From assembly GCF_019916085.1 (NCBI RefSeq), contig NZ_CP049834.1, positions 1,348,501 to 1,412,500 of the forward strand: DNA of 64,000 bases. The letters run 5' to 3'. The translations under genes and the position numbers were made by a program. Position 1 is the first letter of the stretch. Each line of letters begins with the position of its first letter. Positions 1 to 64,000 of this stretch are shown piece after piece. This DNA is from Aquirufa lenticrescens (GTDB taxonomy: Bacteria; Bacteroidota; Bacteroidia; Cytophagales; Spirosomataceae). The notes under the pieces were generated by a model. It was given only the letters and a program-made list of their open reading frames with translations, was not told the DNA's origin and made no database searches.

Positions 1-451
1 CTACAATCTGCCCCGTTTCCTTGTTGATAAATGTGGCCGTGATTTTGTTCCCCTTTTCTTCAAAAGAATGTAAATGGCAATTCGCTTTTAAGTTCTCCGC
101 ATCGATGGTTTTCAGGGTTTCTTCCCAAAGCATTACTTGGAATTTCCCTCTATGAATCGAAAACTGTGGCCAGCGATATCCGGCAAATTTTCCCCGCGGT
201 TCTGACCAGAAAAACTGCCCAAAACGGTTCGCATAAATTAACTCTTTCGTCTCTACCGCTATGGCGGAGACTTTGGGTAACAAACCAATATTCGTCAAAA
301 CGCGCACGGCATGTGGAAGCAAATTGATACCCACCCCAAGCGGTTTCACTTCCTCTACGGACTCAAAAACCTTCACTTCAAATCCGGCCTGATGCAAGCG
401 CATCGCCGTCACCAAACCTCCAATTCCTCCTCCGGCAATGATTATTTTCAT
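1..451 (-). CDS. FAD-dependent monooxygenase (3' part cut by window edge)
   Basis: About 150 N-terminal residues are visible; the rest lies beyond base 1. The protein opens with a Rossmann FAD-binding motif (GxGxxG at residues 7-12), followed by the lysine- and glutamate-rich stretch and the 'GVGINL' segment found in class A flavoprotein aromatic hydroxylases (UbiH/PHBH/salicylate hydroxylase type). Such enzymes hydroxylate an aromatic or related substrate with NAD(P)H and O2. The start ATG overlaps the stop of the upstream SerC-type gene (ATGA, 4 bases), so the two are probably translationally coupled. The substrate cannot be read from the sequence. The neighbouring AAHS-like carrier makes an aromatic acid possible, but this is inference. 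Confidence 0.8.
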   Translation of the reverse strand, partial: MKIIIAGGGIGGLVTAMRLHQAGFEVKVFESVEEVKPLGVGINLLPHAVRVLTNIGLLPKVSAIAVETKELIYANRFGQFFWSEPRGKFAGYRWPQFSIHRGKFQVMLWEETLKTIDAENLKANCHLHSFEEKGNKITATFINKETGQIV

Positions 452-1509
452 AGGGGCAAGTTTTGCAATAAATCCACTAAATGAGCCACGCTGGCTAGCG
501 GTTGTCCGTTATAGATGGAGGCTCTAAATCCTCCTTTGGTAGGAAAACCTTTAATTCCCACGATGTCATTTTGCTCTAAAAACAAGTTAATCTTCTGATC
601 CATCTCAAGCGATTGACTTTTAAAACAAGCGTTCATCACCGAGCGATCTTCCGTAGCCACAATGCCTTGAAGTAGAGGATTTCGGTCGATTTCATTGTAA
701 ATCAAGGCTGATTTTTCCTGACTCATTCGCTGCATTTCAGCTAGTCCACCCTGTTTATCAATGTAGCGCAGCATTAACAAGGCCACATAAACCGGATAAG
801 TCGGGATGGTATGATAAAGCGAATTTTCTGCAATGTGCGTATGGTAATCAAAAATGGTAGGAACCTTACGGCTATTTTTCACAGGCAAAACTGCCTTATT
901 CACCAGCACACAGGTGATTCCAGCGATGCCAAAATTCTTCTGAGCTGAAGCGAAAATCACCCCAAATTTCTCCATCGGCAAAGGTCTCGACAAGAAATCA
1001 GACGTCATATCTGCGACTAAGGGCACATCGACTTTTGGGAATTCATGGTATTGTGTTCCGTCGATGGTCTCATTAGAAACGACGTGTAAATAACGAGCAC
1101 CTTGAACGTCAGTGATTTTGGGTATTCGGTCGTAGTTCGTGTCTTTGGAAGAAGCTAAAAAGAAGGCATTCGCCTCATTTGCCGCCGCTTCGATCGCTCG
1201 TCCTGCCCAAAATCCCGTGTCTACAAACGCAATCTTATCATTGGGTTCCGTCAGATTCATGGGAGCCACCGTCAGCTGGCTAGAAGCACCGCCTGGTAGC
1301 CATAAAACTGCCCAATCATCCGAAAGGCCATATAATTTTTTCACGATTGCATTCGCCTCGTCTAATAAATCCGTGAAAATGGGAGAACGGTGGCTGATTT
1401 CCGCGATGGAAACGCCCATCCCATTGTAGTCCACTAAACCAGCCGCTGCCTCTTGAATGACTTCAAAGGGAAGAGTCGCCGGGCCAGGAAAGAAATTGTG
1501 TTTGCGCAT
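448..1509 (-). CDS. serC: SerC-type phosphoserine aminotransferase
   Basis: The 353-residue protein matches class V aminotransferases of the SerC branch, which make 3-phosphoserine from 3-phosphohydroxypyruvate and glutamate with PLP. Visible signatures are the N-terminal 'NFFPGPATLP', 'ISHRS' near residue 38, 'GGASSQ' near 73-78, 'SNETIDGTQ' near 145-153, and the Schiff-base lysine in 'SAQKNFG' (K191). Length fits the family (about 360). The start ATG shares a base with the stop of the MFS gene (TAATG), and its stop overlaps the monooxygenase start, so it sits inside a four-gene run. serA and serB are not adjacent. Several family residues differ from common Bacteroidota SerC proteins (for example 'ETIDGTQ' where 'NTIFGTQ' is usual), so a related substrate is possible. 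Confidence 0.85.
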   Translation of the reverse strand: MRKHNFFPGPATLPFEVIQEAAAGLVDYNGMGVSIAEISHRSPIFTDLLDEANAIVKKLYGLSDDWAVLWLPGGASSQLTVAPMNLTEPNDKIAFVDTGFWAGRAIEAAANEANAFFLASSKDTNYDRIPKITDVQGARYLHVVSNETIDGTQYHEFPKVDVPLVADMTSDFLSRPLPMEKFGVIFASAQKNFGIAGITCVLVNKAVLPVKNSRKVPTIFDYHTHIAENSLYHTIPTYPVYVALLMLRYIDKQGGLAEMQRMSQEKSALIYNEIDRNPLLQGIVATEDRSVMNACFKSQSLEMDQKINLFLEQNDIVGIKGFPTKGGFRASIYNGQPLASVAHLVDLLQNLPL

Positions 1510-2681
1510 TAGGAAATGGTTTGGGAACTAATTTTTAGCGTAATAATTCCGGCAATTAAGGAAGGCAAGGCGAAGAACAAAAAGCTTTCGGCCATACCCA
1601 ATCCTAGACCCACTAAAATGCCCCCTAAGATAGGGCCTAAAATACCGCCCAAACGACCCATCCCGATCGCCCAGCCAATACCCGTCGAACGAATCGCAGT
1701 CGGATACATTCTCGCCGCCACGGCATATAATCCTACAAAGCTGCCTTGCACCCCGAACCCGAGGAAAAACAAGACCACTAGGATCAAATTAGATCCAGAA
1801 AATTGACCGAAAATGCCTAATAGAACAGCCGTAATCAATAACAAAACTCCGATCGATTTTTTCAATCCAAAACGGGTAGAAAAATAGCCTTGCACCGGAA
1901 TACCCACGATGGCTCCCAGATTAAAGATCGTTCCTGAATAAATGGCTAATTCCATCGATAGGCCGGCATTCGAGGCCAATTTTGGAATCCAGTTCATTAA
2001 GAAATAGAGGGTCGTAAAGGAGAGGAACAAGGCACTCCAAAGCTGCCAAGTACTCCACTTAAAATCAGACGTAAACAAGGCGCTGATCTTGGCGTCTTCT
2101 GGCTTGGCTTTGGCCTTAAATTCATCGGATTCTTTGAGGAAGAAAAACAAGATAGGGATCACTAAAAAAGTGGCATAACCCGCTAACTCAAATAGGTGTT
2201 CCCAGCCATTTTCTGCGATAATTTTCGCGGAAGAAATGCCGGTTAACACGGCTCCCACCGGATATCCCGCCACCACCGTGCTCACCCAAAAATCGCGCGT
2301 GGATGCAGGCGCATATTCCGCCGTAATCGCCGCCGTGCTTGCCATCATCGTCCCGATTCCTAGTCCGCTAATAAAGCGGTAAATCATTAAAATGTTTACA
2401 TCCGTCGCGTAGGACGTCAAATAAATGCAGGTTCCCATAATCACAGCCGCCAGAATCATCAGCGGCTTCCGCCCAAAACGATCCGCCAGCGGAGCTAAAA
2501 ATATCGCTCCCACCGTCATTCCAACAAGGCCAGAACTAAACACAATTCCTAAATTCGCCGGGGAAATACTCCAAGCTTTCGCAATCGCCGGAGCCGTATA
2601 GGAAATGATCAGCACATCCATGCCATCGAGCATGTTGCACAGAAAACAGATCAAAATAATCAGTGCTTGTATCGCTCTCAT
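1509..2681 (-). CDS. MFS transporter, aromatic acid:H+ symporter-like
   Basis: A roughly 390-residue inner-membrane carrier with about 12 hydrophobic segments. The segment after TM1 'DGMDVLIISYTAPAIA' and the loop 2-3 motif 'PLADRFGRKP' are typical of MFS carriers, and the first resembles the AAHS (aromatic acid:H+ symporter) signature with its acidic residues in TM1. I chose the ATG at 2681 because the longer frame, starting at 2768, would overlap the upstream UPF0311 gene by over 80 bases and adds a polar tail before TM1. The chosen start lies 5 bases after that gene's stop. Co-transcription with a flavin monooxygenase suggests uptake of an aromatic or carboxylic substrate; the substrate itself is unknown. 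Confidence 0.8.
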   Translation of the reverse strand: MRAIQALIILICFLCNMLDGMDVLIISYTAPAIAKAWSISPANLGIVFSSGLVGMTVGAIFLAPLADRFGRKPLMILAAVIMGTCIYLTSYATDVNILMIYRFISGLGIGTMMASTAAITAEYAPASTRDFWVSTVVAGYPVGAVLTGISSAKIIAENGWEHLFELAGYATFLVIPILFFFLKESDEFKAKAKPEDAKISALFTSDFKWSTWQLWSALFLSFTTLYFLMNWIPKLASNAGLSMELAIYSGTIFNLGAIVGIPVQGYFSTRFGLKKSIGVLLLITAVLLGIFGQFSGSNLILVVLFFLGFGVQGSFVGLYAVAARMYPTAIRSTGIGWAIGMGRLGGILGPILGGILVGLGLGMAESFLFFALPSLIAGIITLKISSQTIS

Positions 2682-2686
2682 CGGTA

Positions 2687-3196
2687 TTACATTACTTTCC
2701 AAACTCGAATCAGCACGTAATCCGGCAAGCGTTCTCCCGTACACACAAATAGGCTGTTGTTTACCCAATCGTATTTGCCTTTAGGTGCATCGAATTTAGG
2801 CATTGCTCGGAAATAGTATTCGTTCGCATCTACCTTTTCCCCTTTGGCTAATCGTGCCGCGATTTCTGGAGTGGCAGCACGAATACCTGTATTTTTGACG
2901 TAAATCAAGGTGCCATCATCCGTTCTAAATTGGTAATGTGCCTCTAATTCGGTGACTCCATCCGCTCGCAATATTTGCCAATCTGCTCCGCCATTCAAGA
3001 TTTCCCCCTTGATTTTAGGGCCTTCCACTGTTCCGCCTATAATGGGAATAATACGGCGAGTTCCATGAGGGGTTTCGCCCACGATTAAGGCAGGATCCAG
3101 TTTTACTTTCAGTTCACAGAAGAAATCGAGCGCTGGCGCTTTTTGGGCCTGGGACATAGTAATGCTCATAAAGAATAGGAATAGAATTTTTTTCAT
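2687..3196 (-). CDS. DUF3237 (UPF0311) family exported protein
   Basis: A 169-residue protein with a Sec signal peptide (MKK start, hydrophobic core, 'SQAQ' cleavage region near residue 18). The mature part shows the UPF0311/DUF3237 pattern: 'GGTVEGPKIKGEILNGGADW', then 'RADGVTELEAHYQFRTDDG' (split here only for description), and 'YFRAMPKFDAPKGKYDWVN' near the C terminus. The family adopts a beta-barrel-like fold and has no settled function. It is often found beside catabolic genes for aromatic or related compounds, which agrees with the neighbouring monooxygenase and AAHS-like carrier. It is the first gene of this four-gene run, 14 bases downstream of a small lipoprotein gene. Confidence 0.8.
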   Translation of the reverse strand: MKKILFLFFMSITMSQAQKAPALDFFCELKVKLDPALIVGETPHGTRRIIPIIGGTVEGPKIKGEILNGGADWQILRADGVTELEAHYQFRTDDGTLIYVKNTGIRAATPEIAARLAKGEKVDANEYYFRAMPKFDAPKGKYDWVNNSLFVCTGERLPDYVLIRVWKVM

Positions 3197-3210
3197 AGGT
3201 TTAGTTTTAA

Positions 3211-3591
3211 TCAGGGCAATCCTTGCTGAAAGGTAATTTCAGTCGTTAATCCCATCGCACTGAAACGAAAAGCCATGGTGCGTGCTTGAGACGGATTTGT
3301 AATTTTATCACAATGAGGGCCTTTTTCCAAAAAATACACGTAATATTCCTGGTTTCGGTCCGCTAATTGTTGAATGTCGGGCTTTCCTAGGATGTCTTCC
3401 AAATCATTGGAGCTAACCCCCTTCCATGTCATTTTATGCGTTTTAAGCCAGTCGATCTGCTTTTCTCTCGTTCCACCACAACTTCCGCGGTCCTTTTTAA
3501 AGCTTTCTACATCAAATCCAGTCAAATCAGGTTGATTTGTACACGAAACGGAGATCAAAAATAAGAGGGCAAACGCTGTCAGTATTCTCAT
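3211..3591 (-). CDS. Small lipoprotein, BamE/SmpA-like fold possible
   Basis: A 126-residue protein with a type II signal peptide; the predicted lipidated cysteine is residue 17 in 'LISVSC', a somewhat weak lipobox. The C-terminal half ('LEDILGKPDIQQL', an aromatic strand 'YYVYFLEKG', then 'MAFRFSAMGLTTEITF') recalls the alternating pattern of small outer-membrane SmpA/BamE-type domains, in which a helix is followed by a short antiparallel sheet. That resemblance is by eye only. It lies 14 bases upstream of the UPF0311 gene on the same strand and is divergent from glycerate kinase, so its promoter probably sits in the 50-bp gap with that gene. Confidence 0.6.
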   Translation of the reverse strand: MRILTAFALLFLISVSCTNQPDLTGFDVESFKKDRGSCGGTREKQIDWLKTHKMTWKGVSSNDLEDILGKPDIQQLADRNQEYYVYFLEKGPHCDKITNPSQARTMAFRFSAMGLTTEITFQQGLP

Positions 3592-3640
3592 ACCTTAAAT
3601 TTAAGGAATTGTGGCTAAATTGCGGCATAAATCCATCGCT

Positions 3641-4741
3641 GTGCATATTTTAATCTCTCCTGATAAGTTCAAAGGCTCTCTTTCTGCCTCGCAAGTATGC
3701 GAAGCGCTTGAAAAAGGGATTAAAAAACGTCGTCCCAAAACCGTTTTCACCACCCTCCCCCTTGCTGATGGCGGAGAAGGCACTCTGGAAGTGATTCAAC
3801 AATTGCACGGCGGAACGTGGATTTCAGTGGACACCTTTGACCCGTTGATGTGTCCTATTCAGGCAGATTATTTGTGGTTAGCGGATCAAAAAACGGCCTA
3901 CATCGAAATGGCTCGGGCTTCTGGGCTCGCCTTATTGTCCGTAAAGGAGCGCAATCCACTTAAAACCTCGACTTTCGGAACGGGAGTGCTGATCGCTGAT
4001 GCGTTAAAACGCGGCGCCTCTCAAATCATCCTCACTATCGGCGGCTCTGCTACGAATGATGCGGGAATTGGAATGGCTGCTGCATTAGGTTGGACCTTTT
4101 TGGATGCAGAAGGGGCTGCAGTTCAACCTGTCGGCGAAAATCTAGTTAAAATCGCGTCTATAGGAAGTCCATCGGCCGTAGATTGTTCTTTCACGGTCGT
4201 TACAGACGTAACTAACCCACTCGCTGGGAGCGATGGAGCAGCCCATGTTTTCGCTGCTCAAAAAGGCGCCACTGTCACAGTAATTAAACAGTTAGACAAA
4301 GGTCTAAACAACATAGCTTCCTTCTTCGGATCCATCGCCTCAGAACCCGGAGCGGGTGCCGCAGGTGGGCTTGGAGCAGGCGCCCGTTATTTCCTAAACG
4401 CTAAAATCGTTGCTGGCTCTAGCTGGATAATGGACAAAGTCCACTTTAACCGCGCCCTTTTAAAAGCAGATTTCATTATCACTGGCGAAGGCAAGATCGA
4501 TTCCTCTACCTGGGGAGGCAAAGTGGTTTCTGAAGTCGTAAAACGTTGCGATAAAGTTTTCAAGCAAACAATTTTGGTCTCAGGGGCCTTTGAAAGTTCT
4601 GCTAACTTCCCTCTCTTTTTGGACGAAAATGACGTGTTTACGATTGCGTCCCGAGCGACAGATGCAGCGGATTCAATCGCGAGGGCCGCTGAGATTTTAG
4701 AGCAAATTGGGGAAGAGATTGCGTTAAAGTATTTGAACTAA
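3641..4741 (+). CDS. Glycerate 2-kinase (GarK/GlxK family)
   Basis: The 366-residue protein belongs to the class II glycerate kinase family, which phosphorylates D-glycerate with ATP. Family marks are the N-terminal 'ILISPDKFKGSLSA', 'PLADGGEGT' near residue 46, 'GTGVLIADAL', 'GGSATNDAGIGMA' and 'ITGEGKID'. I place the start at GTG 3641, giving 'MHILISPDKFKGSL', which matches the usual family N terminus. An in-frame GTG at 3611 would add ten poorly conserved residues and cannot be excluded. Its 3' end overlaps the convergent aminotransferase gene by 18 bases. The serC-like gene nearby uses glycerate-derived metabolites, but no direct operon link exists. Confidence 0.88.
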   Translation: MHILISPDKFKGSLSASQVCEALEKGIKKRRPKTVFTTLPLADGGEGTLEVIQQLHGGTWISVDTFDPLMCPIQADYLWLADQKTAYIEMARASGLALLSVKERNPLKTSTFGTGVLIADALKRGASQIILTIGGSATNDAGIGMAAALGWTFLDAEGAAVQPVGENLVKIASIGSPSAVDCSFTVVTDVTNPLAGSDGAAHVFAAQKGATVTVIKQLDKGLNNIASFFGSIASEPGAGAAGGLGAGARYFLNAKIVAGSSWIMDKVHFNRALLKADFIITGEGKIDSSTWGGKVVSEVVKRCDKVFKQTILVSGAFESSANFPLFLDENDVFTIASRATDAADSIARAAEILEQIGEEIALKYLN

Positions 4742-5872
4742 TCGTTTCGCCGCATCCACCAGCACCTCATCCTCTTTCGCAAAACAGAAACGCAAAATTT
4801 TATCGCCAGGATCGGTTTCATAGAAAACGGAAACGGGAATGGATGCTACTTTGATTTCTCGCGTCAAGCGATCGGCTAAATCTACATCCTTCTCATTACT
4901 TATGGCTGAATAATCGAGGCATTGGAAGAAACTTCCCGCACTCGGCAGTACTTTCCATTTGCTTCCCGCGAATTGGGAGGCGAATAGGTCGCGCTTTTTT
5001 TGGTAAAAATCAGATAAACCTAGATAGTGCGCAGGCTCTTTTAAGTAATCCGCCAGGGCATATTGCAAAGGTGTCGCACTCGAAAAGGTGACCCATTGGT
5101 GGAGTTTTCTAAACTCAGTTGTGAGGTATGCTGGAGCCATGCAATAACCAATTTTCCAGCCCGTGATGTGGTAAGTTTTGCCAAAAGATCCGCACACAAA
5201 ACTGCGTTTGCGCAATTCTGGATGCAATAAAACGCTGGTGTGCTTCGCACCATCGAAAACGATGTGCTCGTAAACCTCGTCTGAAACGATCAAGATATTC
5301 GTCCCTTTGACAATCTCTGCAAAGGCATCTAAATCCGCCATCGACCATACAGCGCCGGTCGGATTGTGCGGACTGTTTACCATAATCGCTCTCGTTCGAG
5401 GCGTAATTTTCGCAGCAACGGAAGACCAATCAATCGCAAAGTTGGAAGAGGCCTTTAATGGGATATGAATGGGTACTCCACCGGCTAAACGAACGATGGG
5501 GTCATAAGCATCATAACTTGGGTCGAACATAATGACCTCGTCGCCCGGTGAAACACAGCAATGAATGGCCGCAAAAAGGGCCTCTGTAGCTCCAGAAACA
5601 ATCGTCACTTCTGAATCTGCATCGACAGGGATATTATAAAAAGTAGCTGTTTTTGTCGCTAGCGATTGACGTAAAGCGGGAACCCCGGCCATCGGGGCGT
5701 ATTGGTTGTGGCCTTTAGCATAATGCTGTAACAATTCTTGCAAAGCGGGGGCACAATCGAAACCTGGAAAACCTTGGGAAAGGTTTAATGCGCCGTGCTC
5801 GAGGGCGAGGGCGGACATTTTGGTGAAAATAGTGGTCTGAACCTGTGGCTGCTTGGATGGAAATGAAATCAT
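4724..5872 (-). CDS. YbdL-type methionine aminotransferase
   Basis: A 382-residue fold-type I PLP enzyme. Visible family marks are 'NLSQGFPGFDC' near the N terminus, 'NSPHNPTGAVW' at about 166-176, 'SDEVYEH' with D198 and Y201, the Schiff-base lysine K232 in 'SFGKTYHITGWK', and a C-terminal arginine in 'LRFCFAK'. The 'SFGKTYHITGWKIGY' block is characteristic of the YbdL/kynurenine aminotransferase branch. Proteins of this branch in Bacteroidota are usually called methionine aminotransferases, converting ketomethiobutyrate to methionine. It lies 3 bases downstream of nagA on the same strand, so both likely share a transcript. Specificity is inferred from family only. Confidence 0.85.
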   Translation of the reverse strand: MISFPSKQPQVQTTIFTKMSALALEHGALNLSQGFPGFDCAPALQELLQHYAKGHNQYAPMAGVPALRQSLATKTATFYNIPVDADSEVTIVSGATEALFAAIHCCVSPGDEVIMFDPSYDAYDPIVRLAGGVPIHIPLKASSNFAIDWSSVAAKITPRTRAIMVNSPHNPTGAVWSMADLDAFAEIVKGTNILIVSDEVYEHIVFDGAKHTSVLLHPELRKRSFVCGSFGKTYHITGWKIGYCMAPAYLTTEFRKLHQWVTFSSATPLQYALADYLKEPAHYLGLSDFYQKKRDLFASQFAGSKWKVLPSAGSFFQCLDYSAISNEKDVDLADRLTREIKVASIPVSVFYETDPGDKILRFCFAKEDEVLVDAAKRLVQIL

Positions 5873-5875
5873 AGC

Positions 5876-6946
5876 TTAATTTAACAAGGCTTTTCCATCG
5901 TACCAAACCTGCACCACTTCTAGCGCCGGATTCAGCTCCACAAAGCAAGCACGTTTCCCTTCTTCGATGCTGCCTAAATCGGGTAAATTCGCCACTTCTG
6001 CCGGGTAAACCGTCGCCATCCGAATGGCCTCTTCCAAAGGAATTGAAGCCTGATTAACACAGTTTTGAATCGCCTCCATCATCGTCAAGGAAGAACCTGA
6101 TAATATACCCGCTTCGTTCGTGAAGCGACCATCTTTGGCTAAAAAAGAATAGGGTCCAGACACATCATTCGTCACCGCATCCGTGATCAAAAACAGGCGA
6201 CCTTTTTTCAAGCGATAAGCCAATTCCAGTGATTTGAAATCACAATGCAAACCGTCTGCGATGATGCTCGTCCAAGCGTTGGATTGGAAACTAGCGCCCA
6301 CTAAACCTAGCGCGCGCGATTGCCACTGCGACATCGCATTAAATAGGTGGGTGATGCGGGAAACACCCTTGTCAATAGCGTTCATCGCCTGCTCAAAAGT
6401 GGCGTCGCTATGTCCCAGAGAACACATAATAGGACTGCCCACTAACAAAGAAAGCTCCTCGGCGCTGAACATTTCAGGCGCTATTGTCAAGTAAGTTGGA
6501 ATGCCTTTCGTGCGCTCGATCAGCTCTTCTAGGAAAGCCAAAGATGGCTTTTGGACAAAGGCCTCCTGATGCGCCCCGCGCCTAACCGGATTAAAAAAGG
6601 GACCTTCTAAATGCAATCCCACTAGACCAGGCCCGGTATAAGTTGAATAAGCTTCGACAGCCTTCCACATCGACTCTGCTGGCGAGCAATTCAGGGTAAT
6701 TTGAAACGCAACAGTTCCTGTTTTATGGTGTTCGTCAAAGGTCGCTTGAATGGCTTCTGTCGTCTGGTGATTCGAAAATAGAATACCACCGCCACCATAG
6801 ATTTGGAGGTCGATAAATCCGGGAACGAGGATGTTTTTAGACGGCGTGCCATTGCTGTCCGATATAGCCGAAATGCGACCATTCGATACGGAGATCTCTT
6901 TGTTATCTAGCCATTCATGGCCCGTGAAAATGCGGCTGGCAAACAT
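5876..6946 (-). CDS. nagA: N-acetylglucosamine-6-phosphate deacetylase
   Basis: A 356-residue amidohydrolase that removes acetate from GlcNAc-6-phosphate in the cytoplasm. The metal-site residues are present: E114 in 'LHLEGPF', H179 in 'LGHSDA', H200 in 'THLFNAM', plus H234 in 'ADGLHCD' and catalytic D256 in 'LITDAV'. 'PGFIDLQIYGGGG' near residue 43 carries the Q found in NagA in place of the HxH of other amidohydrolases. nagB is not in the window. The gene is 2 bases from gamma-glutamyltranspeptidase upstream and 3 bases from the aminotransferase downstream, so a three-gene run ggt-nagA-aminotransferase is likely. It may serve recycling of peptidoglycan amino sugars. Confidence 0.93.
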   Translation of the reverse strand: MFASRIFTGHEWLDNKEISVSNGRISAISDSNGTPSKNILVPGFIDLQIYGGGGILFSNHQTTEAIQATFDEHHKTGTVAFQITLNCSPAESMWKAVEAYSTYTGPGLVGLHLEGPFFNPVRRGAHQEAFVQKPSLAFLEELIERTKGIPTYLTIAPEMFSAEELSLLVGSPIMCSLGHSDATFEQAMNAIDKGVSRITHLFNAMSQWQSRALGLVGASFQSNAWTSIIADGLHCDFKSLELAYRLKKGRLFLITDAVTNDVSGPYSFLAKDGRFTNEAGILSGSSLTMMEAIQNCVNQASIPLEEAIRMATVYPAEVANLPDLGSIEEGKRACFVELNPALEVVQVWYDGKALLN

Positions 6947-6948
6947 CC

Positions 6949-8637
6949 TTAATATCCCGTGGCTTGACCGTCTTTTCTAGATTCGGTTGCACCGTAATAT
7001 ACCTTGCGAACTGGATCGTATTTAATGCATTGGTAGCCACCATAGATGCCGCTCATATAGCCTACTTGATGCCCTTTTTGCAATAAATCGCGAATGACCT
7101 CGTATGGATAACCGTGTTCTAACGTAATCATTCCACCGGTCGTTTCCATCGTTTCACCTGTCGGTTCAGAGGAACCCTCGTGGTTGATGCGAGGATAATC
7201 GCCTGCTTCTTGTACGTTTAGGCCAAAGTCCACCACGTTCATCACAATCTGCACGTGACCCATCGGTTGGAACGCGCCACCCATGACACCAAAGCTCATT
7301 ACCGGCTGGCCATCCTTCGTCATGAATGCTGGAATGATCGTTTGGAATGGTCTTTTTCCTGGTGCGTAGGTATTGTTTTCGCCCTCTTTCAAGTTGTATA
7401 ATTCGCCACGATCTTGGAACATAAAACCTAATCCATCCGGCATCATACCTGATCCAAATCCTCTATAATTACTTTGAATTAAGGACACCATATTGCCGTC
7501 CTTATCAGCCACGGTCAAGTAGATCGTGTCACCCTCTTTCAAAGCAGGATTTCCTGCCTCGTAATGGCGACCCGCGCGATTCGGATTGATCAACGCCCGG
7601 CGCTTCGCGCCGTACTCTTCCGATATTAATTCCGCTACCGGAATTTTGGCAAACTCAGGATCCGCATAGTATTTTGCGCGGTCTTCAAACGCTAGTTTTT
7701 TGGCCTCTGTAAACAAGTGCACATGCTCCGCAGAACCTAGTTTTATTTTGGAAAAATCATAGCCCTCTAAAATCGTCAACATCTGCAAAGCTGCGATTCC
7801 TTGGCTATTCGGTGGCAATTCCCACACATCATACCCGCGGTAATTCACAGAAACTGGCTCCACCCACGTGGACGTGTGCGACGCTAAATCATCGTAGCTC
7901 AAAAAGCCGCCATTCTTCTTCATAAACGCGTCCATCGTCCGCGCCATATCGCCTTTGTAAAAGGCATCACGACCCTCTTTTCCTAATTTTTCTAAGGTAT
8001 TCGCTAAGTTCGGGTTCTTGAAAATATCACCCTCCACCGGTGGTTTTCCGTTCGGATAATAGTGGTTCGCCACATTCGGAAACTTGCCATAATTCGCCGG
8101 AACCCGACCTAATGCGGAAGCAAATTCACCGTGAACTGGGAAACCATTTCTTGCATAGGAAACCGCCTTTTCTAACACCTTATTCATCGGCATCGACCCG
8201 AATTTCTTATGCAATTCAAACCAGCCATCTACGCAACCCGGCACGCTTACCGGCAATGGACCTAGCGACGGAATGTGCGTCAGACCGCGTTTTTTGAACT
8301 CGGCTAAAGTCAAGGATTTTGGTGACCTCCCCGACGCATTCAACCCATATAATTTCTTCGTTTTCGCATCCCAAACAATCGCAAACAAATCTCCACCTAT
8401 CCCATTTACATGTGGCTCTACCACGCCTTCCATCGCATTCGCCGCAATAGCTGCATCAATGGCATTACCACCTGCTTTTAGCACATCAAGTGCAGCCTGA
8501 GTAGACAAAGGATGCGAGGTAGCGGCCATCCCGTTTTGGGCAATGGCCTGTGAGCGAGTCGCCCAAACTTTACCATACGGACGATCTTGCGCCTGAGCAA
8601 ACAGGGGCAAACAAAGGAGTAGGAGTAATTTCTTCAT
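6949..8637 (-). CDS. ggt: Gamma-glutamyltranspeptidase / glutathione hydrolase
   Basis: A 562-residue exported N-terminal nucleophile hydrolase that cleaves gamma-glutamyl bonds, for example in glutathione. A Sec signal peptide ends near 'FAQAQ' (residues 13-17). The autoprocessing nucleophile is T371 in 'GDTIYLTVADKDGN', the start of the small subunit. 'ASGRSP' near residue 101 and 'MGGAFQPMGHVQ' near 460 are further family blocks. 'GSGMMPDGLGFMFQDRG' matches the GGT/YwrD branch. The protein should act in the periplasm as a heterodimer after self-cleavage. It is the first gene of the run with nagA. The PxpB/PxpC pair at 26.1-27.6 kb could handle 5-oxoproline released from gamma-glutamyl compounds, which is an inference. 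Confidence 0.92.
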   Translation of the reverse strand: MKKLLLLLCLPLFAQAQDRPYGKVWATRSQAIAQNGMAATSHPLSTQAALDVLKAGGNAIDAAIAANAMEGVVEPHVNGIGGDLFAIVWDAKTKKLYGLNASGRSPKSLTLAEFKKRGLTHIPSLGPLPVSVPGCVDGWFELHKKFGSMPMNKVLEKAVSYARNGFPVHGEFASALGRVPANYGKFPNVANHYYPNGKPPVEGDIFKNPNLANTLEKLGKEGRDAFYKGDMARTMDAFMKKNGGFLSYDDLASHTSTWVEPVSVNYRGYDVWELPPNSQGIAALQMLTILEGYDFSKIKLGSAEHVHLFTEAKKLAFEDRAKYYADPEFAKIPVAELISEEYGAKRRALINPNRAGRHYEAGNPALKEGDTIYLTVADKDGNMVSLIQSNYRGFGSGMMPDGLGFMFQDRGELYNLKEGENNTYAPGKRPFQTIIPAFMTKDGQPVMSFGVMGGAFQPMGHVQIVMNVVDFGLNVQEAGDYPRINHEGSSEPTGETMETTGGMITLEHGYPYEVIRDLLQKGHQVGYMSGIYGGYQCIKYDPVRKVYYGATESRKDGQATGY

Positions 8638-8680
8638 GTTGTTGATTTTGAAACAGTAAATTAGGCAATGAAGAGGGGAA

Positions 8681-8704
8681 AAACAAAAAACCCCTAGACC
8701 TTCG
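8681..8704. repeat. 24-bp direct repeat, copy 1
   Basis: These 24 bases are identical, in the same orientation, to 10538-10561. Each copy holds the A-tract and one arm of a terminator hairpin. The two copies enclose the AT-rich gene pair 8722-10414. Confidence 0.85.
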
Positions 8705-8716
8705 ACCAGGGGTTTT
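8687..8716 (-). terminator. Rho-independent terminator after the 172-aa gene
   Basis: On the minus strand a 9-bp stem (AAAACCCCT pairing with AGGGGTTTT) with an imperfect upper part is followed by a T-rich tract. It lies directly after the stop at 8722. Its left arm and tail are shared exactly with the terminator at 10545-10572. Confidence 0.8.
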
Positions 8717-8721
8717 ATTAA

Positions 8722-9240
8722 TTATTCTTCTGCTTTTTCAAAGCCGATACCACCAAGTGGTAATGTCATATACATATTCTGAATATCGCTTTTTAATCGA
8801 TTGTTTAATTCCTCGAAACTAGTGTAAGTTGAAAGGGCTAAATCATTCCCTTTCCATTGTTTATAAGTTCCTCCGTAATAAGGAATGACTATCCACTTGT
8901 AAGCTTTTGGGTCACGTTTAGGAGTGGTCCACATAGGTTTTGACTTTAGGATGGCTGATTTTACAACAGCAAAAACTGGTTTATATAGCCCTCCAATATA
9001 TTGGACATCAGTTATATCTCCAGAACCATGAATTTTGAAAATCAAAAAACTAAAGCTTGCCATCTGTGATTCCTCTGTTGAAAAATTCTGTTCTAAGAAT
9101 TTAATGAAATAAAAGGACGTATTAGCTTCTTTGAAATAGAATTCATTCGGCTTTTTGGCTGTTTGCGCTAAGGCACTAATGCTTAATAATAAGCCTAATA
9201 AGGCGCCTGCTATCTTATTTTTAGTTACAATGCGTTCCAT
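8722..9240 (-). CDS. Hypothetical exported protein
   Basis: A 172-residue protein of no family I recognise. A hydrophobic segment at about residues 10-24 ending in 'SALAQ' is a probable Sec signal peptide. The mature part has 'HGSGDITDVQYIGG' and 'WIVIPYYGGTYKQW', which resemble a TonB C-terminal-like or energy-transducer-like small beta domain ('G.I.DV...' followed by 'P.K..G..V.....IP..F'), but the match is weak. The ATG overlaps the upstream HExxH lipoprotein gene by 20 bases, so the two are likely coupled. Codon use is AT-rich compared with ggt and the RND operon on either side, which suggests later acquisition. Confidence 0.7.
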   Translation of the reverse strand: MERIVTKNKIAGALLGLLLSISALAQTAKKPNEFYFKEANTSFYFIKFLEQNFSTEESQMASFSFLIFKIHGSGDITDVQYIGGLYKPVFAVVKSAILKSKPMWTTPKRDPKAYKWIVIPYYGGTYKQWKGNDLALSTYTSFEELNNRLKSDIQNMYMTLPLGGIGFEKAEE

Positions 9241-10414
9241 AATTTTTTCCCGTTGTAAAGTTTGATTCTGTTTGACGTATTAATAATTCGGATAAAGAGG
9301 GATCGTTCTTAATGATCTGTTGGTATTGAAGTGTTTCGCCTAATCCTGCTAAAGAAATTATGAATGCTTCCCTTTCATCTAGTCCATACAACTGACTTAT
9401 GAAAAAAGCCATTGGGTTTATAAATTTATCTACCATTTCAATATGATCATAATTGTCAATTTTGGGGTCTTCTAGAATAACTTTATGAAGCATTTCATGC
9501 ATAATCACTTTTGCAATGAATTCTTTGGATGCATTTTCCAATAAATGAGTGTTTAGTGAGATTATGCCTCCTTCGTTCTTTCCGTAATATCCTTTTGTTT
9601 TTCCATTATACTGTTCAAATAAGGTCATTTCTTTTATTCTAAAATTGAATATTGGAATGTATTTTGTCTCTTTGAATAAACTAAGTATCCCTGCAATTTC
9701 CCCATAGATGTTTTTCGATTGCATTTCATTTAATACGGCAATTAAACATTCATTGGTTAGCTCACTACTTATTTCGCTGTAATTGTAGTCTTTAAAGCTT
9801 ACGTCGGAGGGTTCACCAGATGATCCTCCACCTCCTGAAAAATTCATCGAATCCATAAAGGTGAATACGACATTAGTGTAAATACCCCCACCTCCAAAAC
9901 TTAAAAATCCCCAATCCGATGGACGAAGTCTAACCCCAATGCAAATGTACTCAGCCAAATCACCTCTTTCAACTAATGGAGAGGCTTCATCATTCATCTC
10001 TCTCATTGAGATTTTTTTTCCTTTCGTAGGACGGCCTTTTGTGTTAGCGATAATCCCATTTTTTAATATTTGACCATTCAAAGAGCTAATTTTTATCTCT
10101 AATCCTGCTTGGGTAACATTAAATTCCTTGTAGAAGGCATCCTTTTTTCCATTAGTTTGAAAAATAAATAATTCCTTTAATCCACTTTTTGTTGAAACAG
10201 GAATCTCAAAGGCAATCGAACTATCTTGCAGTGGATGCGCTTTCCAATTTTCCCAAATTACAGATTCTCGCATTTCAGGTTGGGTATTTATTTCATACCA
10301 GGTCTGCAATGATTCTTTTGTATGGAGAGGCTCAAAGATAGATTCTTTATTACAGGAATAAAGAAAAAGGGTTAAGGTCAAGAATAAACTTGAGGTTTTG
10401 GAAAGATTTTTCAT
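9221..10414 (-). CDS. Lipoprotein with HExxH zinc-peptidase motif
   Basis: A 397-residue protein with a clear lipoprotein signal (C21 in 'LFLYSC'). Residues 306-310 read HEMLH inside a helix-like segment 'AKVIMHEMLHKVI', which is the zinc-binding HExxH motif of gluzincin/metzincin-type metallopeptidases. Further acidic and histidine residues follow ('DNYDHIEM', 'LDEREAF') that could give the third ligand. A glycine-rich stretch at 174-199 ('FGGGG', 'FSGGGGSSG') sits in the middle. No named family is recognised. It would sit in the cell envelope, facing periplasm or outside. The gene overlaps the 172-aa exported protein by 20 bases, and both are AT-rich and enclosed by a 24-bp direct repeat. 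Confidence 0.7.
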   Translation of the reverse strand: MKNLSKTSSLFLTLTLFLYSCNKESIFEPLHTKESLQTWYEINTQPEMRESVIWENWKAHPLQDSSIAFEIPVSTKSGLKELFIFQTNGKKDAFYKEFNVTQAGLEIKISSLNGQILKNGIIANTKGRPTKGKKISMREMNDEASPLVERGDLAEYICIGVRLRPSDWGFLSFGGGGIYTNVVFTFMDSMNFSGGGGSSGEPSDVSFKDYNYSEISSELTNECLIAVLNEMQSKNIYGEIAGILSLFKETKYIPIFNFRIKEMTLFEQYNGKTKGYYGKNEGGIISLNTHLLENASKEFIAKVIMHEMLHKVILEDPKIDNYDHIEMVDKFINPMAFFISQLYGLDEREAFIISLAGLGETLQYQQIIKNDPSLSELLIRQTESNFTTGKNYGTHCN

Positions 10415-10537
10415 GTGCTAAAATTTTGAATGATGATGTCGTTATTGACGTATTTATCAAAATAATAGAACAGAAGAAGCGACTACCTTCTTCGACAATG
10501 TACATAGAATTATGTGTTCCGCAACACCCTTACACAA

Positions 10538-10561
10538 AAACAAAAAACCCCTAGACCTTCG
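10538..10561. repeat. 24-bp direct repeat, copy 2
   Basis: Exact second copy of 8681-8704 in the same orientation. Here it forms part of the intact terminator that follows the RND permease gene. Confidence 0.85.
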
Positions 10562-10572
10562 TCTAGGGGTTT
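10545..10572 (-). terminator. Rho-independent terminator of the RND efflux operon
   Basis: A perfect 12-bp stem (AAACCCCTAGAC with GTCTAGGGGTTT, loop CTTC) followed on the minus strand by a T-rich tract. It lies 29 bases after the RND permease stop. Confidence 0.9.
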
Positions 10573-10601
10573 CTGCATTCTTGAACCCAATATGTATTAC
10601 A

Positions 10602-13600
10602 CTACACTGTCTTTGTAAACCATTTCTGCTTGATACGCTCCGAGATGTAGTACATACATGGAACGATTACGAGCGTTAAAATGGTCGAGAACGTTAATCC
10701 GAAGATGATCGTCCAAGCTAAGATTCCCCAGAATACCGCGGAATCAGAACCAATGAAGATGTGCGGATTTAGTTCGGTAAATAAGGTAACGAAGTCGATG
10801 CTTAAGCCTAATGCCAAAGGAATTAAGCCTAATACTGCCGCCGAAGCCGTTAACAATACCGGAGTTAACCGAATGCCACCACCTTCGATGATCGCCTCTT
10901 TCAAGTCGTAACCACGCTTGAAGCGAAGCTCTTCGATGAATTCGATCAATAGGATACCATTCTTCACCACGATACCTGCAAGGGCGATGATACCTACGCC
11001 GGACATAATCACGGAGAAGGTCATTCCGAAGGCCATAAAGCCTAATAATACCCCGATTAACGATAATAAGATCGTTGCGAAGATGATCAATGGCTTCACC
11101 GCAGAATTAAACTGCGTCGCTAGAATTAAGTAGATTAACACTAAGGCTGCTAAGAAAGCTACACCTAAAAAAGTGCCGGATTCTTTTTGGTCCTCTTGTT
11201 CTCCACCCATCCGAATCGTGTAACCTTGTGGCACCTCAAGTCCTTCGAAAAGTGTCGTTAATTCGCCTACGATTTCGTTCGCATTATAACCTTGCACCAC
11301 ATCTGAACCTAGGGTTACAACGCGTTCTTGGTTTTTGCGGTTGATTTGGCTGAAAGAAGTAGCGTAGCGAATATCAGCGATGGAGTTCAAAGGCACTTGG
11401 CGCAAGGCACCACCCATATTCATGTCGCGGTAAGTCACATTCATTTGCAACAACTTCTCGATTTGGTTGCGAGAATCTCCCTTCAAACGTAATTGAATAG
11501 GATATTCGTCTTTCGTATCGCGGAATTTAGAGATTTCAGCACCGAATAAACCGGTACGAACAGCCATCGCTACTTGAGCCGATGAAATGCCTTCGCGGGA
11601 CGCTTTTTCGCGGTCCACATCGATGATGATTTCCGGTTTGTTCGTCACTAAATCGGATTTCAATTCTTGAATTCCTTGGATGCCTTCTTTTACGATGGCT
11701 GCACGAACCTTTTTCTCTAAATCTTGTAAAACAGCGAAGTCATCTCCAGCGATTTCGATCGAAATGGGCTTTCCTGTAGGCGGGCCATTATTTTCTCTCT
11801 CGATGGCAATTTCTACGCCGGCTAATGGATTTTTGGCAAAATCAGCTTGAATTTTACTCAAAATTTCACTCGTTTTCACACCACCACGTAACTGCAATTT
11901 CTCGAAAGCAATCGTCACCTTACTTTTGTGAGGCGTTGCTCCACGATCTGGTTGCATCGGATCTCCAGCATTCTTTCCTACATTGGAAATAACGGAGTTC
12001 ACGATTTTGCTATACCCCTCTTTGTTCAAGAAAGCGAAGACACGCTTCTCGATCACTTTGGAAACCGAATCCGTAACGACCGCATCGGTACCAATCGGGT
12101 TTTTGGCATAAATATAGATGTAATCCGGATCGCCTGAAGGGAAGAAAACCACTTTAGGTTTCACCACACCCATTAATGCGATCGTGAAGATCAACAAGAA
12201 GAAAGAGGCAATCGTTGCGTAAATCGGACGCTTGCCCATTAATACCCACGAAATCAACTTGCGGTAATTCGTCTTGAAATTAGGCAAGGTAGTCTCTTGG
12301 AAAGGCACAATCCATTTCGGTGTGATCACAAAGTGATTAAATACATACAGGATGATGCACAACACAAAGAAGTTTCCAATGCCAAAGTGACCCAAGCCGA
12401 AGCCCATCACATAGCCGAAAACGGCTAAGCTCAACAAAATAAACACGGTACGACGGATATCAGCAAACTTAGGCGCCTTCACATCGTTCACTTCTTCATC
12501 GTGACGCTTCATAAACGTAATCGCGAACACCGGGTTCATGACATAAGCCACAAAAAGCGACGCAAAAAGCGTAATGATCAACGTGATAGGCAAGTATTTC
12601 ATAAACTCACCCACGATCCCTGGCCAGAATAATAAAGGCAAGAATGGCGAAATCGTCGTTAACGTTCCTGATAATACCGGTACGAATACCTCAGAAGCGG
12701 CTAATTTCACCGACTCTGTAATGGTCAATTTCTTGAAGTTATTGAACAAACGGTGCGCATTTTCGATGACCACAATCGCATCATCCACCACAATACCTAG
12801 TCCTAAAAGGAAACCAAATAGAACGATAGTGTTTAAGCTAAAGTCTAGCGAAGGCATGAATAAGAAGGTTAACAGAGCCGATAAAGGCACGGATAGACCC
12901 ACAAAAACCGCATCTCTAACGCCCATAAAGAACATTAATACGATAACCACAAATAAGAATCCAAGGATTACTGTGTTAATCAAATCAGCTAAATCGCCAC
13001 GCGTACGTTCCGATTGATCCGCCGTCGTAGTGACCGTTAATCCCGCTGGATAACGCGTTTCTTTGAAATCTTCGATGGTTGCTTCAATGCGATCAGCCGC
13101 TGCGATGAGGTTCGCCCCAGAACGTTTAATGACGTTCAAGGTGATCACGGATTTGTTGTTCAAACGCGCAAAATCCTGCTTCTCTTCATAACTGTCCTTC
13201 ACCTCAGCCACATCCTTTAAGCGGACACGCGCACCGGTAGAAGAACCGATCATTAAATTAGCTAATTGATCAATGGACTTTAACTCCCCAGTCACCCGAA
13301 GTGAACGACGCACTCCATTCACCGGTAAATCACCGCCCGAAATGTTCACGTTTTCTCCTTGAACGGCTGATTGAATATCATAGAATGTCAAACCATAACT
13401 CTGCATCTTGTACAAATCCAGGTTGATTTGGATCTCTCTTTTCAAGGCACCGATGATGTCTACGCGGTTAATTTCCGGCATACCCTCGATCTCGTCTTGT
13501 AAATCCTCTGCGTATTTCTTCAACTTATCGAGTGGATAATCCCCCGCGATGTTGATGTTCATAATCGGGAATTCAGAAAAGTTTACCTCAGCGACAGAAG

Positions 13601-14030
13601 GCTCGCGTGTTAAGTCTTTCGGCAAATCGGCAATCGCTTTGTCCACCGCATCTTGCGTACGTTGTTTCGCGATGGGGACGGTGACGTCCGTGTTGAATTC
13701 AACGATGATGACCGAAATATCTTGCAAAGCATTCGACTTCACACGCTTTACGCCCGTGATTGATTTGATTTGCTTTTCGATCGGTTTATTGATCGTGTTT
13801 TCGATATCCGAGGGAGTCGTTCCTGCGTAGACCGTTTGGATGACCATTTGTGGCACCACGATGTCTGGGAATTGTTCCTTAGGTAAGCTCGAATAGATTC
13901 CCATCCCCGCCACAAAAATGATGAACGTGAAGATGTAAACCGTCGTGCGGTTTTGGGCTAACCAGCCCACCATGTTATAGATCAAGCCTTTGCCTTCTGG
14001 CAATTGCTCATTTTTGATATTTTTTTCCAT
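10602..14030 (-). CDS. RND efflux pump permease (AcrB/HAE1-like)
   Basis: A 1142-residue inner-membrane proton-driven transporter. TM1 follows residue 25, and the porter domain has the expected 'ADLINTVILGFLFVVIVLMF' membrane block near 345. TM4 carries the paired aspartates in 'LGIVVDDAIVVIENAHR', which are the proton-relay residues of RND pumps. A second large periplasmic loop and TM7-12 follow, ending in 'YYISERIKQKWF'. It is longer than AcrB (1049) because of an extra segment with two hydrophobic stretches around residues 515-555, after TM6. It is the last gene of a TetR-TolC-MFP-RND operon, 7 bases from the adaptor gene. The substrate is not evident. Confidence 0.93.
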   Translation of the reverse strand: MEKNIKNEQLPEGKGLIYNMVGWLAQNRTTVYIFTFIIFVAGMGIYSSLPKEQFPDIVVPQMVIQTVYAGTTPSDIENTINKPIEKQIKSITGVKRVKSNALQDISVIIVEFNTDVTVPIAKQRTQDAVDKAIADLPKDLTREPSVAEVNFSEFPIMNINIAGDYPLDKLKKYAEDLQDEIEGMPEINRVDIIGALKREIQINLDLYKMQSYGLTFYDIQSAVQGENVNISGGDLPVNGVRRSLRVTGELKSIDQLANLMIGSSTGARVRLKDVAEVKDSYEEKQDFARLNNKSVITLNVIKRSGANLIAAADRIEATIEDFKETRYPAGLTVTTTADQSERTRGDLADLINTVILGFLFVVIVLMFFMGVRDAVFVGLSVPLSALLTFLFMPSLDFSLNTIVLFGFLLGLGIVVDDAIVVIENAHRLFNNFKKLTITESVKLAASEVFVPVLSGTLTTISPFLPLLFWPGIVGEFMKYLPITLIITLFASLFVAYVMNPVFAITFMKRHDEEVNDVKAPKFADIRRTVFILLSLAVFGYVMGFGLGHFGIGNFFVLCIILYVFNHFVITPKWIVPFQETTLPNFKTNYRKLISWVLMGKRPIYATIASFFLLIFTIALMGVVKPKVVFFPSGDPDYIYIYAKNPIGTDAVVTDSVSKVIEKRVFAFLNKEGYSKIVNSVISNVGKNAGDPMQPDRGATPHKSKVTIAFEKLQLRGGVKTSEILSKIQADFAKNPLAGVEIAIERENNGPPTGKPISIEIAGDDFAVLQDLEKKVRAAIVKEGIQGIQELKSDLVTNKPEIIIDVDREKASREGISSAQVAMAVRTGLFGAEISKFRDTKDEYPIQLRLKGDSRNQIEKLLQMNVTYRDMNMGGALRQVPLNSIADIRYATSFSQINRKNQERVVTLGSDVVQGYNANEIVGELTTLFEGLEVPQGYTIRMGGEQEDQKESGTFLGVAFLAALVLIYLILATQFNSAVKPLIIFATILLSLIGVLLGFMAFGMTFSVIMSGVGIIALAGIVVKNGILLIEFIEELRFKRGYDLKEAIIEGGGIRLTPVLLTASAAVLGLIPLALGLSIDFVTLFTELNPHIFIGSDSAVFWGILAWTIIFGLTFSTILTLVIVPCMYYISERIKQKWFTKTV

Positions 14031-14037
14031 TTTCTAC

Positions 14038-15147
14038 TTAGAAAGAGATGGCTGTACCATCCACTAAATCTTGAAATCCTTGTGTAATAAGTGAATCGCC
14101 CGCCTTTAATCCGTCTGTGATCTCCGCTTGACCGTTGTAGGTTAAGCCGATCGTAATTTGACGTGCACGTGCTACTTTTTTACCATTTTCCTCTACCGCG
14201 ACATACACTAAATTACCTTTTTCGGTCTTTTGGATGATGTTTTCGCTGATCACGATCGCATTTTTCTTCGATGTATCGTTGATGTTAATCACCGCTAATA
14301 AGTTCGGCTTTAATTCACCACCTGCGTTCGGGATGCGTGCTTCGATGTCAAACGTACGAGTTAATGGGTTCACCATTTTAGACACTAATGAGATGCGCGC
14401 CTTTAATTCCTTGTTTAAATCGGGGAATTTGATGCTGATTTCGTCGCCTTGCTTCACGGTTCCTACATACGAATCCGCAATTTTAGCTGCGATCTTTAAG
14501 TTGCCTAAGTTCACGATTTGAACGATAGGTACACCAGGAGCGCCCATTTCACCTGCTTTTTGGCGAACTAATTCAATCGTTCCTGAGATCGGAGCTGTTA
14601 CACGAGATAAACCTAATTGCGCTTTCAAGGTCACGATTCTTTTTTCCAATGACTCCATGTTCGACTTCGCGCTCAAGTATTGAACTTCCGTTCCGATTTG
14701 TTGATCCCAAAGCGCTTTTTGCTTCGTATAGATCGTCTTCGCTAACGATAATTGCTGACGAACTTCTTCTAATGACTCCTTTAAGATGTTGTTGTCCAAA
14801 GTCGCAATCAATTGGCCTTTAGACACCGACTGTCCCGCCACTACTGGCAATGACAAAATCACACCACCCGTTTGTGGGCTAACTAAAACCGTGTTTTCAG
14901 CGACTACATTTCCTTGTGCTTCTACGAAGTGCTGGAAGTTTTGTGGAGCTAATGGGCTCACGCTTACCGTGATGACCTTCGCAGTTGCTTGCTCTGAAGG
15001 CTTACCTACTTCTTTCTCCAAAGCAGCAATCTTTGCTTGGATTTCTTTTTCCTGACTCTTCAAGTCAGCTAATTCTTGCTTCTTATCTTTCGATCCGCAT
15101 GCCGCGAATAAAATGATTCCACTTAGGAGGATGGCTATTTTTTTCAT
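14038..15147 (-). CDS. RND periplasmic adaptor (membrane fusion) lipoprotein
   Basis: A 369-residue adaptor linking the RND permease to the outer-membrane channel. A lipobox places the lipidated cysteine at residue 17 ('LFAACGSK'). A short coiled coil at about 27-52 ('ELADLKSQEKEIQAKIAAL') precedes the first half-lipoyl domain ('GNVVAENTVLVSPQTGGVI'). A helical hairpin at about 118-175, the second half-lipoyl segment ('VTAPISGTIELVRQKAGE') and the beta-barrel region with 'ARIPNAGGELKPNLLA' follow. This order is the usual one for HlyD/AcrA-type adaptors. Spacing to both neighbours is 7 bases, showing one operon. Confidence 0.92.
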   Translation of the reverse strand: MKKIAILLSGIILFAACGSKDKKQELADLKSQEKEIQAKIAALEKEVGKPSEQATAKVITVSVSPLAPQNFQHFVEAQGNVVAENTVLVSPQTGGVILSLPVVAGQSVSKGQLIATLDNNILKESLEEVRQQLSLAKTIYTKQKALWDQQIGTEVQYLSAKSNMESLEKRIVTLKAQLGLSRVTAPISGTIELVRQKAGEMGAPGVPIVQIVNLGNLKIAAKIADSYVGTVKQGDEISIKFPDLNKELKARISLVSKMVNPLTRTFDIEARIPNAGGELKPNLLAVININDTSKKNAIVISENIIQKTEKGNLVYVAVEENGKKVARARQITIGLTYNGQAEITDGLKAGDSLITQGFQDLVDGTAISF

Positions 15148-15154
15148 GATTCTA

Positions 15155-16495
15155 TTAGTCTATGTATAGTGTACCGTTTGCTTTTTCTAATTCCACTTTC
15201 GCTACTAGGGCATTGTAAAGGGCCGTAAAATAGTTCGCTTGTGATTCTTTAATGGATGATTCTGCGTTCAAAACCTCTAAGTTTGAACCTACCCCTTGTT
15301 GGTATTTCACACGAGTCACGCGCGAAATCTCATTCGCTAAGTCTAGGTTCGCTTTTTGTTCTTTCATCGATTCCAACGCATTCTTCATCGTGATGCTCGC
15401 CTGAGAACGTTGTAAGTCGATGGACGACTTTAACAAGCTGTAAGACTGGCGCACCTTTTGTAAGTTGTTTGCTGATTGAACCGCTTTGTATTTCTTCGAA
15501 AATCCGTCAAAAATTGGGATTTGCAAGGCCACCGTAATCGCTGCATTATCGAACCATTGTTTGGTTACCAAATCACTGAAAGCATTCGCTCCCGCGTTAT
15601 AACCATAGTTTGCGTTCAACACTAATCGAGGTAAATAACCTGCCTTGATGCTCTTCAAATCTAGTTCGGCTAAGTTCTCTTGTGTCTGCAAGATCGAATA
15701 CTCGATGCGGTTCGCATAATTGAAATCACCTGCTGCATTGGTATTAAACGTCGCTAATTCCACTTTCTCTAAGCTCTCGCTCAAGCGAATCGGCTCTTCC
15801 ATTGGGAAACCCATTTGGAATTTTAATAAAGCATAGCTCAATTCTTGTAAGCGATTCACATTCTCTAATTCCGTACGAAGGTTATTCGCTTGCACGTCTA
15901 AACGCTGTACATCAATTTTTTCAACGAAACCTTGCTTGTTTAATTCGCGTGTTTCCTTCAATAAGGTATCTAAGCGAGCTACATTTAAGGCTAAAAGGCT
16001 TTGGCGTTTTTCATTTACTAAAATCCCGTAATAGGCCTTCGTCACATTCTCCGCTACTTGTTGCTTTGATTGGGTAACTGACTTAACGGCAAGGTCCTTG
16101 TAAACGGTAGAGGCCTTCAAGCCTAATAGATAGGAACCGTCAAAAACCAGTTGGCTCAATCCAACACTCGCAAAACCGGAGTTATCTACACCGAATTTCG
16201 CTGCGATTAATTCTCCATCTGCAGCCGCAGGGTTGAATAATTTAGCTGGAATGAACGCACGTTGTAAGACGATGTTGTTCGTCAAAGCAACAGAGCCATT
16301 CACTTGTGGCAAGCCCATCGCTTTGATTTCATTGATCTTCGCACCTGCATTTTGCAAGTCGATTTGGCTATTTTTTACTTGAACTTGGTGCGTGATCGCA
16401 TAGTCTACCGCCTGCTTTAGGCTGTAGGATTGTGCTTGCACTGCCCAGGAGGTCAGTAAAAATAGACCGACGTAGATTTTTCTTAGGCGGATCAT
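15155..16495 (-). CDS. TolC-family outer membrane efflux channel
   Basis: A 446-residue exported protein with a Sec signal peptide ending near 'AVQAQ' (residues 18-22). The mature part is dominated by long helical heptad-like stretches ('NSQIDLQNAGAKINEIKAMGLPQVNG', quoted in parts in TolC families as 'A.I...KS..LP.L'), present twice: near residues 42-66 and again near 277-300 ('LDLKSIKAGYLPRLVL'). This internal duplication is typical of outer membrane efflux proteins. It should form a trimeric channel with the adjacent adaptor and RND permease. Its stop abuts the adaptor gene by 7 bases, and its start shares a base with the TetR gene's stop. Confidence 0.92.
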   Translation of the reverse strand: MIRLRKIYVGLFLLTSWAVQAQSYSLKQAVDYAITHQVQVKNSQIDLQNAGAKINEIKAMGLPQVNGSVALTNNIVLQRAFIPAKLFNPAAADGELIAAKFGVDNSGFASVGLSQLVFDGSYLLGLKASTVYKDLAVKSVTQSKQQVAENVTKAYYGILVNEKRQSLLALNVARLDTLLKETRELNKQGFVEKIDVQRLDVQANNLRTELENVNRLQELSYALLKFQMGFPMEEPIRLSESLEKVELATFNTNAAGDFNYANRIEYSILQTQENLAELDLKSIKAGYLPRLVLNANYGYNAGANAFSDLVTKQWFDNAAITVALQIPIFDGFSKKYKAVQSANNLQKVRQSYSLLKSSIDLQRSQASITMKNALESMKEQKANLDLANEISRVTRVKYQQGVGSNLEVLNAESSIKESQANYFTALYNALVAKVELEKANGTLYID

Positions 16496-17097
16496 TAGTT
16501 TAAATTGTTTTGGTAAGATGTGTAAAGTGTTAAACCTTTTTCAGTTAAAATGCCTCGCATGAAAATGTCCATCAGTGTTAGCTGGGTATCATACAAGGAT
16601 AATTTATTGTTCGGATAAAAATCAGGGTTGAAGGCTAAATCCACTTCGGCCATGCGCAAGCGAGCTAATAATTCGAAATCAATATCATTTCTGAAATACC
16701 CGAATTGCGCCCCCTTCTTAAAGTCTGCGATTAGGTTTTCGTTAATGTATTTCTCTCCGTGATTCTTGAATAATTGAAAAGCGGTAGGGAAGAATTTTTG
16801 GATTTCAAAAAGCAAACGAGGGTTCATCTGCACTAGCATATCCTTCACCATCTCGAAAGACTTAAACATCTTTTCGATGACATTCGAATACAACTTATCC
16901 AGCTCCTCCCATTTCTTCATATCCTGCTCTACGAATGATTTTACAACCTCGTACACCATGGAATCCTTATCCGGAAAATGTTGATAAATCGTTTTTTTAG
17001 AAATCCCTAATTCGCTCGCAATCGCATCCATCGTCACGGTCTTGACCCCGTAGCGGAAGAATAATTCAGTTCCTTTTTCTAGAATGCGCGATTTCAT
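16495..17097 (-). CDS. TetR/AcrR-family transcriptional regulator of the efflux operon
   Basis: A 200-residue regulator whose N-terminal HTH reads 'ILEKGTELFFRYGVKTVTMD' then 'AIASELGISKKTIYQHFPDK' at about residues 5-45, a standard TetR DNA-binding domain. The C-terminal helical domain would bind an unknown ligand. It is the promoter-proximal gene of the efflux operon, so it likely controls its own transcription and that of the pump. An inverted repeat 40 bases upstream (17137-17160) is a candidate operator. The gene uses the ATG at 17097, which begins the HTH domain at the usual distance. Confidence 0.92.
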   Translation of the reverse strand: MKSRILEKGTELFFRYGVKTVTMDAIASELGISKKTIYQHFPDKDSMVYEVVKSFVEQDMKKWEELDKLYSNVIEKMFKSFEMVKDMLVQMNPRLLFEIQKFFPTAFQLFKNHGEKYINENLIADFKKGAQFGYFRNDIDFELLARLRMAEVDLAFNPDFYPNNKLSLYDTQLTLMDIFMRGILTEKGLTLYTSYQNNLN

Positions 17098-17136
17098 TTG
17101 CTAAGCCCGTTGATTTATCGGGAAGCAAAACTATGG

Positions 17137-17160
17137 AAACTTTTGGAGACTACAAAGTTT
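17137..17160. promoter_or_regulatory. Candidate TetR operator
   Basis: Seven-base arms AAACTTT and AAAGTTT are separated by 10 bases, a spacing and size common for TetR-family operators. It lies 40 bases upstream of the tetR start, in the only gap before the efflux operon. Assignment rests on position and symmetry alone. Confidence 0.5.
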
Positions 17161-17199
17161 TCTTGTATTATTTTAAGATTACCGGCCGGTTAAATTTGA

Positions 17200-17709
17200 T
17201 TAACGGCCAAAATCATCCTGCAAACGGACGATATCCGATTCATCCGATGGGTGCTCCACATCCGTGTGTTGCCAAATCTCCGTCACCACTCCCCAATTGT
17301 CTAAACCGACCAAGCGATGGCGCATACCTGTGGGTAACGTAATCAATTCGCCTTCTTGATAAACGCCAGGAGCAGATTGCTCATCTGTCTCCGAGATTAC
17401 TACACCAACGGGTCCTGAATTCACTGTCCAAACCTCCGCTCTGCGGAAATGGTATTGCCAAGACAAACGCTTCTCTGGCGCCACCACTAAAAACTTAGGG
17501 CTTAGCTTCTGCGTAATCTGAATCGCATCCATGGAAAGCTGTGGAAAGTACTGTGCTGCAAATTTTGCCGCCTGTGTTTCATCTAACACAAAGAAACCTC
17601 CCCAAGGGCGGTTGTGGTCTTTGTCGATAATCGTATAACCTTGAGAAAGGATGTAAGCCTCGACTTGTGCGAAGACTTCAGTAGCGGGTGTTGATGCAGA
17701 AAATTTCAT
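17200..17709 (-). CDS. Cupin protein of the mannose-6-phosphate isomerase type II group
   Basis: A 169-residue cytoplasmic cupin. 'RPWGGFFVLDE' near residue 39 and 'PEKRLSWQYHFRRAEVWTVNSGP' (spanning about 79-101) match the type II phosphomannose isomerase-like cupin, with 'GELITLPTGMRHRL' as the second cupin motif. In many Bacteroidota such proteins are labelled phosphoheptose isomerase or ManC C-terminal-like. Metal-ligand histidines are partly changed: the usual 'YHxHRxE' reads 'YHFRRAE', so the metal site may be altered. A hairpin overlapping its stop (17184-17208) may help end transcription. Its promoter element lies at 17714-17721. Confidence 0.72.
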   Translation of the reverse strand: MKFSASTPATEVFAQVEAYILSQGYTIIDKDHNRPWGGFFVLDETQAAKFAAQYFPQLSMDAIQITQKLSPKFLVVAPEKRLSWQYHFRRAEVWTVNSGPVGVVISETDEQSAPGVYQEGELITLPTGMRHRLVGLDNWGVVTEIWQHTDVEHPSDESDIVRLQDDFGR

Positions 17710-17713
17710 AGTA

Positions 17714-17721
17714 CAAAAATA
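17714..17721 (-). promoter_or_regulatory. -7 element of the cupin gene
   Basis: TATTTTTG on the minus strand fits the Bacteroidota consensus TAnnTTTG. It is only 5 bases upstream of the start ATG (17709), so the mRNA would be nearly leaderless. Confidence 0.55.
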
Positions 17722-17726
17722 AAAAA

Positions 17727-17751
17727 AAGACGGGAGAGCGTCCCGTCTTTT
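17727..17751. terminator. Terminator after the Gfo/Idh/MocA gene
   Basis: A perfect hairpin AAGACGGGA / TCCCGTCTT with a short loop, flanked by A- and T-tracts on both sides. It lies downstream of the stop at 17776 on the minus strand and can work in either direction. Confidence 0.88.
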
Positions 17752-17775
17752 CTAATCTAATTATCGAATGGTCAC

Positions 17776-19209
17776 TTAGAGTGTCCAGCCGTTGCGGTAT
17801 TCGCGTTTCACGAATTGATTCGCCGCATCGAAGTTCGTGATGCGCATGTTTTTTGCATCCCACTCCAGCTTTTGACGACCTGTGAATTTCGCATTACGTC
17901 CCTCGCCCTCGCGTAACATGTACGAACGAATCGCCAGGTTACCCATTAAGACAGATTCCGTAAACGGTGCCGCATAATCGAATGGAGAACTTACTTCCAT
18001 GTTACCGAAACCTGCTTTACAAGCCTCAACCCACTGCGTATTGTGTCCGCCATCTCCACCTTTCACACGCGCTAAGCTTGCTTTAGGAAGTTCAGACTCA
18101 TCTACACGCGCTCCGTTTCTAAATACTTTAGGGTACATACCATACGTTCCGCAGGTCATGATACCTTTAGAACCGATTAAAATTACACCGTTAGAACCAT
18201 CTGGATCTCCAATAATCTCTGAAGATGGAATTCCGTCTGGATGTGGGGCACGAAGACCACCGTCAAACCACGTTAATTTCACTGGAGAATTATTCTTCTT
18301 CGATGGACCATAATGTAACGTCACCATCGAGCTAGGAGGACATCCTTGTGGAATGTATTCCGGTGTCCAATCTTGCAAGAAGACAGAACCTACAGAACAT
18401 TCTACGTCGATCGCGTCGCGGATACCTAATACTTTGAATGGAGGGTCTAATAAGTGACATCCCATATCGCCTAAGGCACCTGTACCATAATCCCACCAGC
18501 CTCTCCATTTGAATGGAAGTAAAGCTGGGTTATATTCTCTGTATTTTGCTGGTCCTAACCAAAGATCCCAATCTAACTCTGCAGGCGCTGGTGTTCCAGC
18601 AGCAGGATAAGGAATTCCTTGTGGCCAAACTGGACGGTTCGTCCAAACATACACTTCTTTTACTTTTCCGATCGCACCGCCATCGAACCATTCCATCATT
18701 TGACGCACACCGTCACCTGAGGAACCTTGGTTACCCATTTGGGTTACGACTTGCATCTCACGTGCTTTCTCGCCTAATAGACGCGCCTCGTAGATATCGT
18801 GTGTCAAAGGTTTTTGAACATATACGTGTTTCTTACGACGCATCGCCTCCATCGCAATGGTAGCGTGGGTATGGTCTGGCGTAGAAACGATGACCGCATC
18901 TACGTTGCTACCTTCTTTATCTAAGGCAGCGCGGAAATCGCGGTAGTAGTTTGCCTTTGGAAGGTCTTTCTTGATTCTAACGATTTGGCGATCATCTACA
19001 TCGACGATTGCGACGATGTTTTCTGCCCCCTTGTTATAGGAATTCATGATGTCGCTGTAGCCTTTTCCGCCACCACCGACACCCATGATGTTTAATTTGT
19101 CTGAAGGAGCAGTGTAACCCTTGCCTAGCACGTGGCGAGGTACAATATAGAAACTGGCTGCGGCTAATCCGGCTTTTTGCAGGAAGTTCCGTCTGGAAGT
19201 GTTACTCAT
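17776..19209 (-). CDS. TAT-exported Gfo/Idh/MocA family oxidoreductase
   Basis: A 477-residue NAD(P)-dependent dehydrogenase-like protein. The N terminus holds a twin-arginine signal ('TSRRNFLQKAGLAAASFYIV'), so it should be exported folded with its cofactor. The Rossmann start is 'LNIMGVGGGGKG' near residue 39, and the family motif 'EKP' appears as 'VQKPLTHD' near 132. The C-terminal domain has 'GDMGCHLLDPPF', typical of the alpha/beta Gfo substrate domain. Such proteins in Bacteroidota act on sugars or inositols in the periplasm or on surface polysaccharides; the exact substrate is unknown. It is a single gene bounded by terminators on both sides. Confidence 0.9.
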   Translation of the reverse strand: MSNTSRRNFLQKAGLAAASFYIVPRHVLGKGYTAPSDKLNIMGVGGGGKGYSDIMNSYNKGAENIVAIVDVDDRQIVRIKKDLPKANYYRDFRAALDKEGSNVDAVIVSTPDHTHATIAMEAMRRKKHVYVQKPLTHDIYEARLLGEKAREMQVVTQMGNQGSSGDGVRQMMEWFDGGAIGKVKEVYVWTNRPVWPQGIPYPAAGTPAPAELDWDLWLGPAKYREYNPALLPFKWRGWWDYGTGALGDMGCHLLDPPFKVLGIRDAIDVECSVGSVFLQDWTPEYIPQGCPPSSMVTLHYGPSKKNNSPVKLTWFDGGLRAPHPDGIPSSEIIGDPDGSNGVILIGSKGIMTCGTYGMYPKVFRNGARVDESELPKASLARVKGGDGGHNTQWVEACKAGFGNMEVSSPFDYAAPFTESVLMGNLAIRSYMLREGEGRNAKFTGRQKLEWDAKNMRITNFDAANQFVKREYRNGWTL

Positions 19210-19268
19210 AGTTGATAGGTTTTAATGATTGGATGTAAGTTTGTAAAAAAATAGTACAAAACAAAAAA

Positions 19269-19292
19269 AGGGGTCAGCTTTCGCTAACCCCT
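19269..19292 (-). terminator. Terminator of rpsA
   Basis: A stem AGGGGT(T)AGC / GCT(G)ACCCCT with loop GAAA is followed on the minus strand by a run of seven T residues. It lies 26 bases after the rpsA stop. Confidence 0.9.
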
Positions 19293-19317
19293 CTCAGTAT
19301 AGAACAGGTGAATGTTA

Positions 19318-21159
19318 CTATTCAGCTTTCTTAGATTTTTTTTCTAATTTTTTGATCGCTTGTTCTCTTTCAGCACCTTCCATTTGCTCTTTTAAAGCAG
19401 ATAAAGCACCGATATCGCCCATAGTCGATTTCTCAGCTGTTACATTGGCAGGCTTGTCAGCAGATTTCGCTGCTTTCTTTTTCTCTGGCTTCGCAGCAGC
19501 AGCATCAGCCGCTACTTCTTCCGCCGTTGCCGCCGTGAATGTACGTGTGTGTGATAAGATGATCTTACGCTCTTCTTTGTGGAATTCTGTTACCACGAAG
19601 TCTAACGCTTCACCTACCTCAGCCACTGTTTCGTCTGCCTTCGTTAACTGCTTCAAAGGAGCTAATCCTTCGATACCGTATGGCAATTCTAACACACCGA
19701 ACTTCTCGTTCTTCGAGATGATCGTTGATTTGTGAGTTGAACCTAAAGTGAACACACTTTCAAATGTATCCCAAGGGTTTTCTTCTAATTGTTTGTGGCC
19801 TAAAGCTAAACGACGGTTGTCCGCGTCTAATTCGATCACTACAACATCTAAAGAATCACCTACTTTAACGAATTCAGATGGGTGTTTGATTTTCTTCGTC
19901 CAAGACAAGTCAGAAACGTGAACTAAACCGTCGATTCCTTCTTCTAATTCTAAGAATAAACCGAAGTTAGTTAAGTTACGAACAGTTCCTTTGTGCTTCG
20001 TACCGATCGCGTATTTCGCTAATAAATCAGTTTTAGTCCAAGGATCTTCTGTTAATTGCTTGATACCTAAAGACATCTTGCGCTCAGCACGATCTAATGT
20101 TAACACTACTGCTTCCATTTCGTCGCCTACTTTCAAGAAATCTTGTGGGTTACGTAAGTGTTGAGACCATGACATCTCAGACACGTGGATTAAACCTTCA
20201 ACGCCTGGCAATACTTCTAAGAAAGCACCGTAATCAGCTACGTTAACGATTTTACCTTTTACTTTCGAACCTACTTCAGTTCCAGCAGCTAAAGCTTCCC
20301 AAGGGTGCGCTTGTAATTGCTTCATACCTAAAGAGATACGTTTTTTGTTTTCGTCGAAGTCTAATACCACCACTTGGATTTTTTGATCCAATTTCAATAC
20401 CTCTTGTGGATGGTTGATACGACCCCATGAGATATCTGTGATGTGAAGTAAACCATCTACACCACCTAAATCGATGAACACACCGAAATTAGTCATGTTT
20501 TTGATCACACCTTCAAGTACTTGACCTTTATCTAAGTTCGTTAAGATCGTTTGACGTTGCGCCTCAAGATCTTTCTCGATTAATACTTTGTGAGATACAA
20601 CTACGTTGTCATTTGTGTGGTTGATTTTAACCACCTTAACCTCCATGTTTTTGCCTACGAAAATATCGAAGTCACGGATAGGCTTCACATCAATTTGAGA
20701 ACCAGGTAAGAATGCCTCGATTCCAAAGATATCTACGATTAAACCACCTTTTGTACGGCGCTTAACGAAACCATTTATGATCGTATCTTCTTCTAATGCT
20801 TTCTCGATGTTAGTCCATGCACCCATCACCTTAGCTAACTTACGTGACAATGTTAATTGTCCGTTTGCGTCTTCTTGGTTCTCGATGTATACTTCTACTT
20901 CGTCACCAGCTTTCAAATCCGGCATATCGCGGAATTCTGAAGCAGATACTAAACCATCAGATTTGAATCCAATGTTAATGATTACTTCACGGTCAGTCTT
21001 GCTTACTACAATACCTTTCACTACTTCCTTCTCAGTGACCGAGTTCAAGGTTGCTTCGATAGCAGCCTCCATTTTTTCTTTTTGCTCAGTAGTATAGTTA
21101 CCACCGAATCCTTTTCCTTCAACTAAATCCCAGTCGAAATCTTTTGGTTGTTTTGACAT
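19318..21159 (-). CDS. rpsA: 30S ribosomal protein S1
   Basis: A 613-residue protein with six S1 RNA-binding repeats at roughly residues 45-110, 125-195, 212-280, 298-367, 385-455 and 470-540. The strongest ones show the pattern 'G.V.N...FG.F..L..G..GL.H.S..SW'. A charged lysine/alanine-rich tail of about 70 residues follows. Length and repeat number match Bacteroidota S1, which lets the 30S subunit capture mRNAs. In this phylum Shine-Dalgarno pairing is weak, so S1 is important for initiation. The promoter element at 21260-21267 leaves a leader of about 95 bases, long compared with other genes here, and S1 autoregulation through that leader is possible. Confidence 0.96.
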   Translation of the reverse strand: MSKQPKDFDWDLVEGKGFGGNYTTEQKEKMEAAIEATLNSVTEKEVVKGIVVSKTDREVIINIGFKSDGLVSASEFRDMPDLKAGDEVEVYIENQEDANGQLTLSRKLAKVMGAWTNIEKALEEDTIINGFVKRRTKGGLIVDIFGIEAFLPGSQIDVKPIRDFDIFVGKNMEVKVVKINHTNDNVVVSHKVLIEKDLEAQRQTILTNLDKGQVLEGVIKNMTNFGVFIDLGGVDGLLHITDISWGRINHPQEVLKLDQKIQVVVLDFDENKKRISLGMKQLQAHPWEALAAGTEVGSKVKGKIVNVADYGAFLEVLPGVEGLIHVSEMSWSQHLRNPQDFLKVGDEMEAVVLTLDRAERKMSLGIKQLTEDPWTKTDLLAKYAIGTKHKGTVRNLTNFGLFLELEEGIDGLVHVSDLSWTKKIKHPSEFVKVGDSLDVVVIELDADNRRLALGHKQLEENPWDTFESVFTLGSTHKSTIISKNEKFGVLELPYGIEGLAPLKQLTKADETVAEVGEALDFVVTEFHKEERKIILSHTRTFTAATAEEVAADAAAAKPEKKKAAKSADKPANVTAEKSTMGDIGALSALKEQMEGAEREQAIKKLEKKSKKAE

Positions 21160-21259
21160 ATTTGTTGCCCGTTTGGCTGATCTTTTTTGATTTCGCCTAC
21201 ATCAACAAGCTGGGCTAACCTGCTGAAATTAAGTTTGAAACAATTTTTAAATTGGGGTG

Positions 21260-21267
21260 CAAAGCTA
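21260..21267 (-). promoter_or_regulatory. -7 element of rpsA
   Basis: TAGCTTTG on the minus strand is an exact TAnnTTTG match, about 100 bases upstream of the rpsA start. The 95-base leader between it and the ATG has no other gene. Confidence 0.6.
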
Positions 21268-21328
21268 CGAAGAATAATTTTATTTTCCATCTTTTGTGGT
21301 AAATTGAACGCACAAACCTCGTTAACCT

Positions 21329-22432
21329 ATGAAATTTTGCTTTTTAGCCCTTTTTTTCTTGTCCCAAAACCTATTTGCTATGTCTAATCCCGGAAAACCT
21401 TTCGGCCAAACGCCTGCGGGCGAGTCTGTTACCTTGTATACCTTAAAGAATGCCAAAGGCATGGAAGTGCACATCATGAACTACGGCGGCATCATCCAAA
21501 AAATCCTAACGCCAGATCGCCATGGAAAAGTGGAAGATGTGGTGCTCGGATTCGAGACTTTACAAGAATACATCAAAGACACTCCCTATTTCGGAGCGAT
21601 CGTGGGTCGTTTCGGAAACCGCATCGCAAATGGGAAATTTACCCTGGACGGCAAAGAATATACCCTCGCTGCCCAAAATAACGGCCAACACCTTCACGGC
21701 GGCCTCATCGGTTTTGATAAGAAAGTGTGGAAAGTAGAAGCGGCCTCCGCGCAGAGCCTAAGCTTATCCTATGTTTCCAAAGACATGGAAGAAGGATTTC
21801 CTGGTAACTTGAGCGTTAAGATGACTTATAGCTTATCTGAAGACAACGAAATAAGCATCGCCTATGAGGCGACAACGGATAAAGCAACGGTTTTAAACCT
21901 GAGCAATCACTCCTACTTTAATTTGAGCGGAAACGCGAAACGCGATATTTTGAACCAACAGGTGCAGATTGATGCGTCGCGTTTAGTAGCCGTGAATAAG
22001 GTGTTGATTCCGACAGGAGTGTTAGCGCCGGTTGCAGGAACGCCATTTGATTTTACAAAACCACAGGTGGTGGGAGATCGCATAAACGACACTTCCTCTG
22101 AGCAGATTGTGTTAGGCGGAGGCTATGATCATTGCTGGGCGTTGGACAAGCCGGCGGGATCTTATGCGAAAATAGCCACAGTGCAAGATCCAGTTTCGGG
22201 ACGTAAAATGACCGTATCTACGGATCAGCCTGGGGTACAGTTCTATACGGGAAATTTCCTAGATGGACATTTGACGGGAAAATACGGGGTTCAAATCACC
22301 AAGCGTCACGGATTGTGTTTAGAGACCGAGCATTTCCCGGATTCACCTAATCAGCCAAACTTCCCGAGCACGGTTTTGCGCCCAGGTGAGGTATATAAAA
22401 CGAAAACAGCCTATCAGTTTAGCGTGAACTAA
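21329..22432 (+). CDS. galM: Aldose 1-epimerase (galactose mutarotase)
   Basis: A 367-residue mutarotase interconverting alpha and beta aldoses. A hydrophobic N terminus ending near 'NLFAMS' (residue 18) is a probable signal peptide, so it likely acts in the periplasm. Catalytic marks are 'GQHLHGGLIGFDKKVW' with the active-site histidine, 'NLSNHSYFNL' with the second histidine, and 'CLETEHFPDSPNQPNFP' with the catalytic glutamate. All are in the family order. It is divergent from rpsA and its 3' end overlaps mazG by 4 bases. The nearby GH16 glucanase may supply sugars, which is only a contextual hint. Confidence 0.93.
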   Translation: MKFCFLALFFLSQNLFAMSNPGKPFGQTPAGESVTLYTLKNAKGMEVHIMNYGGIIQKILTPDRHGKVEDVVLGFETLQEYIKDTPYFGAIVGRFGNRIANGKFTLDGKEYTLAAQNNGQHLHGGLIGFDKKVWKVEAASAQSLSLSYVSKDMEEGFPGNLSVKMTYSLSEDNEISIAYEATTDKATVLNLSNHSYFNLSGNAKRDILNQQVQIDASRLVAVNKVLIPTGVLAPVAGTPFDFTKPQVVGDRINDTSSEQIVLGGGYDHCWALDKPAGSYAKIATVQDPVSGRKMTVSTDQPGVQFYTGNFLDGHLTGKYGVQITKRHGLCLETEHFPDSPNQPNFPSTVLRPGEVYKTKTAYQFSVN

Positions 22433-23214
22433 AGCGTTTTCGCTTCGTTCCAATAGATATCCATTTCTGCCAAAGTCATCTCGGAAAGCGCCTGGCCATT
22501 CTCCGCCGCGCGTTTTTCGAGGTGCTGGAAGCGCTTGATGAACTTTTTGTTCGTCCGCTCCACGGCTGTTTCAGGATTGATATCGATGAATCGAGCAAAG
22601 TTCACGAGACTGAAGATCAAATCCCCCAGTTCGCCCTCTGCCTCCGCTTTTCCCGCGGCATCGAGGTCTTTACCCACAAAAGTCTCTTTGAATTCGCCCA
22701 GTTCTTCCTCCACTTTCTCCCACACCTGCTCTTTTTCTTCCCAGTCAAAACCCGCACCGCGCGCTTTTTCCTGTATCCGTATCGCCTTCACGAGCGCTGG
22801 AAGCGAACCGGGAACGCCGCCTAAAACGGACTTGTTTCCCTCTTTTAACTTCAAAGCTTCCCAATTCTGCTTTACCTGCTCCTCAGTTTCAGCGACCACA
22901 TCCCCATAAATATGCGGATGGCGACTGATGAGTTTTTCGCAAACTCCGTGCAACACGTCGCTCACATCGAAAGCCCCTTTCTCCGATCCGATTTTGCTGT
23001 AGAAAACAAGGTGTAAGAAAATATCGCCTAGCTCTTTGCGGATTTCGGTTAAATCATTTTCCATAATCGCATCGGACAGCTCGTAAGTCTCCTCGATGGT
23101 TAAATGGCGTAGCGATTCAAGTGTCTGCTTCTTGTCCCAAGGGCATTTCTCCCGCAGGTCGTCCATGATGACCAATAAACGATCGAATGCCTCCGCGGCT
23201 TTGGGGTATTTCAT
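22429..23214 (-). CDS. mazG: Nucleoside triphosphate pyrophosphohydrolase MazG
   Basis: A 261-residue protein with two MazG-type all-alpha NTP pyrophosphatase domains. The first opens with 'FDRLLVIMDDLREKCPWDKKQT' (residues 10-31) and 'EETYELSDAI', with 'ELGDIFLHLVF' completing the metal site. The second has 'KVEEELGEFKE' and 'EGELGDLIFSLVN'. Both keep the acidic ExxE...ExxD pattern. It hydrolyses noncanonical or excess NTPs to NMP and PPi in the cytoplasm. It follows the GH16 gene by 14 bases on the same strand. This appears to be chance co-transcription and not a pathway link. Confidence 0.94.
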   Translation of the reverse strand: MKYPKAAEAFDRLLVIMDDLREKCPWDKKQTLESLRHLTIEETYELSDAIMENDLTEIRKELGDIFLHLVFYSKIGSEKGAFDVSDVLHGVCEKLISRHPHIYGDVVAETEEQVKQNWEALKLKEGNKSVLGGVPGSLPALVKAIRIQEKARGAGFDWEEKEQVWEKVEEELGEFKETFVGKDLDAAGKAEAEGELGDLIFSLVNFARFIDINPETAVERTNKKFIKRFQHLEKRAAENGQALSEMTLAEMDIYWNEAKTL

Positions 23215-23228
23215 ACTAAGGATAAATA

Positions 23229-24083
23229 CTATGGGTTTAGCGCAAACACGCGAATGTAGTCGATTTGGAATTTGTTCGGGAAGATCGTGTCATCCACGCC
23301 TTTCTGTCCGCCCCAGTTTCCACCGATCGCTAAGTTCATTAAGATATGTTGTTTCTTGTCAAAAGGCCATTGTTCCCAGCCGCCCTTTGGATTTTTGAAT
23401 TCGAAATAAAGTCTGTCATCAATATAGGCACGAACATAATCTGGTGTCCAATCTACGCGGAATAAGTGGAATTCGGTGTCCCATTTGTCCAAGGTAGTCG
23501 TTGCGGTTTTTTGAGTACCTATGACGTGGTTATAGGCTTTTGTATGTACACTCGCATGAATCACGCCTGGATCATAACCCACGTGCTCTAAAATATCGAT
23601 CTCGCCATTATCTGGCCAGTACTGTGAACCATAATCAGATTGACTCGCTAGCATCCAGATCGCAGGCCAGTTTCCACGGCCAGCAGGAATCTTTGCTTTG
23701 GCCTCAATACGACCATATAAGAAGTCATTTTTACCTTTTGTAACTAAACGCGCTGAGGTGTAATTACTCGTTCCTAGCTTCTCTTTAATGGCTTCGATCG
23801 TCAAAATGCCATTCTCGATGTGCGCATTTTTAATATTCGCGTTGGTATAGTTTTGGAGTTCATTATTGCCCCAGCCGCTATTTCCTACATCATATCCCCA
23901 TTTCGCAGGATCTGGTAATCCGTCTTTTTCGAATTCATCCGCCCAAAAAGGCGTCGCCGCAAATGTATATTCTTTGGGTAGCGGAGCCACAAAGTTAGTC
24001 ATATCGATCGCAGGCTTAACGGGTTCTTCGGATTTACAAGATATAGCGCCGAAGCTAAAGATGATGAGTGCAAGTCTTAACAT
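23229..24083 (-). CDS. GH16 endo-beta-glucanase (laminarinase-like) lipoprotein
   Basis: A 284-residue glycoside hydrolase with a lipoprotein signal (C16 in 'FGAISC'). The GH16 catalytic motif 'GEIDILE' is at residues 160-166, with nucleophile E161, D163 and acid/base E166. 'GNWPAIWML' near 137 and 'WTPDYVRAYIDDRLYFEF' near 220 are flanking family blocks. The 'EIDxxE' form without extra insert points to laminarinase (beta-1,3 or mixed glucan) activity, not agarase or carrageenase. It would act on glucans at the cell surface or periplasm. No SusC/SusD pair is nearby, so it is not in a typical polysaccharide utilisation locus. Confidence 0.92.
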   Translation of the reverse strand: MLRLALIIFSFGAISCKSEEPVKPAIDMTNFVAPLPKEYTFAATPFWADEFEKDGLPDPAKWGYDVGNSGWGNNELQNYTNANIKNAHIENGILTIEAIKEKLGTSNYTSARLVTKGKNDFLYGRIEAKAKIPAGRGNWPAIWMLASQSDYGSQYWPDNGEIDILEHVGYDPGVIHASVHTKAYNHVIGTQKTATTTLDKWDTEFHLFRVDWTPDYVRAYIDDRLYFEFKNPKGGWEQWPFDKKQHILMNLAIGGNWGGQKGVDDTIFPNKFQIDYIRVFALNP

Positions 24084-24102
24084 AGAGAGGTTTGATTTTT
24101 GC

Positions 24103-24110
24103 CAAAAATA
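24103..24110 (-). promoter_or_regulatory. -7 element of the GH16-mazG transcript
   Basis: TATTTTTG on the minus strand, 19 bases upstream of the GH16 start ATG (24083). It matches TAnnTTTG. Confidence 0.55.
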
Positions 24111-24155
24111 GTATTTCCTCCCGAATTATCCTCTCCATTATTCGTATATTTCGAG

Positions 24156-26174
24156 ATGGATTTCAAACTCACTTCTTCTTACAAGCCTACCGGTGATCAG
24201 CCGGAAGCGATTCGGCAATTAGTCGAGGGTGTGAACAAAGAAGAAGCCGCGCAAACCTTGCTGGGTGTAACCGGTTCTGGAAAGACCTTTACGATCGCCA
24301 ATGTGATCCAGCAGGTGAACCGGCCGACCCTGATTTTGAGCCATAACAAAACCCTAGCAGCCCAATTATACGGGGAATTCAAGTCCTTTTTTCCGGAGAA
24401 TGCTGTCGAGTATTTCATCTCCTATTACGATTATTACCAGCCCGAGGCCTTTATCGCCTCCACGGGTACCTACATAGAAAAAGATCTCTCGATTAACCAG
24501 GAGATTGAAAAGTTACGTTTGGCGACGACCTCTTCGTTGATGTCTGGCCGCCGCGACATTATTGTGATCGCTTCCGTTTCCTGTATTTACGGTATGGGAA
24601 ATCCGGACGAATACCGAAATTCCATTATGCGCGTCGCCGTGGGAGACATTATCTCTCGCAACCAGTTTTTGTTCCGTTTGGTGGAGATTCTCTACGCTCG
24701 GACGGAGGGCGAATTTTTGCGCGGAACCTTCCGGGTGAAAGGCGATACGGTGGATATTTTCTTGGCTTACGCGGACTTCGGGTATCGCTTCGTGTTTTTT
24801 GGCGATGAGATCGAGGAGATTCACCGCATCGATCCATGGACGGGCAAGAAGATCTCTTCGGAGACGATGGTGGCCGTTTTCCCGGCGAACTTGTTTGTGA
24901 CGGGTCGCGAAACATTGAACAACGCGATCTCACATATCCAGGAAGATTTAGTGAACCAGATCTCCTATTTCGGCCGCGAGGGTCGCCTGACGGAAGCAGA
25001 ACGTATTAAACAGCGGACAGAGTTTGATCTCGAAATGATGCGCGAGCTAGGCTATTGCTCGGGGATTGAGAATTATTCTCGGTATTTTGACCAAAGAAAA
25101 TCCGGCCAGCGCCCTTTCTGCCTATTAGACTTCTTCCCAGACGACTTCTTGATGGTAGTGGACGAAAGCCACGCCACGATGCCCCAAATCCGCGCGATGT
25201 ATGGCGGCGACCGCTCCCGCAAAGAATCCTTAGTGGAATACGGTTTCCGTTTACCCTCAGCGATGGACAACCGTCCTTTGAAATTTGATGAATTTGAAGA
25301 CCTCATTGGCCAAACCATCTTCGTCTCCGCCACCCCATCCGATTACGAATTACGCCGCTCGGAAGGAGTCGTAGTTGAACAGATTATTCGCCCTACCGGA
25401 CTTTTGGACCCATTAATCGAGGTGCGTCCTACGAAAAACCAAATCGATAATTTACTCGAAGAGGTCTACGACCGCATCAAGAAAAACGAACGCGTTTTAA
25501 TTACGACCTTGACCAAACGGATGGCCGAAGAGCTGTCGAAATACCTCGACCGCGTGGGGATCAAATGCCAGTACATTCACTCGGAAGTGAAAACCCTAGA
25601 ACGGGTCGAAATCCTCCGCAATTTGCGTCTGGGCGTCATCGACGTCTTAGTGGGGGTGAACCTATTAAGGGAAGGTTTGGACTTACCGGAAGTTTCTCTG
25701 GTCGCCATTATGGATGCGGACAAAGAAGGATTCTTGCGCGATATTCGCTCGCTGATTCAGACCATTGGTCGTGCGGCGCGTAACGAAAACGGCAAGGTGT
25801 TGATGTACGGTGATAAAATTACGGGTTCGATGGAGCTCGCGATCTCGGAAACGAATCGCCGCCGCGCCATCCAAATGGCCTATAACGAGAAGCACGGCAT
25901 TACGCCAAAAACGATTTGGCGTTCGCACGACGAGATTATGGAGCAAACTTCCATCGCGGATCGGATGGCGAAACCCACGAAAAATTACACAATTCATCCG
26001 GATCAAGCGCCGGTCGCGGCAGATCCATTATTAGCTTATATGAAGCCAGCGGAGCTGAAAAAGCAATCCGAAACCATTCGCAAAGAGATGGAGAAAGCGG
26101 CGCGCGACCTCGATTTCCCATTAGCCGCGCGTTTACGCGACGAATTAGTGGTGATCGAATCGATGCTGACCTAA
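24156..26174 (+). CDS. uvrB: Excinuclease ABC subunit B
   Basis: A 672-residue DNA repair helicase that verifies damage with UvrA and recruits UvrC. Walker A is 'GVTGSGKT' at 37-44. The beta-hairpin that clamps DNA is in 'YYQPEAFIASTGTYIEKD', and the DExD-type box is 'VVDESH'. Later motifs include 'LREGLDLPEVSLV' and 'TIGRAARN', and a C-terminal UVR domain ends the protein ('DLDFPLAARLRDEL'). I start at ATG 24156 ('MDFKLTSSYKP'), the usual UvrB N terminus; 19 upstream in-frame codons are not conserved. A near-consensus TATATTTC at 24145-24152 sits almost on the start codon. The 3' end overlaps pxpC by 30 bases. Confidence 0.97.
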   Translation: MDFKLTSSYKPTGDQPEAIRQLVEGVNKEEAAQTLLGVTGSGKTFTIANVIQQVNRPTLILSHNKTLAAQLYGEFKSFFPENAVEYFISYYDYYQPEAFIASTGTYIEKDLSINQEIEKLRLATTSSLMSGRRDIIVIASVSCIYGMGNPDEYRNSIMRVAVGDIISRNQFLFRLVEILYARTEGEFLRGTFRVKGDTVDIFLAYADFGYRFVFFGDEIEEIHRIDPWTGKKISSETMVAVFPANLFVTGRETLNNAISHIQEDLVNQISYFGREGRLTEAERIKQRTEFDLEMMRELGYCSGIENYSRYFDQRKSGQRPFCLLDFFPDDFLMVVDESHATMPQIRAMYGGDRSRKESLVEYGFRLPSAMDNRPLKFDEFEDLIGQTIFVSATPSDYELRRSEGVVVEQIIRPTGLLDPLIEVRPTKNQIDNLLEEVYDRIKKNERVLITTLTKRMAEELSKYLDRVGIKCQYIHSEVKTLERVEILRNLRLGVIDVLVGVNLLREGLDLPEVSLVAIMDADKEGFLRDIRSLIQTIGRAARNENGKVLMYGDKITGSMELAISETNRRRAIQMAYNEKHGITPKTIWRSHDEIMEQTSIADRMAKPTKNYTIHPDQAPVAADPLLAYMKPAELKKQSETIRKEMEKAARDLDFPLAARLRDELVVIESMLT

Positions 26175-27008
26175 TTTCAGCGCACACACATTCCGGACTT
26201 GTTGTAAATAGTTCTGCATTAGAATCCATTCATATTCTGCGGTCATCGAATCGGTTAGGGTAATGCGGAGGCTGTCGCCAGGGCCTTTTTGGGCTAAACG
26301 GGGCAAATCCGCCGAAATCACATGTGCTAAACGCGGGTAGCCGCCCGTCGTCTGATGTCCTGCCATTAAAACCACTATCTGACCTGAAGGGAGCAGTTGA
26401 ATCGTGCCGGCTGTGACCGCGGAAGATATCAGGTTTTGCGAAGGCAGTATCTTCAACGGTTCCTGAATTAATTGATATCCCATCCGATTCGAGGTGGGCG
26501 AAATGGCAAAGGATTTACTCAAAACTAGCTGCTGCGAACAGGCTTTAATCTGATCCCATTCCCGTCCACATAAAATCCTGATCGGCTCATCCGTGAACAC
26601 GTTTTCTGGGTTCATTGACCAAGGCAAAATCTTTACGCGGGAAACCTGCTCGTCTTGTAAGGTTCGGGTGGCGACGTAAACTCTTTGGCCTGAAACCGGC
26701 TTTTTACAGCTTAAAATGGCCCCCGGCGGTACTTTGATCGGTTGGTTCATGGGGACTTCCATATTATCCACACAGGCCGTGAAGTCCGCACCACAAATCG
26801 CTAGTAATGTGCTCGTCTCGAACTGGTAAACACCATTCGGGAAGTGCATCTCTAGTACCTTATCATACAAATCGTTTCCCACGAGCGCGTTTGCAATCTG
26901 CAAGGAAAAGGTGTCCATCGCTCCACCGGGAGGAATTCCCTCGTGCTGCAAACCGAAGCTGGGAAGTCCCTGCCACGTATCCAATAAACCTTTTTTGATC
27001 AGCTTCAT
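26145..27008 (-). CDS. pxpC: 5-oxoprolinase subunit C (biotin-dependent carboxyltransferase-like)
   Basis: A 287-residue protein of the PxpC/KipA/YbgK family. Family marks are 'QHEGIPPGGAMDTFSLQIAN' (residues 22-41), 'LEMHFPNG', 'CGADF', and the C-terminal 'GHQTTGGYPRLAHV'. With PxpA and PxpB it forms the ATP-dependent 5-oxoprolinase that opens 5-oxoproline to glutamate. The start overlaps the pxpB stop by 4 bases (ATGA), so both are coupled. No pxpA (LamB/YcsF) gene is adjacent. Its 3' end overlaps convergent uvrB by 30 bases. Confidence 0.92.
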   Translation of the reverse strand: MKLIKKGLLDTWQGLPSFGLQHEGIPPGGAMDTFSLQIANALVGNDLYDKVLEMHFPNGVYQFETSTLLAICGADFTACVDNMEVPMNQPIKVPPGAILSCKKPVSGQRVYVATRTLQDEQVSRVKILPWSMNPENVFTDEPIRILCGREWDQIKACSQQLVLSKSFAISPTSNRMGYQLIQEPLKILPSQNLISSAVTAGTIQLLPSGQIVVLMAGHQTTGGYPRLAHVISADLPRLAQKGPGDSLRITLTDSMTAEYEWILMQNYLQQVRNVCALKLGQHRFDHH

Positions 27009-27634
27009 ACGGGGACGGGGATAAAACGAACGCGGTCGCCCGCTCTGAAATGTGGAATATCCGTCGTCCGACCGATGATCTGCCAGCCGCCGGGAGAAGC
27101 GCTGGGGTAGATGCCGGTTTGGTTGCCGGCTAATCCAATGTCTCCCTTCTGTATGGGAGCCGGCGTCAATTTTCTAGCTACGGTAATGCGCTCGTCCGTG
27201 GTCCCCATATAGGCGAATCCCGGGAGGAAGCCAAGGAAGTAAACGGTGTATTCTTTTTCGCTGTGAATGCGGATGATTTCCGCCTCGCTAAGTCCGCAGC
27301 TTTTCGCCACAAAGCTTAAATCAGCACCATTGTATTCGCAGGGAATTTCATGTAATCGCCCCTCCGGAATTATTGCCGTAAACGGTTCAGCCAGTTTATT
27401 TTCGATGAGCATTTTCATTCCCGCCAAACCTTGAAAGCGGCTCGCCACCACTCCTAAGTCAAACACAATCGTGAGGCTCGCGTAGGCTGGAATCAAATCC
27501 AAGGTTCCGGGTAAGGGAAAGGATTGAAACTGATAAAACCGCTTCATGACCTCTTGGTGTACGCTTTCGCTGATTTCGTTGCCGAATTCAATCGTCAGTG
27601 CGCTGTCGCCGAGTTCGTAGATTTGCGGGTTCAT
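27005..27634 (-). CDS. pxpB: 5-oxoprolinase subunit B (KipI-like)
   Basis: A 209-residue cyclophilin-like protein of the PxpB/KipI family. 'YELGDSALTIEFG' at the N terminus, 'IPCEYNGADLSFVA' near 98, 'YFLGFLPGFAYMGT' near 132-145 and 'PASPGGWQIIGRT' near the C terminus (here 'PSASPGGWQIIGRT') are all family blocks. It partners PxpC in the oxoprolinase complex. In Bacillus the homologue also inhibits a sporulation kinase, a role not expected here. It is the first gene of the pair and is divergent from the DUF1684 gene, with 48 bases between them. Confidence 0.93.
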   Translation of the reverse strand: MNPQIYELGDSALTIEFGNEISESVHQEVMKRFYQFQSFPLPGTLDLIPAYASLTIVFDLGVVASRFQGLAGMKMLIENKLAEPFTAIIPEGRLHEIPCEYNGADLSFVAKSCGLSEAEIIRIHSEKEYTVYFLGFLPGFAYMGTTDERITVARKLTPAPIQKGDIGLAGNQTGIYPSASPGGWQIIGRTTDIPHFRAGDRVRFIPVPV

Positions 27635-27682
27635 AGGGTATATTTCTAAGGTAATTTAGTATTTTTAGGCAAATATCCCGCT

Positions 27683-28495
27683 ATGAAAAAGATCCTATTT
27701 TTGTGCCTCACGATGTTAGCGTTCACAGCGCGTTCTCAGGAGGATTACACCGGTTTTTATGCCAAAAGAGAGGCCAGCCTCAAATCCGAAACCGGTTGGT
27801 TAAACCTAGCGGGATTGTTTTGGTTGAAAGAGGGCGAAAACACCATTGGCGGAGCGGAATCAAATGATTTTGTCTTCCCGCACGCGGAGGCTTCCTTAGG
27901 CAAGGTCATTCTACAAAATAATCAAGTACTTTATAATAATCAGGTTATTTTCACCCCGGAGGGTAAAAGCACAGTAATTAGTCATCAATCGCTACGGTGG
28001 TTTATCATTAAACGCGGCGATAAATACGCGATTCGCCTGCGCGATTTGGAGGGGGAATACCTGAAAGCATTCCACGGAATTGATCATTTTCCTGCTGATG
28101 CTAAATGGAAAATCAACGCCAAATTTATTCCCACCGTCGGCAAAAAAGTGACCATCATCGACATCACGGGTCGATCCTACCAAGAGGATTCTCCGGGTTT
28201 ATTGGAGTTCCTGGTGGAGGGGAAGACCTATCGCCTTGAGGCGGGTCCGGGGGAGACGAAAGAGGATTTCTTTGTCGTTTTTGGCGATGCTACCAATAAA
28301 ACGTCTACCTATGGAGGAGGCCGTTTCTTGGATACGAAAGGATTTAATCCGGATGGAACGGTGACTTTGGACTTCAATAAGGCCTATAATCCGCCTTGCG
28401 CGTTCACCCCTTTCGCGACTTGTCCATTACCTACGAAAGAGAACAAATTACCTGTGGCCATTCCGGCGGGCGAAAAAAATGCGGGCCATCACTAA
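27683..28495 (+). CDS. DUF1684 exported protein
   Basis: A 270-residue protein with a Sec signal peptide ending near 'ARSQ' (residues 16-19). The mature part holds the DUF1684 pattern: 'REASLKSETGWLNLAGLFWL', 'EGENTIGG', 'WFIIKRGDKYAIRLRDLE' (residues about 110-127), then 'FFVVFGDATNKTSTYGGGRF' and 'DFNKAYNPPCAFTPFATCPLP' at the end. The family is FHA-like in part and its function is unknown. A near-consensus TATTTTTA element at 27660-27667 is a likely promoter. The next gene, a NagX-like acyltransferase, begins 1 base after its stop, so the two are co-transcribed. Confidence 0.85.
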   Translation: MKKILFLCLTMLAFTARSQEDYTGFYAKREASLKSETGWLNLAGLFWLKEGENTIGGAESNDFVFPHAEASLGKVILQNNQVLYNNQVIFTPEGKSTVISHQSLRWFIIKRGDKYAIRLRDLEGEYLKAFHGIDHFPADAKWKINAKFIPTVGKKVTIIDITGRSYQEDSPGLLEFLVEGKTYRLEAGPGETKEDFFVVFGDATNKTSTYGGGRFLDTKGFNPDGTVTLDFNKAYNPPCAFTPFATCPLPTKENKLPVAIPAGEKNAGHH

Positions 28496-28496
28496 T

Positions 28497-29729
28497 ATGG
28501 AGAACAAACGACTTTTATCGATTGACATTTTCCGCGGACTCACAGTCATTCTGATGACGATTGTGAACAATCCGGGCGACTGGGGGCATATTTATGCGCC
28601 GCTCGAGCACGCGGAATGGCACGGCTACACGCTGACGGATCTCGTGTTTCCGTCCTTTCTGTTTATCGTGGGGATTTCGACGGTTTTGTCGAAGCCATCA
28701 GAGGATCAATTGTTAAAGACTTTTAAGCGGGCCTTGCGCATCTTTTTATTAGGCTTGTCGCTGAGTTTTTTCTCCAAAATCAAAGCCGGCGACTACACTC
28801 TAGTATTGCGTTTACTCGCCATGGCATTAGCCACGGTTGCCTTTCTTGGTGATTATCCGCTGCGGAGGCAGTTTTGGGTGGCCGTGGGCGCTTTTGTGCT
28901 GCTGATTGGTTTATGTTTCTCTGGGATTGAAGATTTTGAACATGTGCGCATTCCGGGGGTCTTGCAACGGATCGCGGTGGTGTATTTGTTGGTGAGTTTA
29001 TTGCATGCTTACACTTCTTTGCGTGTGCAGATCGGAGTTTTTATCGCGAGCCTAGCAGGTTATTGGGCCTTGATGCATTTTGTCGAAGTGCCGGGTATCG
29101 GTGCGGCGAATTTGGAGGTGAATAAAAACCTAGCGGCTTGGTTAGATAATTACCTATTAGAAGGGCATTTGTGGGCGACTTCGAAAACCTGGGATCCCGA
29201 GGGAATCCTGAGTACGCTGCCGGCGGTGGCGACGGGGCTAGCGGGTTTGTTTGCAGGGAGGTATTTGCAAGGGAGTCCGGAGGGGGTTAGTCCGAAGGCG
29301 TCTATTTTGTTTGCCGCAGGGGCGATTGCGCTGGTGGCTGGCACGGTCTGGGGTTGGTATTTTCCCATCAACAAGGCCTTGTGGACGAGTTCCTATGTGT
29401 TGGTAGCGGCAGGCTGGGATCTGTTGTTGCTCGCGGTTTTGCAGGCGACGGTTCATTCGGGGATGATGGCCGATCGCTATTGGAAGCCGGTTTTGATCTT
29501 CGGAATGAACCCGATGTTGGTGTTTTTCTTCTCGGGAATCATCCCGCGGGTTTTGGGAATGATTAAAATAGGCGACGAAGGCCTAACATCTTGGATTTAT
29601 TCACAAGGAATCGAGCCGCTTTTTGCGGATAAGATGAACGCCTCGCTGGCTGGAGCACTGATTTATGTGCTGATTTGGGCGGTGATTTTGTACTTCTTTG
29701 ACGCCCGAAAAAGATATTACAAAGTATAA
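28497..29729 (+). CDS. NagX-like (DUF5009/heparan-alpha-glucosaminide N-acetyltransferase family) membrane protein
   Basis: A 410-residue inner-membrane protein with about ten hydrophobic segments. The N terminus 'RLLSIDIFRGLTVILMTIVNNPG' (residues 4-26) and 'LTDLVFPSFLFIVGIS' are signature blocks of the HGSNAT/NagX acyltransferase family, which may move acetyl groups across the membrane to amino sugars. The C-terminal 'GMNPMLVFFFSGIIPRVL' is also family-typical. I use the ATG at 28497, since an upstream in-frame ATG at 28479 would overlap the DUF1684 stop and adds six residues. In other bacteria nagX accompanies GlcNAc use genes; here nagA lies 20 kb away. Confidence 0.88.
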   Translation: MENKRLLSIDIFRGLTVILMTIVNNPGDWGHIYAPLEHAEWHGYTLTDLVFPSFLFIVGISTVLSKPSEDQLLKTFKRALRIFLLGLSLSFFSKIKAGDYTLVLRLLAMALATVAFLGDYPLRRQFWVAVGAFVLLIGLCFSGIEDFEHVRIPGVLQRIAVVYLLVSLLHAYTSLRVQIGVFIASLAGYWALMHFVEVPGIGAANLEVNKNLAAWLDNYLLEGHLWATSKTWDPEGILSTLPAVATGLAGLFAGRYLQGSPEGVSPKASILFAAGAIALVAGTVWGWYFPINKALWTSSYVLVAAGWDLLLLAVLQATVHSGMMADRYWKPVLIFGMNPMLVFFFSGIIPRVLGMIKIGDEGLTSWIYSQGIEPLFADKMNASLAGALIYVLIWAVILYFFDARKRYYKV

Positions 29730-29759
29730 TTTCATAGGGCAAATCCGGCCTAAATTACG

Positions 29760-29767
29760 TATTTTTG
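29760..29767 (+). promoter_or_regulatory. -7 element of pcrA
   Basis: TATTTTTG matches TAnnTTTG exactly. It lies 27 bases upstream of the preferred pcrA start (29795) and would leave an in-frame TTG at 29777 only a few bases from the transcript start. Confidence 0.6.
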
Positions 29768-29794
29768 AAGCCCTAATTGATTAGCCCAAAACAG

Positions 29795-32071
29795 ATGGAT
29801 TACCTAGCTGGCCTGAACGAGCCTCAACGAAAAGCAGTCGAACATATTGATGGTCCTTTGATGATCATCGCCGGTGCCGGATCTGGAAAGACCCGCGTGC
29901 TGACCTACCGTACGGCGCATTTGATTGAGAAAGGCGTGGATCCATTTGCAATCTTGCTCTTGACCTTTACGAACAAGGCGGCGGGCGAGATGCGTCACCG
30001 GATTGAGACGGTGATTGGGAATGCAGCGAAGAACATTTGGATGGGTACGTTTCACTCGATTTTTGCCAAAATTCTTCGTTTCGAAGGCGAACGCCTCGGC
30101 TACACCTCGAACTTTTCTATTTACGATACAGACGATTCGAAATCCCTGATCCGTGCACTGATCAAGGAGAAGAATTTAGACGATAAAGTGTACAAAGTGA
30201 ATTTGGTCTTGAACCGAATCTCTAACGCGAAAAACCGCTTGATCGGACCGGCGCAATACACCGGTTCTTCCATTTTAGCCGAAGAAGATCGCCTCGCGCG
30301 CATCCCGGCGATGGGCGAATTATACCAGCTCTATTGCGCACGTTGCTTTGCTGCAAACGCGATGGATTTCGATGATTTATTGTTCCAAACAAACATCCTC
30401 TTCCGCGACCATTTGGACGTATTGAATAAATACCAACACAAGTTCAAACACGTGATGGTGGATGAGTTTCAGGATACGAACGTTTCCCAATATTTGATTA
30501 CCAAGAAATTGTCCGCCGTGAACCGCAACATCTGTGTGGTGGGGGATGATGCCCAGTCCATTTATGCCTTCCGCGGCGCTGATATCCAGAATATCTTGAA
30601 CTTCGAGCGCGATTATTCGGATTTAGTGACCATTAAATTAGAGGAAAATTACCGTTCCACGAAGGCCATCGTCGCCGTGGCGAATTCGATTATTTCTCGC
30701 AATAAAAACCAATTAAAGAAAGACGTTTTCACCTCGAATGAGGATGGTGATGACATCGAAATCATCCGAGCTTCCAGCGATAATGAGGAAGGCCGCATGA
30801 TCGCTTCTGCGATTTTTGAAGCCGCTCAAAAAGAGAATTTAACTTGGTCTGATTTCGCCATTTTATACCGCACAAATGCCCAATCCCGTTCATTTGAGGA
30901 GGCCTTACGTCGATTGAACATCAAATACCGCATCATCGGGGGCGTTTCTTTCTACCAACGCAAGGAGATCAAAGACGTGCTCGGTTATTTGCGTTTTACG
31001 GTGAACCAGAACGACGAGGAGGCATTCAAACGTATTATTAACTTGCCTAAGCGCGGCATTGGTGACACGACCATCGCAAAAATCGTGGTGACGGCGGCAG
31101 AGAACAATGTGCCTATTTGGGACGTGGTTTCCAATATCTCCCAATTTCAGGCGGCTCGCGGAAGTGCCGGGATCGAGGCTTTCTCAGATTTGATTAAGTC
31201 CTTCAAATTGATGGTGGAGGTCGAACAAAAAGATGCCTATGAGGTGGCGAACCACGTGGCGAAAGCGTCGGGTTTGTTGCGCGAATTATATGAAGATAAG
31301 ACCGTAGAGGGCCTTGCGCGCTACCAAAACTTACAAGAATTACTGAATGCCATTAAGTCCTTTGTGGACAATCCGGAGAACGAGGACAAATCACTAGCGA
31401 CCTTCTTGCAATCGGTTTCTTTGTTAACAAATGCGGATGCGGATGAAGATCCGGCGGACCGCGATAAGGTGACTTTGATGACGATTCACTCGGCGAAGGG
31501 TCTGGAATTCAACCGCGTTTTCTTAGTGGGATTAGAGGAAGATTTATTCCCTTCCCAAATGATGTTGCAATCCCAGCAGGACCTAGAAGAGGAGCGCCGC
31601 TTATTCTATGTGGCTGTCACGCGGGCAGAGAAGAAATTACAAATCTCATATGCGGAATCGCGTTACCAGTTTGGTCGATTGAAAGCCTGCGAGCCGAGTC
31701 GCTTCTTGAATGAATTAGATCCGAACTTTGTGAAGATGGCGAAACCCGCCGGCGCGCGCAAAGAAGTATCTAGTTTCCGCCCGGTGCAAAAGACGGGCTT
31801 TACTGCAAAACCAGCTCCGTCAGCAGCCCAATTGATTCAAAAACCTACGACAAACACGAATTACCAACACGTAGTTTCAGCAAACTTCCAGGCCACAGAT
31901 GCATTAGCCTTAGCAGCCGGCCAAAAAGTCGAACACGCTAAATTCGGTTTCGGCCTCATCAAACGCATCGAAGTCAATGGTGCTGAACGCAAAGCGGTGA
32001 TTGATTTTGAAAAAGGAGTAGGCGAGAAGACGCTCTTGTTGAGCTTCGCGAAACTAATGATCGTAACTTAA
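29795..32071 (+). CDS. pcrA: UvrD/PcrA-type 3'-5' DNA helicase
   Basis: A 758-residue superfamily 1A helicase for nucleotide excision repair and replication restart. It starts 'MDYLAGLNEPQRKAV', the Q-motif, then Walker A 'GAGSGKT' at 27-33. Further motifs are 'LTFTNKAAGEMRHR' (Ia), 'DEFQDTN' (II), 'GDDAQSIYAFRGA' (III), 'YRTNAQSR' (IV), 'TIHSAKGLEF' (V) and 'LFYVAVTRA' (VI). A Tudor-like RNAP-interacting tail ends the protein ('GQKVEHAKFGFGLIKRIE'). ATG 29795 is favoured over TTG 29777 by codon type and family start. Its stop overlaps gldE by 4 bases on the opposite strand. Confidence 0.96.
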   Translation: MDYLAGLNEPQRKAVEHIDGPLMIIAGAGSGKTRVLTYRTAHLIEKGVDPFAILLLTFTNKAAGEMRHRIETVIGNAAKNIWMGTFHSIFAKILRFEGERLGYTSNFSIYDTDDSKSLIRALIKEKNLDDKVYKVNLVLNRISNAKNRLIGPAQYTGSSILAEEDRLARIPAMGELYQLYCARCFAANAMDFDDLLFQTNILFRDHLDVLNKYQHKFKHVMVDEFQDTNVSQYLITKKLSAVNRNICVVGDDAQSIYAFRGADIQNILNFERDYSDLVTIKLEENYRSTKAIVAVANSIISRNKNQLKKDVFTSNEDGDDIEIIRASSDNEEGRMIASAIFEAAQKENLTWSDFAILYRTNAQSRSFEEALRRLNIKYRIIGGVSFYQRKEIKDVLGYLRFTVNQNDEEAFKRIINLPKRGIGDTTIAKIVVTAAENNVPIWDVVSNISQFQAARGSAGIEAFSDLIKSFKLMVEVEQKDAYEVANHVAKASGLLRELYEDKTVEGLARYQNLQELLNAIKSFVDNPENEDKSLATFLQSVSLLTNADADEDPADRDKVTLMTIHSAKGLEFNRVFLVGLEEDLFPSQMMLQSQQDLEEERRLFYVAVTRAEKKLQISYAESRYQFGRLKACEPSRFLNELDPNFVKMAKPAGARKEVSSFRPVQKTGFTAKPAPSAAQLIQKPTTNTNYQHVVSANFQATDALALAAGQKVEHAKFGFGLIKRIEVNGAERKAVIDFEKGVGEKTLLLSFAKLMIVT

Positions 32072-33417
32072 TTCTGAGAATCGTCTTGGTCTGCTGAAAG
32101 ACGTTGTGTTACGCGCACCTTTTTAATACGGCGCGTATCGACGGATTGAACCTTGAAGGTGAAGTCTTCGAATTCGATTTCCTCTCCAGCACTCGGAATA
32201 CGACCAAAAAGCTCGATAATCAATCCTGCCAATGTTTCGCTTTCGCCTTTGGCCTTCTCGAAATAGGCTGCCTCGATCTCAAACACCCGACAGAAATCAT
32301 TCAAAGAGGTCTTGGCCTCGAACACGTAAATATTGTCGGCTATTTTCTTATAATCGGCTTCGACTTCATCGAACTCGTCATTGATTTCACCCACGATCTC
32401 CTCGATGATGTCCTCCATTGTTACGAGCCCTTCGGTCTCGCCGTATTCGTTCACGATGACCGCCATGTGAACGCGTTTTTCTTGGAAATCGTAGAGTAAA
32501 TCATCGATTTTCTTGTTTTCCGGTACAAAAAACGGACTATGCAAAAGCGGTAACCAGTCGAATTTCTCGTCCTGATCGATGTGCTTCAGTAAATCTTTGA
32601 TGTATAAAATTCCCTCGATTTTGTCGATGGTTTCGTTGTATACCGGAACACGCGAATAGCCATTCTTATTAATGAGGTCCATCAATTCGTGGAAATTCAT
32701 GCTCGTATCGAAGGCCACAATGTCGCGTCTTGCCTGCATGACAGACTTCACAGAGATATTCCCAAAATTCAGGATCCCCCGTAAAATATCTTTCTCCCGA
32801 TCACTCGTGTTTTCATCCGTCGTAATTTCCAGCGCCTGATTCAATTCCTGCGAAGTCAGCGTATACGATTTCTTCTTTACGCGTTTCTCGATTAGGCCAG
32901 AGATGCCTAAAAGGGCTTTGGAAAGCGGAGAAAATACAAAACTCAAGAAGCCTATTAATGGAGCGGAATAGCGGGCGAAGTTCAGGTTATTCTGTTGCGC
33001 CCATACTTTGGGAATCAATTCCCCAAAAAACGTAATGATAAACGTCACCCCAAACAATAAAAACAAGGTCACCAGCAAGGTCTCCATCGACTGCTGACCT
33101 AGGACCATCGAGGTTAAATAATTCGCTAGGGTAATGAAAATAATATTGACAAAGTTGATGGAAATCAACAAAGTAGCCAGTAATTGTTGGGGTTTATCGA
33201 GTAATTGACTCACCTTTTTCTCGCTGTTCACCTCACTTTCGCGAAGGCTGATACGCTGGTCCGCGTTAAGGGAAAAGAAAGCTACCTCCGATCCAGCTAA
33301 AACAGCCGAAAGGAACAATAGAGCCACTAAAACGAAGGAAATAAGCGCAACTGAACTCACACTAATGGAGGGCTCCAAGGCGAGTAAAAACAGATTGGGT
33401 AAGGGGTCTGGGTCCAT
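32068..33417 (-). CDS. gldE: GldE-like CNNM/CorC-family membrane protein with CBS domains
   Basis: A 449-residue membrane protein. The N-terminal DUF21/CNNM domain has about four hydrophobic helices (roughly 20-45, 95-120, 130-150 and a shorter one near 160), then two CBS repeats ('VMQARRDIVAFD' to 'IDKIEGILYIKDLL', and 'MAVIVNEYGETEGLVTMEDIIEEIVGEI'), then a CorC_HlyC C-terminal domain. In Bacteroidota this protein next to ssb and mutY is called GldE and supports gliding through GldD. No gldD follows here. I reject the longer TTG start at 33441 because a promoter element TAAATTTG (33440-33447) overlaps it. ATG 33417 is the first codon after it. Confidence 0.85.
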   Translation of the reverse strand: MDPDPLPNLFLLALEPSISVSSVALISFVLVALLFLSAVLAGSEVAFFSLNADQRISLRESEVNSEKKVSQLLDKPQQLLATLLISINFVNIIFITLANYLTSMVLGQQSMETLLVTLFLLFGVTFIITFFGELIPKVWAQQNNLNFARYSAPLIGFLSFVFSPLSKALLGISGLIEKRVKKKSYTLTSQELNQALEITTDENTSDREKDILRGILNFGNISVKSVMQARRDIVAFDTSMNFHELMDLINKNGYSRVPVYNETIDKIEGILYIKDLLKHIDQDEKFDWLPLLHSPFFVPENKKIDDLLYDFQEKRVHMAVIVNEYGETEGLVTMEDIIEEIVGEINDEFDEVEADYKKIADNIYVFEAKTSLNDFCRVFEIEAAYFEKAKGESETLAGLIIELFGRIPSAGEEIEFEDFTFKVQSVDTRRIKKVRVTQRLSADQDDSQN

Positions 33418-33439
33418 ATTTGGGTGAACTGATCGATGC

Positions 33440-33447
33440 AAATTTAC
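33440..33447 (-). promoter_or_regulatory. -7 element of gldE
   Basis: TAAATTTG on the minus strand is an exact TAnnTTTG match. It directly follows the tail of the ssb terminator, so gldE has its own promoter, with the ATG 23 bases downstream. Confidence 0.62.
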
Positions 33448-33483
33448 AAAAAAGGGAATACGAAATGCGATATCCCCTTTTTT
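33448..33483 (-). terminator. Terminator of ssb
   Basis: On the minus strand, AAAAAGGG(G)ATA pairs with TAT(T)CCCTTTTT around a 10-base loop, ending in a T-run. It lies 12 bases after the ssb stop. Confidence 0.82.
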
Positions 33484-33494
33484 GTAACAAAAAT

Positions 33495-33950
33495 TTAAAA
33501 CGGTAGATCGTCCCCCTCTTCCATCATCGGCGGAAATGGATCCGTCTTGGAAGCACCCGCTAAAACTGCTTCAGGCTTTGGTCTTTCTGCTGCCGGAGCA
33601 GACGCTGGCGACCCTTCGTTCCGGCCCCCAATTAGATTGATCGACGTCGCACGCACTTTGTAACCACGCACGGTCGCGCCATTCTTATCTTGCCATTCTT
33701 CGGAACGAATTTTTCCTTCGATATAGACTTGGTTTCCTTTCTTCAAATATTGTTCTGCGATGTTCGCTAGGTTATCCCAAAGCTCTACGCGGTGCCATTC
33801 GGTTTGGTCTACTCTTTGTCCGTCCTTTCCAGTATACGACTCGGAGGTCGCAATGTTAATGTTTGCCACTTTTACACCGCTAGGTAGGGCACGAACCTCT
33901 GGGTCAGCACCTAAATTTCCTAGTAAAATAACTTTGTTTACTCCAGCCAT
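33495..33950 (-). CDS. ssb: Single-stranded DNA-binding protein
   Basis: A 151-residue SSB with one OB fold at residues 3-108 ('VNKVILLGNLGADPEVRALPSG' region to 'GYKVRATSINLIGG'). Aromatic DNA contacts W52 and W59 are in 'TEWHRVELWDNLA'. A flexible linker follows and the acidic tail 'MEEGDDLPF' is the conserved tip that recruits replication and repair partners. It sits between mutY upstream and gldE downstream on the same strand, the usual Bacteroidota order. A terminator follows. Confidence 0.97.
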   Translation of the reverse strand: MAGVNKVILLGNLGADPEVRALPSGVKVANINIATSESYTGKDGQRVDQTEWHRVELWDNLANIAEQYLKKGNQVYIEGKIRSEEWQDKNGATVRGYKVRATSINLIGGRNEGSPASAPAAERPKPEAVLAGASKTDPFPPMMEEGDDLPF

Positions 33951-33998
33951 AATGATTTGTCGTTTAAAGGGTTAGCTCAGCAAGGCTCCTTGCATTGC

Positions 33999-35054
33999 CT
34001 AAAGGTACGTGGGCGAAATGTCTTGTAAAATAGGACAATCTAAATTATCAGTTATTAGGTTCAAAAGCAAAACGGGTTTTCCTTTGCTCTCGAACTCTGA
34101 GGGGCTCATCCAGCCATATCCTTCCGGAATTTCCAACTCAAAATTATCAGGAACTTGAACATGCCAAGCGTCGCAATGGATTTTGCGGTGACTCAACAGA
34201 TGAACGGGTGGGGATTTCAATGCTTGGCGCTGAAAAGGCAACCAATCGCAAGCATCTTCGATCAAATAAAACTCCCATAATCCCTTCCAAATACCCTTTT
34301 CTCTCCGTTCTCGCACTAAAAGCTGGCCATTTTGTTCGATGACCAGATAATTCATTTCTATCTCTTTAACCTTCGTCTTTTTCGACTTTAGGGGTAATTC
34401 GGCTATACGACCTAAACTTAAAGCCGCGCACGAGACACGCAAAGGACAATCCGAGCAATCTGGCGCCGGCGTACATTGCAAGGCCCCAAACTCCATGATG
34501 GCCTGATTAAAGGTCGCTGGATCCTGCGTTGGAATCAACGACTGCGCTAAAGAAGTAAAAACCCCACGCGCCGAAGAAGACGCAATATCCGTTTCTACTG
34601 CGAAAACGCGAGACAAAACCCGGTATACATTGCCGTCCACTACGGCTTTGGCCTCATTAAAAGCAAAAGAAGCAATCGCCGCGGCGGTGTAGGGACCTAC
34701 ACCCGGAAGCAAAATGATCTCGTCATGGCTTTGTGGAAACATGCCTGCAAAGTCGCGCATGACCATTTGGGCTGCTTTTTGGAGATTCCGAGCACGGGAA
34801 TAATAGCCTAGGCCTTGCCACAACCGTAAAAGAGAGGCTTCTGGAGCCTCTGCTAAATCGCGAACGGTGGGGAAAGCGGTGATTAATCGCTCAAAATAGG
34901 GCAAGCCCTGCGCCACTCGCGTCTGCTGCAAAATGATTTCCGATAGCCAAATCGCATACGGATCCTTCGTTTGCCGCCAAGGCAGCTCGCGCTGGTGTTC
35001 CGCGTACCAGGCCATAATAGTGGCCGAAAAAGGATGTAAAGGGCTTTTTTGCAT
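33999..35054 (-). CDS. mutY: A/G-specific adenine DNA glycosylase
   Basis: A 351-residue base-excision enzyme removing A opposite 8-oxoG. The helix-hairpin-helix is 'LPGVGPYTAAAIASFAF' near residue 108, with catalytic aspartate in 'AVVDGNVYRVL'. The 4Fe-4S cluster cysteines are in 'CTPAPDCSDCPLRVSC'. The C-terminal NUDIX-like domain recognises 8-oxoG. I place the start at ATG 35054 ('MQKSPLHPF'): the longer frame begins with GTG at 35084, and a promoter element (35064-35071) lies inside that extension. The mRNA would have almost no leader. Confidence 0.94.
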   Translation of the reverse strand: MQKSPLHPFSATIMAWYAEHQRELPWRQTKDPYAIWLSEIILQQTRVAQGLPYFERLITAFPTVRDLAEAPEASLLRLWQGLGYYSRARNLQKAAQMVMRDFAGMFPQSHDEIILLPGVGPYTAAAIASFAFNEAKAVVDGNVYRVLSRVFAVETDIASSSARGVFTSLAQSLIPTQDPATFNQAIMEFGALQCTPAPDCSDCPLRVSCAALSLGRIAELPLKSKKTKVKEIEMNYLVIEQNGQLLVRERREKGIWKGLWEFYLIEDACDWLPFQRQALKSPPVHLLSHRKIHCDAWHVQVPDNFELEIPEGYGWMSPSEFESKGKPVLLLNLITDNLDCPILQDISPTYL

Positions 35055-35063
35055 GGATGAAAT

Positions 35064-35071
35064 CAAATTTA
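35064..35071 (-). promoter_or_regulatory. -7 element of mutY
   Basis: TAAATTTG on the minus strand, 9 bases upstream of the ATG at 35054. It sets the start choice for mutY. Confidence 0.6.
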
Positions 35072-35126
35072 CGAAAAAAATCACCCCGATTTCGAAAGAA
35101 TTTTTAGAGAATTGAGAGAAAAACGT

Positions 35127-35134
35127 TACTTTTG
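35127..35134 (+). promoter_or_regulatory. -7 element of the HU-family gene
   Basis: TACTTTTG fits TAnnTTTG. A T-rich stretch (TTTTTAG) lies about 20 bases further upstream at the -33 position. The leader to the GTG start is about 55 bases. Confidence 0.62.
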
Positions 35135-35197
35135 TGTCCCTTTTACGGAAGGGAAATTGTAATTACCTAAGAATCATCATTTAATAAATTAACAAAC

Positions 35198-35491
35198 GTG
35201 ACTAAGGCAGATGTAATTGCTGAGATTGCCAGCAAAACAGGGATTGATAAGAAAGATGTATCGGAAACGTTAGAGTCATTTTTCGAAGTAGTTAAAAACA
35301 ACCTAGCAAACCAAGAGAATATTTATGTTCGTGGTTTTGGTAGCTTCATCAACAAAAAACGCGCGCAGAAGATCGCTCGCAACATTTCAAAGAATACGGC
35401 GATCACGATCGATGCACATTATGTGCCTAGCTTTAAGCCAGCGAAAGTGTTTGTTGAGCAAGTAAAAACAAGTACTGACCCCACTAAATAG
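35198..35491 (+). CDS. HU/IHF-family DNA-binding protein
   Basis: A 97-residue nucleoid protein starting with GTG. 'MTKADVIAEIASKTG' forms the dimerisation helices and 'RGFGSFINKKR' is the conserved HU/IHF core turn; 'PSFKPAK' near residue 79 closes the DNA-binding arm region. The arm proline is replaced ('ARNISKNTAITIDAHYVPSFKP'), which resembles IHF-beta-type members in Bacteroidota. It bends DNA as a dimer. Divergent from mutY; a strong promoter lies between them. A TPR protein follows 28 bases downstream. Confidence 0.94.
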   Translation: MTKADVIAEIASKTGIDKKDVSETLESFFEVVKNNLANQENIYVRGFGSFINKKRAQKIARNISKNTAITIDAHYVPSFKPAKVFVEQVKTSTDPTK

Positions 35492-35519
35492 GCTTTCGAG
35501 CTGAAAAGGGTCTAGAAAA

Positions 35520-36365
35520 ATGAAAAAAAACCTTTTGATCATTCTTCTGGTAGGCCTAGGGATAACCGCCCTATTGTTTCAATTACCGAAAGGTAATGTG
35601 GCGGGAAAGACACAAAATACTCCTTCGGGGGGCGCTAACCGAGACGCGGGAAGCGAAAAGACAGAAAAAGTCGCAGAGAAAGAAGAGCATGCTGCTCCTT
35701 TGACTCCGGCGCAGCTAAAAGAGATTTCTGCATTGAAATCGGCTTTTGCAGCGGCTAAGACAGATGCTTCCCAGGTGAAAGCCTTAGAGAATCTGATGCG
35801 TGCTTTTATGAATGCGAGTCATTATGATTCTGCTGCGGTTTATGCAGCGAGTTATGCGGATCAGCATCCCAGTTTGACGAACGTTTTGCGTGCCGGTCAG
35901 CTGTATTTTGAAGCACAAACGTATGCTTTGAATGCACAGAAAGGCGGTAAAATGGGCGAAAAAGCAAGAATGTACTTCTCGAAGGCTTTGGCCATCGACC
36001 CGAACAACTTGCTGGTAAAATCGAACATGGCGATGACTTACGTAGATACACCCACTCCGATGAAGGGCATTACGCTACTTCGCGAAGTGATTGAACAGGA
36101 GCCCACGTTTGTGCCAGCGCTGTTTAATTTAGGGATATTATCGATTAAATCGAATCAGTTTGGCAAAGGCCAAGAACGATTCACCCAGATATTGAAGCTG
36201 GAGCCGAATAACCATAAAGCCGCGTTAAATCTCGGTTTTTGTTTAGCCCAGTTAGATAAAAAAGAAGAGGCTCAGAAGGTTCTGAAGCGTGTTTTAGAGC
36301 AATCTAAGGATGCAGAAGAGCAGAAGGCCGCGAAAGAGTTGCTTGCAGAAATGCAGGAGCATTGA
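35520..36365 (+). CDS. TPR-repeat protein with N-terminal membrane anchor
   Basis: A 281-residue protein. A hydrophobic segment at residues 5-22 anchors it, or acts as an uncleaved signal. A low-complexity charged linker ('GSEKTEKVAEKEEHA') follows at about 44-58. The C-terminal half has several TPR-like units, for example 'ARMYFSKALAIDPNNLLVKSN' (about 145-165, quoted in part), 'VIEQEPTFVPALFNLGIL' and 'ILKLEPNNHKAALNLGFC'. It probably holds protein partners at the periplasmic face. It follows the HU gene by 28 bases. No specific function is assignable. Confidence 0.85.
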   Translation: MKKNLLIILLVGLGITALLFQLPKGNVAGKTQNTPSGGANRDAGSEKTEKVAEKEEHAAPLTPAQLKEISALKSAFAAAKTDASQVKALENLMRAFMNASHYDSAAVYAASYADQHPSLTNVLRAGQLYFEAQTYALNAQKGGKMGEKARMYFSKALAIDPNNLLVKSNMAMTYVDTPTPMKGITLLREVIEQEPTFVPALFNLGILSIKSNQFGKGQERFTQILKLEPNNHKAALNLGFCLAQLDKKEEAQKVLKRVLEQSKDAEEQKAAKELLAEMQEH

Positions 36366-36414
36366 GGTTGAAAGTCAATCTCGTAAAGTATTTAACACAT
36401 TAATTCTTAACATT

Positions 36415-36504
36415 ATGCCTTGCGGTAAAAAAAGAAAACGTCACAAGATCTCTACTCACAAAAGAAAGAAGCGTCTTCGCAAGAATCGTCACAAGAAGAA
36501 ATAG
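36415..36504 (+). CDS. 29-residue basic protein, bS22/mS38 (AURKAIP1/COX24)-like
   Basis: This very short gene begins with ATG at 36415. Its product starts 'MPCGKKRKRHKISTHKRKKR' and more than half of its residues are Lys or Arg. The pattern 'KKRKRHK..THKRKKR.RKNRHK' resembles the AURKAIP1/COX24 domain of mitochondrial mS38 and the actinobacterial ribosomal protein bS22, which sit near the decoding site. Similar short proteins occur across Bacteroidota at this locus, as I recall. It is followed by a terminator at 36555-36584 and then RNase G. A ribosomal role is inferred from composition and resemblance. The longer in-frame start at 36310 runs through the TPR gene and is not credible. Confidence 0.8.
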   Translation: MPCGKKRKRHKISTHKRKKRLRKNRHKKK

Positions 36505-36554
36505 TCTTCATAAATCCATTTTCCCTTTTGGAATTTGTATTTAGGTAACCCAGG

Positions 36555-36584
36555 AACAGGCATTTTTCGAAATGGCCTGTTTTT
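36555..36584 (+). terminator. Terminator after the 29-residue basic protein
   Basis: AACAGGC-ATTT pairs with AAAT-G-GCCTGTT around a TTCG tetraloop and ends in TTTTT. It separates the small basic protein gene from RNase G. Confidence 0.85.
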
Positions 36585-36655
36585 GGTGTTTAATTTCCTG
36601 TATATTTAGACTATATAGGCCAAAAGGCCTTGTACCCTTCTTCTCGACATAAATT

Positions 36656-38212
36656 GTGAGCAATGAATTAATCATTAATTCGACTCCCAAGGGGGATCGG
36701 ATCGCCCTTTTGCACGACAAAAGGATAGTAGAGTACCACATAGAACAGTCGGAACCTCAATTTTCTGTAGGAGATATTTATCTTGGCACAGTAAAGAAAT
36801 TGGTTTCAGGACTGAACGCCGCTTTTATTGACATCGGTTATGAAAAAGATGCATTCTTGCATTACCATGACCTAGGTCCTAATTTGCCTACCCTGCAGAA
36901 GTTTACGCGGGAGGTGATGACGAAGAAAAACAAAGTTGTCCGTTTAGAGAATTTCAAACTTGAGCCCGAAATTGATAAATTAGGGAAGATCGAGAAAGCT
37001 GTTCAAAAAGGACATTTAGCTTTAGTTCAAGTCGTTAAGGAGCCTATTTCCACTAAAGGCCCTCGTTTATCTTGCGATATTTCCATCGCAGGTCGTTTCC
37101 TTGTTTTAGTTCCTTTTGCGAACGGTGTGAACATCTCAAAGAAGATCACGTCGAAGGCGGAACGCAATCGCTTGCAAAAGCTGATGACCTCGATTAAGCC
37201 AAAGAATTACGGTGTGATCGTGCGTACGGTGGCGGAAGGCAAAGCGGTGGAAGAAATGGAGCGCGACCTAAAAGATTCCATTGCGAAATGGGAGGAAGGT
37301 TTAGTGAAATTAGTGGATGCCAAAGCTGGAGACCGCATTATTGGAGAAATGAGCCGCGCAACTTCGATGTTACGTGACTTGTTGAACAATGATTTTGATA
37401 ATGTCATCGTTGATACACCAGAATTGTACAATGAGGCAAAAGGCTATGTACACAATGTGGCTCCTGAAAAGGAGAAGATTGTTAAGTTACACCAAAGCAA
37501 AACCAAGTTATTCGAGCAATTAGGCATTGAAAAGCAATTGAAAATGCTTTTTGGCCGTTCGGTTTCGTTGCCTGGTGGAGGTTATTTAATCGTGGAACAC
37601 ACGGAAGCATTGCACGTGATCGACGTGAATTCGGGAAATAAGTCGAATTCAGAAGAAGATCAGGAGGCAACGGCATTAAGTGTGAACCGAGAAGCTGCGA
37701 AAGAAGTAGCTCGCCAATTGCGTTTACGCGATATGGGCGGTATTATCGTGATCGACTTCATCGATATGAAGAAGGCGGATAACCGCAAGTTAATTCAGGA
37801 CATCATGCGCGATGAAATGCGTGGAGATCGTTCGAAGTACACCATTTTGCCCTTAACGAAGTTTGGCTTGATGCAAATCACCCGCCAGCGTGTTCGTCCT
37901 GAGATGAACGTAGCCACGCACGAAACGTGCCCTAGCTGCGGAGGAACAGGAAGTATCACGGCGAGTATCGCGGTATCTGACATTGTTGAACAGCATTTGG
38001 AACATTTAGTGACGAAGCAAAACGAGAAGAAATTGACCATTTTGGTACATCCTTTCTTAAGCGCTTATTTCACGAAAGGTTTCCCTTCTATTCGCATGAA
38101 CTGGTTCTTGAAGTACAAGACCTGGATTACGATTATGGAAGATTCCTCATTTGGCATTACAGAATTTAAATTCTTAAACCAAAATGGAGATCAAATTGAG
38201 ATATCATCTTAG
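36656..38212 (+). CDS. rng: Ribonuclease G/E family
   Basis: A 518-residue endoribonuclease involved in rRNA maturation and mRNA decay. It starts with GTG ('MSNELIINSTPKGDRIALL'), the common Bacteroidota form. An embedded S1 domain lies at about 38-130 ('VGDIYLGTVKKLVSGLNAAFIDIG' start). 'HVIDVNSGN' at about 325 carries the catalytic aspartate, and 'GGIIVIDFIDM' the second. The zinc-link is 'CPSCGGTG' near residue 424. The long RNase E C-terminal scaffold is absent, so it is RNase G-like. Its 3' end overlaps the next TPR gene by 29 bases. Confidence 0.95.
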   Translation: MSNELIINSTPKGDRIALLHDKRIVEYHIEQSEPQFSVGDIYLGTVKKLVSGLNAAFIDIGYEKDAFLHYHDLGPNLPTLQKFTREVMTKKNKVVRLENFKLEPEIDKLGKIEKAVQKGHLALVQVVKEPISTKGPRLSCDISIAGRFLVLVPFANGVNISKKITSKAERNRLQKLMTSIKPKNYGVIVRTVAEGKAVEEMERDLKDSIAKWEEGLVKLVDAKAGDRIIGEMSRATSMLRDLLNNDFDNVIVDTPELYNEAKGYVHNVAPEKEKIVKLHQSKTKLFEQLGIEKQLKMLFGRSVSLPGGGYLIVEHTEALHVIDVNSGNKSNSEEDQEATALSVNREAAKEVARQLRLRDMGGIIVIDFIDMKKADNRKLIQDIMRDEMRGDRSKYTILPLTKFGLMQITRQRVRPEMNVATHETCPSCGGTGSITASIAVSDIVEQHLEHLVTKQNEKKLTILVHPFLSAYFTKGFPSIRMNWFLKYKTWITIMEDSSFGITEFKFLNQNGDQIEISS

Positions 38213-39416
38213 TATTGTAGCCTTATTTTTCGGCCTTCTTCTACCTGCTTTCAACTCGAATGCACAATGGTGGAAGAAGGCGGATGAGGCAGAGAAGGAG
38301 CGTTCCAAAGGAATGCTGTTGCTCACCACCGAAGTTCAGACGGAGGCCACCGTGGCCATTAACCAGATGTATAACTTCCATTTCCCGGAAGCTGAACGCG
38401 AATTCAATTATTTAAAGATCAAATACCCCCAGCATCCGCTGCCTGATTTTCTTTTGGGCCTCATGCAATGGTGGAAAATCGTGCCTAACACAAAGAATGA
38501 AGTCTTTGACGATCGTTTGATTGAATATATGGACCAAAGTATCGAAAAGGCCGAAAAGATTTACGACGAAACCGAAAACCCAGAAGCCGCCTTCTTCATG
38601 GCCGCCGCTTACGGCTTCAAAGGCCGCCTGCACGCAGAACGCAAGCACTGGACGCGCGCGACTTTGGCCGCTAAAAACGCCCTCAAATACCTCGAATATT
38701 CTCGCAACTTCGCTGATTTCAGCCCGGAATTGATGTTCGGCGATGGCCTGTATAACTACTATTACTTCTTCATTAAGCAGAATTTTCCCCTTTTGCGCCC
38801 TGTCTTATGGCTTTTCCCAAAGGCAGACAAATCGCAAGGGATTGCTCAATTAGAGAAGGTAAGCTATCAAGCTTTCTACACCCGGACCGAAGCCCGCTAC
38901 TTCCTATTGCAGATTTACGGCATCGAAAATATGAACGAGAAGGCCTACGGAATGGCCAAATACACCTCCGAAACCTTTCCAGACAATCCTTATTTCCACC
39001 GTGCCTATGCCCGCTCGGCCTATATGAATGGAAATATTCAGGAAGCCACCTCGCTTTGTAAGGAAATCTTGCGCCGCATCGAACAGCACCAAATAGGCTA
39101 CGAAGGAACCTCAGGTCGCTATGCAAGTTATATTTTAGGCTATTACGCCTTGTATGTGAACCGCGATCACGCGGATGCGATGCGCTATTTCAAGCAGTGC
39201 ATGGCCTTCACGAAGGAGACAGACGCTACCGATTCTGGTTACTATTGGGCCTCCGTCTTAGGATTAGCCCGCATTTCCTATCAACAACAGCATTACGACG
39301 AAGCCGTCGACTTCTGCAAAGAAGTATTAGAAAGTGCAGATAAAAAGTCCCCTCAACACACCGAGGCAAAGAAATTGCTTTCAGAATCTAAGAAAGCTAG
39401 ACGCAAAAAACGATAA
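38184..39416 (+). CDS. Exported TPR-type protein
   Basis: A 410-residue protein with a signal peptide (hydrophobic residues 8-24, cleavage near 'SNAQWW'). The rest is mostly helical with TPR-like pairs such as 'FHFPEAEREFNYLKIKYPQHP' (residues 63-83, partly quoted), 'AYGMAKYTSETFPDNPYFHRA', and 'QQQHYDEAVDFCKEVLE' at the end, before a basic tail 'KKARRKKR'. It likely works in the periplasm or outer membrane as a scaffold. It overlaps rng by 29 bases and rsmG begins 1 base after its stop, giving a rng-TPR-rsmG operon. No named family is recognised. Confidence 0.82.
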   Translation: MEIKLRYHLSIVALFFGLLLPAFNSNAQWWKKADEAEKERSKGMLLLTTEVQTEATVAINQMYNFHFPEAEREFNYLKIKYPQHPLPDFLLGLMQWWKIVPNTKNEVFDDRLIEYMDQSIEKAEKIYDETENPEAAFFMAAAYGFKGRLHAERKHWTRATLAAKNALKYLEYSRNFADFSPELMFGDGLYNYYYFFIKQNFPLLRPVLWLFPKADKSQGIAQLEKVSYQAFYTRTEARYFLLQIYGIENMNEKAYGMAKYTSETFPDNPYFHRAYARSAYMNGNIQEATSLCKEILRRIEQHQIGYEGTSGRYASYILGYYALYVNRDHADAMRYFKQCMAFTKETDATDSGYYWASVLGLARISYQQQHYDEAVDFCKEVLESADKKSPQHTEAKKLLSESKKARRKKR

Positions 39417-39417
39417 C

Positions 39418-40044
39418 ATGAAAGCAGCCATCATCAAACAGTATTTCCCCTCCATCACCGAGCAGCAATTAGCTCAATTCGAGCAGCTGTTCCCCTTGTA
39501 CACGGAGTGGAATGAGAAAATCAATGTCATTTCCCGCAAAGACATTGATAATTTGATGCTGCACCACGTATTACACTCCTTAGCGATCGCCAAATTTGTC
39601 GATTTCAAACCAGGCACCGAAATCTTGGACGTAGGCACCGGCGGCGGCTTCCCGGGCATCCCTTTAGCCATCCTATTCCCCGAGGTAAATTTCCATTTAG
39701 TGGATAGCATCGGTAAGAAGATCAAAGTAGTTCAAGGCGTCGCAGAAGCCCTAGGATTGAAAAATGTCCAAGCCACTCACGGTCGTGCCGAAGATGTGGA
39801 CGGCGAATTTGAATTCGTTGTATCTCGCGCGGTGACGCGTCTGCTGCCTTTCTTCGGTTGGGTGAAGAATAAGATTAGCCTTAACAGCTACCATGATGTG
39901 AAGAATGGCCTGCTTTGCCTAAAAGGCGGAGATTTACAAGAGGAATTGCAGGAATTTGGAAGAAAGCACAAGGTCTATCATATTTCCAAAAGCTTCAAGG
40001 AAGACTTCTTTGAGACGAAGAAGTTAGTGCATGTGCCGCTGTAG
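39418..40044 (+). CDS. rsmG: 16S rRNA (guanine-527-N7) methyltransferase RsmG
   Basis: A 208-residue SAM-dependent methyltransferase (GidB). The SAM-binding motif is 'DVGTGGGFPGIPLAI' at about 69-83, preceded by 'HHVLHSLAIA', and 'VVSRAVTRL' is the motif IV region. I start at ATG 39418, 1 base after the preceding stop, because the longer frame overlaps that gene and adds no conserved residues. Loss of this enzyme is known to give low-level streptomycin resistance. The stop TAG at 40042-40044 is immediately followed by the hairpin array 40046-40160. Confidence 0.95.
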   Translation: MKAAIIKQYFPSITEQQLAQFEQLFPLYTEWNEKINVISRKDIDNLMLHHVLHSLAIAKFVDFKPGTEILDVGTGGGFPGIPLAILFPEVNFHLVDSIGKKIKVVQGVAEALGLKNVQATHGRAEDVDGEFEFVVSRAVTRLLPFFGWVKNKISLNSYHDVKNGLLCLKGGDLQEELQEFGRKHKVYHISKSFKEDFFETKKLVHVPL

Positions 40045-40045
40045 G

Positions 40046-40160
40046 CGCAGTCACGACTGCGTCGTTTAGTCGCCCTGCGGACTTAGTCATCGCTACGCGA
40101 TTTAGTCGACGCGTTGCGCCTTGGTCACGACTGCGTCGCTCAGTCCGTAGGGATTAAGTC
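40046..40160 (-). repeat. GNA mini-hairpin array A
   Basis: Five to six units of about 19 bases. Each has a linker TTAGTC (or CAGTC/GGTC) and a short self-complementary stretch: ACGAC-TGC-GTCGT (40053-40065), GCCC-TGC-GGAC, ATCGC-TAC-GCGAT (40089-40101), a GACGCG/TGCGCC unit, and ACGAC-TGC-GTCG again. Read on the minus strand the linkers are GACTAA-like and most triloops are GNA. Stems differ in sequence but remain paired. The array starts 1 base after the rsmG stop. Confidence 0.85.
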
Positions 40161-40199
40161 CAATATAGCCCTGAGGTGCTCCAATGGCACAAATGAGTT

Positions 40200-40311
40200 G
40201 AAATACTTTCAATGGACTAAATGGCATTTTCGCGTATTGACACATTCTGTCAATATCTGAAAAGTCGCCTGAGTGCTTCGAAGTTTATTTCACACCTTAT
40301 TGGGTTTGGGG
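40200..40311 (+). repeat. 112-bp repeat, copy L of an inverted pair
   Basis: This segment matches the reverse complement of 44498-44609 with about 10 mismatches by eye. It contains the palindromic hairpin at 40223-40269 and continues with a conserved TTCGAAGTTTATTTCACA block. No gene lies in 40045-40405, a 361-bp gap between convergent genes, apart from these repeats. Confidence 0.88.
40223..40269 (+). repeat. REP-like palindrome, copy 1
   Basis: Inner arms TATTGACA / TGTCAATA (40235-40255) surround CATTC. Outer arms GGCATTTTC / GAAAAGTCGCC pair after a 3-base internal loop. It lies between convergent rsmG and the LytTR gene. Confidence 0.88.
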
Positions 40312-40405
40312 CTCGAAGAGGCACAATTACTATAATTCGCCGCAGGCGATTCCGACTTTATGCTTTGTGCTTTATTCTTTGTGCTTTGGCAAAGCCGCTC
40401 CGCGG

Positions 40406-40759
40406 CTACGACTGCTGCGCAGCAGCTTTAAACAAATCCTTCAACGGTTTAATCTGTCTACGCGAAATCGTCACCTGGTGTTGGTTCACTAATCGAATGC
40501 TTTTGTGGATATTGAAATCAATCGCTTGAATCGCATTCATGTTCACAATCGCTGACTTAGATGGGCGGATAAATCCACGCTCTAACAAATAGGGTTCGAA
40601 GTATTTAAGCGTGCGACAAGATATAATTTTAGACCCATCTTGCATGTGAAACTTCGAATAGTTTCCTTCACCTTCGATACGAAGAATGTCTTTAATGCAA
40701 ATGGTTTGATCGCCTATTACCAGCGTGCAGCTTTGTTCTTTTCTAATGGTTACTGTCAT
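40406..40759 (-). CDS. Stand-alone LytTR DNA-binding protein
   Basis: A 117-residue protein consisting of little more than a LytTR DNA-binding domain. 'DILRIEGEGNYSKFHMQDG' (residues 25-43), 'RTLKYFEPYLLERGFIRPSKSAIVN' and 'VTISRRQIKPL' are the standard LytTR blocks. No receiver or sensor domain is attached, so its signal is unknown. The last codons (A-A-A-Q-Q-S) are written by a GC-rich palindrome, CTGCTGCGCAGCAG, that belongs to the repeat element downstream. It faces away from rsmG's operon and is upstream, on the minus strand, of REP copy 1 and hairpin array A. Confidence 0.85.
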   Translation of the reverse strand: MTVTIRKEQSCTLVIGDQTICIKDILRIEGEGNYSKFHMQDGSKIISCRTLKYFEPYLLERGFIRPSKSAIVNMNAIQAIDFNIHKSIRLVNQHQVTISRRQIKPLKDLFKAAAQQS

Positions 40760-40990
40760 AAATTGGGAACAGATGGTAGTACAAATCTACGCTGAGTTAA
40801 GGGGGATAGTAATTATAATTAGGTTATTTGCGTTATTGACTATTATTGTGATTATTTCATTTATTAACCGGTGGATAAATGATAGTTTACATATATTATT
40901 GAAGGTTAATGTCGGTTATGGGAGTCTAAAATAAAGTCCGAAACAACTCTTTCACGTAGTATACGGGGTAATGGAAACGAATATTTTGCT

Positions 40991-40998
40991 TATTTTTG
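40991..40998 (+). promoter_or_regulatory. -7 element of the aldo/keto reductase gene
   Basis: TATTTTTG matches TAnnTTTG and lies 17 bases upstream of the ATG at 41016. The rest of the 256-bp gap 40760-41015 is AT-rich and shows no gene I trust. Confidence 0.58.
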
Positions 40999-41015
40999 AG
41001 CATTAACTAGATACT

Positions 41016-41987
41016 ATGAAAACAAGACGATTTGGCCGGACGAACTGGCAAGTGAGTGAAGTGGGGTATGGCATGTGGGGATTAGCCGGTTGGACCGGAT
41101 CTGATATTGAGGAAGTCAATAAATCTTTGGACCGTTCGGTTGAAATTGGGTGCAATTTTTTTGACACCGCTTGGGGCTATGCTGAAGGTAAGAGCGAGGA
41201 GATTTTGGGATGGCTTTTACGACGTCACAAGGAAACAACGCTTTATGCTGCGACGAAGATTCCGCCCAAAAACTTTACCTGGCCATCGAAGTCTCATTTC
41301 AAAATCGAAGACTGCTTTCCAGCTGATCATATCGTGGAATACACGGAGAAAAGTTTGCGCAATCTAAAGGTTGAGCAAATTGATTTGCAACAGTTTCACG
41401 TGTGGGAAGATGCGTGGGCGGATTGTGATGAGTGGAAAATGGCGGTGGAGAAATTGACTAAAGAAGGAAAGGTAGCTCATTGGGGAGTTTCGGTGAACCG
41501 TTGGGAGCCTAATAATTGCTTGCAGACCTTGGAAACCGGATTGATTTCTTCGGTGCAGGTGATTTACAATATTTTTGACCAAAACCCAGAAGACCAATTA
41601 TTCCCACTATGTAAGAAATTAGATGTGGGTGTGATTGCGCGCGTTCCTTTTGATGAGGGAAGTTTGACAGGTTTGATGACCTATGAAACGACCTTCCCTG
41701 CAAATGACTGGCGTTCGACTTATTTCGTTCCGGAGAATTTGATTTCGAGTGTGGATCACGCGAATGCGTTGAAACCACTGCTCCCAGAAGGAATGGATTT
41801 ACCTGAAATGGCCTTGCGATTCATTCTTTCTAACCCGGATGTGGGTACGATCATTCCAGGTATGCGTAAAATCAAGCATGTGGAAAGTAATACTGCCACT
41901 TCGGATGGACAAGGTCTATCTAAAGATTTAGTAGAGGAGTTACGCGCGCACCGTTGGGAGCGTCAGCCTACTTCTTGGTCGCAGTAA
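41016..41987 (+). CDS. Aldo/keto reductase
   Basis: A 323-residue NAD(P)H-dependent reductase with a TIM barrel. Catalytic residues are in 'FFDTAWGYAEGKSEEILG' (Asp and Tyr), 'AATKIPP' (Lys) and 'QQFHVWED' (His), in the usual order. 'LSNPDVGTIIPGMRKIKHVESN' (seen in parts near 272-293) is the nucleotide-binding loop. Subfamily features resemble AKRs annotated as general stress protein 69 or YajO-like. Substrate is unknown. The 3' end overlaps the rhodanese-thioredoxin gene by 20 bases on the other strand. Confidence 0.9.
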   Translation: MKTRRFGRTNWQVSEVGYGMWGLAGWTGSDIEEVNKSLDRSVEIGCNFFDTAWGYAEGKSEEILGWLLRRHKETTLYAATKIPPKNFTWPSKSHFKIEDCFPADHIVEYTEKSLRNLKVEQIDLQQFHVWEDAWADCDEWKMAVEKLTKEGKVAHWGVSVNRWEPNNCLQTLETGLISSVQVIYNIFDQNPEDQLFPLCKKLDVGVIARVPFDEGSLTGLMTYETTFPANDWRSTYFVPENLISSVDHANALKPLLPEGMDLPEMALRFILSNPDVGTIIPGMRKIKHVESNTATSDGQGLSKDLVEELRAHRWERQPTSWSQ

Positions 41988-42678
41988 AAAGCTCTTTTAA
42001 CGCGGCCTCTTCTCGGAATCCCGATGTTTTAGTGATCAACTCCCCTTTGGAGAAGACGATGAAACTCGGGATTTCGTCTATTCCGTAGGCCTGCATGATG
42101 GCCTGGTTGCCGTCTGCTTCGACCTTTAAGACCGTCACGCGACCTTTGAATTCTTCAGATAATTTATCGACGATGGGCATCATTTTCAGGCAGGGCGCAC
42201 ACCATTTGGCATAAAAATCAACCACAATGGCGTCAGATGAAGCGATTTCTTTTTTGAAGTCGGCCAAATTCCAAGCTGCATCATGCTTCACATCGGGCAC
42301 TCCCTCTAGTGGCTTCAGACGTGTCGTCCATTTCAAATAGCCCCCTTTCATTTCGGTCACTTGAAAACCAGCCGCGCGCATTTGCTCCGCCGCTTGGGCA
42401 GAACGCCCGCCCGAAAGGCAATAGATTAAGACCGGTTTATCTTTCGAAAGTTGCGCGACCTTGGCGCTGAAATCTGGGGAACGAAAGTCGATGTTCATCG
42501 CCTTTGGCAAATGTCCTCCTCCAAATTCCCCCGAAGTCCGTACGTCCAGCAAATAAGCATTCGGCGTCTCTTTGATCTTCTTTTCGAAGGTATCCACGTC
42601 TACATTCTGAGCGAACGTGTTGAGGCTCAGTAGGGATACGATGGCCATCGCTAGGCATGTCGAAATACTTTTTATCAT
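41968..42678 (-). CDS. Exported rhodanese-thioredoxin fusion protein
   Basis: A 236-residue protein with a Sec signal peptide ending near 'NTFAQ' (residue 24). Residues about 28-120 form a rhodanese domain with active-site C87 in 'LIYCLSGGRS'. Residues about 135-236 form a thioredoxin domain with the redox pair C160/C163 in 'AKWCAPCLKM' and cis-proline in 'DEIPSFIVF'. The fusion could pass sulfane sulfur from the rhodanese cysteine to the thioredoxin, or couple thiol repair to sulfur transfer, in the periplasm. That is inference from the fusion. It is a single gene, convergent with the reductase and divergent from enolase. Confidence 0.9.
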   Translation of the reverse strand: MIKSISTCLAMAIVSLLSLNTFAQNVDVDTFEKKIKETPNAYLLDVRTSGEFGGGHLPKAMNIDFRSPDFSAKVAQLSKDKPVLIYCLSGGRSAQAAEQMRAAGFQVTEMKGGYLKWTTRLKPLEGVPDVKHDAAWNLADFKKEIASSDAIVVDFYAKWCAPCLKMMPIVDKLSEEFKGRVTVLKVEADGNQAIMQAYGIDEIPSFIVFSKGELITKTSGFREEAALKELFTATKK

Positions 42679-42735
42679 CTGTTAATACGGAATTAGGCAA
42701 AAAAGCGTTAATTTGCAGGGCAATTTATGCAATAA

Positions 42736-44049
<1,314 letters not shown>

Positions 44050-44053
44050 TTCT

Positions 44054-44374
44054 ATGCTCGATCGCGTACGTAGTTTATTTTTAGGGCCAAATCGTTTCTA
44101 TTACGTCTCCACCTCCGTTTTGTTGGTTTGGATGTTCGTATTAGATACAAACGATCTTTCGGTCCAATATAGACTCTACACCGAATTGGCAGACCTGAAG
44201 GCAGAACACGAATACTATCGGCACAAGTTAAAAGAGCTGAAACAGGAGCGTGCTGCCGTGATGGGCAATCCAGCGTTGTTAGAAAAATACGCTCGCGAAA
44301 AGTATTTCATGAAGCGACCATCCGAGGATGTCTTCGTGATAGTAGATCAGGAGAATCAACCGATTGAAAAATAA
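44054..44374 (+). CDS. FtsB/DivIC-type septum formation protein
   Basis: A 106-residue bitopic membrane protein. One transmembrane helix at about 17-33 ('YYVSTSVLLVWMFVLD') is followed by a coiled coil at about 45-72 ('ELADLKAEHEYYRHKLKELKQ' region) and the conserved DivIC end 'EKYAREKYFMKRPSEDVFVI'. It should bind FtsL and FtsQ at the division site. Close linkage to enolase (4 bases) is common in this phylum. A terminator follows immediately. Confidence 0.92.
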   Translation: MLDRVRSLFLGPNRFYYVSTSVLLVWMFVLDTNDLSVQYRLYTELADLKAEHEYYRHKLKELKQERAAVMGNPALLEKYAREKYFMKRPSEDVFVIVDQENQPIEK

Positions 44375-44404
44375 AAAAGTCCAGCAGAAATGCTGGACTT
44401 TTTT
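44373..44404 (+). terminator. Terminator of eno-ftsB
   Basis: A perfect 14-bp stem AAAAAAGTCCAGCA / TGCTGGACTTTTTT with a GAAA loop, ending in a T-run. It is the strongest terminator in the window. Confidence 0.95.
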
Positions 44405-44497
44405 ATTTCAAATTTCAAAGAGCAAAGCTCAAAGTTCAAAAGTGGCATCGCCGCAGGCGATTTTTAGCGTGGATTTTGTCGAATCTTCCTCTCCGGC

Positions 44498-44609
44498 CCC
44501 CAAACCCAATAAAGTGTGAAATAAACTTCGAGGCACTCAGGCGACATTCCAGGTATTGACAGAATTTGTCAATACGCGAAAAAGCCATTTAGTGCCTTGA
44601 AAGTATTTT
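44498..44609 (-). repeat. 112-bp repeat, copy R of an inverted pair
   Basis: Reverse-complement copy of 40200-40311, about 90% identical. The gene-free stretch 44405-44823 holds this repeat, a perfect hairpin ATCGCC-GCA-GGCGAT near 44446-44461, and hairpin array B. Confidence 0.88.
44540..44586 (-). repeat. REP-like palindrome, copy 2
   Basis: Inner arms GTATTGACA / TGTCAATAC (44553-44575) around GAATT, the longest perfect inner stem of the five copies. Outer arms GACATTCC / GAAAAAGCC are partly paired. It lies between convergent ftsB and gpmI. Confidence 0.9.
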
Positions 44610-44648
44610 AACCATTTAGTGCCCTAGGAGCGCTTCAAGGCCCTTTCG

Positions 44649-44793
44649 GACTAAGGCGTCGTAGTTGCGACTAAGCCCCGTAGGGGCGACTAAATTGCGA
44701 AGCAATGACTAAGCCGAAGGCGACTAGATTGCGTAGCGATGACTCCGACGCAGTCGGCATGACTAAGCCCGCAGGGCGACTTCTAGTCGACTT
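44649..44793 (+). repeat. GNA mini-hairpin array B
   Basis: GACTAA-type linkers at 44649, 44669, 44688, 44707, 44722, 44741, 44761 and 44778 separate short hairpins. Perfect ones are GCCCC-GTA-GGGGC, ATTGC-GAA-GCAAT, GCC-GAA-GGC, CCGAC-GCA-GTCGG and GCCC-GCA-GGGC; ATTGC-GTA-GCGAT has one wobble. All these triloops are GNA on the plus strand. Spacing is mostly 15-20 bases. This is the clearest of the three arrays. Confidence 0.92.
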
Positions 44794-44795
44794 AT

Positions 44796-44828
44796 TTTAA
44801 ATCGAAAAGCGGAGCTTTTCAATTTAAA
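44796..44828. terminator. Hairpin at the gpmI stop, probable terminator
   Basis: TTTAAAT-GAAAAGC pairs with GCTTTTC-ATTTAAA around a GGA loop, with one mismatch. It overlaps the gpmI stop codon (44824-44826). A clear T-run is lacking, so termination efficiency is uncertain. Confidence 0.6.
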
Positions 44829-46344
44829 ACAATGCCACCCCCGTCATCTCTTTCGGTTGAGCCACGCCCATCATCTTCAAGATCGTAGGAGACACATCAC
44901 CTAGTTTACCATCGCGAAGCGTTGGTTTGAAGTCGTTGTCTACTAAAATACATGGAACCAAGTTTGTTGAGTGTGCCGTGTTTGGTGAGCCGTCTTCGTT
45001 CATCATAACGTCCGCGTTACCGTGGTCGGCGATGATGATGAAGGAATAGCCGTGGGCTAGACCAGCTGTAACTACTGCCTCAGCGCAAGCGTCTACCGTT
45101 TCGACTGCTTTAACTACTGCAGAGAAAACGCCTGTGTGGCCTACCATGTCAGGATTAGCAAAGTTTAAGCAGACGAAGTCTACCTCCTCTTTTTCTAATT
45201 CTGGGATCAACGCATCGCGAAGATCTGCGGCAGACATTTCGGGTTGAAGATCGTAGGTGGCGACTTTTGGGGAGTTGCGTAGGATGTTTTGTTGTCCTTC
45301 AAAAAGCGCCTCGCGGCCACCAGAGAAAAAGAACGTAACGTGTGGATATTTTTCGGTTTCGGCGATGCGAATTTGTTTTTTACCCGCGCCCTCTAGGACC
45401 TCGCCCATCGTCATTGGAAGGTTAGAGTCGTTGAAGATCACGTGGACGTTTTGGAATTCTTTATCGTATTCCGTCATCGTCAAGTAGTACAAATTCAATT
45501 TGTGCATACCCTCTTCAGAAAAATCACGCTGCGTTAAAGCCTGTGTGATCTCGCGGCCGCGGTCGGTGCGGAAGTTGAAGCAGATTACTAAGTCGCCCTC
45601 TTGGATATTGCCAACTGGAGCACCTGAAGCATCGGTCATGATGATTGGGTGGATGAATTCGTCCGTTACACCAGCCGCGTAGCTTTCTTCGATAGATTTC
45701 AACACATCGGAAGAAGGAGTTCCTTCGCCGTTAACCATCGCTTTGTAGGCCAAAGCCACCCGCTCCCAGCGATTATCGCGGTCCATCGCGTAGTAACGAC
45801 CCGTTACTGAGGCGATTTGCGTGTTGGTTTTTAAGGTGTGTTGGTATAAATCGGTCATGAATTTCAGACCTGATTTGGGATCCGTATCGCGGCCATCCGT
45901 GAAAGCATGGACGAAAACTTTGCCCAAACCTGCCTCTGACGCCGTCGAAAGCAAGGATTTCAAGTGCTCGATGTGCGCGTGAACGCCACCATCGGACACA
46001 AGACCCATGAAGTGGACGGACTTGTTATTAGCTTTAGCGTAGTCGAATGCTTTCGCTAATTCAGGCTCCTGGCCCAAGGTATTTTCAGTGACTGCTTTGT
46101 TGATGCGAACGAGGTTTTGGTAGACCACGCGGCCAGCCCCTAAGTTCATGTGGCCCACTTCCGAGTTGCCCATTTGGCCCTCTGGTAAGCCTACTGCTAA
46201 ACCGGATGCTTCTAATTTTGAGTGCGCATATTTGCCGTAAAGCGAAGAAATAAATGGCGTTTTGGCCGCGTCGATTGCGGAAACTTTGGGGTTTGTTGCG
46301 ATGCCCCAGCCATCTAAGATCATTAAAACTACTTTCTTATCCAT
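44824..46344 (-). CDS. gpmI: 2,3-bisphosphoglycerate-independent phosphoglycerate mutase
   Basis: A 506-residue Mn-dependent mutase interconverting 3- and 2-phosphoglycerate, one step before enolase. The metal aspartate is D11 in 'ILDGWG', the phosphoserine nucleophile S61 in 'GQMGNSEVGH', and further ligands are in 'ADHGNADVM' and 'GHTGVFSA'. Length matches the family (about 510). It converges on eno-ftsB across the repeat-filled gap. A cofactor-dependent GpmA is not in the window, so this may be the main enzyme. Confidence 0.97.
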   Translation of the reverse strand: MDKKVVLMILDGWGIATNPKVSAIDAAKTPFISSLYGKYAHSKLEASGLAVGLPEGQMGNSEVGHMNLGAGRVVYQNLVRINKAVTENTLGQEPELAKAFDYAKANNKSVHFMGLVSDGGVHAHIEHLKSLLSTASEAGLGKVFVHAFTDGRDTDPKSGLKFMTDLYQHTLKTNTQIASVTGRYYAMDRDNRWERVALAYKAMVNGEGTPSSDVLKSIEESYAAGVTDEFIHPIIMTDASGAPVGNIQEGDLVICFNFRTDRGREITQALTQRDFSEEGMHKLNLYYLTMTEYDKEFQNVHVIFNDSNLPMTMGEVLEGAGKKQIRIAETEKYPHVTFFFSGGREALFEGQQNILRNSPKVATYDLQPEMSAADLRDALIPELEKEEVDFVCLNFANPDMVGHTGVFSAVVKAVETVDACAEAVVTAGLAHGYSFIIIADHGNADVMMNEDGSPNTAHSTNLVPCILVDNDFKPTLRDGKLGDVSPTILKMMGVAQPKEMTGVALF

Positions 46345-46396
46345 CTTTTATTGTATTACATTTCACCACGAAATTACCCATTTCTAGGCAATTTGC

Positions 46397-47074
46397 CTAG
46401 ATTCTATTGCTCATTTGTTCTGCCAAAGCCTTGATATCCACCACCTCGATCGTCTTCTTCTCGGTCGTAAAGGCAGCCACCTCGATCATCGCCTTCGCTA
46501 ATTCTTCCAAAGTAGACGCCGTCTTCCCCGCCACCAAAAGCAGCAACGGATACATCCAATCGATGTATTTATAGTATTTCAAGGTGAATTTATTCCCCTT
46601 CATCGGCTGCAAATACCCCGGTCTAAACGAATACGAATCTCGAAAACCCATCTTTTTTAGATCATTTTCCGTCTTCCCCTTCACCCTCGCCCACATAATC
46701 GAACCCTTTTCGGTGCTGTCCGTAGACATCCCGGAAATATAGCTGAAGCTTATGTGTTTTGGCATTTGCGCCGCAAAACCCAAAGTCAAGTCGTAGGTTT
46801 TGCGCCTAAACTCTTCCTCTTTCATCCCCACGGACGAAACTCCGAGGCAAAATAGGCACGCATCGTAGTCTTTCACCACCTCTTTGATTTCTTCCGGATG
46901 GTAGAAATCGGATAAGAAATACTCTTTTAGTTTCGGGTGTTTATGTCCAGACGGCTTGCGACTAATCGCCAAAACCTCTTTCACAAACGGCGAACGCAAC
47001 GCCTCTAGCATCACGCCCTCGCCCACCATCCCGGTTACCCCGGTCACAATCACTTTGATTTGTGGATTTTCCAT
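46397..47074 (-). CDS. Atypical SDR / NAD(P)-binding epimerase-like protein
   Basis: A 225-residue protein with a Rossmann N terminus 'VIVTGVTGMVGEGVMLEAL' (residues 9-27) holding the TGxxGxxG pattern of extended/atypical SDRs. 'CLFCLGVSS' and 'FSYISGMSTD' take the places of the NAD-binding loop and the catalytic-Ser strand; the YxxxK motif of classical SDRs is not clear, with 'ARVKGKTEND' the nearest candidate region. Such proteins are usually annotated as epimerase or oxidoreductase and some bind NADP without catalysis. Divergent from the Dabb-type gene with a 26-base gap. Confidence 0.8.
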   Translation of the reverse strand: MENPQIKVIVTGVTGMVGEGVMLEALRSPFVKEVLAISRKPSGHKHPKLKEYFLSDFYHPEEIKEVVKDYDACLFCLGVSSVGMKEEEFRRKTYDLTLGFAAQMPKHISFSYISGMSTDSTEKGSIMWARVKGKTENDLKKMGFRDSYSFRPGYLQPMKGNKFTLKYYKYIDWMYPLLLLVAGKTASTLEELAKAMIEVAAFTTEKKTIEVVDIKALAEQMSNRI

Positions 47075-47100
47075 CGTAGAATTGAAAAAATATTAAACCT

Positions 47101-47490
47101 ATGTCAACCTCCCGCCGCGATTTCATCGCCCTAGCCTCGACCTTGCCCTTTGTGGCATCAGCTGAACCTTCAACGAAAATGACCTTTATACATCATGTGT
47201 TGTTTTGGGCCAAAAACCCAACCTCCACCACCGAAACCGATCAACTCTACCGCGCCCTAAAAACGTTAGGCACCCTCCCGATGATAGCCTCAGCCCACGT
47301 AGGCAAGCCCATCGTCACCGATTTTGACAAATCCGTAACAGAAGCAAGTTACACCTTTTCGGTAGTCCTTGTTTTCGACAGCGCCGAAAAAGAGAAAGAA
47401 TACCTCTACCACCCACTCCACAAGAAGTTCATTCAGGATAACATGCACCTTTGGGGAAAAGTTCAGGTGATTGATTCGGAGGCTTTGTAG
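47101..47490 (+). CDS. Dabb (stress-responsive A/B barrel) protein with TAT-like signal
   Basis: A 129-residue protein. The N terminus 'STSRRDFIALASTLPFVASA' is a twin-arginine-type signal. The rest is a single dimeric alpha/beta barrel (Dabb) domain: 'FIHHVLFWAKNP', 'SAHVGKPI', 'YTFSVVLVFDSAEKEKEY' and 'HPLHKKFIQDNMHLWGKVQVID'. Function of exported Dabb proteins is unknown. The stop TAG (47488-47490) is the first triplet of hairpin array C, so the gene runs straight into the repeat. Confidence 0.88.
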   Translation: MSTSRRDFIALASTLPFVASAEPSTKMTFIHHVLFWAKNPTSTTETDQLYRALKTLGTLPMIASAHVGKPIVTDFDKSVTEASYTFSVVLVFDSAEKEKEYLYHPLHKKFIQDNMHLWGKVQVIDSEAL

Positions 47491-47566
47491 TCGCCTTCGG
47501 CTTAGTCATCGCTTCGCGATTTAGTCGTCACGCTTCGCTTAGTCGCCTTGCGGACTTAGTCAGTGG
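47488..47566 (-). repeat. GNA mini-hairpin array C
   Basis: Four units: GCC-TTC-GGC, ATCGC-TTC-GCGAT, a CACGC-TTC-GCTT unit and GCCT-TGC-GGAC, separated by TTAGTC linkers. Read on the minus strand they are GACTAA linkers with GNA loops, as in array B. The array begins in the stop codon of the Dabb gene and ends just before the stop of the coiled-coil gene. Confidence 0.88.
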
Positions 47567-47567
47567 A

Positions 47568-47981
47568 TTATTTTTTGATAAACATCAGTACGATCGCAAT
47601 TGTGATGGACATTTGACCTGCCCAAAATAGAAACATCCATTTTAGGATATCAAATTTAGTTTCCGATAATTTAGTGTCTAGATTGATGATTTTCTCTGAA
47701 AGTCGTATTTCAACATTACTTATTCTATCATTAATGCTAAGTTCTAAATGGTTAATTCTATCATTAATGCTGAGGTCTAGATGGTTAATTCTATCATCAA
47801 ATTGATTTAACTTTTCGGTTATCCCTATAAGTTTTTGATCCAAGTATTCTTTCGTCACCAGATTTTCAAATCGGTGATCTTGCAGTTCGTGAATACTCGA
47901 TACAAAATCCATTGCGTCGGTGTCATTTAGGTGCAATTTAGCACGAGCTAAATCGTATAGTTTGATGTTTAGTGGTTGCAT
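47568..47981 (-). CDS. Coiled-coil protein with C-terminal membrane anchor
   Basis: A 137-residue protein. A short globular N-terminal part (1-50) is followed by an 11-residue repeat 'INDRINHLELS' seen at least three times between about 63 and 95 ('DRINHLDLSINDRINHLELS', 'DRISNVEIRLSEK'). This predicts a parallel coiled coil. A transmembrane helix at about 115-134 ('FLFWAGQMSITIAIVLMFI') ends the protein. The layout recalls DUF1640/CCDC90-type proteins. Base composition is AT-rich compared with neighbours. The gene lies between hairpin array C and REP copy 3, so it appears embedded in the repeat element. Confidence 0.78.
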   Translation of the reverse strand: MQPLNIKLYDLARAKLHLNDTDAMDFVSSIHELQDHRFENLVTKEYLDQKLIGITEKLNQFDDRINHLDLSINDRINHLELSINDRISNVEIRLSEKIINLDTKLSETKFDILKWMFLFWAGQMSITIAIVLMFIKK

Positions 47982-48074
47982 GGATAAATGTAACCCATTT
48001 TTTGGATATTACCCTTTAATAAACTGATAATCGTTCCAAAGGGGAAAAGTGAAAATAAGTTCGAGGCAATGAGA

Positions 48075-48121
48075 GGACTTTTCGCCTTTTGACACTTTCT
48101 GTCAATACCTGAAAAGCCGCC
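48075..48121 (+). repeat. REP-like palindrome, copy 3
   Basis: Inner arms TTGACA / TGTCAA (48089-48105) around CTTTC; outer arms GGACTTTTC / GAAAAGCC pair. It lies between the coiled-coil gene's start and the stop of the TVP38-type gene, in the same orientation as copy 1. Confidence 0.87.
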
Positions 48122-48176
48122 TGAGTGGCTCGAGCTTATTTCATCACAATAGTGCCATTAAAGCCCAGAAACACAT

Positions 48177-48824
48177 TTATCGCAAAGAACGGCGCCCTAA
48201 AAGATACATCCCTGCCGCGGAAACGATCAACAACAACACAGAAACCACGTCTTGCCAGCGCAATAATTCAGGACGGACAAATAATAAAGCCCAAGATGAA
48301 GCAGAGATCCCCGTAAAAACGGCTAAGAACGTTCTTGGTAACATTCCCAAAGTTCCAGCCGTAATAAAGGCGCGGAAGGGAACGCCTACGAAGGCCATGA
48401 TGGCGTTTGTGATGGCGAAAGGGAAAATAGGAGAAAGCCGTGCGAGGAACACCCAGGAAAAGGAGGATGACCGCACGTTCGTTAGGAAACTAGAAGGTAC
48501 GCGCGACAGCAGAGCTGTCGCGCCGAACTTTTTGGCAAGAAAATAACCCAAAGCCGAAGCTGCCGAGTAAGCCAAAATCAACGGCAACAACCCCGAAAAT
48601 CCATAAACATAGCCCGTAAACAAGGCAAAAAACGTTGTGGGACACAGAGCCAGACCCATAATCAAAGCGGCGCAAATCCAAAAAAACACCGAAGAAAGCA
48701 GAGAAAAAGTCGTAAAAAACGTAGGATTCGCCAGCGCGTAGTAGCCCAAAAAGCCAGACGCCAGCAGGGGCAATAGGCCCATCCAAACGAGGTAGAGCGT
48801 TTCGTAAACGAGTTTTTTGTTCAT
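48177..48824 (-). CDS. TVP38/TMEM64 (DedA-like) membrane protein
   Basis: A 215-residue inner-membrane protein with about five hydrophobic segments. 'FALFTGYVYGFSGLLPLILAY' (about residues 66-86, in part) and 'RLSPIFPFAITNAIMAFVGVPFRAF' carry the VTT/SNARE-associated family pattern with the re-entrant 'R.SP..P....N...G'. Related DedA and VTT proteins flip or scramble lipids. I start at ATG 48824 ('MNKKLVYETLYL'); an upstream in-frame ATG at 48848 would overlap the divergent hisH promoter region. It is divergent from hisH. Confidence 0.88.
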   Translation of the reverse strand: MNKKLVYETLYLVWMGLLPLLASGFLGYYALANPTFFTTFSLLSSVFFWICAALIMGLALCPTTFFALFTGYVYGFSGLLPLILAYSAASALGYFLAKKFGATALLSRVPSSFLTNVRSSSFSWVFLARLSPIFPFAITNAIMAFVGVPFRAFITAGTLGMLPRTFLAVFTGISASSWALLFVRPELLRWQDVVSVLLLIVSAAGMYLLGRRSLR

Positions 48825-48865
48825 AAAAGGGCCCCGCAAAGGGGGCAATTATCCCCCAAAGTTAA

Positions 48866-48873
48866 TACCTTTG
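48866..48873 (+). promoter_or_regulatory. -7 element of the his genes
   Basis: TACCTTTG is an exact TAnnTTTG match, 7 bases before the hisH ATG (48881). The transcript would be nearly leaderless, which rules out a translated his attenuator leader at this spot. Confidence 0.65.
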
Positions 48874-48880
48874 TACGCTT

Positions 48881-49468
48881 ATGGAAATTGCGATCATAAA
48901 ATACAATGCGGGGAATGTGGCATCGGTGATGTACGCGTTGGATCGTATTGGTCAAAATTACCAACTAACAGATGACCACGAGCAGATTAAAAAGGCCGAT
49001 AAAGTGATTTTTCCGGGGGTGGGCGAGGCGAGTACGGCGATGGCTTATTTGAAAGAAAAGGGTCTAGAAACATTGATAAAGGGGCTTAAGCAGCCTGTTT
49101 TGGCGACCTGCATCGGAATGCAATTGTTATGCAAGCACTCGGAAGAGGGGAATGTGGATTGCATTGGGGTGTTTGATGTGGAGGTGAAGAAGTTCATCAG
49201 TAAAGACTTGAAAATTCCGCATGTAGGGTGGAATTCGATCGAGCAAATAGGAGACAACCCCTTGATGCACAAACTTCAAAAAGAAGAATTCGTCTATTTT
49301 GTGCACTCTTTTTATGCGCCTGTAAATGAGTATACGACAGCGGTTTGCGAGTATGAGCAGCCGTTTTCGGCGATGTTACAAAAGGATAATTTTTATGCCG
49401 CGCAGTTTCACGCGGAGATCAGCGGAAAGGCTGGCGAACAGATTTTGAAAAATTTCTTAGCACTCTAA
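48881..49468 (+). CDS. hisH: Imidazole glycerol phosphate synthase, glutaminase subunit
   Basis: A 195-residue class I glutamine amidotransferase that feeds ammonia to HisF. The nucleophile is C77 in 'ATCIGMQLL'. The His-Glu pair is in 'QFHAEISGKAG' near the C terminus, where most homologues have 'QFHPEKS', so a proline is replaced by alanine. 'IIKYNAGNVASV' is the N-terminal family block. First gene of hisH-hisA-hisF-hisIE; hisA starts 1 base after its stop. Confidence 0.95.
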   Translation: MEIAIIKYNAGNVASVMYALDRIGQNYQLTDDHEQIKKADKVIFPGVGEASTAMAYLKEKGLETLIKGLKQPVLATCIGMQLLCKHSEEGNVDCIGVFDVEVKKFISKDLKIPHVGWNSIEQIGDNPLMHKLQKEEFVYFVHSFYAPVNEYTTAVCEYEQPFSAMLQKDNFYAAQFHAEISGKAGEQILKNFLAL

Positions 49469-49469
49469 T

Positions 49470-50201
49470 ATGTTTCAACTAATTCCTGCGATCGATCTTA
49501 TAAATGGGCAATGCGTGCGATTGACTCAGGGGGATTATGGCCAAAAAACGGTCTACTCAGAAGACCCTTTGGAGATCGCCAAAGCCTTTGAAGGGGCCGG
49601 AATTCAGCGTTTGCACTTAGTGGATTTGGATGGGGCGAAGGCGAAGAAAATTGTGAATGCGGCGGTTTTGGAACGCATTGCGTCGAATACGTCGTTGCAT
49701 ATTGATTTTGGCGGAGGGGTTCAGTCCGACGAGATGATTGATACGGCTTTTTCTGCGGGTGCCGCGCAGATTACCGCCGGCAGTATTGCCGTGCGTAATC
49801 CTGCGCTGGTCTGCGAATGGTTGCAGAAGTATGGGTCGGAGAAGATTATTTTGGGGGCGGATGCGCAGGATGAGATGATTGCGGTTTCGGGCTGGCAGGA
49901 GAATTCGAACATTTCGATTTTTGATTTTCTACAGGATTATACCTCGAAAGGCGCGAAGTATGTGATTTCGACGGATGTTGCCAAAGACGGTTTGTTGCAA
50001 GGCCCCAGCTTCGATTTATATGAAAAAATTCAGGCTTCGAGCCCGTCGTTGAGCGTGATTGCGAGCGGTGGGGTGGCCTGTATGGAGGATTTAGTGCGCT
50101 TGCGGGAGATGAATTTGTTTGGGGTGATTGTGGGGAAAGCGTTTTATGAGGGTCGAATTAGTTTAGCGGATTTGGCCAAATTTTCAGCAGCAGCATGTTA
50201 A
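49470..50201 (+). CDS. hisA: Phosphoribosylformimino-5-aminoimidazole carboxamide ribotide isomerase
   Basis: A 243-residue TIM barrel converting ProFAR to PRFAR, step four of histidine synthesis. The catalytic aspartate is D9 in '[13 protein letters not shown]', with the second acid in '[13 protein letters not shown]'. 'GGGVQSDE' and '[11 protein letters not shown]' are the phosphate-binding loops. It overlaps hisF by 7 bases. The DNA is G-rich on the coding strand, as is the upstream hisH. Confidence 0.96.
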
Positions 50202-50956
50202 CAAAGCGCATCATACCTTGTCTGGATATTAAAGAAGGGCGGACCGTGAAAGGGACGAACTTTGTGGACCTTCGCGATGCCGGTGATCCGGTGGAGCTGG
50301 GTGCACTATATGCGCAGCAGGGGGCGGATGAGTTGGTATTTTTAGATATTACGGCGACGGTTGATAACCGGAAGACTTTAGTGAATTTAGTGCGCGAAGT
50401 TGCGCGGCACGTGAATATTCCTTTTACCGTGGGCGGCGGAATTTCGTCCATTGCTGATGTATCGGCGTTGCTGAACGCCGGCGCGGACAAAGTGTCCATC
50501 AACTCGTCTGCGGTGCGCCGGCCAGAGCTGGTGGATGAACTGGCTTTGGCTTTTGGCTCCCAATGCATCATTGTCGCGATCGACACACGCTTTGAACCCG
50601 CCGCGGGCCTGGACTTCGTCCACACCCACGGCGGCCGTCGAATCACCGAACTAAAAACCCTCGAATGGGCCCGCGAAGTTGAAAACCGCGGTGCCGGCGA
50701 ACTATTATTAACCTCGATGGACGCGGACGGAACGAAAGCAGGCTTCGCCTGTGATTTAACCGCTCGCATATCCTCAGCAGCCTCCATTCCCATTATTGCC
50801 TCCGGCGGAGCGGGAACAATGGAACATTTTACCGAAGTATTCACGACTGGCAAAGCAGACGCAGGCCTCGCCGCGAGTATATTTCACTTTAAAGAAATTG
50901 AAATTTTGGCATTGAAGAATTACCTTGCAACCCAAGGCATCCCGATGCGCATTTAA
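50195..50956 (+). CDS. hisF: Imidazole glycerol phosphate synthase, cyclase subunit
   Basis: A 253-residue TIM barrel that joins with HisH to make imidazole glycerol phosphate and AICAR. D11 in '[14 protein letters not shown]' and the second catalytic Asp in '[14 protein letters not shown]' are present, with 'VGGGISSI' and '[11 protein letters not shown]' as phosphate loops. It overlaps the hisA stop by 7 bases; hisIE starts 7 bases after its stop. Codon use changes about halfway: the first part is G-rich, the second C-rich. Confidence 0.97.
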
Positions 50957-50963
50957 TAGAAAT

Positions 50964-51563
50964 ATGTCCAAGCAACCCGATTTTTCCAAAGGCCTCGTGC
51001 CCGCCATCATCCAAGATGCCAGCACCCGTACCGTTTTGATGTTAGGCTACATGAATGAGGAAGCCTACGCAAAGACCCTTGCGGAACAGCGCGTAACCTT
51101 TTTCAGCCGCTCGAAGAATCGTCTTTGGACGAAAGGCGAGGAATCAGGCAACTTCCTAGACGTAGTCAGCCTTTCGATCGATTGCGACGCAGACACCATT
51201 TTAATTCAGGCCAAACCTGCCGGCCCCACCTGCCACACCGGTGCAGATACTTGTTTCGATGAGTCAAATGGGGACAACGCAGCCTGGTTAGATCAATTAA
51301 AGCACGTCATCCGCAGCCGTAAGACGGCCCCTTTGGCTTCGTCTTATACGGCCTCTTTATTTCAATTAGGAACTCATAAGATTGCCCAAAAAGTAGGTGA
51401 AGAAGCCGTTGAACTCGTTATCGAAGCCTTAATGCAAAACGATGACCTTTTCAAAGGCGAAGCGGCGGATCTAATTTTCCACTTATTAGTCTTATTAGAG
51501 GATCGCGGAATCGATTTAAGCGAAATCATCGCCGTTCTTCAATCTCGTCACGCTGCTAAATAA
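50964..51563 (+). CDS. hisIE: Bifunctional phosphoribosyl-AMP cyclohydrolase / phosphoribosyl-ATP pyrophosphatase
   Basis: A 199-residue fusion. Residues 1-105 are HisI: 'VLMLGYMNEEAYAKTL', 'FFSRSKNRLWTKGEESG', and the zinc/metal site 'DCDADTI' with cysteines in 'GPTCHTGADTCF'. Residues about 112-199 are HisE: 'GTHKIAQKVGEEAVELVIEA' and 'GEAADLIFHLLVLL'. The start at ATG 50964 fits the family; an upstream in-frame TTG lies inside hisF. It does steps two and three. hisG, hisD, hisC and hisB are not in the window, so the pathway is split. Confidence 0.95.
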   Translation: MSKQPDFSKGLVPAIIQDASTRTVLMLGYMNEEAYAKTLAEQRVTFFSRSKNRLWTKGEESGNFLDVVSLSIDCDADTILIQAKPAGPTCHTGADTCFDESNGDNAAWLDQLKHVIRSRKTAPLASSYTASLFQLGTHKIAQKVGEEAVELVIEALMQNDDLFKGEAADLIFHLLVLLEDRGIDLSEIIAVLQSRHAAK

Positions 51564-51571
51564 TTATTCTT

Positions 51572-51910
51572 ATGATTGGATTCATCATTCGTTACATCAT
51601 CATTGCCTGCGTTGTTTTAGTTATTCCACGCTATTTAAAGGGCATTACCGTAGACGGTTTCACGACCGCACTTTTAGTTGCTTTAGCGATGGGCTTTGTG
51701 AATTCGTTCATCAAACCCGTGTTGAAGATCATCAGCTTCCCTATTACGTTTATAACTTTAGGGTTATTTTCTTTAGTGATATCGGTAGGCCTAGTTTATT
51801 TAGTTGCTGCCTATGTACCCGGTTTTGTGGTTACGGGGTTCATCGCTCCCTTGATTTTTAGCTTTCTTGTGTCACTTTCTACTTCTTTTGTAGGGCTGTT
51901 TACACGCTAG
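51572..51910 (+). CDS. YvlD/phage-holin-like four-TM protein
   Basis: A 112-residue membrane protein with four hydrophobic segments (about 4-22, 28-48, 52-75, 85-108). 'GFVNSFIKPVLKIISFPITFITLGLFSL' (in parts) is the signature of the mycobacterial-type 4TM phage holin family (YvlD), which is widespread in chromosomes and not phage-restricted. Function is unknown, perhaps envelope stress. It follows hisIE by 8 bases. REP copy 4 lies just after its stop. Confidence 0.85.
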   Translation: MIGFIIRYIIIACVVLVIPRYLKGITVDGFTTALLVALAMGFVNSFIKPVLKIISFPITFITLGLFSLVISVGLVYLVAAYVPGFVVTGFIAPLIFSFLVSLSTSFVGLFTR

Positions 51911-51945
51911 GGCACTTTTTGCTATTATAAGTCGCGTGGTACGCA

Positions 51946-51993
51946 GGCGACTTTTCAGATATTGACAGATTTTGTCAATAGTAGAAATTGTCG
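51946..51993 (-). repeat. REP-like palindrome, copy 4
   Basis: Inner arms TATTGACA / TGTCAATA (51960-51980) around GATTT. The outer arm GGCGACTTTTCAG is conserved, while the other side (GTAGAAATTGTCG) pairs with a few mismatches. Between convergent genes; same orientation as copy 2. Confidence 0.87.
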
Positions 51994-52011
51994 TTTATGG
52001 ATGACCTCACT

Positions 52012-52212
52012 TCATCTATTCCTTAACTCCGTCAAGAACTTCTTCGAGTCAAATATCAACTGAGATCTGGCTGCCGGGGCTACGATGACCGATTCTGTGT
52101 AGACTTCTTGGTCTTTTTCAAAAATTGTGACTGTGACTTTCGTGAATTTGTAGGGGCCCATGTGGCCGTTGTAGAAGAGCAGGGGCTCTTTATTGCCAAA
52201 AAAATTGAACAT
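52012..52212 (-). CDS. Small hypothetical protein
   Basis: A 66-residue protein with no signal or membrane segment and no family I recognise. It begins 'MFNFFGNKEPLLFYNGHMG' and later alternates hydrophobic and polar residues ('FTKVTVTIFEKDQEVYTESVIV'), suggesting a small beta sheet. It lies 11 bases downstream of the XRE regulator on the same strand, so they are likely co-transcribed. The coding case rests on this spacing and an ATG start. Confidence 0.5.
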   Translation of the reverse strand: MFNFFGNKEPLLFYNGHMGPYKFTKVTVTIFEKDQEVYTESVIVAPAARSQLIFDSKKFLTELRNR

Positions 52213-52223
52213 GTTTGTAGGGT

Positions 52224-52643
52224 TTAGTGGTTAAAGACGCCGTGGCGGCGGAATTGAAAATGGCGTAGGTTTGTGACCTGCGCGTCGTCGTAGGTGATGG
52301 CGTTTTTAAGGATGAGCTTGAAACAGAATTTCCGCTCTAACTTGACTTTGTGGTACTTTAGGAAGTACTTGACGTCTTTTTCTGCGTGAGGTAGAGCTTC
52401 CTCTACTAAATTTTCGTAGCCCACAAAGGATCGTTTGATGCGCTCCCGCATCCAATAGATGCACAGTTCGCGTGCGTTTACCTGGTGGTAATGGGCAAAA
52501 ATGATGACGAGGTCGAGGTCTGGGATGCGATTGCCGTTTTCGTATTTGCTCAAAAGCCCGGCGTCGATCCCGAGATCCTGCGCCATCACGTGCAGCGGAA
52601 CGGCACGGATGAGCTTCAGGTATCTAGAGAAGTGGTTAAACAT
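52224..52643 (-). CDS. XRE-family helix-turn-helix protein
   Basis: A 139-residue protein. Residues about 5-60 form a Cro/C1-type HTH: 'YLKLIRAVPLHVMAQDLGID' then 'AGLLSKYENGNRIPDLDLVI', with the typical 'LSKYENGNRxP' recognition region. The remaining 80 residues are basic and helical ('VKLERKFCFKLILK') with no known domain. It could repress the small gene cluster it heads. It is bracketed, with its neighbours, by REP copies 4 and 5. Confidence 0.82.
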   Translation of the reverse strand: MFNHFSRYLKLIRAVPLHVMAQDLGIDAGLLSKYENGNRIPDLDLVIIFAHYHQVNARELCIYWMRERIKRSFVGYENLVEEALPHAEKDVKYFLKYHKVKLERKFCFKLILKNAITYDDAQVTNLRHFQFRRHGVFNH

Positions 52644-52718
52644 ATTGATTAGTGGTTTGGTGTTCCAAATGTATTCCCACCCATCCCTCTAACCTAACAA
52701 CTTATTGATAATGTGAAA

Positions 52719-53015
52719 TTAGAGCTTGATATTTAGTTCTAATCTGCCTCCAAGGCCGAGTTCTACTATTTTTTGTAATGTTGAAATTCGAATTTCTATG
52801 AGGTTATTTTCTGCAATTGAAATGGCGTATTTAGATGTACCACATTTGATAGCAAATTCTTTTTGTGTTAGCTTGAGATTGAGCCTGGCAACTTTAATCA
52901 TGGCGCTTATTTTAAATAGTTGTGCTCCCCATTCGAATTTATTTCTGGAGGGAGAACCTAATTTACCATAGGTTTCTTCGATTAATTGATCCAATGTTTT
53001 TAGGTTAGATTTCAT
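52719..53015 (-). CDS. HigA-like XRE antitoxin, apparently orphan
   Basis: A 98-residue protein. The N-terminal 'LDQLIEETYGKLGSPSRNKFE' (residues 8-28) matches the lead-in seen in HigA-type antitoxins, and residues about 37-92 are an XRE HTH ('LNLKLTQKEFAIKCGTSKYA', 'ISIAENNLIEIRISTLQKIV'). HigA usually follows a HigB or RelE-like toxin gene. Upstream (53016-53125) there is only REP copy 5, and no RelE-type frame, so the toxin is missing or replaced. Confidence 0.82.
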   Translation of the reverse strand: MKSNLKTLDQLIEETYGKLGSPSRNKFEWGAQLFKISAMIKVARLNLKLTQKEFAIKCGTSKYAISIAENNLIEIRISTLQKIVELGLGGRLELNIKL

Positions 53016-53045
53016 AGTGGTTGTTTTTATTTAAAACTGATTTTG

Positions 53046-53090
53046 CAGTTTCCAGGTATTGACAGATTGTGTCAAAAGCTGAAAAAGCCG
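53046..53090 (-). repeat. REP-like palindrome, copy 5
   Basis: Inner arms TTGACA / TGTCAA (53059-53075) around GATTG; outer CAGTTTCCAG / CTGAAAAAGCC partly paired. It lies between hepT and the HigA-like gene, in the same orientation as copies 2 and 4. Confidence 0.85.
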
Positions 53091-53125
53091 TTTATACAAT
53101 TGTAAGTTATATTAGCAAAAACTGC

Positions 53126-53467
53126 CTATAGGCTCTTCAGAGCCAATATTACCAGTTTTAGTTCCGGAATTACCACAACAGTGGTGTCCCAGATGACATC
53201 CATTTTAATGGCGTGATATTCATGTAGAATGAAATTGCGGAATGCCTTTACTTTATACCAGGGGTATTCGACTTTTTCCAAAAGAGATTTATCAATCAAT
53301 AGGGATGCTTCGCCAATGATAGTATAGTTGAAAAGGCAGGCTTCTACTGTTTTGGGGTCGTTTAAGAAGGTTTCTAATGTGTGTTCTGCGGTGTATTGTT
53401 GAATCTTGTTAATGGCTAGCAGAATGTGCTCGATTCGCTCTTTCGAGCTTGGGGTGGAGGTTTTCAT
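53126..53467 (-). CDS. hepT: HepT-like HEPN RNase toxin
   Basis: A 113-residue all-helical HEPN (DUF86) protein. The RNase motif RX4HXY is complete: R77, H82 and Y84 in 'FRNFILHEYHAI'. In HepT the tyrosine is the residue adenylylated by the MntA antitoxin. The start lies 59 bases inside the mntA gene in another frame, which ensures coupled synthesis of both partners. It is downstream of mntA on the same transcript. The toxin likely cleaves tRNA or mRNA when free; the target is unknown. Confidence 0.9.
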   Translation of the reverse strand: MKTSTPSSKERIEHILLAINKIQQYTAEHTLETFLNDPKTVEACLFNYTIIGEASLLIDKSLLEKVEYPWYKVKAFRNFILHEYHAIKMDVIWDTTVVVIPELKLVILALKSL

Positions 53468-53750
53468 AAATTAAAATTTTGTCGTGGTTAAGTTGTTTTG
53501 CAATGCTCTTTAATGGGGCGCCTAGCATGACTAGGTCGACCTCTGAAGTGAGAAGCTGGGAGAGGTCTTGTTGGATCTCGGCTAGGTCAAACAAGGTAAA
53601 CGGGGTGTTTTTGAAAACTTGGATCTGAATGTCGATGTCGCTGGTGGGCGCTTGGGTGCCACGGGCGTGGGAGCCAAAGAGCCAGGCGCGTTTGATTTGC
53701 GCTTTTTCAAGGAAGTAGGAGGCGATTTTATCGAGATTTTCCGCTGTCAT
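53409..53750 (-). CDS. mntA: MntA-type nucleotidyltransferase antitoxin
   Basis: A 113-residue minimal nucleotidyltransferase. The GSX10DXD motif is exact: G26-S27 in 'LFGSHARGT', D38 and D40 in 'PTSDIDIQI', with a third acid at D72 ('EVDLVML'). MntA proteins transfer AMP units to the tyrosine of HepT and so silence it. It is first in the pair, as is usual for HEPN-MNT. A near-consensus TACCTTTC (about 53757-53764) upstream may be its promoter. Confidence 0.92.
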   Translation of the reverse strand: MTAENLDKIASYFLEKAQIKRAWLFGSHARGTQAPTSDIDIQIQVFKNTPFTLFDLAEIQQDLSQLLTSEVDLVMLGAPLKSIAKQLNHDKILIYENLHPKLERANRAHSASH

Positions 53751-53846
53751 AGTGAAAGGTAGTGAAATAAGGGATAGAAATTGTCGTGGAGCAAGGATGA
53801 GATAGTGATATTTTGTGTATTTTTAGGAAGAAATTGAGAATGTACT

Positions 53847-55205
53847 ATGCAAGAGTTCGATAATAATAAAGTACCCATTAAGAAGTTGTGGCAGGTGATT
53901 GTGGCGTCGAGTGTGGGGACGGTGATTGAGTGGTATGACTTCTATATTTTTGGGAGTTTGAGTGCGATTATTTCGTTGAGTTTCTTTCCGAAGGAGGATC
54001 CGACGGCGGCGTTTATTTCGACGCTTGCGGCTTTTGGGGCGGGGTTTGTGGCGAGGCCTTTTGGTGGGGTGCTTTTTGGGAGGCTGGGGGATATGATAGG
54101 GAGGAAGTATACGTTTTTGTTGACGCTGCTTTTGATGGGTGGGTCGACGTTTGCGATTGCGTTTATACCGAGTTATGAGAAGATTGGGTTGGTGGCTCCG
54201 GCTGTGCTTTTGGCAATAAGAATCATCCAAGGATTAGCCTTAGGGGGCGAATATGGGGGCGCCGCGACTTACGTCGCGGAATATGCACCAGACGCCGAAC
54301 GCGGGAAGTACACGTCCTACATCCAAACGACCGCTACGCTCGGTTTCTTTGTTTCTATCCTCGTTATCTTGGCTACGCAGCAGCTTTTAGGCGATGCGGC
54401 CTTCAAGGACTGGGGCTGGCGGGTGCCTTTTGCGCTTTCTGGTATTCTAGTGGTCGTGTCCTATTTCATTAGAAGGAATATGGATGAATCTCCTCTCTTC
54501 TCTAAACTCAAGGTGGAAGGCAGACTCTCCGAAAATCCTCTAAAGGAAGCTTTCGCCAGTAAGGCGAATCGCCGCTTAATGTTAATTGCGATGTTTGGGG
54601 CGATTGTGGGGCAGGGGGTTGTTTGGCATACAGGACAATTTTATGCCCAAATCTTCATCAACAAAATCCTTCAGGTCGATTTCATTACGACGAACCTCAT
54701 TATCGCTGCTAGTCTGGTAGTGGGCACGCCCCTCTTCGTGTATTTCGGGAGCTTGTCTGACCGGGTGGGTCGCAAGAAAATTATGCTGGGCGGTATGGCC
54801 CTCGCTGCGCTCGGGTACTACCCCCTTTTCTCGTGGATGTCCACGATTGTAGCCCAGGAGGGCACGATGGTCAATGGCGCGATCTTCCTGAACTGGACTG
54901 GAAAGCTTGAACTAGCTTTCATTTGCAGCTTATTAGTGACTTTCGCGGCGATGGCCTACGGCCCGATCGCCGCATTCCTCGTCGAACTTTTTCCTACCAA
55001 AATCCGCTATACCTCCCTCTCCATCCCTTATCACTTTGCTAATGGGGTGTTCGGCGGTTGCGCCCCTTTTGTGGCCACCTGGCTAGGAGCCGTCACTCAT
55101 TCGAATTTTGCCGGATTGTTCTATCCCATCGCCCTAGCGGCCTTAACGGTCATCGTGGGCGTGATTTATTTACCTGAAACGAAAGGTCGAGCCCTCAGCG
55201 ACTAA
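53847..55205 (+). CDS. MFS transporter, metabolite:H+ symporter (ProP/MHS-like)
   Basis: A 452-residue carrier with 12 predicted helices. 'GTVIEWYDFYIFGSLSAII' (residues 19-37) and 'RPFGGVLFGRLGDMIGRK' are MHS-family signatures; 'GGEYGGAATYVAEYAP' and 'LSDRVGRKKIM' follow. MHS members carry osmolytes or di- and tricarboxylates; the substrate is unknown. A TATTTTTA element at 53819-53826 may be its -7 box. Codon use is odd: up to about base 54215 it is very rich in GGG and other G-ending codons, then it changes to C-rich codons like the neighbours. Confidence 0.9.
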   Translation: MQEFDNNKVPIKKLWQVIVASSVGTVIEWYDFYIFGSLSAIISLSFFPKEDPTAAFISTLAAFGAGFVARPFGGVLFGRLGDMIGRKYTFLLTLLLMGGSTFAIAFIPSYEKIGLVAPAVLLAIRIIQGLALGGEYGGAATYVAEYAPDAERGKYTSYIQTTATLGFFVSILVILATQQLLGDAAFKDWGWRVPFALSGILVVVSYFIRRNMDESPLFSKLKVEGRLSENPLKEAFASKANRRLMLIAMFGAIVGQGVVWHTGQFYAQIFINKILQVDFITTNLIIAASLVVGTPLFVYFGSLSDRVGRKKIMLGGMALAALGYYPLFSWMSTIVAQEGTMVNGAIFLNWTGKLELAFICSLLVTFAAMAYGPIAAFLVELFPTKIRYTSLSIPYHFANGVFGGCAPFVATWLGAVTHSNFAGLFYPIALAALTVIVGVIYLPETKGRALSD

Positions 55206-55291
55206 AATAGGACTATTCAAATAATTCGGTGGATATAATTTTAAATATTTCCATTAAATAAATTAGACTTGGCGCTAAACTAAAATGGGGG

Positions 55292-55299
55292 TATCTTTG
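55292..55299 (+). promoter_or_regulatory. Promoter of the surface-polysaccharide operon
   Basis: TATCTTTG is an exact -7 match, and TTG at 55269-55271 lies 20 bases before it at the -33 position. The transcript has a leader of about 120 bases before hldD. That leader holds a stem CTGAG...CTCAG (55318-55343) and a small GGC-GAA-GCC hairpin at 55346-55354. Confidence 0.65.
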
Positions 55300-55317
55300 T
55301 TTCTTAAAATCGTTTTT

Positions 55318-55354
55318 CTGAGCACCCAAATTGTGTGACTCAGGATGGCGAAGC
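55318..55354 (+). promoter_or_regulatory. Structured leader before hldD
   Basis: CTGAG-CAC pairs with GTG..CTCAG, and a GGC-GAA-GCC mini-hairpin follows. Long leaders of polysaccharide operons in Bacteroidota are often sites of NusG-like antitermination, but no such gene or terminator is visible here. Confidence 0.4.
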
Positions 55355-55424
55355 CGTGGAGAAAAAATCGAAAAATATATAAAATAATTTAATTAGTTAT
55401 AAGTATAAAGAGGTCAATAATTTA

Positions 55425-56417
55425 ATGAAAACCAAAAAAATATTAATTACAGGAGGTGCTGGTTTTATTGGATCTAATATAGCATTTGAAATTCAAAAAC
55501 GATTTCCGGAATATAAGATTGTGATATTTGATAAGTTTAATAACAGACAACGGAGAGAAAATGGCAATTTTATGTTTTTTGGAGATTATAAAAACATTTT
55601 AGGATTAAAAGCAGAAATAATTTCAGGAGACCTAGCAGTTGAATCGGATTTAAATAGTTTATTAAAGGACAAATTTGAAATTATTTTTCATCAAGGTGCT
55701 ATAAGTGACACAACTGTTTTGAATCAAGAGGAAGTTTTGAAAACTAATACAATTTCATTCCATTACCTTGTAAATTATTGTTTAGTAACAGGCTGTAAGT
55801 TAATTTATGCTTCTTCAGCTGGTACTTACGGGAATACTTCTTCTCCCAATAAAGTAGGGGTAGGTGAAATACCTGAAAACATTTATGGTTATAGTAAACT
55901 TCAAATGGATGAAATAGCTAGGTCCTGCATAAACCATAACAGAGATCTACATATCATAGGTCTGAGGTATTTTAATGTATATGGTCCTGGTGAAGTTTAT
56001 AAAAGAAAGACTAGTTCAATGATTTTGCAATTAGCTAAAAATGTTATTGATAAAAAACCACTCCGCCTTTTTAAATTTGGTGATCAGTGTAGAGATTTTG
56101 TTTATATTAAAGACGTTGTTGAAGCAAATATCCAAGCTATAAATGGTCAAAGTGGGATATATAATGTGGGATCTGGTAAAAATAGATCATTTAATGAAGT
56201 AGTAAGTATTTTAGGAGCTATTTTAGGACAAAAAATACAAGTAGAATATTTTGATAATCCTTTTTCTTTTTATCAAAATAATACATGTGCTGATTTAAGT
56301 GAAACTATAAATGGTATTGGATATAATCCAAAATATACTTTAGAGATGGGAATGAGTGAGTATATTAAAGAAATACAAGAATATTCAGATATTAAATGGA
56401 AATCTTTTAATGAATAA
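55425..56417 (+). CDS. hldD: ADP-L-glycero-D-manno-heptose 6-epimerase-like
   Basis: A 330-residue extended SDR. 'ILITGGAGFIGSNIAFEIQ' (residues 6-24) binds NADP, 'HQGAISDTTV' and 'SSAGTYGN' match HldD, and the YxxxK pair is in 'YGYSKLQMDE'. 'LRYFNVYGPGEVYK' and 'FGDQCRDFVYIKDVVEAN' are HldD-type substrate loops. It makes the L,D form of ADP-heptose for lipopolysaccharide core or capsule. It starts the AT-rich operon and overlaps the heptose kinase by 8 bases. Confidence 0.88.
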   Translation: MKTKKILITGGAGFIGSNIAFEIQKRFPEYKIVIFDKFNNRQRRENGNFMFFGDYKNILGLKAEIISGDLAVESDLNSLLKDKFEIIFHQGAISDTTVLNQEEVLKTNTISFHYLVNYCLVTGCKLIYASSAGTYGNTSSPNKVGVGEIPENIYGYSKLQMDEIARSCINHNRDLHIIGLRYFNVYGPGEVYKRKTSSMILQLAKNVIDKKPLRLFKFGDQCRDFVYIKDVVEANIQAINGQSGIYNVGSGKNRSFNEVVSILGAILGQKIQVEYFDNPFSFYQNNTCADLSETINGIGYNPKYTLEMGMSEYIKEIQEYSDIKWKSFNE

Positions 56418-57345
56418 AATCAATCCTAAAATTTTAGTTGTTGGCGATATAATATTGGATCATTATTTATCGGGTGATACAAATCGAATTTCGCCAGAAG
56501 CGCCAGTGCCTATTGTAGAATTTACTGAAGAAAAATGGGTTTTGGGCGGTGCTGCTAATGTCGCGAACAATCTTAATTCAATTGGAGCAGATGTGACATT
56601 ATCAGGAATAATTGGAGATGATGAAAATGGGGATATTGTAAGAAAAATATTAATTCACAAAGGAATTAATGAGCAATTTATTAGTTCAAAAAGTAGGAGA
56701 ACTACGATTAAAACTAGAGTAATCTCAGAGAATCACCAGTTATTGAGAATTGATAAAGAAGATCGGTTTTCAATTAATAAATACGAAGAAATTGAACTTA
56801 TTGAAAAATTTAGTTTAAATATCAATGAGTTTGATTGTGTTATTATTTCAGACTACAATAAAGGATTATTAACAAATACCTTTATTAAAACAATCATAGA
56901 CCTTTCACATAAAAGTAAAATTAAAGTTTTTATTGATCCTAAGCAACCTCCATTTGCTAAATATTCCGGCGCATATTTAGTAAAGCCAAATAGAAAAGAG
57001 GCAATGCAAGAAACGGGAATATTTATTGACAATGAAAAATCATTCTCAATTGTTGCTAATCAAATCCAGGAATCCACAAATTGCGAAGCGGTTGTTATTA
57101 CATTATCAGAGGATGGAGTAGGATTATTTGAGAAAGGGAAAACAAAAATATTGCCTACTAAAGCGAAGGAAATTTTTGATGTAACAGGTGCTGGAGACAC
57201 TTTTATAGCAACACTTGTATACTCAATGGCAAGAGGAAAGTCTTTAGAGGAGTCATGCGAAATTGCAAATTTTGCATCTGGAATAGTTGTGGGTAAACAT
57301 GGTTGTGTGCCAATAGAATATAAGGAAATTGAAGCTAAATTTTAG
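56410..57345 (+). CDS. D-glycero-beta-D-manno-heptose-7-phosphate kinase (HldE kinase domain only)
   Basis: A 311-residue PfkB-family kinase. 'ILVVGDIILDHYLSGDTNRI' (residues 8-27), 'APVPIVEF', 'LGGAANVANNL' and 'DVTGAGDTFIATLVYSMARG' match the first domain of HldE (RfaE1). The C-terminal adenylyltransferase domain of the bifunctional enzyme (about 477 residues in E. coli) is absent. I use ATG 56410 since the longer frame overlaps hldD heavily. The kinase makes heptose-1,7-bisphosphate. Confidence 0.9.
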   Translation: MNKINPKILVVGDIILDHYLSGDTNRISPEAPVPIVEFTEEKWVLGGAANVANNLNSIGADVTLSGIIGDDENGDIVRKILIHKGINEQFISSKSRRTTIKTRVISENHQLLRIDKEDRFSINKYEEIELIEKFSLNINEFDCVIISDYNKGLLTNTFIKTIIDLSHKSKIKVFIDPKQPPFAKYSGAYLVKPNRKEAMQETGIFIDNEKSFSIVANQIQESTNCEAVVITLSEDGVGLFEKGKTKILPTKAKEIFDVTGAGDTFIATLVYSMARGKSLEESCEIANFASGIVVGKHGCVPIEYKEIEAKF

Positions 57346-57350
57346 ATCAT

Positions 57351-57914
57351 ATGATAAATCAAATTATAAATATTTTCGAAGAACATATTGAAGTTGCAAA
57401 AACTACTAAAGAGCATCTTAATGGAGTTATTTTAGAAGCATGTGAAATAATAAATAGTGCAATAGTAAGAGGTAGTAAAATAATTCTTTGTGGAAATGGA
57501 GGCAGTGCTGCTGATGCTCAGCATATTGCGGCTGAATTTACTGGTAGATTCGTAAAAGAAAGAAAAGCTTTAGCTGCCATTTCATTAACTACCGATACGT
57601 CTGCTTTAACAGCAATTGGGAATGATTATGGCTTTGACAAAATATTCGAAAGACAAGTTGAAGCAATAGCCTTGCCTGGAGATATTTTAATTGGGATTTC
57701 TACTAGTGGGAATAGCCAAAATGTGGTAAATGCTATAAAAAAAGCAAATGATATTGGTTGCATTACTATAGGATTATCAGGTAATGAAGGTGGCGAATTA
57801 TCACGAATTTGTGTTTCTAATATTGTTATTCCTAGTTCTAAAACTGCTAGAATTCAGGAAATGCATATTTTAGTCGGCCATATTTTTTGTGATTATGTAG
57901 ACCAAAATTTTTAA
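57351..57914 (+). CDS. gmhA: Phosphoheptose isomerase (sedoheptulose-7-phosphate isomerase)
   Basis: A 187-residue SIS-domain protein. 'ILCGNGGSAADAQHIAAEFT' (residues 45-64) is the GmhA signature, followed by 'TTDTSALTAIGNDYGF' and 'GISTSGNSQNVVNAI'. The C-terminal 'QEMHILVGHIFCDYVD' supplies the catalytic histidine region. It converts sedoheptulose-7-phosphate to D-manno-heptose-7-phosphate, the first step of heptose synthesis, and lies 5 bases after the kinase gene. Confidence 0.95.
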   Translation: MINQIINIFEEHIEVAKTTKEHLNGVILEACEIINSAIVRGSKIILCGNGGSAADAQHIAAEFTGRFVKERKALAAISLTTDTSALTAIGNDYGFDKIFERQVEAIALPGDILIGISTSGNSQNVVNAIKKANDIGCITIGLSGNEGGELSRICVSNIVIPSSKTARIQEMHILVGHIFCDYVDQNF

Positions 57915-57925
57915 AATATTTACCA

Positions 57926-59227
57926 ATGAATATTGTTATTATAGGTACAGGTTATGTAGGATTAGTTACAGGAACATGTTTTGCAGAAACGGGAAATAAA
58001 GTTACCTGTGTTGATATAGATCAAGATAAGGTAGATAAATTAAGTTCTGGCGAAATTACAATTTATGAGCCGGGATTAGAGAAAATGTTTTTAAGAAATC
58101 TTAGGGAAAGTCGTTTAATGTTTACGACATCCTTAGGAGATGTGGTAGACAATGCGGAGATTATTTTTTTAGCTTTGCCAACCCCACCAGGGTCAGATGG
58201 AAGTGCGGATTTAAAATATGTATTAAGTGTTGCAGACGAATTAGGAAAAGTTCTAAATGGATATAAAGTAATTGTAAATAAAAGTACAGTTCCAGTTGGT
58301 ACAGCAGATAAAGTACGTGCTGCAATAGCGTTAAACTACAAAGGGGAATTTGATGTAGTTAGTAACCCTGAGTTTTTACGAGAAGGCGTAGCAGTAGATG
58401 ATTTTATGAAGCCCGATAGAGTAGTGGTTGGGACAAGCTCAGAAATAGCAAAGGAATTAATTAATACTCTATACAAACCTTTCGTGCGACAAGGGAATCC
58501 TATAATTTTTATGGATGAGCGTAGTTCTGAATTAACAAAATATGCAGCTAATTCATTCTTAGCCACTAAGATCTCGTTCATGAACGAAATCGCCTTATTA
58601 TGTGAGCGATTGGGTGCCGATGTTGATTACGTTAGAAGAGGCATAGGTTCAGATGACCGTATTGGTAAAAGGTTTTTATTCCCAGGTATAGGTTATGGAG
58701 GATCATGTTTCCCTAAAGATGTGCAGGCTTTAATTAAGTCATCAGAAGCGGTAAATTATAAATTTGAGATTTTAAAAGCAGTTGAGGAAGTTAATTCCAA
58801 TCAGAAACTATACTTAGTTGAGAAAATTAAAATTCATTTCAACAATAACTTAGAAGGAAAACATTTTGCACTATGGGGATTGGCGTTTAAGCCCAATACT
58901 GATGATATAAGGGAGGCTCCAGCGTTAAGTATTATAGCTGCCTTGACTAAATTAGGAGCTACTGTAAGAGCATATGATCCCGAAGCTATGCCTAATGCGA
59001 AAGCATTGATAGGCGACCAGATACAGTATGCAAATAATCAATACCATGCTTTAGAGAATTCGGATGCATTAATTATAGCGACTGAGTGGAGTGAATTTAG
59101 GACCCCAGACTTTGAACGAATGGGAAAACTAATGACAAATGGAAAAAATATTTTTGATGGTCGTAATTTATTTGATGTAAACCAAGTAGAGGAGTACGGC
59201 TTTTTGTATAAAAGTATCGGCCGTTAA
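57926..59227 (+). CDS. UDP-glucose 6-dehydrogenase
   Basis: A 433-residue UDP-sugar dehydrogenase. 'IVIIGTGYVGLVTGTCFAE' (residues 3-21) binds NAD, 'NKSTVPVGTA' and 'NPEFLREGVAVDDFMKPDR' are family loops, and the catalytic cysteine is in 'GYGGSCFPKDVQAL'. It should make UDP-glucuronic acid (or a related uronate) for a surface polysaccharide. Sits 11 bases after gmhA. Confidence 0.93.
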   Translation: MNIVIIGTGYVGLVTGTCFAETGNKVTCVDIDQDKVDKLSSGEITIYEPGLEKMFLRNLRESRLMFTTSLGDVVDNAEIIFLALPTPPGSDGSADLKYVLSVADELGKVLNGYKVIVNKSTVPVGTADKVRAAIALNYKGEFDVVSNPEFLREGVAVDDFMKPDRVVVGTSSEIAKELINTLYKPFVRQGNPIIFMDERSSELTKYAANSFLATKISFMNEIALLCERLGADVDYVRRGIGSDDRIGKRFLFPGIGYGGSCFPKDVQALIKSSEAVNYKFEILKAVEEVNSNQKLYLVEKIKIHFNNNLEGKHFALWGLAFKPNTDDIREAPALSIIAALTKLGATVRAYDPEAMPNAKALIGDQIQYANNQYHALENSDALIIATEWSEFRTPDFERMGKLMTNGKNIFDGRNLFDVNQVEEYGFLYKSIGR

Positions 59228-59240
59228 TAAAATTAAATAA

Positions 59241-60326
59241 ATGAAGAAAGCAATTATTACAGGCATAACTGGTCAAGATGGGGCATATCTGGCTGAATTT
59301 TTATTAAAAAAAGATTATGAAGTACATGGTATTAAAAGGAGATCATCCTTATTTAATACTCAAAGAATTGACCATCTCTATGAGGATCCTCACACGCCAC
59401 ATAGGCATTTGCATTTACATTATGGCGACCTGACAGATAGTACTAATTTAATACGGATTATTCAAGAAGTTCAACCAGATGAAATTTACAATTTAGCTGC
59501 TATGAGCCATGTTCATGTAAGTTTTGAGGAGCCTGAATATACTGCTAATGCTGATGGAATAGGTACTCTAAGGATTTTGGAAGCTGTTCGCTTACTTGGC
59601 TTATCTAATAAAACAAAAATATATCAAGCATCTACTTCAGAATTATATGGTTTAGTTCAAGCAGTTCCTCAATCCGAAACCACTCCTTTCTATCCTAGGT
59701 CCCCTTATGCTGTAGCGAAATTATATGCCTACTGGATTACAGTAAATTATAGAGAAGCATATAATATGTTTGCGTGTAATGGGATATTATTTAATCATGA
59801 ATCACCTCAGAGAGGAGAAACATTTGTAACAAGAAAAATTACTAGAGCAACTGCAAAAATTGCTTTAGGTTTAGAGAGTTGTCTGTATTTAGGAAATTTA
59901 GATGCTAAAAGAGATTGGGGGCATGCAAAAGATTATATTGAAGGGATGTACTTAATTTTACAACAAGATAAACCAGAAGATTTTGTTTTAGCAACAGGAA
60001 TTACTACAACTATTCGCGATTTTGTTAAAATGAGTTTTGCTGAATTGGGCATAGAATTAGGATTTAGAGGAAAAGATCAAGCAGAAGAGGGTTTTATAGT
60101 TAGCAACTCAGGTAATTATAATTTGGAAGAGGGTAAAGTAGTTGTTAAGGTGGATCCTAAATACTTTAGACCTACCGAGGTGGATTTATTAATTGGAGAT
60201 CCAACGAAGGCAATGACAAAATTGGGGTGGTTACCAAAGTATAATTTAGATACACTCGTAAAGGAAATGATGGAAAGTGATATTTTATTGTTCAAAAAGG
60301 AGTTGCAGATTAAAAGAAACATTTAA
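59241..60326 (+). CDS. gmd: GDP-mannose 4,6-dehydratase
   Basis: A 361-residue SDR forming GDP-4-keto-6-deoxymannose. '[19 protein letters not shown]' (residues 4-22), '[19 protein letters not shown]', 'ASTSELYG' and '[21 protein letters not shown]' (YxxxK) are diagnostic, with '[16 protein letters not shown]' (in part). It leads to fucose, rhamnose or perosamine depending on the next enzyme; no fcl, rmd or per gene is in the window. Confidence 0.96.
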
Positions 60327-60411
60327 TTAAAAGGTTAAAAATGTTTTAATTATAGATTTAAATCCAATTAATAAGTTTTTCTATAATTATATTGGATAAA
60401 ATATAGTATTA

Positions 60412-61038
60412 ATGGAAATTATAAGTCATCGTGGATATTGGAAAAATGTTAGTGAGAAAAATATGCCGATAGCATTTACAAGAAGTTTTGAACTAGGTTT
60501 TGGTACAGAAACAGATTTGAGAGATTTTGATGGAGATATTGTAATATCCCATGATATTCCGGATAAAGATTCTATATCATTAAGGACTTTTTTTGAGAGT
60601 TATAAACAAACAGACAATTCTACAACTTTAGCATTAAATGTAAAATCAGATGGGTTACAAAAAAAATTAAAATTGTATTTAAACTATTTTGAGATAAAGA
60701 ATTATTTTGTCTTCGACATGTCAATCCCTGATACTATTGCATATAAAGAGCATGATATAAATTTTTTCAGTAGACAAAGCGAATTTGAATCTTTGCCAGT
60801 GTTTTATGAGAATTGTAAGGGAGTTTGGTTGGACGCCTTTGATGGAATTTGGTATGATAAAGAATTGATTTTGGAGCATCTGAAAAACGATAAAAAAGTG
60901 GCAATTGTTTCACCGGAATTACACAAAAGAGATATGTATGAATTTTGGGAAATGTTAAGAAATACTCAAATAAATTTATTGAGTGGAGTAATTTTATGTA
61001 CTGATTTTCCTGAAGAGGCTAAAAATTATTTTAATTAA
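60412..61038 (+). CDS. Glycerophosphodiester phosphodiesterase-like protein
   Basis: A 208-residue protein, shorter than typical GDPDs (about 250). The GDPD active-site pattern is present: H6-R7 in 'ISHRGYW', E33 and D35 in 'FGTETDLRDFD', and H47 in 'VISHD'. No signal peptide is seen, so it is cytoplasmic. It follows an 85-base AT-rich gap and is 1 base before the HAD gene. In this setting it may act on a phosphodiester-linked sugar intermediate and not on glycerophosphodiesters, which is inference. Confidence 0.75.
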   Translation: MEIISHRGYWKNVSEKNMPIAFTRSFELGFGTETDLRDFDGDIVISHDIPDKDSISLRTFFESYKQTDNSTTLALNVKSDGLQKKLKLYLNYFEIKNYFVFDMSIPDTIAYKEHDINFFSRQSEFESLPVFYENCKGVWLDAFDGIWYDKELILEHLKNDKKVAIVSPELHKRDMYEFWEMLRNTQINLLSGVILCTDFPEEAKNYFN

Positions 61039-61039
61039 T

Positions 61040-61666
61040 ATGAAGATTAAGGCGATTATTTTTGATATGGATGGTGTTTTGATTGATGCTAAGGATTGGC
61101 ATTATGAATCTTTGAACAAGGCTTTAGCTATTTTCGGACATGAAATTAGTAGATATGATCACTTGGTAACATTTGACGGGTTACCTACTAAGAAAAAGCT
61201 TGAAATGCTAAGTATTGAAGGCGATTTCCCTACTGGCTTGCATTCGTTCGTAAACGAACTTAAGCAACAATACACAATGGATATAGTTTATTCAAAATGT
61301 AAACCAGTTTTTCAACATCAATTTGCTTTATCTAAGTTGAAAAATATAGGATACAATTTAGCTGTTTGTTCTAATTCAATACGAAATTCAATAGAAACAA
61401 TGATGGATAAATCAGGTTTAGCACCTTTTCTTGAATTTATTATATCTAATCAAGATGTAAATCAAGGAAAGCCAGATCCAGAGATGTACAATAAGGCGAT
61501 AAATAAGTTAGGTTTAGTTCCAGATGAATGTCTTATTGTTGAAGATAATGAAAATGGAGTTAAAGCCGCCTTAGCCTCAGGAGCTCATTTACTAAAAGTT
61601 GAAAATCCCGATGATGTAAACTATTTCAACATTATTAATCGAATCAAAGAAATTGAAAATGCTTAA
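61040..61666 (+). CDS. HAD-superfamily phosphatase (subfamily IA)
   Basis: A 208-residue hydrolase. Nucleophile D9 and acid/base D11 are in 'IFDMDGVL', motif II in 'CSNS', motif III lysine in 'KPDPEMY' and motif IV in 'IVEDNENG'. The cap is a small helical type as in beta-phosphoglucomutase. It is not of the GmhB type (that begins 'DRDGT'), so it does not obviously fill the missing heptose phosphatase step, though it could. Its 3' end overlaps the next gene by 8 bases. Confidence 0.88.
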   Translation: MKIKAIIFDMDGVLIDAKDWHYESLNKALAIFGHEISRYDHLVTFDGLPTKKKLEMLSIEGDFPTGLHSFVNELKQQYTMDIVYSKCKPVFQHQFALSKLKNIGYNLAVCSNSIRNSIETMMDKSGLAPFLEFIISNQDVNQGKPDPEMYNKAINKLGLVPDECLIVEDNENGVKAALASGAHLLKVENPDDVNYFNIINRIKEIENA

Positions 61667-62384
61667 AATTATAATGCCTTTAGCAGGGAAATCTGATCTT
61701 TTTGTTAATTCGGGCTACCATTATCCTAAACCATTAATCGAAATTAATGGTAAAACAATGATTGAATGGGTCGTTTCCAATCCCTCAAAAATTGAAAGGT
61801 TACATCAATTTATATTCATTGTTAAAGAAGAGGACGTGATAAAGTATCATTTAGATAATACTCTTAGGTTAATTTGTCCCGGCTGTGAAATTATAAAGAT
61901 AAAAAATCAAACTAAAGGGGGGTTATGTAGTGTTTTAATGGCAATTGACAAAGTAATGCCCGATGATAGCTTGCTCATTTTAAATAGTGATCAGATTGTA
62001 GATATTGATTTTAACGAAGTCGACCAATTCTGGCTTAAAGAAAAAGTCGATGCCGGATTAGTTACTTTTAATTCAGTGCATCCTAGATGGTCTTATGCTA
62101 GAATTGAAGAGGGTCTTGTGGTTCAAACTGCTGAAAAAAATCCAATTAGCAACCAATCTATAGCTGGATATTATTACTTTCAAAACTCAGAGTTGTTTTT
62201 TAAGGCAGCTTTTCAAACAATTAAAAATGATGTACAACTTGAAGGGATGTACTATATATCCCCAGTTATTAATCAATATGTCTTAAATAATCTAAAAGTA
62301 AAATCTTTTAAGATTGACAATAAAAAATTCAATTCATTCTACTCTCCACAGATGATGGCAGAATATGAGCGAAATATTAGATAA
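61659..62384 (+). CDS. Sugar-phosphate nucleotidyltransferase-like protein 1
   Basis: A 241-residue GT-A-fold nucleotidyltransferase. 'IIMPLAGKSDLF' takes the place of the usual G-x-G-x-R loop, 'YPKPLIEINGKTMIEWVV' follows, and 'ILNSDQIVDIDF' carries the metal-binding aspartate. 'WSYARIEEG' and 'EKNPISNQSIAGYYYF' are shared with the gene at 62758. The missing loop arginine is notable (GKS where 62758 has GEGIRF). ATG 61659 is chosen over an in-frame TTG 6 bases upstream. Substrate unknown. Confidence 0.8.
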   Translation: MLKIIMPLAGKSDLFVNSGYHYPKPLIEINGKTMIEWVVSNPSKIERLHQFIFIVKEEDVIKYHLDNTLRLICPGCEIIKIKNQTKGGLCSVLMAIDKVMPDDSLLILNSDQIVDIDFNEVDQFWLKEKVDAGLVTFNSVHPRWSYARIEEGLVVQTAEKNPISNQSIAGYYYFQNSELFFKAAFQTIKNDVQLEGMYYISPVINQYVLNNLKVKSFKIDNKKFNSFYSPQMMAEYERNIR

Positions 62385-62390
62385 TTTAAG

Positions 62391-62714
62391 ATGTTAGAAA
62401 AATTCGAACTTAAAGATATGATTAAAGGGTGGTTCATAGGAGACTTTGATCCAACTTTGTATAAAACCAATGATGTAGAGGTCGCAATAAAGCATTATAA
62501 AGCAGGAGATTTTGAAGAAAGGCATTATCACAAAATAGCAACTGAATTCACAATTGTTTTAAATGGCCAAATTGAAATGGATGGCAATAAGTATAATAAT
62601 AATGATATTGTAAAAATAGTCCCAGGAGTTTCAACTGATTTTAAAGCTATAACTGATGTTACAACTGTAGTAATTAAAATACCTGGTGCTTTGAATGATA
62701 AATATTTTATTTGA
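62391..62714 (+). CDS. Cupin-domain protein
   Basis: A 107-residue single-domain cupin. Motif 1 'HYKAGDFEERHYHKIATEFTIVLNGQIEMDG' (residues about 42-72, in part: H56, H58, E63 as likely metal ligands) and motif 2 'NNDIVKIVPGVSTDFKAI' are visible. It has no fused domain. It sits between two paralogous nucleotidyltransferase genes, 6 bases after the first and 43 before the second, suggesting a role in making or editing their product. Confidence 0.82.
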   Translation: MLEKFELKDMIKGWFIGDFDPTLYKTNDVEVAIKHYKAGDFEERHYHKIATEFTIVLNGQIEMDGNKYNNNDIVKIVPGVSTDFKAITDVTTVVIKIPGALNDKYFI

Positions 62715-62757
62715 TTTTAAAGAGTTAAAAATTTGAATTTTTTAAATAAAAAAAGTT

Positions 62758-63492
62758 ATGATTAACATTGTTATTCCTATGGCTGGGGAAGGTATAAGAT
62801 TTGTAAATGCCGGATATAAAAAGCCTAAACCGTTTATTGATGTAGCTGGTAAAGCAATGATTGAAAGGGTAATAGAAAATTTACAATGTTTGGATGCCCG
62901 CTTCATTTTAATTGGAAGGAAAGAACACCTAAAAAGAGAGTATGAGTTTGTTAATTATTTAAAAAAGAGATTTGATGCAATTTTTTTGGAAATTGATAAT
63001 AAAACTGAGGGTACGGCATGCACAGTATTATATGCAAGAAAGTATATAAATAATAATGAACCTTTACTAATCGCAAATTCTGATCAAATTGTTGATATTA
63101 AAATACAGAGTTTTATTGATGATTTTAAGTTGAGAGAACTTGATGGATCAATACTCACATTTTCTGACCTTGAACAAAATCCCAAATGGTCTTTTGCCAA
63201 AATTGATAATAAGGGATTAGTAATTGAAGTTCAAGAAAAAAAAGTAATTTCTGAGTTTGCTACAGTTGGAATATATTTGTTTAAAAGTGGGAAAGACTTT
63301 GTTAATTATTCGCTAGATATGATAGTTAGGAATATAAGGGTAAATAATGAGTTTTATACTTGTCCAGTCTATAATCATGCTATTGAAGATTTTAAAAAAA
63401 TAGGAATATATAATATTCTGCAATCAGAAATGAATGGAATTGGAACTCCTGAAGATCTAAATCTATATTTGAAGAAATTAAATAATGTCTAG
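62758..63492 (+). CDS. Sugar-phosphate nucleotidyltransferase-like protein 2
   Basis: A 244-residue paralogue of the protein at 61659. It keeps the full loop 'PMAGEGIRFVNAGYKKPKP' (residues 7-25), 'IDVAGKAMIERVIENL', 'TEGTACTVLYARKYI', 'LIANSDQIVDIKI' and 'WSFAKIDNKGLVIEVQEK'. This is the layout of capsule-type NTP transferases, some of which act on non-sugar phosphates. The nucleotide and acceptor are not evident. The Wzx-type gene overlaps its stop by 8 bases. Confidence 0.85.
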   Translation: MINIVIPMAGEGIRFVNAGYKKPKPFIDVAGKAMIERVIENLQCLDARFILIGRKEHLKREYEFVNYLKKRFDAIFLEIDNKTEGTACTVLYARKYINNNEPLLIANSDQIVDIKIQSFIDDFKLRELDGSILTFSDLEQNPKWSFAKIDNKGLVIEVQEKKVISEFATVGIYLFKSGKDFVNYSLDMIVRNIRVNNEFYTCPVYNHAIEDFKKIGIYNILQSEMNGIGTPEDLNLYLKKLNNV

Positions 63493-64000
63493 GAAAAGAA
63501 AAGCTTTATTTGGCTTTTCAGCTGACTTAGCTGGTCAGGCAATGAGTACAATACTTTCGTTATTTGCTGTGCCGATTATTATTTCTAGTATTCCAAAATT
63601 AGAATATGGTTTTTGGTTGACTATTGGATCTATAATGTCTTGGATTGCGATTTCTGATTTAGGTATTGGCATGGCATTAAGCAGAAATTTAATTTCAATT
63701 ATTCATAATGAAAATGATAATTATAAATTCAAAAAAGTAGATAAGTTCGTAAGCACATCTTTAATTATATTTTTGTTGTGTGGAAGTTTATTTTTTTTAG
63801 TCGCTTTTTTGGTTTTTCCGTATACAATTATTTGGTTTAAAGTGCCTAACACGGGGTATTATAATTATAAAATAACTTATTTTATTTGCACTTTGGCTGG
63901 ATCAATATCTTTGCCCCTTTCTATTTATTCTGGTATTCTTGAGGCAGTACAAAGATTGGCTTTGAACAGAAACATAAATACGATTTCAAATATTATCAAT
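63485..64000 (+). CDS. Wzx-type polysaccharide flippase (cut by window end)
   Basis: About 172 N-terminal residues are present. The start 'MSRKRKALFGFSADLAGQAM' is followed by hydrophobic helices at about 20-36, 42-62, 90-112 and 128-150, with 'LEYGFWLTIGSIMSWIAISD' and 'LGIGMALSRNL' typical of the O-antigen/teichoic-acid export (MATE-like) family. It would flip lipid-linked repeat units across the inner membrane. ATG 63485 overlaps the nucleotidyltransferase stop by 8 bases. Confidence 0.85.
   Translation, partial: MSRKRKALFGFSADLAGQAMSTILSLFAVPIIISSIPKLEYGFWLTIGSIMSWIAISDLGIGMALSRNLISIIHNENDNYKFKKVDKFVSTSLIIFLLCGSLFFLVAFLVFPYTIIWFKVPNTGYYNYKITYFICTLAGSISLPLSIYSGILEAVQRLALNRNINTISNIIN

Follow-up and report, generated by a model that had tools for sequence, protein, structure and literature searches.

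Tandem GACTAA-linked mini-hairpin arrays at gene edges in one clade of Aquirufa: a candidate REP-like DNA repeat

Tandem arrays of DNA mini-hairpins joined by the linker GACTAA lie at gene edges in ten genomes, that of Aquirufa lenticrescens among them, which form one clade of a single genus. The explanation that we favour, tentatively, is a lineage-specific, REP-like tandem repeat that acts as DNA, the symmetry of its stems being kept by template switching at hairpins, by selection, or by both. "The window" below is the whole stretch of A. lenticrescens DNA that was analysed, 64,000 nucleotides in length.

The array with which the analysis began (array 2; 44649-44793, + strand, in GACTAA orientation) consists of an imperfect first unit (44655-44668) followed by six hairpins, and its terminal letters are GACTTCTAGTCGACT. 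Exact GACTAA linkers start at 44649, 44669, 44688, 44707 and 44761 (n = 5), and at least three variant linkers occur (GACTAG at 44722, GACTCC at 44741 and GACTTC at 44778); the tandem mini-hairpin array described in the original prediction is thus real. Its hairpins read GCCCC-GTA-GGGGC (44675-44687), ATTGC-GAA-GCAAT (44694-44706), GCC-GAA-GGC (44713-44721), ATTGC-GTA-GCGAT with one mismatch (44728-44740), CCGAC-GCA-GTCGG (44745-44757) and GCCC-GCA-GGGC (44767-44777), the second containing the GCGAAGC core that had been claimed for one unit. The window holds two additional arrays, both on the - strand and therefore reading TTAGTC on the + strand. Array 1 (40048-40145; hairpins 40053-40065, 40072-40082, 40089-40101, 40108-40120 and 40127-40139) starts 3 nt past the TAG stop (40042-40044) of an ORF at 39334-40044. 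In array 3 (47488-47561; hairpins 47493-47501, 47508-47520, 47530-47538 and 47545-47554), the first TAGTC (47488-47492) contains the TAG stop of an ORF at 47101-47490. Folded as RNA, the segment 44630-44840 gave z-scores of -2.53 (+ strand) and -3.51 (- strand). No Rfam family matched within the window at the gathering cut-off, and a known RNA family was set aside as the identity of the arrays.

GACTAA by itself occurs in the window about as often as chance would have it (30 matches versus 25.5). Across the whole genome (2,505,188 bases, one contig), the pattern GACT-N5-9-CGNAG-N4-8-GACT, which combines hairpin and linker, had 73 matches versus 6 for the reversed control, about five of the 73 not resembling units, and this marks the units as a true repeat class; examined with their flanks, the matches fall in about two dozen clusters. 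Each unit comprises GACTAA and a mini-hairpin with a stem of 3-5 bp (consensus mostly RYNRC), a GNA loop and a C-G closing pair, the closing pair and the outer purine-pyrimidine pair being constant across units. Among 276 units parsed in stretches of the A. lenticrescens genome (G000) and of G019, the hairpin was 13 bases long in 178, nine in 47 and eleven in 19, with other lengths in the rest. The main period is 19 bp, and periods of 17 and 15 occur as well. The two letters that follow GACT were AA in 234 of these units, AG in 21, GA in 10, CA in 9 and CG in 2.

As originally predicted, the stems vary and yet stay paired. When every 13-base segment between GACTNR and GACT was taken from arrays of five genomes, a test that is independent of the loop, 357 of 404 segments were perfect palindromes, with 29 different stems. 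By contrast, re-dealing the 3' arms among the units gave a mean of 50.0 perfect palindromes and at most 77 in 1000 deals, and with the commonest stem removed 247 of 294 were perfect versus a re-dealt mean of 24.4. Two outcomes had been named in advance as counting against the prediction, namely units of fixed sequence and hairpins at the rate of shuffled DNA, and neither was found. Loop and linker strand go together, since the loops of these 404 units, read on the GACTAA strand, were GNA in 296 and TNC in 13; no GNA loop was seen in 108, and because the arrays had been picked by the CGNAG pattern the loop counts carry some selection. In a set of 566 units, from which any with more than one mismatch had been removed, C-G closed the loop in 550 and the loops ranked GAA (244), GCA (131), GTA (71) and GGA (8), with others that include AAA (30), ACA (19) and AAC (14). 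In keeping with the GTA, GAA and GCA first noticed, the loops are thus mainly GNA, closed by C-G. Single stem mismatches on the GACTAA strand were GT or TG in 22 cases, AC or CA in 11 and other in 16, and this excess of G.T leans slightly toward the GACTAA strand as the folded one. The C-G closing pair matters for DNA mini-hairpins. As to the loop, GAA mini-hairpins melt 6 °C above GTA ones (Yoshizawa 1997, as quoted in the relevant part of PMC6479982).

Comparison between species shows that array loci persist, whereas the units within them undergo duplication, loss and exchange. When arrays were grouped by how alike their flanks are, 131 of the 158 fell into 39 orthologous groups, with flanks 73-98% identical (median 88.5%). 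Unit order differs among orthologous arrays and multi-unit duplications are present, as at locus L151, where a three-unit block stands three times over, and at L039. Between two genes that we take, from their sequence motifs, to be secA and proB (the names enolase, phosphoglycerate mutase and rsmG were assigned to other genes in the same manner), arrays occur in G000, G007, G014, G021 and G027 and remnants in G002 and G012, with AAAGTTC-type heptamers instead of an array in G019 and G023. When 535 pairs of orthologous units were aligned, 300 had the same stem, 51 had changed on one side of one stem pair, 52 differed by one compensated pair, 111 only by two or more compensated pairs and 21 in other ways; because the unit parser allowed at most one mismatch, the number of one-sided double changes is too low, and the 111 multiply compensated pairs may be swaps or misalignments.

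The original prediction had taken the co-change of stems as a product of selection on structure. The covariation that it called for is there in so far as stems vary with pairing kept; the attribution to selection is not established, since single one-sided changes between orthologous units were about as common as compensated ones. Pairing alone does not separate the possible causes, because quasipalindrome template switching, that is, hairpin-templated repair, gives the same pattern as selection. According to the parts of PMC7202029, PMC3820800 and PMC8604942 drawn on here, such switching perfects imperfect inverted repeats, and it would therefore keep stems paired without selection, although selection on RNA or DNA structure would be equally able to do so. 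A natural series of orthologous arrays like this one, rich in compensated stem changes, gives an unusual opportunity to tell selection on structure apart from mutation templated by hairpins.

The DNA beside the arrays holds further palindromes. A gene-end palindrome at 44797-44831 (arms of 16 bp, mismatched once; GGA loop as read on the + strand) sits between array 2 and the stop of the gene at 44824-46344, its outer arm overlapping that stop. In 104 intergenic stretches beside arrays, hairpins with triloops and arms of at least 9 numbered 27 versus 3.2 expected, and no such excess was seen in the window as a whole (3 versus 2.2 expected). Triloop palindromes that run into gene stops suit template switching; loops of 4, 5 and 6 were in excess too in the same stretches (13, 27 and 10 versus 4.0, 3.8 and 3.2 expected), and many of these are probably terminators. 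Long triloop palindromes whose outer arm is the 3' end of a gene including its stop were also seen at L038, L044, L047, L136, L142, L155 and L184. Separate from the hairpin array, a dispersed element at 44475-44648 contains a TTGACA..TGTCAA palindrome (44553-44575); a second copy, 87% identical over 154 bases, lies at 40168-40321 (G000:C1:1388668-1388821) and adjoins array 1. The element was also seen at 51960-51980 of the window and has nine blastn matches in its own genome, several adjoining arrays. Short degenerate heptamer runs (CTTTGTG, TCAAAGA) likewise adjoin arrays, at 40356-40388 and 44405-44440. At L039, a gene of the PF05635 four-helix-bundle family (23S rRNA IVP family) stands between TTAGTC and GACTAA arrays (3496-3865; G000:C1:1021341-1021646); the family has three copies in the genome, of which this one was seen between arrays, and it was dismissed as an array partner. 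A CTCCG- or CTTCG-like lead precedes 17 of 155 arrays only, so that a common leader was rejected as part of the arrays, and neither leader nor tail was found.

Placement was scored for 155 arrays in stretches of five genomes, which include most but not all of the listed matches of G007, G012 and G021, with our own gene finder trained on the window and the fetched stretches. The gene finder is crude (it dropped the ORF at 39334-40044, so that array 1 was mis-scored), and because the five genomes share orthologous loci the counts are not independent. The outer end of an array, 3' on the GACTAA strand, was the end closer to a gene in 121 of the 144 arrays with both neighbours known (29:5, 18:7, 25:3, 23:4 and 26:4 by genome), and 23 broke this rule; among arrays that stood alone in their stretch, the ratio was 34 to 10. 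Of 148 arrays, 105 had a stop codon and 43 had a start codon as the gene boundary at the outer end (p = 3.6e-7 for stops against one half). In 21 arrays, tag and stop codon share letters at an offset of -2 (20 TAG, 1 TAA), and TAG is the stop codon of 60 of the 105 genes on the stop side, compared with 14 of the 62 complete genes that were called within the window. Where two arrays face each other with no gene between, their order was TTAGTC..GACTAA in 34 cases and the reverse in none, and 10 neighbouring arrays ran in the same direction.

Such placement bears on the possibility, which we regard as real though doubtful, that the arrays are RNA elements in 3' UTRs, and sometimes 5' UTRs, whose mini-hairpins would protect mRNA ends, slow exonucleases or buffer convergent read-through. 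The prevalence of stops at the outer end agrees with this, yet the 43 arrays that adjoin start codons have the same polarity. At L037 and some other loci, terminator-like hairpins with T runs stand between the two arms, which places an array arm between stop and terminator, and the RNA folding z-scores also speak for this possibility. The mRNA-sense loops at gene 3' ends, however, are TNC, and both the preference for GNA loops and the excess of G.T mismatches speak for the opposite strand; moreover, the close relatives G019 and G023 do without an array at secA-proB.

The arrays are confined to a small part of the genus. We searched 59 genomes, namely the A. lenticrescens genome, 36 congeners and 22 others of the same order, and counted arrays in ten (G000, G002, G007, G012, G014, G019, G021, G023, G027 and G030; at least 11 matches each), the remaining 49 having 0 to 6 matches and lying, as a group, at or below the reversed control. 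In a tree of 30 secA fragments the ten array genomes share one branch (support 100/100), whose sister consists of G035 and the five sampled genomes that bear TTRGACG heptamers (clade 93/90; pair 89/82). An exact 19-base-period pattern was found in G000 alone among 395 genomes of the phylum, the 394 others having none, in a sample that contained no other genus member and with a pattern to which other linkers are invisible. Phage or plasmid origin was set aside, as neither a search of viral contigs with two exact motif patterns nor a blastn search of plasmids with the array gave a match. The Y1_Tnp domain (PF01797) was found in none of the ten array genomes, several of which are 73-90% complete and three of which (G000, G012 and G019) are 96-99% complete; among the 28 array-less congeners in the 38 genus genomes searched, it was present in 12 and absent in 16. 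The twelve are G017, G020, G024, G033, G015 and seven others.

The sister clade carries a different repeat. TTRGACG triplets were found in seven of the 38 genus genomes, all seven without hairpin arrays, and the control pattern had no match. At the secA stop, the array-less G006, G011, G022 and G031 have TTAGACG/TTGGACG heptamers that start at the TAG, and G010 and G035 have other heptamers. For three of the seven TTRGACG genomes (G006, G011 and G022), 23 heptamer arrays in 20 stretches (L259-L278) were scored for placement; degenerate arrays run there from stop codons, several with the TAG of the gene in the first repeat. The TTAG end was closer to a gene in 21 of 22 arrays with both neighbours, and in the 22 that had a neighbour at the TTAG end it faced a stop 20 times, so that TTRGACG, unrelated in sequence, follows the same placement rule as the hairpin arrays. 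Because the TTAGTC-hairpin unit and TTRGACG, two unrelated units of sister clades, both start at stops, reuse the TAG of the gene and run away from it, it is conceivable, if doubtful, that tandem repeats of this genus grow outward from gene borders whatever their sequence. Seeding would then be registered on the stop codon, by short-match template switching or some enzyme, and C(GNA)G mini-hairpins would be the most evolved substrate. The placement results show that satellite-like repeats of bacteria can stand in register with stop codons, and this is relevant to the origin of intergenic DNA in compact genomes.

The fixed order of facing arms raises the alternative of a MITE- or REPIN-like mobile element, in which each TTAGTC...GACTAA pair would form a single element with inverted repeats, mobilised in trans by a hitherto unrecognised enzyme, and lone arrays would be halves. 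Ends of the form TA-GTC...GAC-TA would fit a TA target, and dispersal to about two dozen loci of one genome and limitation to one clade would be in keeping with mobility. We nevertheless think it unlikely. The loci examined had neither a common spacer nor a clean target duplication, the loci compared gave no case of a new insertion opposite a clean empty site, and Y1_Tnp, the one transposase family searched, was not found in the ten array genomes; recent movement is not evident, because array loci are mostly common to the species. Less probable still is a protein that binds the hairpin or GACTAA and organises or marks gene borders, keeping spacing and symmetry. The regular 19-bp period, the fixed linker and the constant outer and closing pairs would suit it, but unit number and kind vary freely between species at one locus, hairpin length switches between 9, 11 and 13 bases, and arrays stand at only about two dozen loci, with no candidate protein. 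Finally, the remnant of a hairpin-guided mobile element that the original prediction had offered as its last option, taken here as RAYT/HUH-guided, is very improbable: short intergenic hairpins with an unpaired tag do resemble REPs, but the tag is not GTAG and Y1_Tnp was not found in any array genome while present in 12 array-less congeners, so that Y1/RAYT-driven mobility was rejected.

Four observations suit upkeep at the DNA level better, we infer, than a fixed RNA or protein site: loop and closing pair are sequence-specific and tied to one strand, G.T mismatches lean to that strand as well, units turn over freely, and Y1_Tnp was not found in the ten array genomes. Under the favoured reading, a REP-like repeat that acts as DNA, each C(GNA)G unit would snap into a very stable DNA mini-hairpin whenever the GACTAA strand becomes single-stranded in replication or repair. 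Such hairpins would provoke polymerase slippage and template switching, so that arrays lengthen and shorten, and a switch that copies one stem arm from the other would keep stems palindromic while their sequence drifts. Since the linker carries a stop on both strands (TAG in TTAGTC, TAA in GACTAA), arrays end translation in either direction, which may be why gene edges tolerate them, and short TTAG matches at stop codons could serve as seed or register for new arrays. This account would work without any host function.

Among known repeats, the STRRs of cyanobacteria are heptamers in degenerate short tandem arrays in intergenic DNA. The TTRGACG arrays of the sister clade, with their period of 7, are of the same kind; the hairpin arrays differ, having hairpins and periods of 19, 17 and 15, mainly 19. 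The d(GCGNAGC) DNA mini-hairpins share the C-G-closed GNA triloop with the GACTAA strand and are a biophysical motif, not a repeat family. A search of open-licence literature found no printed description of a GACTAA mini-hairpin repeat. The original statement that no named repeat class has this design was nonetheless too strong, as PMC3733652, in the portions used here, describes REPs whose tag is unpaired and fixed, whose stems are short (5 bp in Thauera GTAG-1) and whose stem residues have complementary alternatives.

In those portions, GTAG and CGTC REPs resemble the arrays in being short intergenic palindromes with a constant unpaired tag, clade-patchy, in tandem clusters and inverted dimers, with sub-families that have alternative complementary stems, and in lying preferentially where convergent or unidirectional genes end; a further likeness is that the CGTC kind has no transposase partner. 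The arrays accordingly fall within the broad sense of REP (short intergenic palindromes, dispersed and clade-patchy) and form a fixed inverted pair like that of REPINs or BIMEs. They differ from REPs, as far as those portions go, in their GACTAA/TTAGTC tag, C-G-closed GNA triloop, many stem types per array, head-to-tail repetition every 19 bp, an outer end in register with TAG stops and facing arms always in one order. The GTAG superfamily, with its GTAG (GYAG/GTRG) tag and RAYT partner, does not accommodate them, as 234 of 276 linkers are GACTAA and PF01797 was not found in the array genomes. Nor does the CGTC superfamily, which in Table 1 of that paper has a CGTC tag, an 8-9 bp stem and a 4-5 nt loop, the arrays having 3-5 bp stems and 3-nt loops. 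As to MITEs, which have terminal inverted repeats and a target-site duplication, the array ends look like TA-GTC..GAC-TA, and the loci examined gave no clean empty site. BrickBuilt, a minisatellite MITE of Porphyromonas gingivalis and thus also from Bacteroidota, is, in the sections of PMC4596501 consulted, an intergenic set of tandem direct repeats with predicted stem-loops, present in several copies per genome and variable in repeat number between strains, as the arrays are in unit number. Unlike the arrays, it has a 23-nt repeat without spacers, a leader and tail and terminal inverted repeats, whereas in the arrays every unit forms a hairpin by itself and the linker stays constant. The arrays are REP-like in kind, and their tag, loop and stop-codon register set them apart from both REPs and BrickBuilt.
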